Part shown: piece after piece, positions 1 through 41,715 of the stretch
Numbering within the stretch: the stretch's first letter is position 1
How the letters are laid out: each line of letters begins with the position of its first letter
Source of the DNA: Bacteroidales bacterium
GTDB taxonomy: Bacteria; Bacteroidota; Bacteroidia; Bacteroidales; VadinHA17
NCBI GenBank assembly: GCA_024762655.1
Contig: JANTHB010000027.1
Coordinates: 1 to 41,715 of the forward strand
Reading direction: 5' to 3'
DNA: 41,715 nt
Made by a program: the position numbers and the translations under genes
The notes under the pieces: model-generated
Databases searched by the model: none
Told to the model about the DNA's origin: nothing
Seen by the model: only the letters and a program-made list of their open reading frames with translations

Positions 1-1
1 C

Positions 2-232
2 GGTTTTGATGAAAACTATAAATATGCGGGCATTGCCGAGGATGAAGATATTGAATGGAGACTTTTTAAATTGGGTGTAAAACGAAGATCCTTAAAGCAC
101 AGGGCTATCGTGTATCATTTATTTCATCCGTTTAATTATACTATGGAAGAAGTGATGACAAACCGGAATATGTTGACAGAAAAAAAGAATAAAGGAGAAG
201 TTTTCTGTAATAATGGGATATTTAAAAGATAG
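2..232 (+). CDS. Glycosyltransferase family 2, C-terminal fragment (cut by window start)
   Basis: The reading frame is open from the first bases and ends at TAG 230-232, giving 76 codons of a gene that begins outside the window. It starts with GFDENY and contains AEDEDIEWRL. The (E)D-x-(E/D)-x-WR-L acidic motif after a GFDE-type segment is the acceptor/metal-side signature at the end of many family-2 glycosyltransferases with a galactosyltransferase-like C-terminus. It probably transfers a sugar to a surface glycan or LPS. Two more family-2-like transferases lie within 3 kb, which fits an envelope glycan locus. The donor and acceptor cannot be read from this fragment. Confidence 0.7.
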   Translation, partial: GFDENYKYAGIAEDEDIEWRLFKLGVKRRSLKHRAIVYHLFHPFNYTMEEVMTNRNMLTEKKNKGEVFCNNGIFKR

Positions 233-417
233 AGTGTCGGAAAACTGGTTGTTTTTGATTTTTTTTAGTTTTATTTCCGCAATCAGAAAAATATATGGGA
301 ACTAACTTTATTTTTACAAAAATTCAGGTATAATAGACATTTTTTAGGCTATTTTTAACAGCCATTTGTCAATTAAGTCAAAAAATATGATTTTTATATG
401 CTCATAAAAATAGTTAT

Positions 418-1233
418 ATGTCATATCAAAATATTATTGAAAAAGCCTGGGAAGATCGGTTATTGTTAAAAGAAGAGCCAGTAAAACGAGCTGTTTTTTC
501 CATTATTGATGATTTGGACAAGGGTCTGATTCGTGTTGCTGAACAGACTAGGGAAGACTGGATAGTCAATGAATGGATCAAAAAGGCGGTGATACTGTAT
601 TTCCTGCTCCGGGAGATGGAGGTCATTGAAGTCCCGCCGTTTGAATATCATGATAAAATCCCTTTGAAAGCAGGGTATAAGGAAAAAGGAGTACGGGTGG
701 TCCCACATGCGCTGGCACGGTACGGATCTTATCTGGCTCCCGGAGTGATCATGATGCCTTCTTATGTAAATATCGGAGCGTATGTTGATACCGGAACCAT
801 GGTGGACACATGGGCTACTGTGGGGTCCTGTGCACAGATAGGGAAAAACGTTCATCTTAGCGGAGGGGTCGGCATTGGCGGGGTGCTGGAACCGGTACAG
901 GCAGCGCCGGTAATCATAGAAGACGGATGCTTTATCGGTTCCCGCAGCATTGTGGTGGAAGGGGTAAGGGTGTGCCGAGAAGCGGTCCTGGGAGCCAACG
1001 TGGTGCTGACACAATCTTCCCGTATCATTGATGTTACACATAAAAAACCTGTGGAATACCGGGGCATGATACCTCCCAGGTCGGTGGTGATCCCAGGCAG
1101 TTATACCAAATCATTCCCGGCAGGCAATTATCAGGTGGCCTGTGCTCTGATTATCGGGAAACGAAAAGAGTCCACCAACCTGAAGACATCCCTGAACGAT
1201 GCTTTGCGTGAGTATGGAGTCTCGGCCGGATAA
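418..1233 (+). CDS. dapD: 2,3,4,5-tetrahydropyridine-2,6-dicarboxylate N-succinyltransferase
   Basis: Succinyl-CoA-dependent acylation of tetrahydrodipicolinate, a cytoplasmic step of the succinylase branch of lysine and meso-diaminopimelate synthesis. The 271 residues match the family length. An N-terminal helical domain is followed, from about residue 100, by a left-handed beta-helix built of hexapeptide-like turns (PSYVNIGAYVDTGTMVDTWA, then GSCAQIGKNVHLSGGVGIGG). The C-terminal end includes YRGMIPPRSVV, typical of DapD. The ATG at 418 gives the expected N-terminus. No strong Shine-Dalgarno is present, as is usual in this phylum. The 185-bp upstream gap is AT-rich, with TTTG at 369-372 and a poor TATGATTT-like element about 17 nt later, so the promoter is uncertain. 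A hairpin follows the stop codon. Confidence 0.95.
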   Translation: MSYQNIIEKAWEDRLLLKEEPVKRAVFSIIDDLDKGLIRVAEQTREDWIVNEWIKKAVILYFLLREMEVIEVPPFEYHDKIPLKAGYKEKGVRVVPHALARYGSYLAPGVIMMPSYVNIGAYVDTGTMVDTWATVGSCAQIGKNVHLSGGVGIGGVLEPVQAAPVIIEDGCFIGSRSIVVEGVRVCREAVLGANVVLTQSSRIIDVTHKKPVEYRGMIPPRSVVIPGSYTKSFPAGNYQVACALIIGKRKESTNLKTSLNDALREYGVSAG

Positions 1234-1254
1234 AAAACGGTTCCTCCGGTTTTT
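1232..1254 (+). terminator. Probable intrinsic terminator after dapD
   Basis: An A-run and C, then GG-TTCCT-CC, a bulged G, and GTTTTT form a short A/T-flanked hairpin ending in five Ts directly after the dapD stop codon. The stem is imperfect, so confidence is moderate. Confidence 0.45.
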
Positions 1255-1333
1255 CTCAATAAAAAGTGCTCCTTTTTGGCATATTGGTAAAATATTTTTC
1301 CCCTAAAAAGAGTTAGCCAATAAAGCAAATGTT

Positions 1334-2140
1334 ATGCCCCGCATCTCTGCAGTAATTATCACATACAACGAAGAAAAATACATAGGCTTGTGCCTTGAAT
1401 CTCTGAAGGAAGTGGCGGATGAGATAGTGGTGGTGGATTCCGGATCAACGGACCGGACGCGTGAGATATGCGAACAGTACGGGTGCCGCGTGATTTTGCA
1501 TGATTTTGAAGGATACAGGGAGCAAAAAAACTGGGCCATGGCCCAGGCAAAGTACAATCACATCCTTTCTCTGGACGGAGATGAGCTATTATCTGCTGAG
1601 CTAAAGAATTCTATTCTCAATGTTAAGGAGAAATGGGATAAAGACGGGTATTTTTTTAACCGGCTGAATAACTATTTCGGGAAATGGATTCGACATTCGG
1701 GGGTGTATCCTGACCGTAAGCTTAGGCTTGTTGATCGCCGGAAAGCATTCTGGAGTGGAATGAATCCGCATGATGTCCTGAAATTGAAAAAAGGAACCAC
1801 CAAAGGATATCTGAGAGGAGATTTGCTGCATTTTGCACATGAGTCGGAAGAAGAGCTTCTACAAAAGATCAGAAAATTTGCCGGCATCAGTGCCAGAGAA
1901 AATATAAAAAACAAGGGGAAACCTCTTTGGTATCTTGTATACTTAAGCCCTTTGTGGAGGTTTGTGTGGAACTATTTTTTTCGCCTGGGTTTTTTTGACG
2001 GAAAAACTGGTTTCAGGATTTGTTATTATAACGCTTTTCACAGTTACCTGAAATACAGGGATAGCAGAAGATTGTCCACGCATAATGTTCAACCGGAAAC
2101 ACTCATCGGGGGAAAAATAAAAAAAGAATTTCCCGCTTAA
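1334..2140 (+). CDS. Glycosyltransferase family 2, WaaE/KdtX-like
   Basis: A 268-residue GT-A fold transferase. The N-terminus reads ISAVIITYNEEKYIGLCLESL, followed by EIVVVDSGSTDRT and the DxD-type metal/nucleotide motif LSLDGDE near residue 80. This arrangement, with a total length near 260 and basic/aromatic C-terminal helices (LVYLSPLWRFVWNYFFRLGF), is typical of the WaaE/KdtX-like LPS core glucosyltransferase group. It probably adds a sugar to core LPS on the cytoplasmic face of the inner membrane, with the hydrophobic C-terminal segment as membrane contact. It converges with the next gene, the stop codons lying about 10 bp apart. Exact donor and acceptor are unknown. Confidence 0.82.
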   Translation: MPRISAVIITYNEEKYIGLCLESLKEVADEIVVVDSGSTDRTREICEQYGCRVILHDFEGYREQKNWAMAQAKYNHILSLDGDELLSAELKNSILNVKEKWDKDGYFFNRLNNYFGKWIRHSGVYPDRKLRLVDRRKAFWSGMNPHDVLKLKKGTTKGYLRGDLLHFAHESEEELLQKIRKFAGISARENIKNKGKPLWYLVYLSPLWRFVWNYFFRLGFFDGKTGFRICYYNAFHSYLKYRDSRRLSTHNVQPETLIGGKIKKEFPA

Positions 2141-2150
2141 AAGAATAGCT

Positions 2151-3095
2151 TCATTTCTTGAGCAGATTATAATTCTTAAAGCAGAATATTCCCTTCTTAA
2201 AAAAGATTTTTTCAACGAGAGTAAGAAAACGGTTTTTTATGTTTTCATGTTTTCGGCCATTCAGAATTTTTATGAATTTTTTACCATAGTTCAACTGGTC
2301 TTTCCAGAAAATGGATTGCATCCTTTCTCTCATGACGGCAGGATGACTTCCCGTAAAAACTGGAATATTTCCTAACGGACCGAAATCAATTTTGGAAATC
2401 ACTTCCGGGTTTTTATCAGGGGTGATCTTTACATTGTAGTTTTCAAAAAAATATTGTTTTTTCGCCATCAACTTTGGGGGACGTACCCATCCGTAATGAT
2501 AAATGTCTGCATTCACACGGGCTACCCTTAACTTCCGGGTGCCTTCTTTTTTTAAATATTTTTCTTTTGAAAAATCAGGAATTACACGAAAAGACTGGGC
2601 ATCTTTCCATGAATGGATTTCCGGAAGATTACGGATAATCCTTATTTCGTTTCTGTACCAAGAGTGAAAATTTGTAAATGCATGATCATAATCTCCCCAA
2701 AAATGAATATATCTGAAAAGCAAACCTTCCACTTCATGATCATCAAAAAGTTCTTCACATCTTTTTAAAATGGGATCATGATCTTTTTCATGGATGACTT
2801 CATCAGCCTGCAAATAAAAAAGCCAATCTCCCGAACAATGTTTTTTGGCTTCATCTGTCTGTTGTGCAAGGATGGTCGCCGACGGATAGGCATCCGTATC
2901 CCAGACCGATTGAAAGATCTTTATTTTATCACTGTTTATGCTTTTTATTAGATCAAGGGTGGTGTCTCCTTTATCATTATTGCCTACCAGGATAATATAC
3001 TCATCTACAACAGGAAGAAGGGAAAGAATGGTTTCTTTCAATGGATAATACAGTTTTACTGCATTTCTGACTATTGTGAACCCACTGATATTCAC
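2151..3095 (-). CDS. Glycosyltransferase family 2-like protein
   Basis: 314 residues starting at GTG (3095-3093). The N-terminus ISGFTIVRNAVKLYYPLKE is the usual first beta strand plus 'RN' of Bacteroidota family-2-like transferases. It is followed by VDEYIILVGNNDKGDTT and WLFYLQADE, where QADE stands in for the DxD metal-binding motif near residue 97. A mid-region with WYRNEIRIIRN and IYHYGWVRPP is also characteristic. It is unrelated in detail to the preceding transferase, so the pair is not a recent duplication. No signal peptide or transmembrane segment is evident. Probably cell-surface glycan or LPS synthesis; the sugar specificity cannot be told. Confidence 0.78.
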   Translation of the reverse strand: MNISGFTIVRNAVKLYYPLKETILSLLPVVDEYIILVGNNDKGDTTLDLIKSINSDKIKIFQSVWDTDAYPSATILAQQTDEAKKHCSGDWLFYLQADEVIHEKDHDPILKRCEELFDDHEVEGLLFRYIHFWGDYDHAFTNFHSWYRNEIRIIRNLPEIHSWKDAQSFRVIPDFSKEKYLKKEGTRKLRVARVNADIYHYGWVRPPKLMAKKQYFFENYNVKITPDKNPEVISKIDFGPLGNIPVFTGSHPAVMRERMQSIFWKDQLNYGKKFIKILNGRKHENIKNRFLTLVEKIFFKKGIFCFKNYNLLKK

Positions 3096-3179
3096 TTTCT
3101 GTCGGTTTTATTATTATGTAAAAATACAATATTTTTGTTATATCATGATTTTTTTAAATTTTTAGTAATATTAGTTCTG

Positions 3180-3740
3180 ATGGATGAAATCCATGATTGT
3201 ACGAAAATATTGAAAAAGGGAGGTATTATTGTTTATCCTACTGACACGATATGGGGCCTCGGCTGCGATGCGACGAAGGAAGAAGCTGTCCGGAAAATTG
3301 CACAGGTGAAAAAAAGGGCTGAAAGCAAAAGTTTCATTATTCTGGTTGATTCCAAGGAAATGCTGAAACATTATTTTAGAAATGTTTCTGAAAATATTGC
3401 TGAAGAAATGATTCATACAGACTTTCCCACGACATATATTTTGTCCGGGGGGTCCGGACTGGCTTCTTCTCTTATCCGGGAAGACGGGACAACAGGTGTC
3501 CGCATCCCGAAAGACCCGTTTTGTATTGAGTTGATCCGTGAGCTGGGGGTTCCGCTGGTGTCTACCTCTGCCAATTTCGCCGGAGATCCTCCCCCGGCAC
3601 ATTTCGGAGAAGTAGATATGGCAATAATAGATCATTCGGATTATGTAGTACGGTGGCGCAGGGAGGACCGCACACCGGCCCGCCCTTCACGTATCATAAA
3701 AATACTACCCGGCGGAACAAAAGAAGTTATCAGAGAATAG
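3180..3740 (+). CDS. tsaC: Threonylcarbamoyl-AMP synthase, short TsaC/YrdC form
   Basis: Makes L-threonylcarbamoyladenylate from Thr, bicarbonate and ATP, the first step of t6A37 in ANN-decoding tRNAs. I chose ATG 3180 (MDEIHDC, 186 residues). An in-frame upstream ATG at 3135 would add a hydrophobic AT-rich leader not found in the family. Motifs: GGIIVYPTDTIWGLGCDA (residues about 14-31), a KKRAESKSFIIL segment that binds ATP/threonine, TGVRIPKDP, and VSTSANFAGDPPP. There is no C-terminal Sua5 domain, so this is the short form. The t6A ATPase gene tsaE is about 30 kb away in the same window. Confidence 0.92.
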   Translation: MDEIHDCTKILKKGGIIVYPTDTIWGLGCDATKEEAVRKIAQVKKRAESKSFIILVDSKEMLKHYFRNVSENIAEEMIHTDFPTTYILSGGSGLASSLIREDGTTGVRIPKDPFCIELIRELGVPLVSTSANFAGDPPPAHFGEVDMAIIDHSDYVVRWRREDRTPARPSRIIKILPGGTKEVIRE

Positions 3741-3774
3741 CATATTTGTTTCCGAAACCCTGCCTCGTGGCTTT

Positions 3775-4488
3775 TTACTTTATCTTCACCACATCTCCCG
3801 ACCCTGTGATATTGGCATCCACGATGCCATTGCCTTTATAATAAACAGAACCGCTGCCCGTTATGGACACTTTCAACCTTTCGGTGGCAAACACCCTGGC
3901 TTTGCCGGAGCCGGTAACGGAGACTTTTGTTTTTTGGCTCGGGAGCCCTTCATTCAGTACCTTGCCTGATCCCGTGATCAGGATGTCCTGCAATTCAACC
4001 GGTTCATTTCCGGCCACCCTGATGGTTCCGGATCCGGTGACATCGGATTTGATCTCACGGGTCGACAGGGTGGGTAAGTCAATGAGTCCGCTTCCCGTAA
4101 CTAACAAGGACAAGTCATCGGCAGAAATCTTTGATTTGGAGAGGATCTTTCCGGAGCCGGTAACGCTTAATTTATGGATGTCAGGGGTGGAAATGTAAAC
4201 GCTTATCCTTCCACGGGGCTCTTTCCACCAGGCAAATTTACTGTAAAAACGAATGATCAGCTTTCCATGACTGACTGTGGTTTCTACTTTGGCCAGGTAG
4301 TCTTCCGGACCTTCCAGCTGCACCTCGGTCAGGTTCCCCTGCGACAGATACAGATCGGCCGGGATGGATAGTTCTATCCCGGTAAAAGACCCGGTTTTTC
4401 TAATCTCTTTTTTTTGTGCATACAAAGTAATGGCAGGAAGGGAAAGGAAAAGGATACATGCCATCGGGAGGAACAGGTGACGTCTCAT
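3775..4488 (-). CDS. Secreted head-GIN domain (DUF2807) beta-solenoid protein
   Basis: 237 residues with an N-terminal signal peptide (MRRHLFLPMACILFLSLPAI, cleavage expected around YAQ-K), so exported. After FTGIELSIPADLYLSQG, typical of head-GIN proteins, come seven regularly spaced (V/I)TGSG turns at residues about 110, 131, 151, 172, 192, 210 and 228. The spacing of 18-21 residues is what one expects of beta-helix coils. The DNA reflects this: the same 15-mer occurs at 3905-3919 and 4151-4165. Family members are described as putative adhesin or autotransporter-like proteins of Bacteroidota, and function is not established. It stands alone between tsaC (convergent) and rimM, and no partner gene suggests a role. 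Confidence 0.85.
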   Translation of the reverse strand: MRRHLFLPMACILFLSLPAITLYAQKKEIRKTGSFTGIELSIPADLYLSQGNLTEVQLEGPEDYLAKVETTVSHGKLIIRFYSKFAWWKEPRGRISVYISTPDIHKLSVTGSGKILSKSKISADDLSLLVTGSGLIDLPTLSTREIKSDVTGSGTIRVAGNEPVELQDILITGSGKVLNEGLPSQKTKVSVTGSGKARVFATERLKVSITGSGSVYYKGNGIVDANITGSGDVVKIK

Positions 4489-4628
4489 AATAAAAAATAT
4501 TTTAGGTTAGTCTTACTTAAAGACGAAAGAAACCTTACGTTGTTGCAGCCCCGGAAAATAAATTTGAAATTGCAGGCAGAGGATGCTCCCGGCAGCGGAG
4601 ATCGTGCATCACCGGGGTTCGAAAATCT

Positions 4629-5153
4629 TCAGTCGTCTTCCATCGCTCCAAAGATCCCTTCCGGTAAACGAAAGACGACTTCCTTTTTCTTTGGGTCCGT
4701 GTGTATTATAAATGACTGGTTTGCCGGAATCAGATAGGTTGCTCCCTCAGTTTCTATCTCGAAAAGAGGATTTTCGGAGATGTCCGTGAAGCCGGTGATA
4801 CTCCCTTGTTTTCCAGATGCCTCGTCCCGGAATGAAAAACCGGTGTACCGCAGCGAAAGATTACTGTTCTCTAGTTCTATATTTTCGGGTTCCAGCCAGA
4901 CATCACACCCCTGGTAACGGGCGGCTTTGTCACGGGAAGTTACTTCCTCCAAATGGACAACAAAAGAGTTTTCACCGTATTCCTCTGCTCCCGTTACGGC
5001 AAAAGGGACCGGAAGACCGTCGATTTCCAGAAAAACAAAGGCGGGGAACGTGCCCGGAATAGATAAAAGCTCATCGAACCGGATGATAATACCGCCATCC
5101 AGTCCGTGAACTTTCAGTACTTCACCCGCATGGATCAGGTTGTTGCGGGACAT
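4629..5153 (-). CDS. rimM: Ribosome maturation factor RimM
   Basis: 30S assembly factor that binds S19 and helps fold the 3' domain of 16S rRNA. 174 residues, the normal length. The N-terminal RimM barrel carries VLKVHGLDGGIIIRFDE (residues about 13-29). The C-terminal PRC-barrel ends with LIPANQSFIIHTDPKKKEVV and RLPEGI, typical of the family. It lies 27 bp downstream of rpsP on the same strand. In Bacteroidota, as in many bacteria, rpsP and rimM share an operon, here without trmD and rplS. It is likely driven by the rpsP promoter. Confidence 0.94.
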   Translation of the reverse strand: MSRNNLIHAGEVLKVHGLDGGIIIRFDELLSIPGTFPAFVFLEIDGLPVPFAVTGAEEYGENSFVVHLEEVTSRDKAARYQGCDVWLEPENIELENSNLSLRYTGFSFRDEASGKQGSITGFTDISENPLFEIETEGATYLIPANQSFIIHTDPKKKEVVFRLPEGIFGAMEDD

Positions 5154-5180
5154 AATGTTCGATTCAGGAATGTGAAAGGA

Positions 5181-5924
5181 TTATTCCTTTTCTTTTTCAG
5201 AACCTTCTTCTCTTTTCTCTTCGGGAGCTTCTTCCGCAGGTTTTTCTTCGGCCTTGGGCTTCTCTTCCTCTGCAAGTTTTTCTTCTGCTTTGGGTTCTAC
5301 GGCTGCAGCTTCAGGGGTCTCCTCTGCGGTTTTTTCTTCCGGAGCTTCTTTTTCTTCCGGAGCTACGGCTTTTTCCTCGCTGGCAGCCTGGGTTTCGGAA
5401 GGCTCGGCTTCTGCCGGTGTTTCGGCCCCGGCTTCAGCAGGTGCTTCCTCTGTCACACCGGCTTCTTCGGCTCGTTTTTTGGCAATTTCCTGTGCCCGTT
5501 CCTCTTTGATCTTAGCCTCTGCTGCAAGACGTTGCTTTTCTTCTTCCTCACGTCCCAGCTTCAGCCGGTCGCGTTTCGCCTGGATCTTGGCTTCTTTTTC
5601 CTTCATCCATGCTTCAAAACGACGATCTGCCTCTTCTTCCGAAAAAGCTCCTTTTTTCACACCGATAAGAAGATGTTTTTTATACAATACCCCCCTGTAC
5701 GACAGGATTGCCCTGCATGTATCGGTGGGTTGGGCGCCTTTCAATAACCAATCCAATGCCTTGTCAAAATCCAATTCTATTGTAGCAGGATTTGTGTTGG
5801 GATTGTAATACCCGATTTTTTCTATAAACCGGCCATCTCGTGGCGCCCTGCTATCTGCTATCACAATGTGATAGAAAGGTTTTTTCTTGCGACCTTCGCG
5901 CTTTAACCTGATTTTTACTGGCAT
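5181..5924 (-). CDS. rpsP: 30S ribosomal protein S16 with a long acidic C-terminal extension
   Basis: Residues 1 to about 80 are a standard S16 core: [20 protein letters not shown], then [22 protein letters not shown], with the AxxWLxxGAQPTDT region. The E. coli protein is about 82 residues, whereas this one is 247. Residues about 90-155 form a highly charged, probably helical segment rich in K, E and R. Residues about 155-247 are low-complexity Ala/Glu/Pro/Lys with repeated [13 protein letters not shown] units. Bacteroidota S16 proteins usually have tails, but this one is long. First gene of rpsP-rimM, with a clear promoter about 45 bp upstream. Long forward-strand frames opposite the tail are artefacts of its biased codons. 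Confidence 0.96.
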
Positions 5925-5956
5925 TCGTTCATTAATTTAAATGGTTATGTAAAAAT

Positions 5957-5996
5957 TTTGAGGTTGCAAAGATACAATTTAATTTACGATTACAAA
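5957..5996 (-). promoter_or_regulatory. Promoter of rpsP-rimM (Bacteroidota type)
   Basis: On the minus strand, TTTG (5996-5993), an 18-nt spacer and a perfect TAnnTTTG element, TATCTTTG (5974-5967), then CAACCTCAAA (5966-5957). The 18-nt string TATCTTTGCAACCTCAAA is also present exactly in front of trxA. Transcription should begin near 5961, leaving a leader of about 35 nt before the ATG. Confidence 0.8.
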
Positions 5997-6099
5997 TATT
6001 TTGACCCGCTGCAACATAGATTATTTTTTTTTCTGAAACTTTCTCCGAGATTTTTATCAATATTTTTTAACATCTCCACATCATTCCTGTACGTTTTCG

Positions 6100-6107
6100 T
6101 ACCTTTA
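6100..6107 (+). promoter_or_regulatory. Possible -7 element for dnaE
   Basis: TACCTTTA matches TAnnTTTG at 7 of 8 positions, about 62 bp upstream of the dnaE start. No good -33 TTTG is seen at the right distance. Confidence 0.4.
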
Positions 6108-6168
6108 AAGGCTCATAAGAAATGAAAAATTAGTATATTAAGTAACTGAAAATCACTTGTTAAAAACA

Positions 6169-9100
6169 ATGGGAGCATTCACACATTTACATCTTCACAC
6201 ACAATATTCGATCCTCGACGGTTTATGCAGGATCTCTGATCTGGTGGTCAAGGCCAAAGAGGATGGGATGACAGCGATGGCTGTCACCGATCACGGTAAT
6301 TTGTTCGGGGCAAAGGATTTTCATAATCAATGTACCGCAGCCGGGATAAAACCGATTATCGGATGTGAGATGTATGTGGCAGCCAACAGTCGTTTTGAGC
6401 GGAAAGGAAAAGACGACAGAAGCGGATATCATCTTATCTTACTGGCAAAAAACAAAAAAGGGTATAAGAACCTGATCCGCCTGGTATCTCTGGCATGGCT
6501 GGAGGGGTTTTATTATAAACCCCGCATAGACCGGGAATTGCTGGAGAAGTATCATGAAGGACTGATCGCCTCTACCGCTTGTTTGGGGGGAGAAGTGCCC
6601 CAGGCGGTTCTTAAACACGGCCTGGAAAAAGCCGAAGAAATAATAAAGTGGTATAAAGGCCTATTTGGAGAGGATTTTTACCTGGAGATGCAACGTCACA
6701 GGACCGGCAACCCGAAAACAGACGAGGATGTGTATGACCGCCAGCAAAAAGTCAATGATGCTTACCTGCAACTGTCCCAAAAACTGGGAGTTAAAATTCT
6801 TGCTACCAACGATGTGCATTTTACAAATGAAGAAGATGCGGAAGCGCATGACCACCTCATCTGTATCAATACGGGGAAAGACCTGGACGATCCTACCCGG
6901 ATGAGATATACGGGACAGGAATGGTTCAAGACCACTGCCGAGATGCAGGAGATATTTTCTGATGTCCCGGATGTATTTGAAAATGTTCAGGAAGTGGTGG
7001 ACAAGATCGAAGAATATGAGCTGAACCGTTCTCCCATAATGCCGCAGTTTCCTTTGCCGGAGGGTTTTACAGACGATAATAAATATCTGAAACATCTTAC
7101 CTATGAAGGGGCCCGTAAACGGTACGGAGAAATAACACCGGAAATCAGGGAAAGAATTGATTATGAGTTGTCCGTAATCCGGAATATGGGGTTTCCCGGT
7201 TATTTTTTGATCGTACAGGACTTCCTGAATGCCGCCCGGAATATGAGCGTATCCGTGGGGCCGGGAAGAGGTTCAGCCGCCGGGTCGGTGGTAGCCTATT
7301 GTACCGGAATCACGGATATAGATCCTATTCATTATAATCTGTTGTTTGAAAGATTCTTGAATCCGGAAAGAATATCCATGCCGGATATTGATATTGATTT
7401 TGATGAAGAGGGCCGCGACAGAGTGTTGAAGTACGTGGTAGATAAATATGGTAAAAACAAAGTTGCTCATATCATTACCTTCGGCACCATGGCAGCAAAA
7501 ATGGCCATACGTGATGTAGCACGGGTCGAGAAACTGCCTCTGTCGGATGCCGATTATCTGGCAAAACTGGTGCCGGAAACGCCGGGATCTACCCTGAAAA
7601 AAGCGTTTGCCGAAGTGCCTGAACTGGAAAATGCCAGAAAATCGGAAAATCCACTGATTGTCCGCACCCTGAAATTCGCAGAAGTGCTCGAGGGCGCCAT
7701 CCGTCATCGCGGGCTGCATGCATGTGGTATTATCATCGGCCGTGACGATCTGATTGAACACATCCCGGTATGCACCTCAAAAGATACCGATCTGCTGGTA
7801 ACCCAGTTCGACGGATCTTTCGTGGAATCGGTGGGTATGCTGAAGATGGATTTTCTGGGATTGAAAAATCTCTCCATCATCCAGGATGCTTTGACGATTA
7901 TCAAAGAAGCACACGGGGATGAAGTGGATATCAACCATATCCCGCTGGATGACCCAAAGACCTATGAATTATATGCCAGGGGAGAAACCACCGGGATCTT
8001 TCAGTTTGAGTCGGAAGGAATGCGGAAGTTTCTCCGGGACCTGAAACCCAACCGGTTTGACGATCTTATCGCCATGAATGCGCTTTACCGGCCGGGGCCG
8101 ATGGATTACCTGCCACAGTTTATTGCCCGGAAACATGGGAAAGAGAAGATTTATTATGACCTGCCCGTGATGGAGAAATATCTGAAAGAAACCTATGGGA
8201 TTACCGTGTACCAGGAGCAGGTGATGCTTTTGTCCCAGGAGCTGGCCGGCTTTACGGGAGGCCAGGCCGATTCGTTGCGGAAAGCCATGGGCAAGAAGAA
8301 ACAAAAAGAGATGGATAAGCTTCGTGAGAAGTTTATCGAAGGAGCAAAAGAGAGAGGGTACGACACCAAGGTGGTTCTGAAGATATGGCACGACTGGGAG
8401 GCTTTTGCCAAATATGCTTTTAACAAATCGCATGCCACCAGCTATGCTTACCTCTCTTATCAGACCGCCTACCTGAAAGCTCATTATCCTTCCGAATATA
8501 TGGCTGCCGTACTGAGCAGAAACATTAACGATATCAAGAAGATTACCAAGCTGATCAATGAAGTCAAACGTATGGGCTTGTTGGTGTTGGGACCCGATGT
8601 GAACGAAAGCGATGTGATGTTTACCGTGAACAGGGAGGGGAATATCCGGTTCGGGCTCAAAGGGATCAAAGGGGTGGGAGAAAACGCGGCCCTAGCCATC
8701 ATAGAAGAACGGAAGAAAAACGGACCTTATAAAGATATCTTTGATTTTGTGAGCCGGTTGAACCTTTCTACGGTCAATAAAAAAAATATCGAGGCCCTGG
8801 CCATTGCCGGAGCCTTTGATAATATGGATACGATCAAAAGGAGCCAATATCTGGCCAAAGAAAGTGATGGGATTTCCTTTATTGATCAATTGATACGATA
8901 TGGAAACCGGCTACAGCAGGAGAAAAATACTACCCAACAATCCCTGTTTGGCGATGCCATACAAATGCAGATACAAAAACCGGAGATTCCGCCTGCGGAA
9001 GACTGGTCGAAGCTGGAAAAACTATCACGTGAAAAAGAATTGATTGGGATTTATCTGTCGGCACATCCCCTGGATGATTATCAACTGGAGATTGAACAGT

Positions 9101-9651
9101 TCTGCAATGCTTCCATCGCCGACCTTGAGGAACTGGATAAATTACTCGGGAAAGAGCTGACGGTCGCAGGAATAGTTACCGCGGTGAACAACGGGATCTC
9201 TAAAACAGGGAAACCCTACGGTTCTATTGTCCTGCATGACTATTCAGGCTCCAGAAGGTTTATGCTGTTCAGCAATACGTATGTGGATTACAGCAAATAC
9301 TTCAATGTCGGTTATTCTTTGATGGTAAAAGGTAAAGTTCAGAAAAACAGGTACCGGAACGATGAACCGGAATTCAGGATTACCTCCATACAACTGCTTT
9401 CCGAGGTGAGGGAGAGTATGATCCATTCGGTCAAGATCATGGTTCCTTTGTCCGAAATTAATGCCGGTTGGATCAGGGAGATACAACAGATCATGAAAAC
9501 AAAAGGAAAAACCACATTGAAGTTTTCGGTGTATTCACCCGAAGATAAGGTGTCGGTGGATATGTTCTCCCGGAGCATAAAAGTGGATCTAACCAATGAA
9601 TTCATTGATTATATCCGGGCCCAGGAGATGGTAGAGATGAAGATAAACTGA
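6169..9651 (+). CDS. dnaE: DNA polymerase III alpha subunit
   Basis: Replicative polymerase catalytic subunit, 1160 residues from ATG 6169 ([14 protein letters not shown]). An in-frame TTG at 6157 would add four residues not seen in the family. Domains in order: N-terminal PHP domain ([13 protein letters not shown] and TDHGNLFG); polymerase palm with [11 protein letters not shown] and the catalytic-aspartate stretch [14 protein letters not shown] near residue 405-415; fingers/thumb with RPGPMDY, YQEQVM and [24 protein letters not shown]; helix-hairpin-helix near 830-860; internal beta-clamp motif QQSLFG near 922; C-terminal OB fold ([11 protein letters not shown], about 975 onward). DnaE1 type, not the PolC form. 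No frameshift. Followed 71 bp later by trxA, which has its own promoter. Confidence 0.97.
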   Translation: [1160 protein letters not shown]

Positions 9652-9679
9652 TGGCCTTTTCCAAACCCTGGAAAAAATC

Positions 9680-9697
9680 TATCTTTGCAACCTCAAA
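9680..9697 (+). promoter_or_regulatory. Promoter of trxA (Bacteroidota type)
   Basis: A perfect -7 element TATCTTTG at 9680-9687, followed by CAACCTCAAA, an 18-nt match to the rpsP promoter. The -33 position has a T-run (9657-9660) instead of a clean TTTG. It lies 35 bp before the trxA ATG. Confidence 0.7.
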
Positions 9698-9722
9698 GTG
9701 AAACCAAAAAAACAAAATAATT

Positions 9723-10037
9723 ATGGATGTTACTGAAGCAAATTTTGAAGAAGTCGTATTGAACTCGGAAATCCCTGTAATGGTTGACCTGTGGGCTGAA
9801 TGGTGTGGCCCCTGCCGTTTGGTAGGGCCTATTATTGATGAGATCGGGGAAGAGCTGGCAGGAAAAGTAAAAGCCGTAAAACTGGATGTGGACAGCAATC
9901 CTAATATCGCGGTAAAATACGGAATTCGCAATATCCCTACCGTTCTGTTTTTTAAAAACGGAGATGTGGTAGACAAGCAGGTAGGTGCTGTCCCCAAAAG
10001 CGTATTTATGTCTAAATTGCAACCGTTCCTTGACTGA
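9723..10037 (+). CDS. trxA: Thioredoxin
   Basis: 104-residue cytoplasmic thioredoxin. Active site W27-C28-G29-P30-C31 sits in the canonical context DLWAEWCGPCR, with the cis-proline loop IRNIPT and a conserved C-terminal helix. No signal peptide, so it is the general cytosolic disulfide reductant and not an exported TlpA/ResA-like protein. Its promoter follows dnaE directly. It is followed 21 bp later by the LOG-family gene, probably on the same transcript. Confidence 0.95.
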   Translation: MDVTEANFEEVVLNSEIPVMVDLWAEWCGPCRLVGPIIDEIGEELAGKVKAVKLDVDSNPNIAVKYGIRNIPTVLFFKNGDVVDKQVGAVPKSVFMSKLQPFLD

Positions 10038-10058
10038 CTCTGATAATACCCGGATTTT

Positions 10059-10637
10059 TTGAAAAAAGTTTCTGTTTTTTGCGGCTCCAGCAATAAGGTC
10101 CCTGAGATATTCTACCGGGAGGCAGCATTATTGGGCCGAACTTTGGCCCGGGCGGGAATAACCGTCCTATTTGGAGGGGGGGATTTCGGGCTGATGGGCA
10201 ATGTAGCCAAAGGCGCTATGGAGGAAGGAGGGCATGTGATCGGTATCATCCCCCAATTCATGGTGGATGCAGGATGGGCGCATCAGGGACTGGTAGAGCT
10301 GCTGGTGGTGAAGGATATGCATGAACGGAAATACAAGCTGATACAGGAAACGGACGGTATCATTGCCCTCCCCGGAGGACCCGGCACCCTTGAAGAGCTG
10401 TCCGAAGCCATTACCTCCAAACAACTGGGGCTGATCACCGTCCCGATCATACTGGTAAACATTAACGGGTATTTTGACCCTCTGCTGGATCTTTTTTCGT
10501 CCATGGTCCGGGACAACTTTATACGTCCCGATCACCTGAATATGTGGAGCGTAATCCCGGATGTGTCGGGGATCATGCAGGCCTTACAGAGAGCCCCTGA
10601 CTGGGATGCCAATGCCATCGGACTGGCGAAAATCTGA
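10059..10637 (+). CDS. LOG-family (TIGR00730) nucleoside-5'-monophosphate phosphoribohydrolase
   Basis: 192 residues. Motifs of the Lonely Guy / lysine-decarboxylase-like Rossmann family: VSVFCGSSN at the N-terminus, FGGGDFGLMG near residue 38-47, MHERK at 87-91, and the signature PGGPGTLEE at 105-113 that binds the nucleotide phosphate. Family members hydrolyse AMP or cytokinin ribotides to base plus ribose 5-phosphate; the bacterial role is often nucleotide salvage. The start must be TTG at 10059: the conserved MKKVSVFCGSS begins exactly there and no ATG is available near it. Likely cotranscribed with trxA. Older annotations as lysine decarboxylase should not be followed. Confidence 0.9.
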   Translation: MKKVSVFCGSSNKVPEIFYREAALLGRTLARAGITVLFGGGDFGLMGNVAKGAMEEGGHVIGIIPQFMVDAGWAHQGLVELLVVKDMHERKYKLIQETDGIIALPGGPGTLEELSEAITSKQLGLITVPIILVNINGYFDPLLDLFSSMVRDNFIRPDHLNMWSVIPDVSGIMQALQRAPDWDANAIGLAKI

Positions 10638-10793
10638 AGAAGGATAAACCCCGGGACTTAATGGTTAAACCGAAATCTTCCGGGATGAGTGAATCCCTGC
10701 CTTTTGTCTTACCGGACTGCCGCTGGACAGATCTCCAAATGGGAGGCCGGCAGAACCCCTTGGCAGATTATTGCCCGAAAAGATTTCTTTTCA

Positions 10794-10824
10794 ATTGAAA
10801 ATGTAAAATTTTCTTGTAATTTTA
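10794..10824 (+). promoter_or_regulatory. Possible promoter with overlapping palindrome for the candidate small gene
   Basis: ATTG (10794-10797, one mismatch to TTTG), 19 nt, then TAATTTTA (10817-10824, one mismatch to TAnnTTTG). The -33 box is embedded in the 14-bp palindrome TTTTCAATTGAAAA, which could be an operator. Both boxes are imperfect. Confidence 0.35.
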
Positions 10825-10843
10825 TAAAAACTTAAAGGGAAAA

Positions 10844-10975
10844 ATGACCTGGAGAAAATACATACCATACAAAGGATCTTGCTGGGGAAATCAGGCGGGA
10901 GATTATTTTCCGGATTGGAATACTTATAAAAATCACTCCCAGGTGAATGTTGCGGAACCGTTACCAAATATTTAA
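10844..10975 (+). CDS. Candidate small protein, 43 residues, unrecognised
   Basis: ATG 10844 to TAA 10975. Unusually rich in aromatic residues (Trp at 3, 14 and 24, plus four Tyr) and containing YKGSCWGNQAGDYFPDW. AAAGGGA sits 4 nt before the ATG, better than most ribosome-binding sites in this window, and a promoter-like pair lies 20 nt upstream. No transmembrane segment or signal peptide; one Cys. I do not recognise the sequence. It could be a real small protein, a decayed gene remnant, or chance. Its position before the DUF6165-GT9 pair on the same strand makes cotranscription possible. Confidence 0.35.
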   Translation: MTWRKYIPYKGSCWGNQAGDYFPDWNTYKNHSQVNVAEPLPNI

Positions 10976-11014
10976 CTTGACTGTCTGTATTAATACTTAA
11001 TTTCTTCCTGAAAT

Positions 11015-11386
11015 ATGAAAATCGAAGTATCCAACGGCGAGATCATTGACAAGTTGACCATCCTGGAGATCAAGCTGGAAAAAATAGAAGATCCTGAGAA
11101 GCGCCGCAACATCGAAAAGGAGTACGATCTCCTGCATGAAGAAGCCGCCCGTATTCTCCCCCAAAACGACCCCCTTTATCAACAACTCAAAGAGGTCAAC
11201 AGGCAGCTGTGGGATATCGAAGACCGGATCAGGGACCTGGAAAGGAACAAAAATTTCGGGGAAGAGTTTATCAGGACAGCCCGTTCGGTTTATCAGCAAA
11301 ATGATTTGCGTGCCGATCTGAAACGCCGCATCAATGAAAGAACCGGTTCGGGACTGATGGAGGAGAAATCCTACAAACCGTATTAA
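11015..11386 (+). CDS. DUF6165 family protein
   Basis: 123 residues opening MKIEVSNGEIIDKLTILEIKLEKI, the hallmark of DUF6165. The rest is almost entirely charged and helical (residues 12-70 heptad-like, ending in DLRADLKRRINERTGS), with no signal peptide or membrane segment, so a small cytosolic coiled-coil-like protein. Members are commonly found next to LPS or surface-glycan genes but have no established function. Here the stop (11384-11386) is separated by only 2 bp from the ATG of a family-9 glycosyltransferase, so the two are probably translationally coupled. A partner or regulatory role for the transferase is an inference from this linkage. Confidence 0.85.
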   Translation: MKIEVSNGEIIDKLTILEIKLEKIEDPEKRRNIEKEYDLLHEEAARILPQNDPLYQQLKEVNRQLWDIEDRIRDLERNKNFGEEFIRTARSVYQQNDLRADLKRRINERTGSGLMEEKSYKPY

Positions 11387-11388
11387 CC

Positions 11389-12411
11389 ATGAAGCTGCTG
11401 GTATTCCGCCTGTCTGCCATGGGGGATGTAGCGCTGACGGTCCCGGCCCTGCGGGCCGTGCTGGAGGCTAACCCCGGCCTGCAGATTACTCTCGTAACCC
11501 GCAAGACCTTTGCTCCTTTTTTTGAAGAGATTCCCCGTTTTGCATTGATCACCCCTGACCTGAGCCAATACAAAGGTTTTACCGGCCTGTACCGCTTGTT
11601 CCGGAAACTGCGGAAAGAAACCGGTGCCGATGCTGTGGCCGACCTGCATGACGTATTGCGCACCAAGGTGCTGCGGTGCTTCTTCCGGTGGTCCGGGACT
11701 CCCGTATACAGGATAGACAAAGGGCGCAGCGAAAAACGAAAGCTGGTAAAGGGCACCCTCTTCCGGCCGCTGAAACATACGGTAGAACGCTATCTGGACG
11801 TGTTCCGGCAGGCCGGCCTGAAGACCCTGCCCGCAGGGCCGGGACCACATATCCACATCCCGGGAACCTGGAGAAATCCCTTGCCTGTGCCGGTTCCCGG
11901 GGGACTGAAGGTGGGCATTGCCCCCTGTGCCCGCCACATTCTCAAGACCTGGCCCCATGACAGGATGATCCGCTTGATGCAGATGATCCGGGCACAGAAA
12001 AAAGAGGTGACTTTTTATATGTTTGGCGGTCCCGGAGATAAAGAGGTGCTTGAGAAGATCGCTGAGACTGCCGGGGGAAATGTTTACCTGACCCTTTCCA
12101 TGTCGTTGCGGAAGCAACTGGCCTTAATGCAGCAAATGCATTGGGTGATCTCCATGGATTCTGCCAACATGCACCTGGCAGCTTTGCTGGGAATACCGGT
12201 GATCTCTGTCTGGGGAGCTACGCACCCCTTTGCAGGTTTTGCTCCGTGGGGTGCCGATGAAAAATGGCAGGTGCAGGTACCGAAAGAGGAACTCTCCTGC
12301 CGCCCCTGTACCATCTATGGCAAAGGTTCCTGCCGTCGCGGGGATCTGGCATGCCTGAACCGGATTACACCGGAGAGGGTCATGGCAGCAATGGTAAAGG
12401 AGATGAGGTAA
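11389..12411 (+). CDS. Glycosyltransferase family 9 (ADP-heptose:LPS heptosyltransferase-like)
   Basis: 340 residues with the GT-B layout of heptosyltransferases. The N-terminus LLVFRLSAMGDVALTVPALRAV is the family signature. The C-terminal domain begins with a variant phosphate-binding segment (VGIAPCARHILKTWPHDRM, residues about 175-193). The nucleotide-sugar site is ISMDSANMHLAALLGIPVISVWGATHPF (about 255-282), and a Cys-rich stretch CRPCTIYGKGSCRRGDLACL lies near the end, common in this family. It likely transfers heptose or a related sugar to the LPS inner core at the inner membrane. It is 2 bp downstream of the DUF6165 gene and converges on the cytochrome c biogenesis gene. Confidence 0.9.
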   Translation: MKLLVFRLSAMGDVALTVPALRAVLEANPGLQITLVTRKTFAPFFEEIPRFALITPDLSQYKGFTGLYRLFRKLRKETGADAVADLHDVLRTKVLRCFFRWSGTPVYRIDKGRSEKRKLVKGTLFRPLKHTVERYLDVFRQAGLKTLPAGPGPHIHIPGTWRNPLPVPVPGGLKVGIAPCARHILKTWPHDRMIRLMQMIRAQKKEVTFYMFGGPGDKEVLEKIAETAGGNVYLTLSMSLRKQLALMQQMHWVISMDSANMHLAALLGIPVISVWGATHPFAGFAPWGADEKWQVQVPKEELSCRPCTIYGKGSCRRGDLACLNRITPERVMAAMVKEMR

Positions 12412-12557
12412 CCGGAGTATCCGGAAGAAAATCGAAATTTCGAGGGAAGGGCCCTGTACTAAAAAGAAAAAAGATCATTGTTTCTAACGGATCATATGTT
12501 GCAAACATACGACATATTACAATTCTCTGCTATTCATACACGGAAAACTCCCTTCGA

Positions 12558-15500
12558 TCACCGCTTCTCAATCATCCTGCTTTTTTTCCAGGCCAGCAGG
12601 ATGATCGTGGCCAATACTCCCAAAAACACATAAACGCCCACAGGGATCGGTTCGGCTTCTCCCGAAGCATAGGAATGAAGGCCGGAGAGATAGTAATTGA
12701 CTCCAAAATAGGTCATGATGACCGAGAAAAAGGCAAGTACTGAAGCCAGGTTGAAAGCGAACTCTCCCCGCAGGCCGGGGATCAGCCGCATATGCAGGAC
12801 AAACGCATAAACCAGACCTGTGACCAGGGCCCAGGTCTCTTTGGGATCCCATCCCCAGTAGCGGCCCCACGACTCATTGGCCCAGACCCCTCCCAGGAAG
12901 GTGCCGATAAAAATGAAATAAGCTCCCAGGATCAGGGTCATCTCATTGATGCGTGTCAGCGTGGTGACGGTTTGATCTATGTGTTCTTTGTTCTTGTCGT
13001 TTCTGACGATCATCAGCACCAGATTAAAAAGACCCAACACCATGCCCATGCCAACAAAACCATAGCTGGCTGTTATGACAGACACATGGATAGAGAGCCA
13101 GTAGGACTTCAGTACCGGCACCAGGTTGGTGATCTCCGGACTCATCCAGCTCAGATGGGCCACGAAAAGGGTAAGTGCAGCCAGGATCCCCCCTGCTGCC
13201 AGGGCAAAGGGTGATTTACGGACGAATAGCATACCGGCCAATATGGTAGCCCATGCGATATAGATCATAGATTCATACCCGTTGCTCCAGGGCGCATGAC
13301 CCGAAATATACCACCGCAGGATAAGTCCCAGGGTGTGGAAAGCAAACCCTGTTCCGATAAGGATCACGGAAACCCGGATAACGGGTTTTATTTTTAAGGC
13401 CGGGATCAGAATGTGAAAAAATAACAGGACAAGAAGGATAAACCCTAACAATCCGTATGCGATTGAAACTTTTTCAAAGATACCCGCTTTATTATAAAAA
13501 ATCTCCGTTTTAATCTTTCCGGAAGAAGGAATCAGTTCGGAAGCTCGGGTGCGCTGATAATTTTTAATGCCATCAATGACCCGCAGAACCTTCTCGTCTG
13601 CATTTCCTTCGTGTAAACCGGTGAACAAAAGCTGTATGGTATTGGTAACGAAAACGGAATCTTCTCCGGAAACATGCTCCGGGGCTTCGGCAGGAGAGTA
13701 CCAACGGTTATCGGGATCGCCGGGGGCGGGAAACAAACGCAACATTTTTCCCGTGTAAACAAGGTAACAGATATTCAGTCTTTCGTCTGTTTTGATGATA
13801 TCCTGATCCACTTTGCTTCGTCTGCCCGGGTCTTTCCGGTAGGCTCGTTGCACTGCTTCCGAAAGAATATATGTGTTATTATGTGCTGTATCGAAAAAGT
13901 CCATGAAAGAGGCGAAAGAGCCGTGCATTCCGATCATCTTTTTTACCTGGTCGTTGGACACGCGAATCATCGGAATTTTCTGCCACTCGCGGGGATAAAA
14001 AACCATACTCAGTACCACACGCTCCGGGGACATCCCGTTAAGGGTGGATTTGTAAGCTACTTTGCGTACGATTTCCGAAGCCAGGGTCTGGAAAGGCTTG
14101 ATGCGTCCTCCCTGATCCTGTACCAGCACGTCACGGAATGCAACAGCCATAGATTCGGGGAGGGCCCTGACCGGTGAATTTCCGCTTTCTGCCTGGGCCT
14201 GAGATCCGGAAAGGCCATTCAACAGGAGGATAAGCCCTATGACAGAAGCAATCTTTTTAGGCACACCAGATAAGTCAATGGAACGCCCGAGCGTCATAAA
14301 GCGACTGTTTTTGTTGAAAATGGAAAACAACATGCCGAGGGTCATCAGAAAATAACCGATATAGGTGAGCGTAGTCCCCAGGGCATCGTGATTGACAGAC
14401 AGAATCGTGCCTTTTTCATCCCGGTCATAGGACGACTGGAAAAAACGGTACCCCCGGTAATTCAACACATGGTTCATATATATACGGAAAGGCATATTTA
14501 CTTTTTTCCCGGGATCAATCAGAACCACTTCACTGGCATAGGAAGAGGGACTGTTGGATCCCGGGTAACGTTGTAGCTGAAAATCATTCAGGTGAAGACG
14601 GAACGGGAGGACGATAACGCGCGCTCCGTAATGAATACGGAACAAGGTGTTATCAACGGTGATCTCCGCAGGAACGCCGGCCTGGCCTTGCCGTCCTTTG
14701 ACAAAAAACGTTTGCCCGGCAGGGTCACCGTCAATTTTCATCTCCAGAACATCGGCAGTGGCGGAATTCATCGTATGCCCGGAGGTATAGGAGACCTTCC
14801 CTTTCGGTTGAAAGGCGGCAGGGACAATCTGCAGAGACCCCAACCGGTATATATTCCGTAGTGTAACATCTGTTGTTGTTCCGGCAGCGATCGTATCCTG
14901 ACGGTTTGCCCTCATATCAGTGTGAATTATCCCAAGTCTGGAAAGTAGTTTTAGTCTTCCATTCGTATAAGAAAAGGAAAGATCAGGGGCCGGATTGTGG
15001 TTCCCAAATCCTATCAGGACTCCTGATAACCGGAGGGTATCACCTTCCTTCAGGTAATGATCTTCCCGGTTGTGCATGTTGAGGATTACCAGTTTCAATA
15101 CCGGTTTGCCTGCCGGATCGGGGAGCAGGACAGCTTGCGCTGAAGGCAGAAATTTTACGAGCCGGAGCGTGTAATTTTTGTCGCCCAGGGAAATGTGTTT
15201 TTTGAATCTGTTTTTCCTGCCCGGAGTTAACAATACTTTCTTTTGAAATGAAACGTTGGTCTTTCCGTTTTCTGCCGTCCCGTATATCCAGGTGTCGGCA
15301 GTGAGCAGGGTGGAGGAGTCTTCCCCTTCACGGATATGCATGGTCCCTTCATAGCTGATGTACCGGGTAACGGCAGCCCCCAGAAAAATAAAGATAAAAG
15401 CAATATGGAAAAGAAAGATGGTCCATTTTTTCTTCCGGTAAACTTTGTATATAAACATGTTGGCCGTAAGGTTAACCACGATCAGCAGGATAACCCCTTT

Positions 15501-15650
15501 GAACCACCAGGCATCATACACTGTCGCCCGGGCAGCCACCGGACCATAACGGCTCTCTATGAATGTAGCCATACCGGCAGATACGGCCATAAACAGCAGT
15601 AAAAACCCCATGAAAGGGGTGGAAAACAGGAAATTGACAATTTTTTTCAT
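12558..15650 (-). CDS. ccsBA: Fused ResB-CcsA cytochrome c biogenesis protein (system II)
   Basis: 1030-residue inner-membrane protein that exports haem and ligates it to apocytochrome c. The N-terminal ResB half has an initial transmembrane helix (FLLLFMAVSAGMATFIESRYG), two more near residues 50-105, then a large periplasmic domain, with the ResB-type YRGYRFFQSSYDRDE near 410. A second periplasmic region (about 485-710) precedes the CcsA half, whose multiple helices include the WWD domain ESWGRYWGWDPKETWAL near residue 925-942. His residues at helix ends are candidate haem ligands. Such fusions are common in Bacteroidota and epsilonproteobacteria (NrfI-type). It implies c-type cytochromes and respiration. 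Monocistronic; a probable promoter lies about 50 bp upstream. Confidence 0.93.
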   Translation of the reverse strand: MKKIVNFLFSTPFMGFLLLFMAVSAGMATFIESRYGPVAARATVYDAWWFKGVILLIVVNLTANMFIYKVYRKKKWTIFLFHIAFIFIFLGAAVTRYISYEGTMHIREGEDSSTLLTADTWIYGTAENGKTNVSFQKKVLLTPGRKNRFKKHISLGDKNYTLRLVKFLPSAQAVLLPDPAGKPVLKLVILNMHNREDHYLKEGDTLRLSGVLIGFGNHNPAPDLSFSYTNGRLKLLSRLGIIHTDMRANRQDTIAAGTTTDVTLRNIYRLGSLQIVPAAFQPKGKVSYTSGHTMNSATADVLEMKIDGDPAGQTFFVKGRQGQAGVPAEITVDNTLFRIHYGARVIVLPFRLHLNDFQLQRYPGSNSPSSYASEVVLIDPGKKVNMPFRIYMNHVLNYRGYRFFQSSYDRDEKGTILSVNHDALGTTLTYIGYFLMTLGMLFSIFNKNSRFMTLGRSIDLSGVPKKIASVIGLILLLNGLSGSQAQAESGNSPVRALPESMAVAFRDVLVQDQGGRIKPFQTLASEIVRKVAYKSTLNGMSPERVVLSMVFYPREWQKIPMIRVSNDQVKKMIGMHGSFASFMDFFDTAHNNTYILSEAVQRAYRKDPGRRSKVDQDIIKTDERLNICYLVYTGKMLRLFPAPGDPDNRWYSPAEAPEHVSGEDSVFVTNTIQLLFTGLHEGNADEKVLRVIDGIKNYQRTRASELIPSSGKIKTEIFYNKAGIFEKVSIAYGLLGFILLVLLFFHILIPALKIKPVIRVSVILIGTGFAFHTLGLILRWYISGHAPWSNGYESMIYIAWATILAGMLFVRKSPFALAAGGILAALTLFVAHLSWMSPEITNLVPVLKSYWLSIHVSVITASYGFVGMGMVLGLFNLVLMIVRNDKNKEHIDQTVTTLTRINEMTLILGAYFIFIGTFLGGVWANESWGRYWGWDPKETWALVTGLVYAFVLHMRLIPGLRGEFAFNLASVLAFFSVIMTYFGVNYYLSGLHSYASGEAEPIPVGVYVFLGVLATIILLAWKKSRMIEKR

Positions 15651-15699
15651 AAAAGGATAATTTTGTCCTGGGTTGTCATCAGCAAATTATTTTAGCGGA

Positions 15700-15728
15700 T
15701 AAAGATAGAATATTTTGAATGAAACAAA
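15700..15728 (-). promoter_or_regulatory. Possible promoter of the ResB-CcsA gene
   Basis: On the minus strand, TTTG (15728-15725), a 17-nt spacer, and TATCTTTA (15707-15700), one mismatch to TAnnTTTG. The start codon is 50 bp downstream. Confidence 0.5.
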
Positions 15729-15917
15729 CCGGGGAACCTTACCCAATAATGAACTTTATTTCTCAAAATATTTTTTAAGCCTAAAACTTTCAGGACAAGA
15801 AATAAGGTGCTGATTGTTGGCAGAAAGATCAAAACATTGATAAGTAATCAACCCTATTCAACCGGGGAATATGAAATAACCTGGGATGTGACAAATAAAG
15901 ACAGATCCGGCTCAGTC

Positions 15918-15945
15918 TTTCCTACGTAGGCGCCTACGTAGGAAA
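15918..15945. repeat. Perfect 28-bp nested palindrome at the end of the MBL-fold gene
   Basis: Two copies of the palindrome CCTACGTAGG separated by CG and flanked by TTT and AAA, so the whole 28 bp is its own reverse complement with no mismatch. The gene's last codons (TTT CCT ACG TAG on the minus strand) lie inside it. No T-tract follows on the minus strand, so it does not look like an ordinary intrinsic terminator. A double operator, a REP-like element or an inserted micro-element are possible. Confidence 0.9.
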
Positions 15946-16779
15946 ATTCTCCAGTGTGAAAAACTTGTCTACCCGGTATCCCTTGTCAGTCATCTTAATA
16001 GTGCAGCATTCGTGGTACAGGTCGTGTTCAAAAAAGAGGATATACTTGTTTTCATAAGCTTCTTTTAAAAAGGCGGCTTTTTCCTGCAGGGTAACCAGGG
16101 GTTCTATATCATAGCTCATGTTCCATACCAGCGGCAGATGGGCCGCAGAGGGGATCAGATCGGCCATGAACACCAGGGTCCGCCCGTGGTAATGTATAAA
16201 AGGGATCAGTTGACCGCGGGTGTGACCGTTGTAGATCCTCAGTTCTACCCCGGGGACCAGCTCCGAATCGTTTTCAAGAAGTCTCAGTTGTCCGCTATCC
16301 TGTATGGGGTGGATATTCTCTTTCAGAAAAGCATCTTTCTCACGCGGATTGGGGTGCGTAGCCCATTCCCAATGCGAACGGCTGATCCAAAACGTTGCAT
16401 TGGGGAAAACAGGTTCAAAGCCGGAATGGTCCCGCCTGTAACGGATCCCACCGCCACAATGGTCGGCATGCAGGTGGGTCAATACCATATCGGTGATATC
16501 CTCCGGGGCATACCCGGCCTTTTTAAGGCCTCCTTCCAATCCGTCACCCCCGTTGAGGTACACATATTTGAAAAATTTTTCATCCTGCTTGTCCCCGTAC
16601 CCATTATCGATGAGTATACGCCGGTCGCCCGTGTCGATGAGTAGAGAGCGCAGGGCCCAATTACAAAGGTTATTACCGTCGGCAGGATATACCTTCTGCC
16701 ACAATGTCTTGGGAACAACACCAAACATGGCTCCCCCGTCAATCCTGAAGTTTGATATATGTACACGAAACAGCTTCAT
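15934..16779 (-). CDS. MBL-fold metallo-hydrolase (lactonase/AHL-lactonase-like group)
   Basis: 281 residues. The metal-binding motif T-H102-L-H104-A-D106-H107 (VLTHLHADHCGG) is intact; further ligands are expected at H185 in NGHTRGQ, the Asp in VFMADLIP and the His in FFEHDLYHE. The N-terminus MKLFRVHISNFRIDGGAMFG, with a DNG strand (ILIDNGYGDK), resembles the broad lactonase-like branch of the superfamily. No signal peptide, so cytoplasmic. The substrate cannot be predicted; lactones, thioesters or phosphoesters are all plausible. It diverges from tRNA-Glu. The stop codon is embedded in a 28-bp palindrome. Confidence 0.86.
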   Translation of the reverse strand: MKLFRVHISNFRIDGGAMFGVVPKTLWQKVYPADGNNLCNWALRSLLIDTGDRRILIDNGYGDKQDEKFFKYVYLNGGDGLEGGLKKAGYAPEDITDMVLTHLHADHCGGGIRYRRDHSGFEPVFPNATFWISRSHWEWATHPNPREKDAFLKENIHPIQDSGQLRLLENDSELVPGVELRIYNGHTRGQLIPFIHYHGRTLVFMADLIPSAAHLPLVWNMSYDIEPLVTLQEKAAFLKEAYENKYILFFEHDLYHECCTIKMTDKGYRVDKFFTLENFPT

Positions 16780-16803
16780 AGCGTATTATTTAAGGATGAT
16801 CGA

Positions 16804-16811
16804 CAAAGATA
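16804..16811 (-). promoter_or_regulatory. -7 element of the MBL-fold gene promoter
   Basis: A perfect TATCTTTG on the minus strand, 24 bp before the ATG. A TTTG on the minus strand (16839-16836) lies 24 nt further upstream, longer than usual. That TTTG is the other arm of a TTTGCAAA whose first half is the -33 box of the divergent tRNA promoter. Confidence 0.6.
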
Positions 16812-16831
16812 AATTTTTAGCCGAAAAAAAA

Positions 16832-16861
16832 TTTGCAAAAAAAAAAATATTTTTACCTTTG
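16832..16861 (+). promoter_or_regulatory. Promoter of the tRNA-Glu-rpsT unit (Bacteroidota type)
   Basis: TTTG (16832-16835), an 18-nt A/T-rich spacer, and a perfect TAnnTTTG element TACCTTTG (16854-16861). The mature tRNA begins 12 nt after the -7 box. Confidence 0.85.
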
Positions 16862-16872
16862 CACTCCGATTT

Positions 16873-16947
16873 GGTCCGTTCGTCTAGGGGTTAGGACGCC
16901 AGGTTTTCATCCTGGTAACAGGGGTTCGATTCCCCTACGGACTACCA
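16873..16947 (+). tRNA. tRNA-Glu (anticodon TTC)
   Basis: The cloverleaf folds fully: acceptor GGTCCGT pairs with ACGGACT (first pair G-T), the D arm lies around CGTCTAGGGGTTAGGACG, the anticodon stem CCAGG/CCTGG encloses loop TTTTCAT with anticodon TTC at 16906-16908, and the T arm AGGGG-TTCGATT-CCCCT is perfect. The discriminator base is A (16944) and the CCA end is encoded (16945-16947). The anticodon reads GAA and GAG. rpsT starts 30 bp downstream with no room for a clear promoter, so the two probably share a transcript. Confidence 0.97.
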
Positions 16948-16977
16948 GGAACAGAATAACCTTATTATAAAGACATT

Positions 16978-17229
16978 ATGGCACATCATCTTTCAGCACT
17001 GAAAAGGATAAGACAGGATCAGAAAAAGAAACAACATAACCGGTATTATGCCAGAACGACGCGTAATGCTGTTAAAAAGTTAAGGAAAACCACCGATAAA
17101 CAGGAAGCTTCCGATTTGTATCCCAAAGTGGAAGCGATGCTGGATAAACTGGCAAAAAACCATGTTATTCATAAAAACAAAGCGGCCAATCTCAAATCCA
17201 AGCTGGCCAGGCACGTAAACAGCCTGTAA
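16978..17229 (+). CDS. rpsT: 30S ribosomal protein S20
   Basis: 83 residues, basic, three-helix protein that binds 16S rRNA at the base of the body early in 30S assembly. Conserved features: [17 protein letters not shown] at the N-terminus, an RNAVKKLRK-type segment in helix 2, and [16 protein letters not shown] at the end. It is the second gene after tRNA-Glu and is followed by a strong intrinsic terminator. Its mRNA 5' end would be produced by tRNA 3' processing unless a promoter is hidden inside the tRNA gene. Confidence 0.96.
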
Positions 17230-17263
17230 AAATTTTATACCATATATAACTCTCAATTATGTA

Positions 17264-17291
17264 AATACCTTCTGCGGAAGGTATTTTTTTT
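17264..17291 (+). terminator. Intrinsic terminator after rpsT
   Basis: A 9-bp perfect stem AATACCTTC/GAAGGTATT with loop TGCG (17264-17285) runs into eight Ts, 34 bp after the rpsT stop. Confidence 0.92.
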
Positions 17292-17346
17292 GTCCGTATC
17301 GCCGGTTTTTTATATCTTGAACCATCCACCTGTATTATTTTACAGT

Positions 17347-18042
17347 ATGGCTGATTACGAAAAACTTACGATCAAGCAATGGGCCGTGGAAGACCGTCCC
17401 AGGGAGAAATTGCTGGCTAAAGGGATCAGGTCCCTTACCGATGCTGAGTTGATTGCCATCCTGATCCGTTCAGGCACGTCCCGCGAATCGGCAGTTGATC
17501 TGGCCAAAAGGATCCTGAACGCTACGGGAAATAATCTCAATGAACTCTCCCGGCTGAGTGTGCACGACCTGCAGAAGTTCAACGGAATGGGGGAGGCCAA
17601 AGCCATCTCGATCATAGCTGCCATGGAGCTGGGACGGCGGCGTAAGCTCTCGGAGGTGTTGCAGAAAAAACAGATTACCTCCAGCCGTGATGTGTTCGAT
17701 TTTTTCCATCCTTTTCTGGGAGACCTCTCCCATGAAGAGTTTTGGGTGCTTCACCTGAGCCGTTCCAATCGCATCCTCGCCTGGAAAAAAATCAGTCAGG
17801 GGGGGATTGCCGGGACGGTGACAGATATCCGGCTCATTTTGAAAGACGCCCTGGAAAATATGGCCACCTCCCTGGTGATATGCCACAACCATCCTTCCGG
17901 GAACCTGCAACCCAGTCAGGCCGATAAGGAAATCACCAAAAAGATCAGGGAAGCTGCCGGTTTCATGGAGATACGACTCCTGGATCATGTGGTCCTCGGC
18001 AATGACAGCTACTTCAGCTTTGCCGACGAAGGGTTGTTATGA
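17347..18042 (+). CDS. radC: RadC/YicR-family JAMM-domain protein
   Basis: 231 residues from ATG 17347 (MADYEKLTIKQWAVEDRPREKL). A TTG at 17290 would add a leader lying within the rpsT terminator and is rejected. The N-terminal UPF0758 helical region contains RPREKLLAKGIRSLTDAELIAILIRSGT and a helix-hairpin-helix-like segment near residue 60-95 (LQKFNGMGEAKA). The C-terminal JAMM metalloprotease-like domain has the zinc motif CHNHPSGNLQPSQAD near 182-196. The old link to DNA repair (RadC102) has been withdrawn in the literature, so molecular function is unknown. Confidence 0.9.
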   Translation: MADYEKLTIKQWAVEDRPREKLLAKGIRSLTDAELIAILIRSGTSRESAVDLAKRILNATGNNLNELSRLSVHDLQKFNGMGEAKAISIIAAMELGRRRKLSEVLQKKQITSSRDVFDFFHPFLGDLSHEEFWVLHLSRSNRILAWKKISQGGIAGTVTDIRLILKDALENMATSLVICHNHPSGNLQPSQADKEITKKIREAAGFMEIRLLDHVVLGNDSYFSFADEGLL

Positions 18043-18057
18043 GGGTCAGCAACCAGG

Positions 18058-18546
18058 CTATACTTCCCGTCTCTTTACCTCACTCCTGTCCTCACATCTC
18101 TCCAATAAACGGTGTACCGGCACTTTCAGCACAGGATGGATCCACTCCGGACAGATATCATTCACCGGCACCAGGACAAAGCGCCGCCGGGTCATCCGTG
18201 GGTGAGGGATCTCCAGTTCCGGATCCCTGATAATGCGATCGCCAAAAAAAATAATGTCTATATCGAGGGTCCTGCCGGCGTATTGTCGTTCCTCACGCCG
18301 GCGCCCCAACTGGTATTCGATGTTATGTATTTCCCGCAGGAAATCCCGGGGGGCCAGCTCAGTCTCCATCAGCAGGGCCTGGTTCAGGAAAGGGGTATCG
18401 TCCTCAAAACCCCAGGGCTCCGTTTCATAAACAGCCGAATGATCCAACACCCGCCCCACACGTTGCTCCAGAAAAAACAAGGCATGCTTCAGATATTCCC
18501 TGCGGTTTCCCCGGTTCCCTCCCGTTAATAAAATAGTTCTTTCCAA
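18058..18546 (-). CDS. folK: 2-amino-4-hydroxy-6-hydroxymethyldihydropteridine pyrophosphokinase
   Basis: Transfers pyrophosphate from ATP to 6-hydroxymethyl-7,8-dihydropterin in folate synthesis. Motifs: ILLTGGNRGNR (the usual LGSNxGNR), SAVYETEPWGFEDDTPFLN (pterin side), and RQYAGRTLDIDIIFF with PHPRMTRRRFVLVPV (ATP/Mg site). Two TTG starts are possible, 18573 and 18546. I prefer 18546 (162 residues), because the perfect -7 box at 18581-18588 predicts transcription from about 18574, which would leave the 18573 codon without a leader, and because family members begin only a few residues before the first strand. It diverges from sppA. Confidence 0.93.
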   Translation of the reverse strand: MERTILLTGGNRGNRREYLKHALFFLEQRVGRVLDHSAVYETEPWGFEDDTPFLNQALLMETELAPRDFLREIHNIEYQLGRRREERQYAGRTLDIDIIFFGDRIIRDPELEIPHPRMTRRRFVLVPVNDICPEWIHPVLKVPVHRLLERCEDRSEVKRREV

Positions 18547-18576
18547 ACCGTTCTGTTTTGAAATTCCCGTCAATTA

Positions 18577-18609
18577 TTTGCAAATGTACATTACTCCTTT
18601 GTATCTTTA
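18577..18609 (+). promoter_or_regulatory. Promoter of sppA
   Basis: TTTG (18577-18580), a 21-nt spacer, TATCTTTA (18602-18609, one mismatch). The ATG follows 41 bp later. The -33 box overlaps the first half of an ATTTGCAAAT palindrome (18576-18585). Confidence 0.65.
18581..18588 (-). promoter_or_regulatory. -7 element of the folK promoter
   Basis: A perfect TACATTTG on the minus strand, directly abutting the -33 box of sppA. No clear -33 TTTG is found for it. The two divergent promoters overlap, so RNA polymerase binding at one should exclude the other. Confidence 0.55.
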
Positions 18610-18649
18610 ATCCCTGTTCATTAAAAATCATTAATAACATCTGTATATC

Positions 18650-20416
18650 ATGAAGAGTTTCTTAAAATATACGCTGGCCACTTTGCTCGGTTTATTTCTT
18701 TTTTCTATCCTCTCCGTTCTTTTCTTTTTCGGAATGCTGGGGATCATGATGTCCTCCACGGAAAAACCCGTAACGGTAAAACCCCATTCGGTTCTGTACT
18801 ACCAACTTGGGGCTTTCGTTCCGGAAAGAACGCTTTCTTTTCCTCTTTTCGGGAGCAATCCGTTTTCTCTTGACATGACGCCGGCACCCGGTCTGAATGA
18901 TATTCTGGCGGATATACACAAGGCCAAAGAGGATGATAATATTACGGGCATTTATATTGAGGCAGGTATGTCTTCACCGGGGATCGGAACCATCGAAGAG
19001 ATCAGAAATGCATTGCTGGATTTCAAACAATCCGGGAAATTCGTACTTGTGTATTGTCCCGATCTCATGCTGCAATCGGCTTATTACCTGGCTACCGCTG
19101 CCGATACGATATACCTGAATCCGGCAGGGACCTTCCAGTTTACAGGCATGCGCTCGGAGATTATGTATTATAAAAAAGCCCTGGAAAAACTGGGCGTGCA
19201 GGTTCAGGTCATCAAACATGGAAAATTCAAAAGTGCCGTTGAGCCTTTTATCCGTCAGAACATGAGCCCGGAGAACAGGGAACAGATCCGGGTTTATATG
19301 AGCTCTATCTGGGATCATATTCTGAAAAACATCTCCACAGCCCGGAAAGTTCCCGTCCGGAGGCTCAATGAGCTTGCTGACAGCCTGGCCATTGACAGTC
19401 CGGAAGCTGCCGTCGCATATCACCTGATTGACGGGGTCAGGTACAAGGATGAGATCCTGGACGAACTCAAGGAAAGGTCCGGATATTCAGGCAAAGAGGT
19501 CCGTCTGGTCTCCCTCGGCAAATACACCAAAGTGCCTGCCGGAAAACACGGTTCTTACGGCAAGAATAAGATTGCGGTTATTTATGCTTTCGGAGACATT
19601 GTGATGGGTGCGGGCAATGAGACAAATATCGGGGACAAGCGTTTTGCCAAGGCCCTTCGCAAAGCCCGGCTGGACACCAATGTGAAAGCCATCGTGCTGC
19701 GTGTCAACTCTCCCGGCGGGAGTGCCCTGGCTTCCGATATTATCTGGCGGGAGGTCGAACTGGCCCATCAGGCCAAACCCGTGGTGGCATCCATGGGGAA
19801 CTATGCGGCTTCGGGCGGGTACTATATCCTCTCCCCCGCAGATTCGGTATTCACCCAACCCGTTACACTTACCGGCTCAATAGGGGTCTTCGGTCTTATC
19901 CCCAATGCGGGAAAATTGTTCCGGGACAAACTGGGGATCACTTTCGACGTGGAAAAAACCAACAAACATGCCGACTTCGGCTCTGTTTACCGGCCGCTCT
20001 CTCCCGGTGAGAAAATGTTTCTGACCACGCAGATAGAAAATACCTATCAGACCTTTGTCGATCATGTCAGCCGGGGCCGTCACCTGCGACCTTCTTATGT
20101 TGACTCTATCGGTCAGGGAAGGGTATGGAGCGGTATCAATGCCGTGGAGAACGGACTTGCCGATACGACCGGAGGGTTGTACGATGCCATCGATGCTGCG
20201 GCACAATTGGCGCACCTGGATAATTATCGCACGATTACCTTACCGGTGGTGGAGGATCCCTACCAGAAACTGATCAAACAACTTACCGGGGATGTCCGGA
20301 TGAGAGCCATCCCCCATGAGCTGAGAGGACTTTATCAGACCTGGAAGGCGATTATGGAAACGAAAAACAGAATGTCGGTGTTGACACGGTTACCTTACGA
20401 AATTACTGTATACTAA
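18650..20416 (+). CDS. sppA: Signal peptide peptidase SppA, 67K type
   Basis: 588 residues, the long tandem-domain form. It starts with one transmembrane helix (residues about 7-33) that anchors it in the inner membrane facing the periplasm, where it degrades signal-peptide remnants. The Lys-Ser dyad is intact: the general base K194 lies in GKFKSAVEPF in the N-terminal domain, and the nucleophile S388 lies in MGNYAASGGYY in the C-terminal domain, matching the layout of E. coli SppA. Other conserved parts: VLRVNSPGGSALASD (oxyanion region) and GSIGVFG. Divergent from folK and convergent with gltX. A weak hairpin (20434-20456) without a T-run lies after the stop. Confidence 0.96.
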   Translation: MKSFLKYTLATLLGLFLFSILSVLFFFGMLGIMMSSTEKPVTVKPHSVLYYQLGAFVPERTLSFPLFGSNPFSLDMTPAPGLNDILADIHKAKEDDNITGIYIEAGMSSPGIGTIEEIRNALLDFKQSGKFVLVYCPDLMLQSAYYLATAADTIYLNPAGTFQFTGMRSEIMYYKKALEKLGVQVQVIKHGKFKSAVEPFIRQNMSPENREQIRVYMSSIWDHILKNISTARKVPVRRLNELADSLAIDSPEAAVAYHLIDGVRYKDEILDELKERSGYSGKEVRLVSLGKYTKVPAGKHGSYGKNKIAVIYAFGDIVMGAGNETNIGDKRFAKALRKARLDTNVKAIVLRVNSPGGSALASDIIWREVELAHQAKPVVASMGNYAASGGYYILSPADSVFTQPVTLTGSIGVFGLIPNAGKLFRDKLGITFDVEKTNKHADFGSVYRPLSPGEKMFLTTQIENTYQTFVDHVSRGRHLRPSYVDSIGQGRVWSGINAVENGLADTTGGLYDAIDAAAQLAHLDNYRTITLPVVEDPYQKLIKQLTGDVRMRAIPHELRGLYQTWKAIMETKNRMSVLTRLPYEITVY

Positions 20417-20512
20417 ACAACAGCTTTATAACGGTCCTTTGCCGTCTAGGCCGGACATAGAGCGGGGTTGGGAAAATACGAAAACTATCCGTATCGTGCG
20501 TGTTGAGAAATA

Positions 20513-22030
20513 TTATTCCGGTAATGTTTTCAGCCCGTTCTCAATCCTCTTCAGGGTTTCCTCCTTCCCGATCATCTCCATGATATCAAAAAGATGAGGT
20601 CCCCTGGAAGCTCCTACCAACAGCAGGCGCAAAGCATTCAGCACCTTCCCCATGCCGGTCTCCCGCTTTTCGATCCATCGTTTAACGTTCTCTTCCAGCG
20701 TAGGGCTGTCAAAAGGGGCTGTCCCGGCCAGCGCTTCAGACAGTTCCCGCATCAGCTCGGGAACATCTCCTTTCCAGCGTTTTTTAACAACCTTTTCATC
20801 ATATTGCTCCGGCGCTTTGAAAAAGAACGAGGTTTCGTCCCACAGCTCCTTTACAAAATCCACGCGTTCCCTGACCTGGCTCACCACCTTCTCCACGAAT
20901 GACAAATCAGCGGTTATCCCTTTTTCCATTAATACCGGGAGGAATAGCTCTGCTACTTCCCGGGTGGTTTTCATTTGCAGATATTGGTGGTTGAACCAGC
21001 GGGCTTTTTGCGGGTCAAACCTGGCTCCTGCCTTGTTGATCCGTTCGAGAGAAAACTGTTTGATCAGTTCATCCATGGAGAAGATCTCCTGATCCGTTCC
21101 GGGATTCCAGCCCAGCAATGCGAGCATATTTACAAAAGCTTCCGGGAAATAACCCTGTTCCCGGTATCCCGGATACACTTCTCCTTCCGGTGTTTTCCAG
21201 TTGAGCGGAAACACGGGAAAACCCAACCGGTCCCCGTCCCGTTTGCTCAGCTTGCCTTTTCCATCGGGTTTCAGGATAAGAGGAAGATGGGCAAACACCG
21301 GAGGTTCCCACCCGAAAGCCCGGTAAAGCAAAATATGCAGGGGCAGGGAAGGTAGCCATTCTTCGCCGCGTATCACATGACTGATCTCCATGAGATGATC
21401 ATCCACAATGTTTGCCATGTGATAGGTGGGTAGACCGTCCGATTTAAAAAGTACTTTATCATCCAGGGTGTCCGGATCGAAAGAGAGATCCCCGCGGATA
21501 ATATCGTGTACCCTGACCGGCTCTCCGGGATCGACCCTGAAACGTACCACATAAGGGTCTCCCTTTTTAATCCGTGCACGGGTCTCTTCTTCTGTCAGCG
21601 CCAAAGAGTTTATCATCCCGTTACGGACGGTGTGGTTATACATAAATGTCTGTCCGCGGGAGGCATACTCCTGCCTTTTTTCTTCCAGTTCTTCCGGCGT
21701 ATCAAAGGCGTAATAAGCTTTTCCTTTTTCAAGCAGGTCCTGTATGAATTTTTGATAGATGTCTTTGCGTTCCGACTGGCGGTAAGGACCATACCCGCCT
21801 CCTTCCCGGATTCCTTCATCAACGTTCATTCCACACCACTCCAGGGATTCCATGATGTATTCTTCAGCTCCGGGGACAAAACGCCTCCGGTCTGTGTCTT
21901 CAATACGAAGAATAAAGGTCCCGTTGTTTTTTCTTGTAAAAAGATAATTAAAAAGAGCTGTCCGGACCCCTCCAAGATGCAAGGGTCCTGTCGGACTGGG
22001 GGCAAAACGCACTCTCACTCGATTTTCCAT
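20513..22030 (-). CDS. gltX: Glutamate--tRNA ligase
   Basis: Class I aminoacyl-tRNA synthetase charging tRNA-Glu, 505 residues from ATG 22030 ([21 protein letters not shown]). An in-frame ATG at 22066 would add 12 residues and start upstream of the likely promoter. The HIGH motif appears as PLHLGG, the KMSKS motif as [14 protein letters not shown] (near residue 250). The C-terminal anticodon-binding domain is complete and ends at residue 505 with LKTLPE. GATAB-type amidation genes are not in the window, so whether it is discriminating cannot be told. A -7 box TACCTTTG lies 17 bp before the start. Confidence 0.97.
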
Positions 22031-22046
22031 ATTCTGAAATTTTCTG

Positions 22047-22054
22047 CAAAGGTA
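22047..22054 (-). promoter_or_regulatory. -7 element of the gltX promoter
   Basis: A perfect TACCTTTG on the minus strand followed by CA, as in other promoters here. The leader would be only about 10-12 nt. No clear -33 TTTG is seen. Confidence 0.6.
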
Positions 22055-22150
22055 ACAAAACTCCAATCTCCCATATGTTAAAAATCATTTGTACACATCA
22101 AAATATTCCTTTATTTCGTATGTATGAATACAAGAACTAATAATTGATTT

Positions 22151-23107
22151 ATGAAGGAAAACATTATGATCATAGGAGCCTCGGGGCAGATTGGATCGGA
22201 GCTGACTATGAAACTGCGCGAAATATACGGATCAGGCCATGTATATGCGACCGACCTGAAAGAACCGGCCCCGGATGTATTGCAGAGCGGTCCGTTTGAG
22301 TTGCTGGATGTTATGGATGATAAAAGGTTGATTCATTTTGTCATACGACACCATATCACCCAGATATATCATCTGGCTGCAGTTTTGTCGGGCAATGCGG
22401 AAAAACTTCCTATGCAGGCCTGGCATATCAACATGAACAGCCTGCTAAACGTGCTGGACCTGGCCAAGGAAGTGGAAGAGATCAAAAAGGTTTTCTGGCC
22501 CAGTTCCATTGCCGTTTTTGGCCCTACCACCCCGAAAAGAAAGACCCCGCAGCTTACCGTCATGGAACCCAACACGGTGTATGGTATCAGCAAACTGGCC
22601 GGGGAAAGGTGGATCGAATATTTTCACAAAAGATACCATGTGGATACGCGAAGTGTTCGCTATCCGGGGCTGATAAGTTACAAAACCGAGCCCGGCGGGG
22701 GGACTACCGATTATGCCGTTGAGATTTTTTACCACGCCATCAAAAGTGGCCGGTATGAATGTTTTCTGGATAAGCATGCCACCCTGCCCATGCTCTATAT
22801 GTCGGATGCCATTGAAGCGACGGTAAAACTGATGGAATCTGAGGCTTCTTCCCTGAGCATTCAGTCTGCCTACAATATCGGAGGATTGAGTTTCAGCCCG
22901 GAAGAGCTGGCTGCCGAAATTAAAAAACACATCCCTGATTTCACCATCACCTATAAACCGGATTTCCGCCAGGATATTGCCGCGACCTGGCCGGAAAGTA
23001 TCGATGATACGGTGGCCAGAAAAGACTGGGGTTACCATCCGCAATATGACCTGCCGGAATTGACGGAGCTGATGCTGAAAGAAATACAAAAAAAGTTAAA
23101 CAAATAA
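22151..23107 (+). CDS. tdh: L-threonine 3-dehydrogenase, SDR type
   Basis: 318-residue NAD-dependent extended short-chain dehydrogenase oxidising Thr to 2-amino-3-ketobutyrate. The N-terminal Rossmann motif is GASGQIGSEL (residues about 9-18), the active-site Ser lies in FWPSSIAVFG, and the catalytic Tyr-Lys pair in NTVYGISKLAGE. Later motifs SVRYPGLISYKTEPGGGTTDYAVEIF and MLYMSDAI are typical of this NAD-epimerase-like Tdh. This is not the zinc-dependent MDR enzyme of E. coli. It is 12 bp upstream of kbl, which uses its unstable product. The pair converts Thr plus CoA to glycine plus acetyl-CoA. Confidence 0.93.
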   Translation: MKENIMIIGASGQIGSELTMKLREIYGSGHVYATDLKEPAPDVLQSGPFELLDVMDDKRLIHFVIRHHITQIYHLAAVLSGNAEKLPMQAWHINMNSLLNVLDLAKEVEEIKKVFWPSSIAVFGPTTPKRKTPQLTVMEPNTVYGISKLAGERWIEYFHKRYHVDTRSVRYPGLISYKTEPGGGTTDYAVEIFYHAIKSGRYECFLDKHATLPMLYMSDAIEATVKLMESEASSLSIQSAYNIGGLSFSPEELAAEIKKHIPDFTITYKPDFRQDIAATWPESIDDTVARKDWGYHPQYDLPELTELMLKEIQKKLNK

Positions 23108-23119
23108 ATATCCTTTATC

Positions 23120-24313
23120 ATGTACAGCGAAAAAGTTAAACAACATTTCAGGAATGAACTTGACAGTATCCGGGAAGCCGGCCTGTTTAAGGACGAAAGG
23201 ATTATCACCTCTCCTCAGGGGGCCGAGATCACAATCTCCACCGGAGAAAAGGTACTGAACTTTTGTGCCAATAATTACCTGGGCCTCTCTAACAGTCCCC
23301 AGTTGATAAGAGCAGCCAAAGAGGCCATGGACACCAGAGGCTATGGGATGTCCTCGGTGCGGTTTATCTGCGGCACTCAGGATTTGCATAAAGAGCTGGA
23401 ATACCGGATTGCTAAGTTCTTTGGGACGGAAGACTCTATCCTGTATGCTGCCTGCTTTGATGCCAATGGCGGTCTTTTCGAACCGCTGTTGACCGAGGAG
23501 GATGCCATTATTTCCGATATGCTTAACCATGCTTCCATTATTGACGGAGTAAGGTTATGCAAAGCACGGCGTTTCAGATACCGCAACGGGGATATGCAGG
23601 ATCTGGAAGAGAAACTGAAAGAAGCACAATCCACCCGTTTCAGGGTCATCGTTACCGACGGCGTGTTCTCTATGGACGGAAATGTTGCTCCGGTAGATGA
23701 GATCGTCCGCCTGGCAGATAAATACGATGCACTGGTTATGGTAGATGAGAGTCACTCGGCCGGGGTAGTAGGAAATACCGGCCGTGGAGTCACGGAGTTA
23801 TTCAACATACGCGGACAGGTAGACCTCATCACCGGAACCCTGGGAAAAGCTTTCGGTGGGGCTATCGGGGGTTTTACCACAGGAAGGAAAGAGATTATCG
23901 AGATGCTGAGACAACGGTCACGGCCTTATCTTTTCTCCAACTCCCTGCCTCCGGCAGTGGTGGGTGCCGCCATCAAAATGTTTGATATGATGGACCAGAC
24001 TTCTGCCCTGCAGGAAAAACTGCACCGCAATACTGATTACTTCATGGAGAAAATGGAGAAACTCGGGTTTGACCTGAAACCCACCCAATCGGCTATTTGT
24101 GCCGTAATGCTCTATGACGCCAAACTCTCCCAGGATTTTGCAGGGAAGCTCCTGGAGGAAGGAATTTATGTCATCGGTTTTTATTATCCGGTGGTGCCCA
24201 AAGGGCAAGCGCGTATCCGGGTACAACTCTCTGCTGCGCATGATAAGGAACATATCGACAAGGCAGTGGCCGCGTTTGAAAAAGTAGGAAAAGAGTTGGG
24301 GGTGATAAAATAA
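23120..24313 (+). CDS. kbl: Glycine C-acetyltransferase (2-amino-3-ketobutyrate CoA ligase)
   Basis: 397-residue PLP enzyme of the alpha-oxoamine synthase family, cleaving 2-amino-3-ketobutyrate with CoA to glycine and acetyl-CoA. Conserved: [14 protein letters not shown] at about 47-60, [14 protein letters not shown] at 74-87, [11 protein letters not shown] at 208-218, and the PLP lysine K243 in [13 protein letters not shown]. Length and motif positions match E. coli Kbl (398 residues, Lys 244). Directly follows tdh and ends in a strong hairpin. Confidence 0.96.
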
Positions 24314-24338
24314 AAAACGGGGCTTTCGGGCCCCGTTT
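24312..24338. terminator. Bidirectional terminator between kbl and nrdJ
   Basis: A 9-bp perfect stem AAACGGGGC/GCCCCGTTT with loop TTTCGG (24315-24338) between convergent genes. The minus strand ends in a six-T run, so it is a canonical terminator for nrdJ. On the plus strand the T-run is interrupted by CC, giving a weaker terminator for kbl. Confidence 0.88.
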
Positions 24339-24362
24339 CCTTTATGTTTATCCTGTCCCGGA

Positions 24363-26984
24363 TCATCCGCATTTGGATGAACCGCAATCCATACAGATCA
24401 GGCAACCTTCCTGGTAGATCAGGTTTGTCGAACCGCAGGCCTGACATTTTTCACCGTTAAAAGCCTTGGTGCCATCCGGTATGAACTTTTTCAGCGCCCT
24501 GGCTACCCCTGCTTTCCAGGTGTTGATGCTTTCGTTGTCCAATTGCAGCTTGGATACCAGCTCAACGACATTCGGAATAGGCATGCCGTGCCGCAGCACT
24601 CCGGAGATCAGTTTGGCATAGTTCCAGAATTCTTTGTTAAACATATGGGACAAACCGCCTACCGTATTTTTATACCCGTATTTATCGGTATACTGGAAAT
24701 CATAACGGGCACTTCCGTCGGTTTCGCGAACCTTAATGATTTTTCCTTTGGTAATGCTCTTCGGAATGACCAGAGCATCTTCTTCTTCCATCCCCGTAAA
24801 GATTTCATAGGGTCTGCCATCCTTGATCCCTACAAAAGCAACCCATTTTTCATTGTTGTTATGAAAGCGCACGATCTCCGCATCAAGTACGTTGGGTCTC
24901 TTCTCAAAATTAGGTTGCTGGGCAGATGTGTTTCCTTTCTTGTCGTTGGAAATCAGCACTCCCTCGCGGGAACCTTCACGATACACGGTCACCCCTTTAC
25001 ACCCGGCATTCCAGGCTGTAACATACAGGTTCCCGACCAGGTCTTCCGTAGCCTCGGAGGGCAGGTTTACCGTGACACTGATGGAATGATCCACCCACTT
25101 CTGGATCTCTCCCTGCATTTTCACCTTGGCCACCCAGTCAATATCGTTGGACGTAGCGTTGTTATACGGAGATTTCCTGATCACTTCATTCAGTTCTTCA
25201 TCCGTGTATTTTTCCACATCTTCAATTTTGTATCCGTTTACTTCCAGCCATGTTCTGAATTTGTGGTGAAAGACATTGTATTCTTCCCAGGCATCCCCCA
25301 CATCATCAATAAAGGAAACATGAACATCACTGTCATTGGGGTTCACTTTTCGTCTTCTCTTATAAACGGGTCTGAATACGGGTTCGATTCCGGAAGTAGT
25401 CTGTGTCATCAGGCTGGTAGACCCGGTGGGAGCAATGGTGAGTAAGGAAATATTTCTCCGGCCGTGTTTGACCATTTCTTCATAGAGGGCAGGATCCGCC
25501 TCTTTAAGGCGTAAGATAAAAGGATTGTTCTTTTCCTTGTTGGCATCATATATTTCGAAAGCGCCTCTTTCCTTAGCCATTTCCACCGAAGCGCGGTATA
25601 CCTCAATGGCCAGGGTCTTATGGATTTCTACGGAAAAATCGATGGAATTATCACTGCCATATTTCAGGCCGAGGGCAGCATGCATGTCTCCTTCCGCGGT
25701 GATGCCGATCCCGGTACGTCTTGCTTCGAGAGCTTTTTGACGGATATTTTCCCATAATTTCCTTTCTACGGATTTAACCTCTTCCTTCTCCGGATCTTTG
25801 TTGATCTTATCCAGTATTTTATCGATCTTTTCGAGCTCAAGGTCAATGATATCATCCATGATGCGTTGTGCGTGATGAGCATGCTCCCTGAACTTCTCAA
25901 AGTTGAATTTGGCTTTTGGGGTAAAAGGATTTTCCACGTAACCATATAAATTGATAGCCAGCAGACGGCAACTGTCATACGGACATAACGGGATTTCCCC
26001 GCAAGGGTTGGTAGCCACGGTACGGTACCCGAGGTCGGCATAGGAATCAGCCACAGACTCGCGGATGATGGTATCCCAGAAAAGGATCCCGGGTTCTGCG
26101 GATTTCCAGGCATTGTGAACGATCTTATCCCACAGTTTACGGGCATCCACTTCCTTTTTTACCCAGGGGTTGTCCGAATCTAGGGGGAACTGTTGTATGT
26201 AAGGTCTGTTATCCACCACAGCCTGCATGAATTCATCGTCGATTTTTACCGAGACATTGGCCCCTGTCACTTTTCCCGATTCCAGCTTGGCGTCAATAAA
26301 AGACTCCGCATCCGGATGCTTGATGGAGATGGTTAGCATCAAAGCACCGCGACGGCCATCCTGAGCAACTTCCCGTGTCGAATTCGAATACCGTTCCATG
26401 AACGGGACCACCCCTGTTGAGGTAAGTGCACTGTTCAGCACCGGACTGCCGGCAGGACGTATATGCGACAGGTCATGGCCTACCCCGCCACGGCGTTTCA
26501 TGAGCTGCACCTGCTCCTGGTCAATCTTCATAATGGCTCCATAAGAGTCAGAAGCTCCATCATTCCCTATTACAAAACAGTTGGATAACGAAACAATCTG
26601 GTGATCGTTCCCGATGCCGGACATAGGTCCTCCCTGTGGCACAATGTATTTAAAATCCTTCAGCAGCTCAAACAACTTCTCTTCCGCCATGGGGTTGGGA
26701 TATTTGCTCTCTATCCTTGCCAGTTCGCGTGCCAGCCGGTGATGCATATCGTCCGGTGTTTTTTCATAAAGATTTCCTTCCGAGTCTTTCAGTGCATATT
26801 TTGTTACCCATACCTTCGCTGCCAGCTCATCGCCTTTAAAATACTCCCTGGAAGCTTGCAATGCTTCCTCAAAAGAATAAATCTTCTTCCCCGCTTTTTC
26901 ATCCTGTATCTTTACGGGTTTAAAGATTTGTGAATTTTTTTCTTTAACATTGGTTTTGGTTTGACCGGCAAATAAATCGTCCAT
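24363..26984 (-). CDS. nrdJ: Adenosylcobalamin-dependent (class II) ribonucleotide reductase
   Basis: 873 residues. Reduces ribonucleotides to deoxyribonucleotides using adenosylcobalamin to make a thiyl radical. Visible motifs: GPMSGIGNDHQIVSLSNCF, carrying one active-site Cys near residue 136; RRGGVGHDLSHIRP; and NPCGEIPLCPYDSCR, where the Cys of NPCGE (near 327) is the partner or radical site, followed by MDDIIDLELEKI. The C-terminus is a Cys-rich zinc-ribbon-like tail (CQACGS, CLICMDCGSSKCG), typical of long NrdJ proteins and probably supplying redox cysteines. No intein. The 60-nt leader is too short for a cobalamin riboswitch. It implies B12 uptake or synthesis. Confidence 0.95.
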   Translation of the reverse strand: MDDLFAGQTKTNVKEKNSQIFKPVKIQDEKAGKKIYSFEEALQASREYFKGDELAAKVWVTKYALKDSEGNLYEKTPDDMHHRLARELARIESKYPNPMAEEKLFELLKDFKYIVPQGGPMSGIGNDHQIVSLSNCFVIGNDGASDSYGAIMKIDQEQVQLMKRRGGVGHDLSHIRPAGSPVLNSALTSTGVVPFMERYSNSTREVAQDGRRGALMLTISIKHPDAESFIDAKLESGKVTGANVSVKIDDEFMQAVVDNRPYIQQFPLDSDNPWVKKEVDARKLWDKIVHNAWKSAEPGILFWDTIIRESVADSYADLGYRTVATNPCGEIPLCPYDSCRLLAINLYGYVENPFTPKAKFNFEKFREHAHHAQRIMDDIIDLELEKIDKILDKINKDPEKEEVKSVERKLWENIRQKALEARRTGIGITAEGDMHAALGLKYGSDNSIDFSVEIHKTLAIEVYRASVEMAKERGAFEIYDANKEKNNPFILRLKEADPALYEEMVKHGRRNISLLTIAPTGSTSLMTQTTSGIEPVFRPVYKRRRKVNPNDSDVHVSFIDDVGDAWEEYNVFHHKFRTWLEVNGYKIEDVEKYTDEELNEVIRKSPYNNATSNDIDWVAKVKMQGEIQKWVDHSISVTVNLPSEATEDLVGNLYVTAWNAGCKGVTVYREGSREGVLISNDKKGNTSAQQPNFEKRPNVLDAEIVRFHNNNEKWVAFVGIKDGRPYEIFTGMEEEDALVIPKSITKGKIIKVRETDGSARYDFQYTDKYGYKNTVGGLSHMFNKEFWNYAKLISGVLRHGMPIPNVVELVSKLQLDNESINTWKAGVARALKKFIPDGTKAFNGEKCQACGSTNLIYQEGCLICMDCGSSKCG

Positions 26985-27051
26985 AGGTAAAAATTTTAAA
27001 GCATTGAAAACTAGCAGATAGGTCCCGGAAAAAATTTCGGAAGACGGGTAT

Positions 27052-27083
27052 CAAATTTAGTAACTGAACCCCGGCCTCACAAG
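27052..27083 (-). promoter_or_regulatory. Promoter of nrdJ
   Basis: On the minus strand, a TTG-containing -33 region (CTTG, 27083-27080), about 20 nt, then a perfect TAnnTTTG element TAAATTTG (27059-27052). A leader of about 60 nt precedes the ATG. No NrdR-type box pair was recognised. Confidence 0.6.
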
Positions 27084-27262
27084 AGCAGATCATCCGTTTT
27101 TATTAACATTTTGTTAAAGTTATAAACGACGAGCCGTATCTGATTAAGTGTAAAACGATTACTTGTAATAATCAGAAATCCAGCAAGATAAGAAAAATAT
27201 ATTTTTTCGTCCGGAGTCTCTTTCCTTACTGTATAAAGGGTTGCAGGCGTATTGGATTCCAT

Positions 27263-27298
27263 AAAAAAAAGAGAGAAATTAATTTCTCTCTTTTTTTT
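27263..27298 (-). terminator. Terminator of the TonB-dependent receptor gene, a perfect 36-bp palindrome
   Basis: Two 18-nt arms (eight As, GAGAGAAATT, and the complement AATTTCTCTC, eight Ts) meet with no spacer. It lies 19 bp after the stop codon. The core stem GAGAGAAA/TTTCTCTC followed by Ts is a typical U-rich terminator and would work in either direction. Confidence 0.9.
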
Positions 27299-27316
27299 GA
27301 AAAATCGTTTTGATTT

Positions 27317-30300
27317 TTAAAATAGATATCTGAATCCGATCTGTGCCTGCCAGCGGGAGCTGCTGATTCCGGAATCATCCACATTCCAGACATCGCCATT
27401 GGGTTTGGAGAAGCTGAATGTTGGCGTAGTACCATCGGTATCAAACCCTTCAAAGGAGATCAGCCTGTAATACCCGTAAGATACATAGTAACGGCGTCCC
27501 CAATTTTTGTTGAGCATATTCGTGAAATTGAAAATGTCAAGCGTAAACTGCAGGGTATGTTTCCGTGCACCGATGTTGGTGAAGATATCCTGAGCAATTT
27601 TCAGGTCGAAGATATTGGTGAACGGCGTACGTGAACCGTTACGTTCGGCATATTCCCCCCGGTGTTTGCTCAGATAAGGATCGTTACTGATGAATTCATC
27701 CAAATCGTTCCATTGCTGAGCTGCGGTGGCTGCATCTGCAAACACAATCTCTCCCTGATTTTTCGGGATGTAGATCAGGTTATTACTACTTTCTCCGTTC
27801 CCGTTCAGGTTTCCCCTGTCATTGTAAACATAGGAATAACGCTGGCCGGATTGTCCGTTGTAGAACAAACTGATGGTAGTAGCCATATGCTTTATGTATT
27901 CGAGACGGTAACTCAGGAAACCGACGACCCGGCTGCCCAGATCAAAGTCGGAAATGCTCAGGTCCAGGTTATTCAGACCGTTTACCTGTTCCATATATCT
28001 CCATTGTGAAGAGTTTTGTGAAGAAGTTCCGTCATTTACAGACATAGCTCTTCCGTATGTGTAAGCCAGGCTCCCGGTAAATCCTTTGGAGAAGTTTTTC
28101 TTCAACTGTACGGTAATGTTGTAAGTGTATCCTTTGCTGGTATTGGTGCCTACCATCACCCTGGTATAAGAACCATCCAGTTTGCTGTTGTCATAATGCG
28201 GTCTGTTATCCGCTCCGGTAAGATAAAAATCAGGCGTTGGCGAGACATTCATATTATAATAAAGTACATTGTTCAGCGTCTTGGTAAAAATTCCTTCTAC
28301 CGTCAGGACCATTCCACCGAAGATCTTTTTGTCAAACGCCAGGTCGGTACGTGCCACCTGCGGGAATTTATAATCGGCTGCGAAAAGGTCCATTTGTCCG
28401 CCGTAATTAGCATCTGTCCCTCCGAAGTCGGAATTTTTATATTGATGATCCCAGCGGCTTTCAAAGGGAATATAATAGCCCCATGAATTTCTAACGTAAA
28501 CTCCGCCGATCGCCAGACCGTTGTTTGTATAGGAACCTCCCGGCCATACCAGAGGCAGACGGCTGGTGAAGATTCCGGCACCACCGCGTAGCTGGAAAGA
28601 TTCGTCTCCGGAAACATCCCAGTTAAATCCAATCCTGGGGGAGAAAAGCAACTTGGAATTTGGCATTTTCCCGGCACGGGCCCCCATCATATCCCAGCCG
28701 GCTCCTTCAATTACAGGTACCGTCTCCGAGTTGAAATGGGTATCTTCTTTCGGATCCTGAAGGAATACAGGCATATCCACACGCAGTCCGGCCGTTAGCT
28801 TGAAATTCTCATTCACCTGGATTTCATCCTGTGCATAAATGCCCCATTGTAACATACTGAAATCTGCAGCAGCAGCAGAACCGTCACCGGTGATATCATC
28901 CACGAGAGAGTAGCCTCTTTCATACTGATAAGCGGAGGCCACCCCTGTGGTGTCTGCAAACCCCTGTCCGTTGACAGTCAGAAAATCAGCTACACTGGAA
29001 TAACGATACTCACCGAAATTTTTCCGCATAAACAAATTATAGGTATGGGAAAGTTCGATGTTGGCACCGAAGGTAAAGGTGTGTTTCCCTTTATAAACGT
29101 TAAAGTTGTCGGTGACCGTCATCACACCCTGTTTCAATTGATTAGCGGTGGAATAAGGTTCCGATCCGGCATAAATGGTAGCGCTTCCGTCATAAATCCG
29201 TAAAGAGGGAAAGTTTCCACCCAGGGGATCCCTGTCATCAAGTACCGACGTATAACCCAGAATCAGGCTGTTGGAGAACGTATTATAATTGCTTTTCAGT
29301 TCCAGCGAGGTAGAGTTTGTTTTACTGGGGAAATACTGACTGTTGTTTTCAAAACTGAGTGCTCTGGAACTGGAAGCTCCCACTTTCTTGGCTTCCAGGA
29401 AAGTATAGGAATGTCTCAGCATTAATTTATGATGCTGGCTGATGTTCCAGTCGATGCGGGCAAAGAGCTTGTCCGAATTCAGGGAAGCTTTTTTATTCAG
29501 ATAAGGGCCCGGTTCATATCCAAAACTCCTGAGTTTATTGGCAATTGCGTCAATCTGGCTCTGGGAAGAATTTCCGTCGTAATCGGAAAAACTAAAAGGT
29601 TTGGGGGTCTGGTCCCGTCCCAGTTCGGCGCTCACAAAATAAAACAGTTTGTTTTTTACAATGGCTCCACCCACACGGGCGCCATAAGTGGCTGAAGTGA
29701 AATCGGGGAGTTTTTCCCTGGTTACATTCTCATCACTGGTAGGTGTTTTACCGGCGAGATTCTGATTGCGCATGTAATAATAAACGGATGCTTTTACATC
29801 GTTGGAACCACTGCGTGTGACAGCGTTGATGCTGGCGCCGGCAAAACCCGACTGCCGCACATCATACGGTGCCAGAACGATCTGAAACTGTTCGATGGCA
29901 TCCATACTGACCGGTGAACCTCCGGTTTGTCCGCCATTGGTACCGGTAGGTGACAGACCGAATACATCATTATTCACCGCTCCGTCAATAGAGATGGCAT
30001 TGAAACGGTTGTTGATACCGGCTACGGAAATCGCTCCGTTATCCCCTACCGTAGCCTGGGGCGTTAACCGTGTCATATCGGCTATGCTCCGTTCCACGGT
30101 GGGCATCATGGCGATTTGTTCACTGTTGACCACCGTCTGGGCTCCGGTTTTGTTCCCGTCAAACTCATTGTAAGAAACCCGTTTCCCTTTTACGGCTACT
30201 TCCGCCAGTTGCGTTGTGGAAGTCTTCAGCACAACATTTAATTTGTATGTCTGCCCCAGGGTAAGATAGATACCACTTTTCTCATATTTCTGGTATCCCA

Positions 30301-30562
30301 CAAAGGAAATAGTTACCTTGTAAGGCCCTCCTACATTCATGTTAGGCAATCGGAAATATCCTTCCGAGTCCGTTATGCCGCCAAATTGTGAGCCGGTGGG
30401 TTCATGTATGGCAACAACCGTAGCTCCGGGTAAGGGATTACCCTGATCATCTACTACCCGGCCGTTCATGGCAGCCGTGGTCGTTCCCTGTCCGAAAGAC
30501 AGGCTTCCCACAATAACAAATGTTATCGCAGCAAATAAAAAACGAATCATTGATTTTTTCAT
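27317..30562 (-). CDS. TonB-dependent receptor with carboxypeptidase-regulatory domain (Oar-like)
   Basis: 1081-residue outer-membrane protein. Signal peptide in residues 1-24 (IRFLFAAITFVIVGSLSFGQ). A CarboxypepD_reg-like beta-sandwich follows at about 32-115 (GRVVDDQGNPLPGATVVAI, DSEGYFRLPNMNVGGPY), then a plug domain at about 135-255 (VNSEQIAMMPTVERSIADM, SVAGINNRFNAISIDGAVNND, FAGASINAVTRSGSN), then a long beta-barrel ending in IGFRYLF with the usual terminal Phe. The plug/barrel style matches Oar-type receptors, not SusC: there is no SusC signature and no susD next door. The substrate is unknown, possibly peptide or protein. Single gene with its own promoter and terminator. Confidence 0.93.
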   Translation of the reverse strand: MKKSMIRFLFAAITFVIVGSLSFGQGTTTAAMNGRVVDDQGNPLPGATVVAIHEPTGSQFGGITDSEGYFRLPNMNVGGPYKVTISFVGYQKYEKSGIYLTLGQTYKLNVVLKTSTTQLAEVAVKGKRVSYNEFDGNKTGAQTVVNSEQIAMMPTVERSIADMTRLTPQATVGDNGAISVAGINNRFNAISIDGAVNNDVFGLSPTGTNGGQTGGSPVSMDAIEQFQIVLAPYDVRQSGFAGASINAVTRSGSNDVKASVYYYMRNQNLAGKTPTSDENVTREKLPDFTSATYGARVGGAIVKNKLFYFVSAELGRDQTPKPFSFSDYDGNSSQSQIDAIANKLRSFGYEPGPYLNKKASLNSDKLFARIDWNISQHHKLMLRHSYTFLEAKKVGASSSRALSFENNSQYFPSKTNSTSLELKSNYNTFSNSLILGYTSVLDDRDPLGGNFPSLRIYDGSATIYAGSEPYSTANQLKQGVMTVTDNFNVYKGKHTFTFGANIELSHTYNLFMRKNFGEYRYSSVADFLTVNGQGFADTTGVASAYQYERGYSLVDDITGDGSAAAADFSMLQWGIYAQDEIQVNENFKLTAGLRVDMPVFLQDPKEDTHFNSETVPVIEGAGWDMMGARAGKMPNSKLLFSPRIGFNWDVSGDESFQLRGGAGIFTSRLPLVWPGGSYTNNGLAIGGVYVRNSWGYYIPFESRWDHQYKNSDFGGTDANYGGQMDLFAADYKFPQVARTDLAFDKKIFGGMVLTVEGIFTKTLNNVLYYNMNVSPTPDFYLTGADNRPHYDNSKLDGSYTRVMVGTNTSKGYTYNITVQLKKNFSKGFTGSLAYTYGRAMSVNDGTSSQNSSQWRYMEQVNGLNNLDLSISDFDLGSRVVGFLSYRLEYIKHMATTISLFYNGQSGQRYSYVYNDRGNLNGNGESSNNLIYIPKNQGEIVFADAATAAQQWNDLDEFISNDPYLSKHRGEYAERNGSRTPFTNIFDLKIAQDIFTNIGARKHTLQFTLDIFNFTNMLNKNWGRRYYVSYGYYRLISFEGFDTDGTTPTFSFSKPNGDVWNVDDSGISSSRWQAQIGFRYLF

Positions 30563-30627
30563 AAAACATTCTTGTTTAGGTTAATACTCTCTGAATTAAT
30601 AAAATTATACCTGGTTTTTAACCGGGA

Positions 30628-30635
30628 CAAATGTA
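30628..30635 (-). promoter_or_regulatory. -7 element of the TonB-dependent receptor promoter
   Basis: A perfect TACATTTG on the minus strand, 65 bp before the ATG and just downstream of waaA. No -33 TTTG at the expected distance. Confidence 0.55.
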
Positions 30636-30670
30636 CTAATTCAAAACTTCTAAATATTTATATGATTTTA

Positions 30671-31903
30671 TTAAATCATTAACAAATTGTTAACAATTAT
30701 TTCCGTACTGCCGGCGGAATTGTTGACAAACTGTTGACAGATTTGCCCGGATTTATTTCGCAGGGGCTCATGATCATAAAATTCCGAAAATAAGGTGTTC
30801 AGTTGCTCTTCTTTTTGATAAGAAAAAGCTCCTTTGAGGCGGATCAATTCGTTGGCTTCCCTGAATTTCCGGTGATTGGGGCCAAAGATAACAGGTACGC
30901 CAAAGACCGCGGCTTCCAGAATATTATGGATGCCGTTGCCAAAACCTCCCCCGATATATGCTACATCCGCATAAGCGTATAGTGAGGAAAGCATTCCTAT
31001 GTTATCTATCACCAGGACATCGACTTTCTTATAGTCTTTTTGTTCCGCTTCACTGAAAAAGACAAAAGGGACCTGCAGCCTGCCTGCCATCCATTTCAGA
31101 TGTCCGGGATAAATCTCATGGGGAGCGATGATCCATTTGTAAGGCCTGATCTTTTGATTTATATATTTAAAAAGGAACTCCTCATCTTCTTTCCAGGTGC
31201 TGCCGGCAACAACCGTCAAATGGTCTGCCTTGAAATTTTCGGCTACCGGAATTTTTCTCCGGGCCCTGGCGATCGTCAGCACCCGGTCGAAACGGGTATC
31301 CCCTGCCACCCTGACATTTTTAAGACCGTGTTTTTTTAATAGATGTTCCGAAGCGGTATCCTGCACGAAAATTTTATGGTATACTTCCAGTAACTTCCTG
31401 AACTTGCCTGCATACCCCTTAAAAAACCATTGATCATGCCTGAATATCGCAGAAATCAGAAAAACGGGAATCTTTCTCTCTTTCAAAGCCATCAGGAAAA
31501 AATACCAAAACTCATATTTAACGAAAACCGCAACATCCGGTTGGGTTATTTCCAGAAAACGTCTGGCATTACGGGGGGTATCCAGGGGAAGATACAACAC
31601 ATAGTCCGCTTCTTTGTAGTTTTTACGCACTTCATATCCTGAAGGAGAAAAAAACGTTAAAACGACAGAGATATCCGGATTCTTTTTTTTCAGGGACTCG
31701 ATCACGGGACGGCCTTGTTCAAATTCTCCCAGGGAAGCGCAATGTATCCAGGCGGTTTTTCCTTTACGACGGTATGTTTTTTTCAGCCGGGTAAAAAAGT
31801 TTTTTCGACCGGAACACCAGGCTCCTGCCTTCTTATTAAATAAAGAAGCCAGGCATATGGAAAACCCGTATATTAAGAGAAGATTCCGGTAAATAAAGAT
31901 CAC
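30671..31903 (-). CDS. waaA: 3-deoxy-D-manno-octulosonic acid (Kdo) transferase
   Basis: Adds Kdo from CMP-Kdo to lipid A precursor at the inner membrane. 410 residues starting at GTG 31903. An N-terminal hydrophobic segment (YRNLLLIYGFSICLASLF) acts as membrane anchor, followed by WIHCASLGEFEQGRPVIE, the family's acceptor-side motif with the catalytic Glu, then LTFFSPSGYEV, VVAGSTWKEDEE (about 235-245) and the nucleotide-sugar site YIGGGFGNGIHNILEAAVFGVPVIFGP (about 318-344). It is 35 bp downstream of ald and may share its transcript, although the functions are unrelated. Confidence 0.93.
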   Translation of the reverse strand: MIFIYRNLLLIYGFSICLASLFNKKAGAWCSGRKNFFTRLKKTYRRKGKTAWIHCASLGEFEQGRPVIESLKKKNPDISVVLTFFSPSGYEVRKNYKEADYVLYLPLDTPRNARRFLEITQPDVAVFVKYEFWYFFLMALKERKIPVFLISAIFRHDQWFFKGYAGKFRKLLEVYHKIFVQDTASEHLLKKHGLKNVRVAGDTRFDRVLTIARARRKIPVAENFKADHLTVVAGSTWKEDEEFLFKYINQKIRPYKWIIAPHEIYPGHLKWMAGRLQVPFVFFSEAEQKDYKKVDVLVIDNIGMLSSLYAYADVAYIGGGFGNGIHNILEAAVFGVPVIFGPNHRKFREANELIRLKGAFSYQKEEQLNTLFSEFYDHEPLRNKSGQICQQFVNNSAGSTEIIVNNLLMI

Positions 31904-31938
31904 TGCTAGATTCTTAAAAGGTAAAAACAGAAAAACGG

Positions 31939-33162
31939 TTAAAAGGCAGCAAGCAGCAGGTCAAGATTTTTGGATAATATTCCGAATCTTCTGCCGATCA
32001 CCTCATTGGTAAGAATGCCATTAAAGATATACACTCCCTTACGCAGGCCTGCATCTTCCCGCAGGCGGTTTTTCACGCCTCCGGCATCCCCGATATCCCT
32101 GAGGATAGGAGCAAACACATTGCTGAGAGCGATGGAGGCCGTGCGGGCTACCCGTGAAGGGATATTGGGTACACAGTAATGAATAACCCCGTGTTTGGTA
32201 AAAACGGGATTTCCATGATCCATACATTTAGAGGTCTCTACGCACCCCCCCTGATCTATGCTTATATCTACAATCACAGATCCTTTTTTCATTCCCCGGA
32301 CCATCTCTTCGGTAACATAATATTGGGTTCGTTCGGCTCCCGTAAGATGGACTGCTCCCACCACCACATCGGCAGACTTCAGGGCTTTGGTCAATACACG
32401 CGGGTGGAAAACAGAGGTTTGAATTCTCTGTCCCAGATAGGTCTGCAGTCTTTTCAGTTTATAGACCGAGTCGTCAAAGACTTTTACCACGGCCCCCAGA
32501 CCCAGGGCCGCACGGGCAGCATATTCTGCTGCTGTTCCGGCACCCAGGATCACAACTTCCGTCGGCGTAATCCCGCTGATACCTCCCAGTAAAACCCCTT
32601 TCCCCTGATGTACATTGCTCAGATATTCTCCCGCTATCAGGATGGATGCCATACCGGCAATCTCGCTCATGGAACGTACCACCGGGTAATGATCATATTT
32701 GTCCCGGATATTTTCAAAAGCAATAGCCGTAACCTTTTTCTGCATCAGTTTCCTGATATATTTATCGGTATGATTCGTCAGATGAAGAGAAGAAATAACC
32801 GTCAGTCCACCTTTCAGTTGTGTAATTTCCTCAAGGGTAAGCGGGGAAACTTTCAGTACGATATCCGATTGAAAAACTTCTTTGTTGGTATCCACAATCA
32901 TCCCGCCGCATTCACTGTAGTCATGATTCGTGTAACTGGCCTGCAGACCGGCATCCCGGGCAATAATAACCTGATGGCCGTCATTGACCAGGATCTCCAC
33001 CGCTTCAGGCGTGAGGGAAACCCTGTTTTCATAAGCGTCCGTTTCCCTGGGTATGCCGATGATCATTTCTTTCTTTTTCAGAGTGGTCTCCAGCATCTCC
33101 TCCTGGGGGAGCAACCCCTCCTTGTTCAGGGAATAACGTAAAGAATTACTTGATTCAACCAT
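31939..33162 (-). CDS. ald: Alanine dehydrogenase
   Basis: NAD-dependent reversible deamination of L-alanine to pyruvate and ammonia. 407 residues, about 35 longer than typical Bacillus Ald because of an N-terminal extension before MIIGIPRE. Motifs: RETDAYENRVSLTPEAVEIL (substrate side, Arg and Lys-type residues), the catalytic His region SSLHLTNHTDKY, the Rossmann motif VVILGAGTAAEYAARAALGLGA, and VIVDISIDQGGCVETS near the nicotinamide site. The ordering porX-tsaE-ald is one I recall from other Bacteroidota. A weak promoter (TTTG at 33220-33217, TTAATTTA at 33198-33191) precedes it. Confidence 0.92.
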   Translation of the reverse strand: MVESSNSLRYSLNKEGLLPQEEMLETTLKKKEMIIGIPRETDAYENRVSLTPEAVEILVNDGHQVIIARDAGLQASYTNHDYSECGGMIVDTNKEVFQSDIVLKVSPLTLEEITQLKGGLTVISSLHLTNHTDKYIRKLMQKKVTAIAFENIRDKYDHYPVVRSMSEIAGMASILIAGEYLSNVHQGKGVLLGGISGITPTEVVILGAGTAAEYAARAALGLGAVVKVFDDSVYKLKRLQTYLGQRIQTSVFHPRVLTKALKSADVVVGAVHLTGAERTQYYVTEEMVRGMKKGSVIVDISIDQGGCVETSKCMDHGNPVFTKHGVIHYCVPNIPSRVARTASIALSNVFAPILRDIGDAGGVKNRLREDAGLRKGVYIFNGILTNEVIGRRFGILSKNLDLLLAAF

Positions 33163-33190
33163 GGTGTTGTCTTCATTTTTTCGGGATTCC

Positions 33191-33220
33191 TAAATTAATA
33201 CTTTCCACGGGAATTTCAAA
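33191..33220 (-). promoter_or_regulatory. Possible promoter of ald
   Basis: On the minus strand TTTG (33220-33217), 18 nt, then TTAATTTA (33198-33191), two mismatches to TAnnTTTG. It sits in the 68-bp gap after tsaE. Confidence 0.3.
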
Positions 33221-33230
33221 CACCTGGATT

Positions 33231-33659
33231 TTACCTGTTGTCAGCTTCAATGATCCGGGCCTGGCCGGTATCCACACGAATCCTTATGTTTACAATATCT
33301 GCAGGCATTAAGGACTCTATCTTCTCAGGCCATTCAATGAAACAATAATTCCCGCTGTCGAGGTATTCTTCCAGCCCGATGTCGAAAGCTTCTTCCGGTT
33401 TTTCAATGCGGTAAAAATCCATATGGTAGACGGGTCCGTACTTCGGAGAGTTGTACTCGTTTATGATCGCAAAGGTGGGGCTCTGAACTGTATCTTGTAC
33501 GCCCAGTATATCACAAAACCGTTTGATAAAAGTGGTTTTTCCTGCTCCCAGATTTCCATAGAAAACAAAGATTCTTTTTTCTGAAAACATTTTCAGCAGG
33601 TCCTCTGCCAGAGGCAGCAGCTCCTCTTCGTCATAGATGTGAACAACATGCTTCTCCAT
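33231..33659 (-). CDS. tsaE: t6A biosynthesis ATPase TsaE
   Basis: 142-residue P-loop ATPase that resets the TsaB-TsaD complex in t6A37 synthesis. Walker A GNLGAGKTT at residues 35-43; the switch/sensor region has SPTFAIINEY and YHMDFYRI, and the Walker-B-like IEWPEK at the C-terminal part is typical (CFIEWPEKIESLMP). Length is normal. It starts 3 bp after the porX stop, so it is translationally linked to porX although the functions are unrelated. tsaC lies elsewhere in the window. Confidence 0.94.
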   Translation of the reverse strand: MEKHVVHIYDEEELLPLAEDLLKMFSEKRIFVFYGNLGAGKTTFIKRFCDILGVQDTVQSPTFAIINEYNSPKYGPVYHMDFYRIEKPEEAFDIGLEEYLDSGNYCFIEWPEKIESLMPADIVNIRIRVDTGQARIIEADNR

Positions 33660-33662
33660 ACG

Positions 33663-35222
33663 TCACCTTGCCTGTTGTCTCGGTTTTAACACAGCAAAAG
33701 GAACCAGCATCTCTTCCATGGAGATCCCGCCATGCTGAAAGGTCCCTTTGAAAAACCGGATATAATAATTCATATTTTTGGGATAGATGAGATATTGTTT
33801 TTCCCTGGCAAAAACATAAGTGGAGGTGATGTGATCTTTGGGCAGGTGTATCTGTTCGGGATGACGTACGCCAAAAACCTCTTTGGGATTATAATTCAGA
33901 TTTCTGCCCAGTTTGTACCGTAAATTGGTAGTGGTATCCCGGTCTCCCACAATTTTTACGGGAGTTTCCACATCAATGCTTCCATGGTCTGTCGTAATAC
34001 ACAAACGAATATTTTTTTCTGCCAGAAAACGTACCAAAGGAAACATATAAGAATGTTCAAACCAGGTGCGCGTCAGGGCTCTGAAGGCTTTTTCATCCCT
34101 TGCCAGTTCACGGATCATATTCATCTCCGTTCTTGCATGTGACAACATATCCACAAAATTGTATACCAGAACCACCAGGTCGTTGTTCAGCAGGTTGGGT
34201 ATTTCCTCCAGGATTTTTCTCCCTTCGTTCTGATTCAGTATCTTCCGGTACACATGTTTGATATTCAACCCTTCTCTTTTAATCTGTTCCCCCAATAGGG
34301 CTGCTTCAAACTCATTTTTGTGTCCTTCTTCCTCGTCAAAACGCCAGTATTGCGGGAATAATTTGTGGATTTCCAACGGCATAAGTCCCGCAAACATGGC
34401 ATTTCTGGCATACTGGGTAACGGTAGGCAGGATCCCGTAATAAACATTTTCCTCCTCCAGCATGAAATACTCCTGGATCAGGCCGTACAGGATCTTCCAT
34501 TGATCCAGGCGCAGATTATCAATTACGATTACCACGGTTTTTGTTCCGCTCTTCACCTGGGGAAAAACCCATTTACGGAAAACCTGGGGCGACAATACCG
34601 GGTTATCTCCTTCTCCAAACCAACGGGGATAATTTTTTTGTATAAACCGGGCAAATTCCCTGTTGGCTTCAGCGCGCTGGTCTGTCAGTACGGAAGCCAT
34701 CCCGCCCGATCCGGTCTCTTCCAATTCGATGTCCCAATAAACAAGCCGCTCATAGATGTCTACCCAGTCCCTGAAATTCCCGGCCATCATGATTTTTTGA
34801 GAGAGCTGCATGAATTCAGACTGGTATTTTGATGCGGAATGGCTCTCCCTGATCTTCGATCGCTCCGTAAGTTTTTTCAGCGTTAATAACAATTGCTGCG
34901 GACGTACCGGCTTAATCAGATAATCGGCAATTTTTGATCCGATTGCCTGCTCCATCAGATCCTCTTCTTCGCTCTTGGTGATCATGACCACCGGTAACTC
35001 CGAGAAAGAATCCTTTATCTGCTCCAGGGTTTCCAGACCACTCAAACCCGGCATTTGCTCATCCAGCAACACTACATCGTAAGCTTCTTCCCTGACTTTT
35101 TCCACACCATCCACCCCATTGTTGGCCGTGTCTATCTCATATCCTTTATCCTGCAGAAAAAGAATCTGAGAATGCAGCAAATCAATCTCATCATCGATCC
35201 ATAGTATTTTGATCTTTCTCAT
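33663..35222 (-). CDS. porX: PorX: response regulator fused to a PglZ/alkaline-phosphatase-superfamily domain
   Basis: 519 residues. The N-terminal receiver domain (about 1-120) has the acidic pocket D10-D11, phosphoacceptor D54 in VVLLDEQMPG, T82 in VMITKS and K104 in YLIKPV. The middle is a helical bundle. From about 225 comes the PglZ phosphatase-like domain: VVIVIDNLRLDQW (D235), the threonine-containing LPTVTQYARNAMF (about 265-277), and zinc-ligand motif CITTDHGSID. PorX controls type IX secretion genes in Porphyromonas with the kinase PorY and sigma factor SigP, and later work described nucleotide-hydrolysing activity. Adjacent upstream is porW/sprE, another T9SS component. Confidence 0.94.
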   Translation of the reverse strand: MRKIKILWIDDEIDLLHSQILFLQDKGYEIDTANNGVDGVEKVREEAYDVVLLDEQMPGLSGLETLEQIKDSFSELPVVMITKSEEEDLMEQAIGSKIADYLIKPVRPQQLLLTLKKLTERSKIRESHSASKYQSEFMQLSQKIMMAGNFRDWVDIYERLVYWDIELEETGSGGMASVLTDQRAEANREFARFIQKNYPRWFGEGDNPVLSPQVFRKWVFPQVKSGTKTVVIVIDNLRLDQWKILYGLIQEYFMLEEENVYYGILPTVTQYARNAMFAGLMPLEIHKLFPQYWRFDEEEGHKNEFEAALLGEQIKREGLNIKHVYRKILNQNEGRKILEEIPNLLNNDLVVLVYNFVDMLSHARTEMNMIRELARDEKAFRALTRTWFEHSYMFPLVRFLAEKNIRLCITTDHGSIDVETPVKIVGDRDTTTNLRYKLGRNLNYNPKEVFGVRHPEQIHLPKDHITSTYVFAREKQYLIYPKNMNYYIRFFKGTFQHGGISMEEMLVPFAVLKPRQQAR

Positions 35223-35239
35223 TTCTCTCTTCCTTTCTT

Positions 35240-35247
35240 CAAATGTA
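35240..35247 (-). promoter_or_regulatory. -7 element upstream of porX
   Basis: A perfect TACATTTG on the minus strand 17 bp before the ATG, giving a leader of about 10 nt. AAAGGAAGAG lies between them. No -33 TTTG was seen. Confidence 0.45.
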
Positions 35248-35332
35248 CTGCCTGAAATTCTTCCCTGATCTTATTATCCCGGAAAACAACCATAAAACAG
35301 TCTGTCCCCGGAAATAAGAAGATTATTTTATC

Positions 35333-38008
35333 CTACCGAAGATAATATTTTTTATAGAAAACGCGGTAAGGATCCAGGGACTTGCTTTTCAGGAATGTTT
35401 TAAAACCGGATTCGGAGAAAAGGAAAACCTCTATCCCCGGGTTTTGCACATAAGGTGCCAACGCAGGATATTGGTCAAAGGCTTTAAGATAATCCATGGC
35501 TTCCTTAAATTTCCCAAGTGTTTTAACGGTTATTACATTCATGCCCTTCACCGCGTCTTTGTCGGTATTTACCTCAAAATCCGTCTGAGGATATTGATCC
35601 GTATTAAAATTGATGATCTCGAATTTCAGTTGGTTGAGGTTTATCGATGGATCTTTTACAAAAATTGTCAGGAAATGATCTTCCTTTGGATTAAAATGGT
35701 AAATGACCCTGGCTGTTTTCTCTATTTCTTCCTGTTTGAGAACGGGGTGTTCCTGATTCAAATAGGTGATCAGGTTTGTGGCCCGGGTGGCAATATCCCG
35801 GTCTGTCACAGAATCGGCCACCTGTTTCAGAGCCTCTTTAAATGTCCTGGGATCACTGGTTTTACCGATCGAAACAGCCCGCAAAAACATATATTTTGAT
35901 CTCAGATCTTCCCCGGTTTTTTCCTGGAGAGCCAGATCACACCTCCTGATCACTTCCTGGTAATTTCCGGTCTCGAACATATGATATACCTGCTCATATT
36001 TTCGCTCCTCTTCAAGTTTTTGTTCATTGATCTTTTTCAGATACAATGGGTCTTTCAGCACTTTGGCCTGCTCACTGTCCGGAAATTTTTCGATGATAAG
36101 GTTTTTATACTTGTCGGCCAGGTCCGTTTTCCCTGTTTCGCGATATAGATTGTAAAGCGTATAATAGCTTGCCAGGAGGTAGGTGCTTTGTGGGAAATCT
36201 GTTGCAATCCGTTCCAGGTTATGAATGGCTTTGTCATAATCTTTCAGATCGTTGTAAAAGATCATGGCCGATTCAAAAAGACCTTCCTGAAGCTGAGCAT
36301 TGGAAGCCACCATCATGGAATCATTCAAAGGGATCTGACGCAGATAATAGCTCCGGCTTTTTTTGTTGGTTTTCTGCACGGATTTAATAACCTGCTCTGC
36401 AGAAAGGGAATCTTCTTCTTGTGTGGCCGACTCGAATGAAACGGAAGCCTTGTTTTTTCTGCGCCAGTTATCTTCCAGTTTGCGGGTTCCCCATCTTCTT
36501 TTAAATTCCGTCCTTCCGAAACCCAACGCTGTGGGGTTATAGAAGTACCATTGTCCGCTGCGGTTTAATTCACTTTGATAACGAATATCGGTTAGCATTG
36601 CCTGGCCGCGGGAATATGCCTGGGAAGCATTCTGTTCTGCTTCTTGTTTTTCCTGTTGTACCAACGTTTCAATGATCCCGTCAATGATAGCCAGTCGTTT
36701 TTTCTCAGGCAGGGCTGCCAGATGTTGCAAACTGTCCTGAAGGGTGATTTCGCGGGTATACCGGACCAGCCGGTTCAGACTGTTACTCTTGTTTTTATAC
36801 TCCGCATAACCGGCATAATCCCCCGGAAGAAATGCGACGGTGCTGTCATAAAACATCTGGGCATGATCATAATCGTTCCTGTCGAAATATATTTCGGCTG
36901 CCGCAAGATAGGACAGACCTTTCTGGACATCATTGGATACCGAGTAATGTGCTGATTTTTTGAAATACTCTATGGCTTCATCGGGCTTGTTTTCTTTCAT
37001 GGCAATTTTCCCGAAAGCATAATAGATCTGATCCCGGTATTCTTTATTTTTCTCGTCCCTGAGCAGTTTGTGCAGATCTTTTTTTATCTGTTTCAGATTT
37101 TCTGCATATGTTTCCGTGTCTTCCGCAATACGGATGTGTGCATTAAAAGCCATTTCATAGGGAGGGTTGAAATGAAAAACCATCCGGTAGTATTTTACGG
37201 CATCTGCCATATCCTTTTTTTCTTCATACAACTGCCCCAACAAATATGCGGTTAAGGCCTTTTCATCCTTTTTCTTACTGTATTCAAGCGTCTTTTTCAG
37301 TTCTTCGATGGCAAGATCCGTCTTTCCCTGCAACAGGTAATGATTGGCCTTCACTTTAAAGTAATCCTTAAGTATGGAGGACGGGATCTTGTCTTTTTCT
37401 TTTTCCAGCTCTTGCAGGGTCTCTTCTGCAGCCCGGAAGTCTTTCGACCGGTCATAAATCTTTGCAGCCCAGAGACGTGCTTCCATGACCACCCCGGGAT
37501 CAGGGTATTTTTTGCTGACAATGTAGTTGAAGGAGGTCAAGGCTGAAGCAAGGTCGTTCTTCATATATTGCGCCTTGCCCATCAACAGGTAACTGTCATC
37601 CACCCATTTGTTGTACTCGGGTAGGTTAAAAAATTCTTTCTCTTTTTCCGTAAGCTTGGTCTTCTTCTGTTTGGGTTTGGCTGTGATTGAGTGATACGTG
37701 ATCAGTTTGGACACCTTCTTTACCACACGATCCATCTCCGAAGTGATCAGTCCGGCGGTTTCTTTGGTCTCCAGAGGAAATGCAGGGAGGGTCTTGTTAA
37801 AATCCGGTTTTAGCTGTTTTGAGGCTTTCCTGATCCCGCTTTTATAACTTTCCCTGGCATTAAAATAGATATTGTAATGGGATACCAGATTGTGATAGGT
37901 GCGGCTGGAGGCCGTATTTTTTTTCACCGAACAACCCAAACTCCCCAGCAGTAAAACAAAAAATAAAAAATAAAATGCCTTTTTAATCAAAGCTACCGGT
38001 TTTTTCAA
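35333..38008 (-). CDS. porW: PorW/SprE: TPR lipoprotein of type IX secretion and gliding
   Basis: Outer-membrane-associated lipoprotein needed for T9SS function, proposed to link the secretion rings. I start it at TTG 38008 (LKKPVALIKKAFYFLFFVLL, 891 residues), which gives a clean lipoprotein signal peptide with lipobox LGSLGC. An ATG 29 codons upstream would place an AT-rich non-lipoprotein leader in front. After the Cys comes TYHNLVSHYNIYFNARESYKSG, typical of the family. Tetratricopeptide-like helical repeats follow (for example WVDDSYLLMGKAQYMKNDLASALTSFNYIV, and several later), then a C-terminal domain ending KKYYLR. It is 110 bp upstream of porX on the same strand. Confidence 0.9.
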   Translation of the reverse strand: MKKPVALIKKAFYFLFFVLLLGSLGCSVKKNTASSRTYHNLVSHYNIYFNARESYKSGIRKASKQLKPDFNKTLPAFPLETKETAGLITSEMDRVVKKVSKLITYHSITAKPKQKKTKLTEKEKEFFNLPEYNKWVDDSYLLMGKAQYMKNDLASALTSFNYIVSKKYPDPGVVMEARLWAAKIYDRSKDFRAAEETLQELEKEKDKIPSSILKDYFKVKANHYLLQGKTDLAIEELKKTLEYSKKKDEKALTAYLLGQLYEEKKDMADAVKYYRMVFHFNPPYEMAFNAHIRIAEDTETYAENLKQIKKDLHKLLRDEKNKEYRDQIYYAFGKIAMKENKPDEAIEYFKKSAHYSVSNDVQKGLSYLAAAEIYFDRNDYDHAQMFYDSTVAFLPGDYAGYAEYKNKSNSLNRLVRYTREITLQDSLQHLAALPEKKRLAIIDGIIETLVQQEKQEAEQNASQAYSRGQAMLTDIRYQSELNRSGQWYFYNPTALGFGRTEFKRRWGTRKLEDNWRRKNKASVSFESATQEEDSLSAEQVIKSVQKTNKKSRSYYLRQIPLNDSMMVASNAQLQEGLFESAMIFYNDLKDYDKAIHNLERIATDFPQSTYLLASYYTLYNLYRETGKTDLADKYKNLIIEKFPDSEQAKVLKDPLYLKKINEQKLEEERKYEQVYHMFETGNYQEVIRRCDLALQEKTGEDLRSKYMFLRAVSIGKTSDPRTFKEALKQVADSVTDRDIATRATNLITYLNQEHPVLKQEEIEKTARVIYHFNPKEDHFLTIFVKDPSINLNQLKFEIINFNTDQYPQTDFEVNTDKDAVKGMNVITVKTLGKFKEAMDYLKAFDQYPALAPYVQNPGIEVFLFSESGFKTFLKSKSLDPYRVFYKKYYLR

Positions 38009-38116
38009 ACAAACAGTAAAACTAAAAAAATAGTATTTTGCCGGACAGTTTTTTACAAATAATTTACTTACGGAAACGTCTATAAGTCCCCGCAAATAAA
38101 TGTTTTTACTAAAAAA

Positions 38117-38359
38117 TTAATGCTCCGGAGCTTCAAGTCTTTTCACTTCGGCTACTTCCTTAACAATGGCCTGCTCTATACCGGCCAATGTCTGCTGGCG
38201 GTAAGGACATTTTTTGCAGGTACCGGTAAGTTGCACTTTAACGGTCCCCTCATCGGTAATTTCGAGCAATCTGACATCGCCGCCGTCAGCCTGAAGATAA
38301 GGCCTCATCCGTTCCAGGACCGCCAGTACCTTGTTTTTTATACGTGCTTTGTTGTCCAT
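38117..38359 (-). CDS. NifU C-terminal-domain (Nfu-like) Fe-S protein
   Basis: 80 residues from ATG 38359 (MDNKARIKNKVLAVL). The open frame extends further upstream, but that part lies inside mrp in another frame and is not coding. Contains the Nfu signature RPYLQADGGDVRLLEI and the cluster-binding C48-x-x-C51 in GTCKKCPY, as in the domain that carries a transient 4Fe-4S cluster for delivery to apoproteins. It follows mrp by 16 bp, so the two are cotranscribed. Together they suggest an Fe-S carrier pair. Confidence 0.92.
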   Translation of the reverse strand: MDNKARIKNKVLAVLERMRPYLQADGGDVRLLEITDEGTVKVQLTGTCKKCPYRQQTLAGIEQAIVKEVAEVKRLEAPEH

Positions 38360-38375
38360 AAAATTTTTGCCTTCG

Positions 38376-39473
38376 TTAATGTTGTATGATAACCCTTTTG
38401 GTTGGAGGCAGTTCCTTGTTTCGTTTATCCACTTGTTCGACAAACCGGTTTGCCAGATCCTGGAACACCTGTCCCAGCATGGTTTTTTCATCCAGAGCCA
38501 CAGGCTTACCGGCATCGCCGCTCTCACGGATCTTCTGGACAATAGGTATGCTGGCCAGTATAGGGACATTGTATTTCTCAGCCAGTTTGCGAGCGCCTCC
38601 TTCACCGAAAATGTAATATTTCTTATCAGGCATTTCTTCCGGAGTAAACCAGGCCATATTTTCCACCAGCCCCAATACCGGGACTTCGATCTTATCACTC
38701 CTGAACATGGCTATCCCCCTGATCACATCTGCCAGGGCTACATCCTGCGGGGTGGTAACCATCAAAGCTCCTGTTACCGGGATCTCCTGCACCATGGTCA
38801 GGTGAATGTCACTGGTTCCGGGAGGCAAATCCACAATAAGAAAATCCAGCTCACCCCAGTCTCCCTGTTGCAGGAGCTGCTTTAAGGCACTGGTGGCCAT
38901 GGCCCCGCGCCAGATCAAAGCGTCATCGGTATCTATAAAAAATCCGATAGACAATATCTTCATATTGTATTTTTCCAGAGGGATGATCATATCTATTCCG
39001 TCAACTTTATGAACCCGCGGTACGGAACCTTCCAAATCCATCATCTTCGGTACGGAAGGCCCGAAAATATCAGCATCCAGCAATCCGGTTTTCCACCCTT
39101 GCTTCGCTAAGGCTACTGCCAGATTGGCTGCAACCATCGATTTCCCCACACCGCCTTTTCCCGACGCCACTACAATGACGTTTTTTACCTCCGGCAAAAC
39201 TTCCGGCCCGGTTTTTAAAGGTCCTACTTTCACCGGAACCGTGATCAACACCTCAATATCTTCCCCGAATTCCTTCTTCAACTGACGGTCACACAACTTT
39301 TTGATCGAATTGAAAAAAGGGTCATTGGGCTTGGGCAAAGCCAGCGTGAAAATAATCTGACGACCATCAATACGCAGATTCTCTACCATATTGGAGGAAA
39401 CAATATCCCCGGCAGTTTCGGGATGCTTGATCTTCTTTAAGATCTCCAGTACTTTTTCCTTAGATATTTCCAT
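38376..39473 (-). CDS. mrp: Mrp/NBP35-family Fe-S carrier ATPase
   Basis: 365 residues. N-terminal DUF59/MIP18-like domain (about 1-90: VLEILKKIKHPETAGDIVSSNMV, DPFFNSIKKLCD). Then a deviant Walker A GKGGVGKS at 105-112, GLLDADIFGPSVP, switch II LPPGTSDIHLT, and VTTPQDVALADVIRGI. In this family the usual CxxC that binds a bridging Fe-S cluster lies after the VENM motif. Here the text is VENMAWFTPEEMPDKKYYIFG, without either Cys. The protein may therefore work with the CxxC of the adjacent Nfu-domain protein (inference). A good -7 box lies 64 bp upstream. Confidence 0.94.
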   Translation of the reverse strand: MEISKEKVLEILKKIKHPETAGDIVSSNMVENLRIDGRQIIFTLALPKPNDPFFNSIKKLCDRQLKKEFGEDIEVLITVPVKVGPLKTGPEVLPEVKNVIVVASGKGGVGKSMVAANLAVALAKQGWKTGLLDADIFGPSVPKMMDLEGSVPRVHKVDGIDMIIPLEKYNMKILSIGFFIDTDDALIWRGAMATSALKQLLQQGDWGELDFLIVDLPPGTSDIHLTMVQEIPVTGALMVTTPQDVALADVIRGIAMFRSDKIEVPVLGLVENMAWFTPEEMPDKKYYIFGEGGARKLAEKYNVPILASIPIVQKIRESGDAGKPVALDEKTMLGQVFQDLANRFVEQVDKRNKELPPTKRVIIQH

Positions 39474-39536
39474 AATAACACCAGTATTTTAACCTTTTTT
39501 TACCCAGACTATTTTTATTTAATATAAATAAAGGTG

Positions 39537-39544
39537 CAAATATA
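39537..39544 (-). promoter_or_regulatory. -7 element of the mrp-nfu promoter
   Basis: A perfect TATATTTG followed by CA on the minus strand, in the 99-bp gap between the alkyltransferase-like gene and mrp. A leader of about 60 nt follows. No -33 TTTG was found. Confidence 0.55.
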
Positions 39545-39572
39545 AGGATTCTTTGAACAGGTTGACCCAATA

Positions 39573-39905
39573 TCAGCTTAAATTTTCGGCCGGGTCCCAA
39601 AATAATTCTCCGAAACGAACGATCCGGTCATTCACGACCTCGATCCCTTCGTTTTCCAGCAATTGTTTCATGGTATCCCCAAAACCGAAATAGTGTTTTC
39701 CTGTCAGCATACCCTGCCGGTTTACCACACGGTGGGCCGGAATAAAAGAGCCTGTGTGAAAAGATTGATTCAGGGCCCATCCCACAACCCGGGCCGATCT
39801 TTCCGATCCCAGATAACGGGCAATGGCGCCATAGGTAGTCACCCTGCCGGGAGGAATCTGGCGCACTATCGCATATACTTTCTCAAAAAAATCCCTATCC
39901 TCCAT
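39573..39905 (-). CDS. Alkyltransferase-like (ATL) protein, MGMT family without the active-site Cys
   Basis: 110 residues from ATG 39905 (MEDRDFFEKVYAIVRQIPPG); a longer in-frame extension lies inside trmB. It has the O6-alkylguanine transferase DNA-binding fold: PPGRVTTYGAIARYLG helix, SARVVGWAL with the Arg finger R39 that flips the base, and the signature IPAHRVV at 55-61, where the reactive Cys of PCHRV is Ala57. So it should bind alkylated DNA but not repair it; known ATLs pass lesions to nucleotide excision repair. It overlaps trmB by 11 bp. Confidence 0.88.
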   Translation of the reverse strand: MEDRDFFEKVYAIVRQIPPGRVTTYGAIARYLGSERSARVVGWALNQSFHTGSFIPAHRVVNRQGMLTGKHYFGFGDTMKQLLENEGIEVVNDRIVRFGELFWDPAENLS

Positions 39906-40599
39906 AATCAGGATTTTTAATGGGTTGTTCACCCTCCGGGTTAAAACGCAAATAACAGATCTTTTTCCCCTCCTCCAGAAACTGTTTTTCGTAATACGTC
40001 CGGATACCGAATACAATATCATCCTTGTTTTCACCATAAAGATCAGTGGTGTGCTCCTCCAGAGGAAAATTGTTCAGACGAACCACTTCCAGTGAATATT
40101 GAAACAGATCCACATTGTCCGTCTTCAGGTGTATGCATCCTCCCGGTTTCAGGATATTCCTGTACATCTCCAGAAAACGGGGGTGGGTAAGTCTTTTTTT
40201 CTCCCGGCGTTTCCGGGGTTGAGGATCCGGAAAAGTAATCCATATCTCAGAAACCTCTCCCCGGTCAAAAAAGGAATGTAGCAACTCAATTCTTGACCGC
40301 AGAAAAGCTACATTTTTCAATCCTTTATCGAGGGTGGTGACCGCACCCCGCCACATCCGGGCTCCTTTGATATCTATTCCGATAAAGTTTTTTTCGGGGA
40401 ATTTTTCAGCCAGGCCCACCGTGTACTCTCCTTTGCCACAACCCAGCTCCAACACAACCGGGTTTTCATTGCTGAAAAAATCCTCTCCCCAACGGCCTTT
40501 TAAAACATAATCTTTTTTGTATACCTCCTCAAAGCGGGGCTGCAGGACAAACTCCATTTGTTCCATTTCAGCCCAACGGGCAAGCTTATTTTTTCCCAC
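39895..40599 (-). CDS. trmB: tRNA (guanine-N7-)-methyltransferase
   Basis: Makes m7G46 in tRNA variable loops using SAM. I start at GTG 40599 (GKNKLARWAEMEQM, 234 residues), because family members open with (M)GKNKL; GTG 40617 is an alternative. Class I methyltransferase motifs: VVLELGCGKGEYTVGLAE (SAM loop), FIGIDIKGARMWRGA, EIWITFPDPQPRKRREKKRLTHPRFL (the FPDPW-like catalytic region), and HLKTDNVDLFQYSLEV. Either start overlaps the 3' end of gldH, and the gene's 3' end overlaps the ATL gene, so gldH-trmB-ATL is a tightly packed operon. Confidence 0.93.
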   Translation of the reverse strand: MGKNKLARWAEMEQMEFVLQPRFEEVYKKDYVLKGRWGEDFFSNENPVVLELGCGKGEYTVGLAEKFPEKNFIGIDIKGARMWRGAVTTLDKGLKNVAFLRSRIELLHSFFDRGEVSEIWITFPDPQPRKRREKKRLTHPRFLEMYRNILKPGGCIHLKTDNVDLFQYSLEVVRLNNFPLEEHTTDLYGENKDDIVFGIRTYYEKQFLEEGKKICYLRFNPEGEQPIKNPDYGG

Positions 40600-41110
40600 T
40601 TTTGTTCGTTTTCTCACGTTCAACACGTAACCCCACATCCCGGATCCCTTTCAGGGCGGTACGCATCCCCTGTTCAATATCAAAAAGGTACACGCCCCGG
40701 TAAGGAAAACGGATATGTTGTTTATAGGGTAACCGTAAAAAGTAAAGATCCCCGATGCCTCTTCCCAGCCACTTTCCCCGTTTGTCTGCAAGAAGAAAAT
40801 TGACGGTGTCCGTCAGCTCGGCACCGGTAGGGGAAACCACATGAATGAAAAGATAAATATTGCTATATGGATAATCGGAATAATTACGGATGTTTACATA
40901 AACGGTATGGGAAGAAACCGTGTCCTTAACCAGCACCTTAAACCGCACCGGCTCCTTCATCTTCCAGGTATGGTCCGGTATTTCCCTGTTTTCATCAAAT
41001 ACCCTGCCCGGGTCACATCCGTTTAACAGCAGGGCCAGGGGCAAAACGATGGAAGTAAGAAGCATTATTCGTTTTGTATCCCGCTTTCTTTTATTTTTAT
41101 CAGCTTTCAT
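40586..41110 (-). CDS. gldH: Gliding motility lipoprotein GldH
   Basis: 174 residues. A basic n-region (KADKNKRKRDTKR), a hydrophobic core and lipobox LLLNG-C32 make it a lipoprotein. The mature part starts CDPGRVFDENREIPDHTWK and carries VYVNIRNYSDYPYSNIYLFIH, typical of GldH. In Flavobacterium GldH is required for gliding; in non-gliding Bacteroidota it accompanies T9SS genes. It lies 8 bp downstream of ricT and overlaps trmB. The ricT-gldH adjacency is one I recall from other members of the phylum. Confidence 0.92.
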   Translation of the reverse strand: MKADKNKRKRDTKRIMLLTSIVLPLALLLNGCDPGRVFDENREIPDHTWKMKEPVRFKVLVKDTVSSHTVYVNIRNYSDYPYSNIYLFIHVVSPTGAELTDTVNFLLADKRGKWLGRGIGDLYFLRLPYKQHIRFPYRGVYLFDIEQGMRTALKGIRDVGLRVEREKTNKSGKK

Positions 41111-41118
41111 AAGGGACC

Positions 41119-41715
41119 TTACCTGTTGTTCCTTTGATTTCTGTTTTTATTTTTCTTCCGTTTTTTCTTATTACGGTTGCTTTTCCGGTCAAACCGGGTC
41201 AGGCTGTCCTGACCCACTACATTCTCAAAACTTGGGGTTAAGTCTTTCTCTTCCTGCTGGTACCGGGTATCCAGCAGTTGTTCGGGTTTATTCCCCGCCT
41301 TGTTCATCTGTTGAATTTCTATGACCCTCTCCACAGGAACCGGGACAAGGTTTACGGAAGAATGGGGATCGGAAGAATACCACATTGCCTTTTTGAATAT
41401 ATCCGTTTTCTGGTGATAATAATTTCCTTCCATGGTTTCCAGAACAATATCGGCATGGGGGAAGTTTTTCTGAGCGTCGAGATATACATCCAGTTCATAG
41501 TTGAGACAGCATTTCAGTTTTCCGCATTGTCCGGCCAGTTTTAGCGGGTTCAGAGAGAGTTCCTGGTATTTTGCAGCACTGGTGGAAACGGAAACGAACT
41601 TATTCATCCACGATGCACAACACAACTCTCTGCCGCAGGAACCGAGGCCTCCGATGCGGCCGGCTTCCTGTCGTGCGCCTATCTGCCGCATCTCGATCCT
41701 GACCCTGAACTGCTC
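41119..41715 (-). CDS. ricT: RicT/YaaT PSP1-domain protein, C-terminal part (cut by window end)
   Basis: The frame is open to the window edge, where it reads EQFRVRIEMRQIGARQEAG, the conserved RVxxRQIGxRxEA centre of PSP1/YaaT proteins. Downstream it has the cysteines of this family, GSCGRELCCASW and CGKLKCCLNYELD, which in the Bacillus RicA-RicF-RicT complex bind Fe-S clusters. About 199 codons remain. The last about 90 residues are a variable tail ending in a very basic, Arg/Lys/Asn-rich stretch that could touch RNA. In Bacillus the complex affects mRNA processing and competence; its role in Bacteroidota is unknown. First gene of the ricT-gldH-trmB-ATL group as seen here. Confidence 0.9.
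   Translation of the reverse strand, partial: EQFRVRIEMRQIGARQEAGRIGGLGSCGRELCCASWMNKFVSVSTSAAKYQELSLNPLKLAGQCGKLKCCLNYELDVYLDAQKNFPHADIVLETMEGNYYHQKTDIFKKAMWYSSDPHSSVNLVPVPVERVIEIQQMNKAGNKPEQLLDTRYQQEEKDLTPSFENVVGQDSLTRFDRKSNRNKKKRKKNKNRNQRNNR

Follow-up and report, generated by a model that had tools for sequence, protein, structure and literature searches.

Tandem palindromic boxes across a Bacteroidales genome: candidate DNA sites for a putative dimeric protein

Described palindrome systems and the element in the window

Cooperative regulators typically bind palindromic boxes that are arranged in tandem, about one helical turn from each other. The met boxes bound by MetJ are several 8-bp palindromic boxes in tandem, in variable number and with an 8-bp period. 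Other chromosomes are marked by a few dozen sequence-specific palindromes that serve division or domain control, as is the case for SlmA, Noc and MatP (PMC3116907, PMC4726725). According to the available text of these sources, SlmA has about 24-52 sites per chromosome and Noc about 70, the sites of the three proteins are mostly unlinked to the control of neighbouring genes (PMC3116907, PMC4726725), and those of SlmA lie mainly in coding regions (PMC3116907). The GTAG REPs, as far as the available text of Di Nocera et al. 2013 (PMC3733652) describes them, are intergenic, lie near the 3' ends of genes and supply TAG stops to their neighbours, with some copies inside repair and tRNA-modification genes. 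In the definition available, a REP carries an unpaired GTAG at one end and is associated with a RAYT.

The DNA analysed here (the window) is a stretch of 41,715 nucleotides, which is contig 27 in the draft genome of an uncultured Bacteroidales bacterium (G000; 3.44 Mb, 165 contigs). Seven genomes of the genus, G000-G006, were compared. The window contains TTTCCTACGTAGGCGCCTACGTAGGAAA, an inverted repeat with 14-bp arms (15918-15931 and 15932-15945) and no mismatch, as stated in the original prediction of a perfect nested 28-bp palindrome over a stop codon. Two CCTACGTAGG units are found in it (15921-15930 and 15933-15942) with CG between them, and no further match to this unit was found in the window with up to one mismatch. 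Two other features read from the letters were confirmed as well: the gene ending in the palindrome is an MBL-fold gene (PF00753, E 5.7e-16), with the C-terminus ...LENFPT* and its TAG at 15936-15934 on the minus strand, and there is no T-tract directly after the element. GTAG terminates both strands of the box array and is paired within the palindrome. The coordinates are collected in Table 1.

Table 1. Position and basis of the element, its parts and the neighbouring genes in the window, and of a separate dispersed repeat in the same genome (positions by locus).
Feature	Position	Strand	Basis
Element, perfect 28-bp palindrome TTTCCTACGTAGGCGCCTACGTAGGAAA, two boxes with TTT/AAA flanks	15918..15945	none	Sequence and genome-wide copies
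Box 1, CTACGTAG	15922..15929	none	Sequence, genome-wide core
Linker, 4 nt, GCGC here, variable among copies	15930..15933	none	Copy comparison
Box 2, CTACGTAG, contains the minus-strand TAG stop of the MBL gene	15934..15941	none	Sequence, orthologues
MBL-fold (metallo-beta-lactamase superfamily) gene, last codons and stop inside the element	15934..16779	-	PF00753
Cytochrome c assembly protein / ResB-like fusion, next gene downstream, start 268 bp past the element	12558..15650	-	Pfam
Dispersed repeat of about 300 bp, copies	L186:1714-2028, L012:1550-1853, L179:844-1142		
Dispersed repeat of about 300 bp, further copies	L190:834-1136, L169:3420-3725, L009:7-87 (partial, at locus edge)		

A plus-strand tRNA gene lies just past the MBL gene (window 16873-16944; Rfam RF00005, coordinates converted from locus L011). 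Elsewhere in the window, a perfect 36-bp palindrome (27263-27298), with an A-rich left and a T-rich right side, is located between two minus-strand genes and resembles a bidirectional terminator.

We read the element, with a probability of about one in two, as one of a genome-wide set of selected DNA sites for a putative dimeric protein that would act at the scale of the chromosome. A homodimer of this candidate sequence-specific protein would recognise each box, with adjacent dimers about one helical turn apart. The arrays keep a strict 12-bp period, with two boxes in G000 and the species closest to it, three in sister species and mostly four in another genus. New sites could arise when a ready-made copy inserts, which is the case in mnmA and probably in the MBL gene, and would then be kept. 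The organisation or segregation of the chromosome, or the control of division, would be a more likely role than the control of single genes. The original prediction had also spoken of a double operator; a double site made of tandem candidate protein-binding boxes is the sense of this term that is preferred here. No sign of the resolution or attachment site that it also named came up in the analyses made here.

Copy number, array structure and flank pairing

The box is CTACGTAG, an 8-bp palindrome. The core used for the searches, CTACGTAGNNNNCTACGTAG, was defined as CTACGTAG-NNNN-CTACGTAG (20 bp, 12-bp period) because the outer C/G positions and the linker vary once mismatches are allowed. The reversed sequence served as their control. 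In G000 the core was found 53 times exactly, compared with 0 for the control and a chance expectation from genome length alone of about 0.001 (own arithmetic); the exact CCTACGTAGGNNCCTACGTAGG was found 22 times (control 0) and CCTACGTAGG 67 times (control 3). These counts are far above the control, and a chance origin was discarded on them; the original prediction had tied a chance or recent local event to, among other things, a lack of other copies, which was not what was observed. An operator of the MBL gene alone was not supported either, and a local operator of the MBL or the cytochrome gene was rejected as the main role, since there are about 50 similar sites genome-wide, in G000 mostly away from gene starts.

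With up to three mismatches, the 22-mer gave 54 matches in G000, 47 in G002, 28 in G006, 23 in G005, 15 in G003, 6 in G001 and 5 in G004, and the control gave one in G003 and none in the six other genus genomes. The core is present in all seven genus genomes and in 15 of 98 genomes of the family, spanning 7 of 15 genera, with 0 control matches in all 98. Thirteen of these 15 genomes have at least five core matches and two have one. There are 39 core matches in G005, 59 in G011 and 69 in G022, where overlapping matches are counted, so that a three-box array counts twice and a four-box array three times. In a sample of 393 genomes drawn evenly from the order, the core appeared in three, all among the five from the window's family, and in none of the 388 from outside it.

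A scan of named genomes gave at least 101 stretches, some of them in unrelated genomes, and several resemble chance or ordinary hairpins. Among the matches listed are those of a Paceibacterota MAG (7 in 0.8 Mb), the MAG ERR599159_bin.42 (6 in 0.6 Mb) and a Lloydbacteria MAG (3 in 0.7 Mb), each with 0 in the control. The locus examined in ERR599159_bin.42 is an exact three-box array, two Lloydbacteria loci carry two exact boxes and a third with one or two mismatches at the same period, and the Paceibacterota loci examined have two boxes and shared flanks (3/3). With the box and the 12-bp period recurring in some candidate-phylum genomes, the putative binder may be common to very distant bacteria. 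Text searches for CTACGTAG and CCTACGTAGG, alone or with Bacteroidetes, gave no description of the element among the matches listed, judged by their titles, and going by those literature searches only, the element family is undescribed.

A phage origin was considered and rejected: the IMG/VR scan gave five stretches with unrelated flanks, one of them within a plain 12-bp tandem repeat. Such a repeat, containing the box, occurs on the IMG/VR viral contig L298 (8543-8574), where CTACGTAGTGGG is repeated with decay.

The array analysis covered 51 of the 53 G000 copies, 20 of the G002 loci (about 46 in all) and, for the other genomes, a part of their loci. These loci were found by the 12-bp pattern, which makes the period conditional on the search; the unconditioned search with the 10-mer CCTACGTAGG yielded almost only pairs with a 12-bp period. 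With two mismatches allowed in added boxes, two boxes per array were counted in G000 (50/51), G002 (19/20), G006 (10/10) and G003 (8/8), and three in G001 (7/8), G004 (10/12) and G005 (8/8), together 25/28. G010 arrays have two or three boxes, and those of SpSt-1193 and HyVt-105 have two to five, four-box arrays making up 12 of 24. From three boxes upwards, the arrays are 32-56 bp long. The number of boxes is a property of the species, although some arrays share places between species: eight G000 elements have an orthologous array in the three-box species (e.g. L174/L117/L043 and L004/L148/L163).

In 48 of 51 G000 arrays, the outermost bases, just outside the boxes, are C or T at the left end together with G or A at the right end (C-G 29, T-G 9, C-A 6, T-A 4). 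The choice on one side is nearly independent of that on the other, which is more in keeping with a protein site than with a base pair. In G006 a mutated box was present in 5 of 28 matches, and a partner change restoring Watson-Crick pairing in none of these five.

The flanks of the two-box arrays show more contiguous pairing than expected. In G000 the mean arm is 2.18, compared with 1.00 in shuffled sequences (0 of 2000 shuffles as high), and arms of at least 5 bp occur in 8 of 50 elements, compared with 0.8 in shuffles. The mean arm is 2.05 vs 0.89 in G002, 1.90 vs 0.76 in G006 (p 0.002) and 6.25 vs 4.23 in G003 (p 0.001). No excess pairing was found in the three-box G001, G004 and G005. When pairing was tested in windows, G000 and G006 gave a significant result and G002 and G003 did not. 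Some of the four-box arrays of SpSt-1193 and HyVt-105 look like hairpins too, their linkers being complementary (L107, L123, L097). Against the protein-site reading, the excess in the two-box species indicates that a hairpin matters at some sites; the hairpin extension is real at some sites and absent from many.

Alternatively, the element could act as an RNA hairpin at the 3' ends of mRNAs, by terminating or stabilising the transcripts. The transcribed element folds well (predicted minimum -24.7 kcal/mol for the minus strand, z -3.9) and is positioned near stop codons, and in G003 the flanks read AAAAT...ATTTT, with a run of at least four T downstream in 5 of 6 oriented ends, compared with 2 of 6 in the control stretch. 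However, there is no T excess downstream in G000 (such a run in 10 of 41 oriented ends, compared with 7 of 41), and an intrinsic terminator was rejected, the T-tract being seen in the small G003 set and not in G000. Moreover, pgk has a separate terminator-like hairpin, after which one copy is found (L002), divergent genes flank 19 of the 119 copies from the seven genus genomes, and the three-box arrays lack the excess flank pairing. A known RNA family was also discarded: 20 loci scanned with Rfam showed no family at the element, the sole match being a tRNA away from it. Altogether, an RNA hairpin is an improbable explanation of the element.

Conserved places, gene context and spacing

An element was considered orthologous when a flank BLAST match of more than 100 bits was found within 450 bp, the projected position fell within 250 bp and both partners had exact cores. 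This gave 66 orthologous pairs among the analysed loci. An element stands at the orthologous G000 place in 16 of 20 cases in G002, 8 of 10 in G006, 6 of 8 in the more distant G001 and 5 of 8 in G003. The share is low in G004 (1/12) and G005 (2/8), and no such element was found in G010 (0/5), SpSt-1193 (0/12), HyVt-105 (0/12) and CSMAG genomes (0/8), with 0 of 32 for the other genera combined; a miss may reflect true absence as well as lost synteny, a short locus or a degenerate partner.

Alignments of the regions around the G000/G001 pairs are at roughly 67-79%. For G000 paired with G002 and with G006, the ungapped flank identity is 0.60 at 1-5 bp, 0.58 at 6-15 bp and 0.52 at 16-30 bp, and the linker identity is 0.64, while the box positions are all identical by the condition of the search. 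At 0.6 per site, an unconstrained 16-bp box pair would be intact in about 3 of 10,000 cases (own arithmetic). Boxes that are kept while linkers and flanks vary more freely, a period that does not change, and a number of boxes that holds species-wide yet differs at shared places would be expected of selected protein-binding sites.

The genes around the elements were called with a codon-usage heuristic. The 51 copies of G000 comprise 14 between convergent genes, 22 between co-directional genes, 5 between divergent genes, 4 inside genes and 6 at locus edges. The median distance to facing stops is 65 bp, with 15 of 50 within 20 bp, and that to facing starts is 147 bp, with 0 of 32 within 20 bp; over the seven genus genomes, 24 of 103 facing stops and 2 of 89 facing starts lie within 20 bp. 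In G002 and G006, 8 of 30 copies are between divergent genes, so the elements of these two genomes are not clearly away from promoter regions. A Pfam scan of 60 neighbouring proteins (56 from G000 and 4 from G002 and G004) revealed no functional theme among them; they are mostly unrelated metabolic and housekeeping proteins, with three regulators (TetR, BlaI-type and an ECF sigma factor).

Part of this context could be related to a scattered regulon, in which a cooperative repressor or activator would bind the tandem boxes as operators and control nearby promoters. The spacing of about one helical turn is that of cooperative regulators, the divergent copies of G002 and G006 are in a suitable position, and a TetR-family gene of G000 has an element 112 bp upstream, with one at 113 bp in the aligned G002 locus. 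Nevertheless, the G000 sites avoid starts, there are copies inside coding regions and between convergent genes, and the neighbours are mostly unrelated, which leaves this explanation very improbable. The element resembles the met boxes of MetJ in having tandem 8-bp palindromic boxes in variable number, and differs from them in its 12-bp instead of 8-bp period, its position away from starts in G000 and neighbours that share no pathway.

The spacing of the elements was compared with random placement; for this, the lengths of some G000 contigs were interpolated, and the full gap list was retained in the runs that left out contig-end elements. In G000, 50 elements occupy 46 contigs, compared with 37.7 expected (p 0.0004; 0.0016 without contig-end elements), and one gap is shorter than 20 kb, compared with 8.9 expected (p 0.0002; 0.0012 without them). 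In G002, the occupancy of 37 contigs does not differ significantly from the 33.8 expected (p 0.13), and two gaps are below 20 kb, compared with 7.4 expected (p 0.009; 0.04 without contig-end elements). The two tests are not independent because G002 and G000 largely share their sites. The spacing is more even than random, and coming from draft assemblies this is suggestive only. Six elements lie within 300 bp of contig ends in each of G000 and G002 (G000 expectation 0.9 within 250 bp), perhaps as palindromes disturb the assembly. The extreme end of contig 80 in G002 has two mirror-image matches 66 bp apart, which resembles a fold-back artefact.

Sites that are mostly intergenic and nearer to stops, share no theme and are more evenly spaced than random in G000 make a chromosome-scale role more likely. 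As for SlmA, Noc and MatP, tens of palindrome copies untied to promoters were found, less clearly in G002 and G006 with their divergent copies. As far as the available text of the sources describes those sites, the element is like them in being a few dozen short palindromes whose number fits, and unlike them in its tandem boxes and in a cognate protein that is only putative (PMC3116907, PMC4726725); it also lies mostly between genes, whereas SlmA sites are mainly in coding regions (PMC3116907). By analogy, the boxes could be the sites of a putative nucleoid-occlusion or chromosome-domain protein of Bacteroidales, a narrower proposal that we consider unlikely. We know of no nucleoid-occlusion or chromosome-domain site system, nor of such a factor, in this phylum, and if the proposal were true it would be the first one there, to our knowledge. 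For the broader reading as sites of a putative dimeric protein, the set, often conserved in place and with a box number that varies among species at shared places, provides a direct handle for fishing out the candidate binding protein.

Insertion into genes and comparison with REPs

The mnmA genes of G000, G002 and G006 carry an element in frame, read as NYVGAYVD or NYVGTYVD. In a comparison of 21 of the 22 full-length genes (G007 was left out), these are 8 residues (net 24 nt) extra with respect to the other 18. Considered as a MITE, it is a net 24-nt insertion in 3 of 21 aligned genes, with empty sites too diverged to show a target-site duplication. Synonymous changes in the element codons are 0 of 7 or 8, compared with 30-32% elsewhere in the comparisons with G000, a weak test (p 0.05-0.09 against G000 and 0.33 for G002/G006).

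In the same three species, the element provides the last codons of the MBL gene, CCT ACG TAG, and the protein ends in ...PT*; the second box of G006 is degenerate. The other 15 of 18 orthologues compared are without the element and stop at their own codons. This pattern, together with the clean mnmA insertion, favours the idea in the original prediction of a small insertion that donated the stop codon. Some sites arose in this way, that of mnmA and probably that of the MBL gene. In addition, the UvrC of G000 and AUK127 has an element near its C-terminus, and the HyVt-56 and S015_12 loci have one at the orthologous uvrC place. In G004 (L250) and G001 (L251), a short GTTCATA-like tandem repeat ends the MBL gene where G000 has the element.

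The main rival to the protein-site reading is a new REP-like family, whose palindromes would spread as single-stranded hairpins via a transposase (RAYT or other) and be tolerated behind genes, with little cellular function. The context agrees with that of the GTAG REPs in the available text of PMC3733652: dispersed intergenic palindromes near 3' ends, a TAG stop for the MBL gene, copies in uvrC and mnmA, and a GTAG end, here on both array strands. The palindrome is short (a 20-bp core, compared with 20-40 bp for REPs) and has many copies, 53 in G000, most of them intergenic, and these are located downstream of coding regions, within 20 bp of 15 of 50 facing stops and 0 of 32 facing starts. The ready-made 24-nt insertion in mnmA, the flank pairing in the two-box species and the shared flanks of the three Paceibacterota copies examined could have the same origin.

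However, GTAG is paired within the palindrome at both ends and is not a one-ended unpaired tag. Unlike the GTAG REPs as described in the available text of PMC3733652, the element grows from two to five boxes in strict 12-bp steps, has no Y1 transposase association and keeps its boxes at orthologous places. Neutral copies would not be expected to keep their boxes while the flanks diverge, or to have box numbers that change from one species to another at shared places. The Y1 transposase family PF01797 is present in 18 of 26 family genomes, 9 of 13 element-rich ones and 9 of 13 with one element or none. It was not found in the element-bearing G003, G005, G011 and G412, of which the G003 and G412 assemblies are 88-89% complete; a RAYT could have been lost. 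A RAYT-driven REP was rejected, as the presence of Y1 transposases among the 26 family genomes does not follow that of the elements.

Regarding the REP-like dispersed element of the original prediction, the dispersal and the gene context stand, and the one-ended unpaired GTAG and the RAYT association do not. We consider a REP-like family possible, if somewhat doubtful. It would be one with modular 12-bp growth and no Y1 link, which bears on how such palindromes spread.

The best Y1 transposase match of G000 is on contig 48 (2404-2763, L227), about 0.3 kb upstream of the element-bearing mnmA. G000 also has a separate dispersed repeat of about 300 bp (Table 1), with copies 84-88% identical and no open frame through it, and two of its copies lie within 30 bp of a palindrome element.
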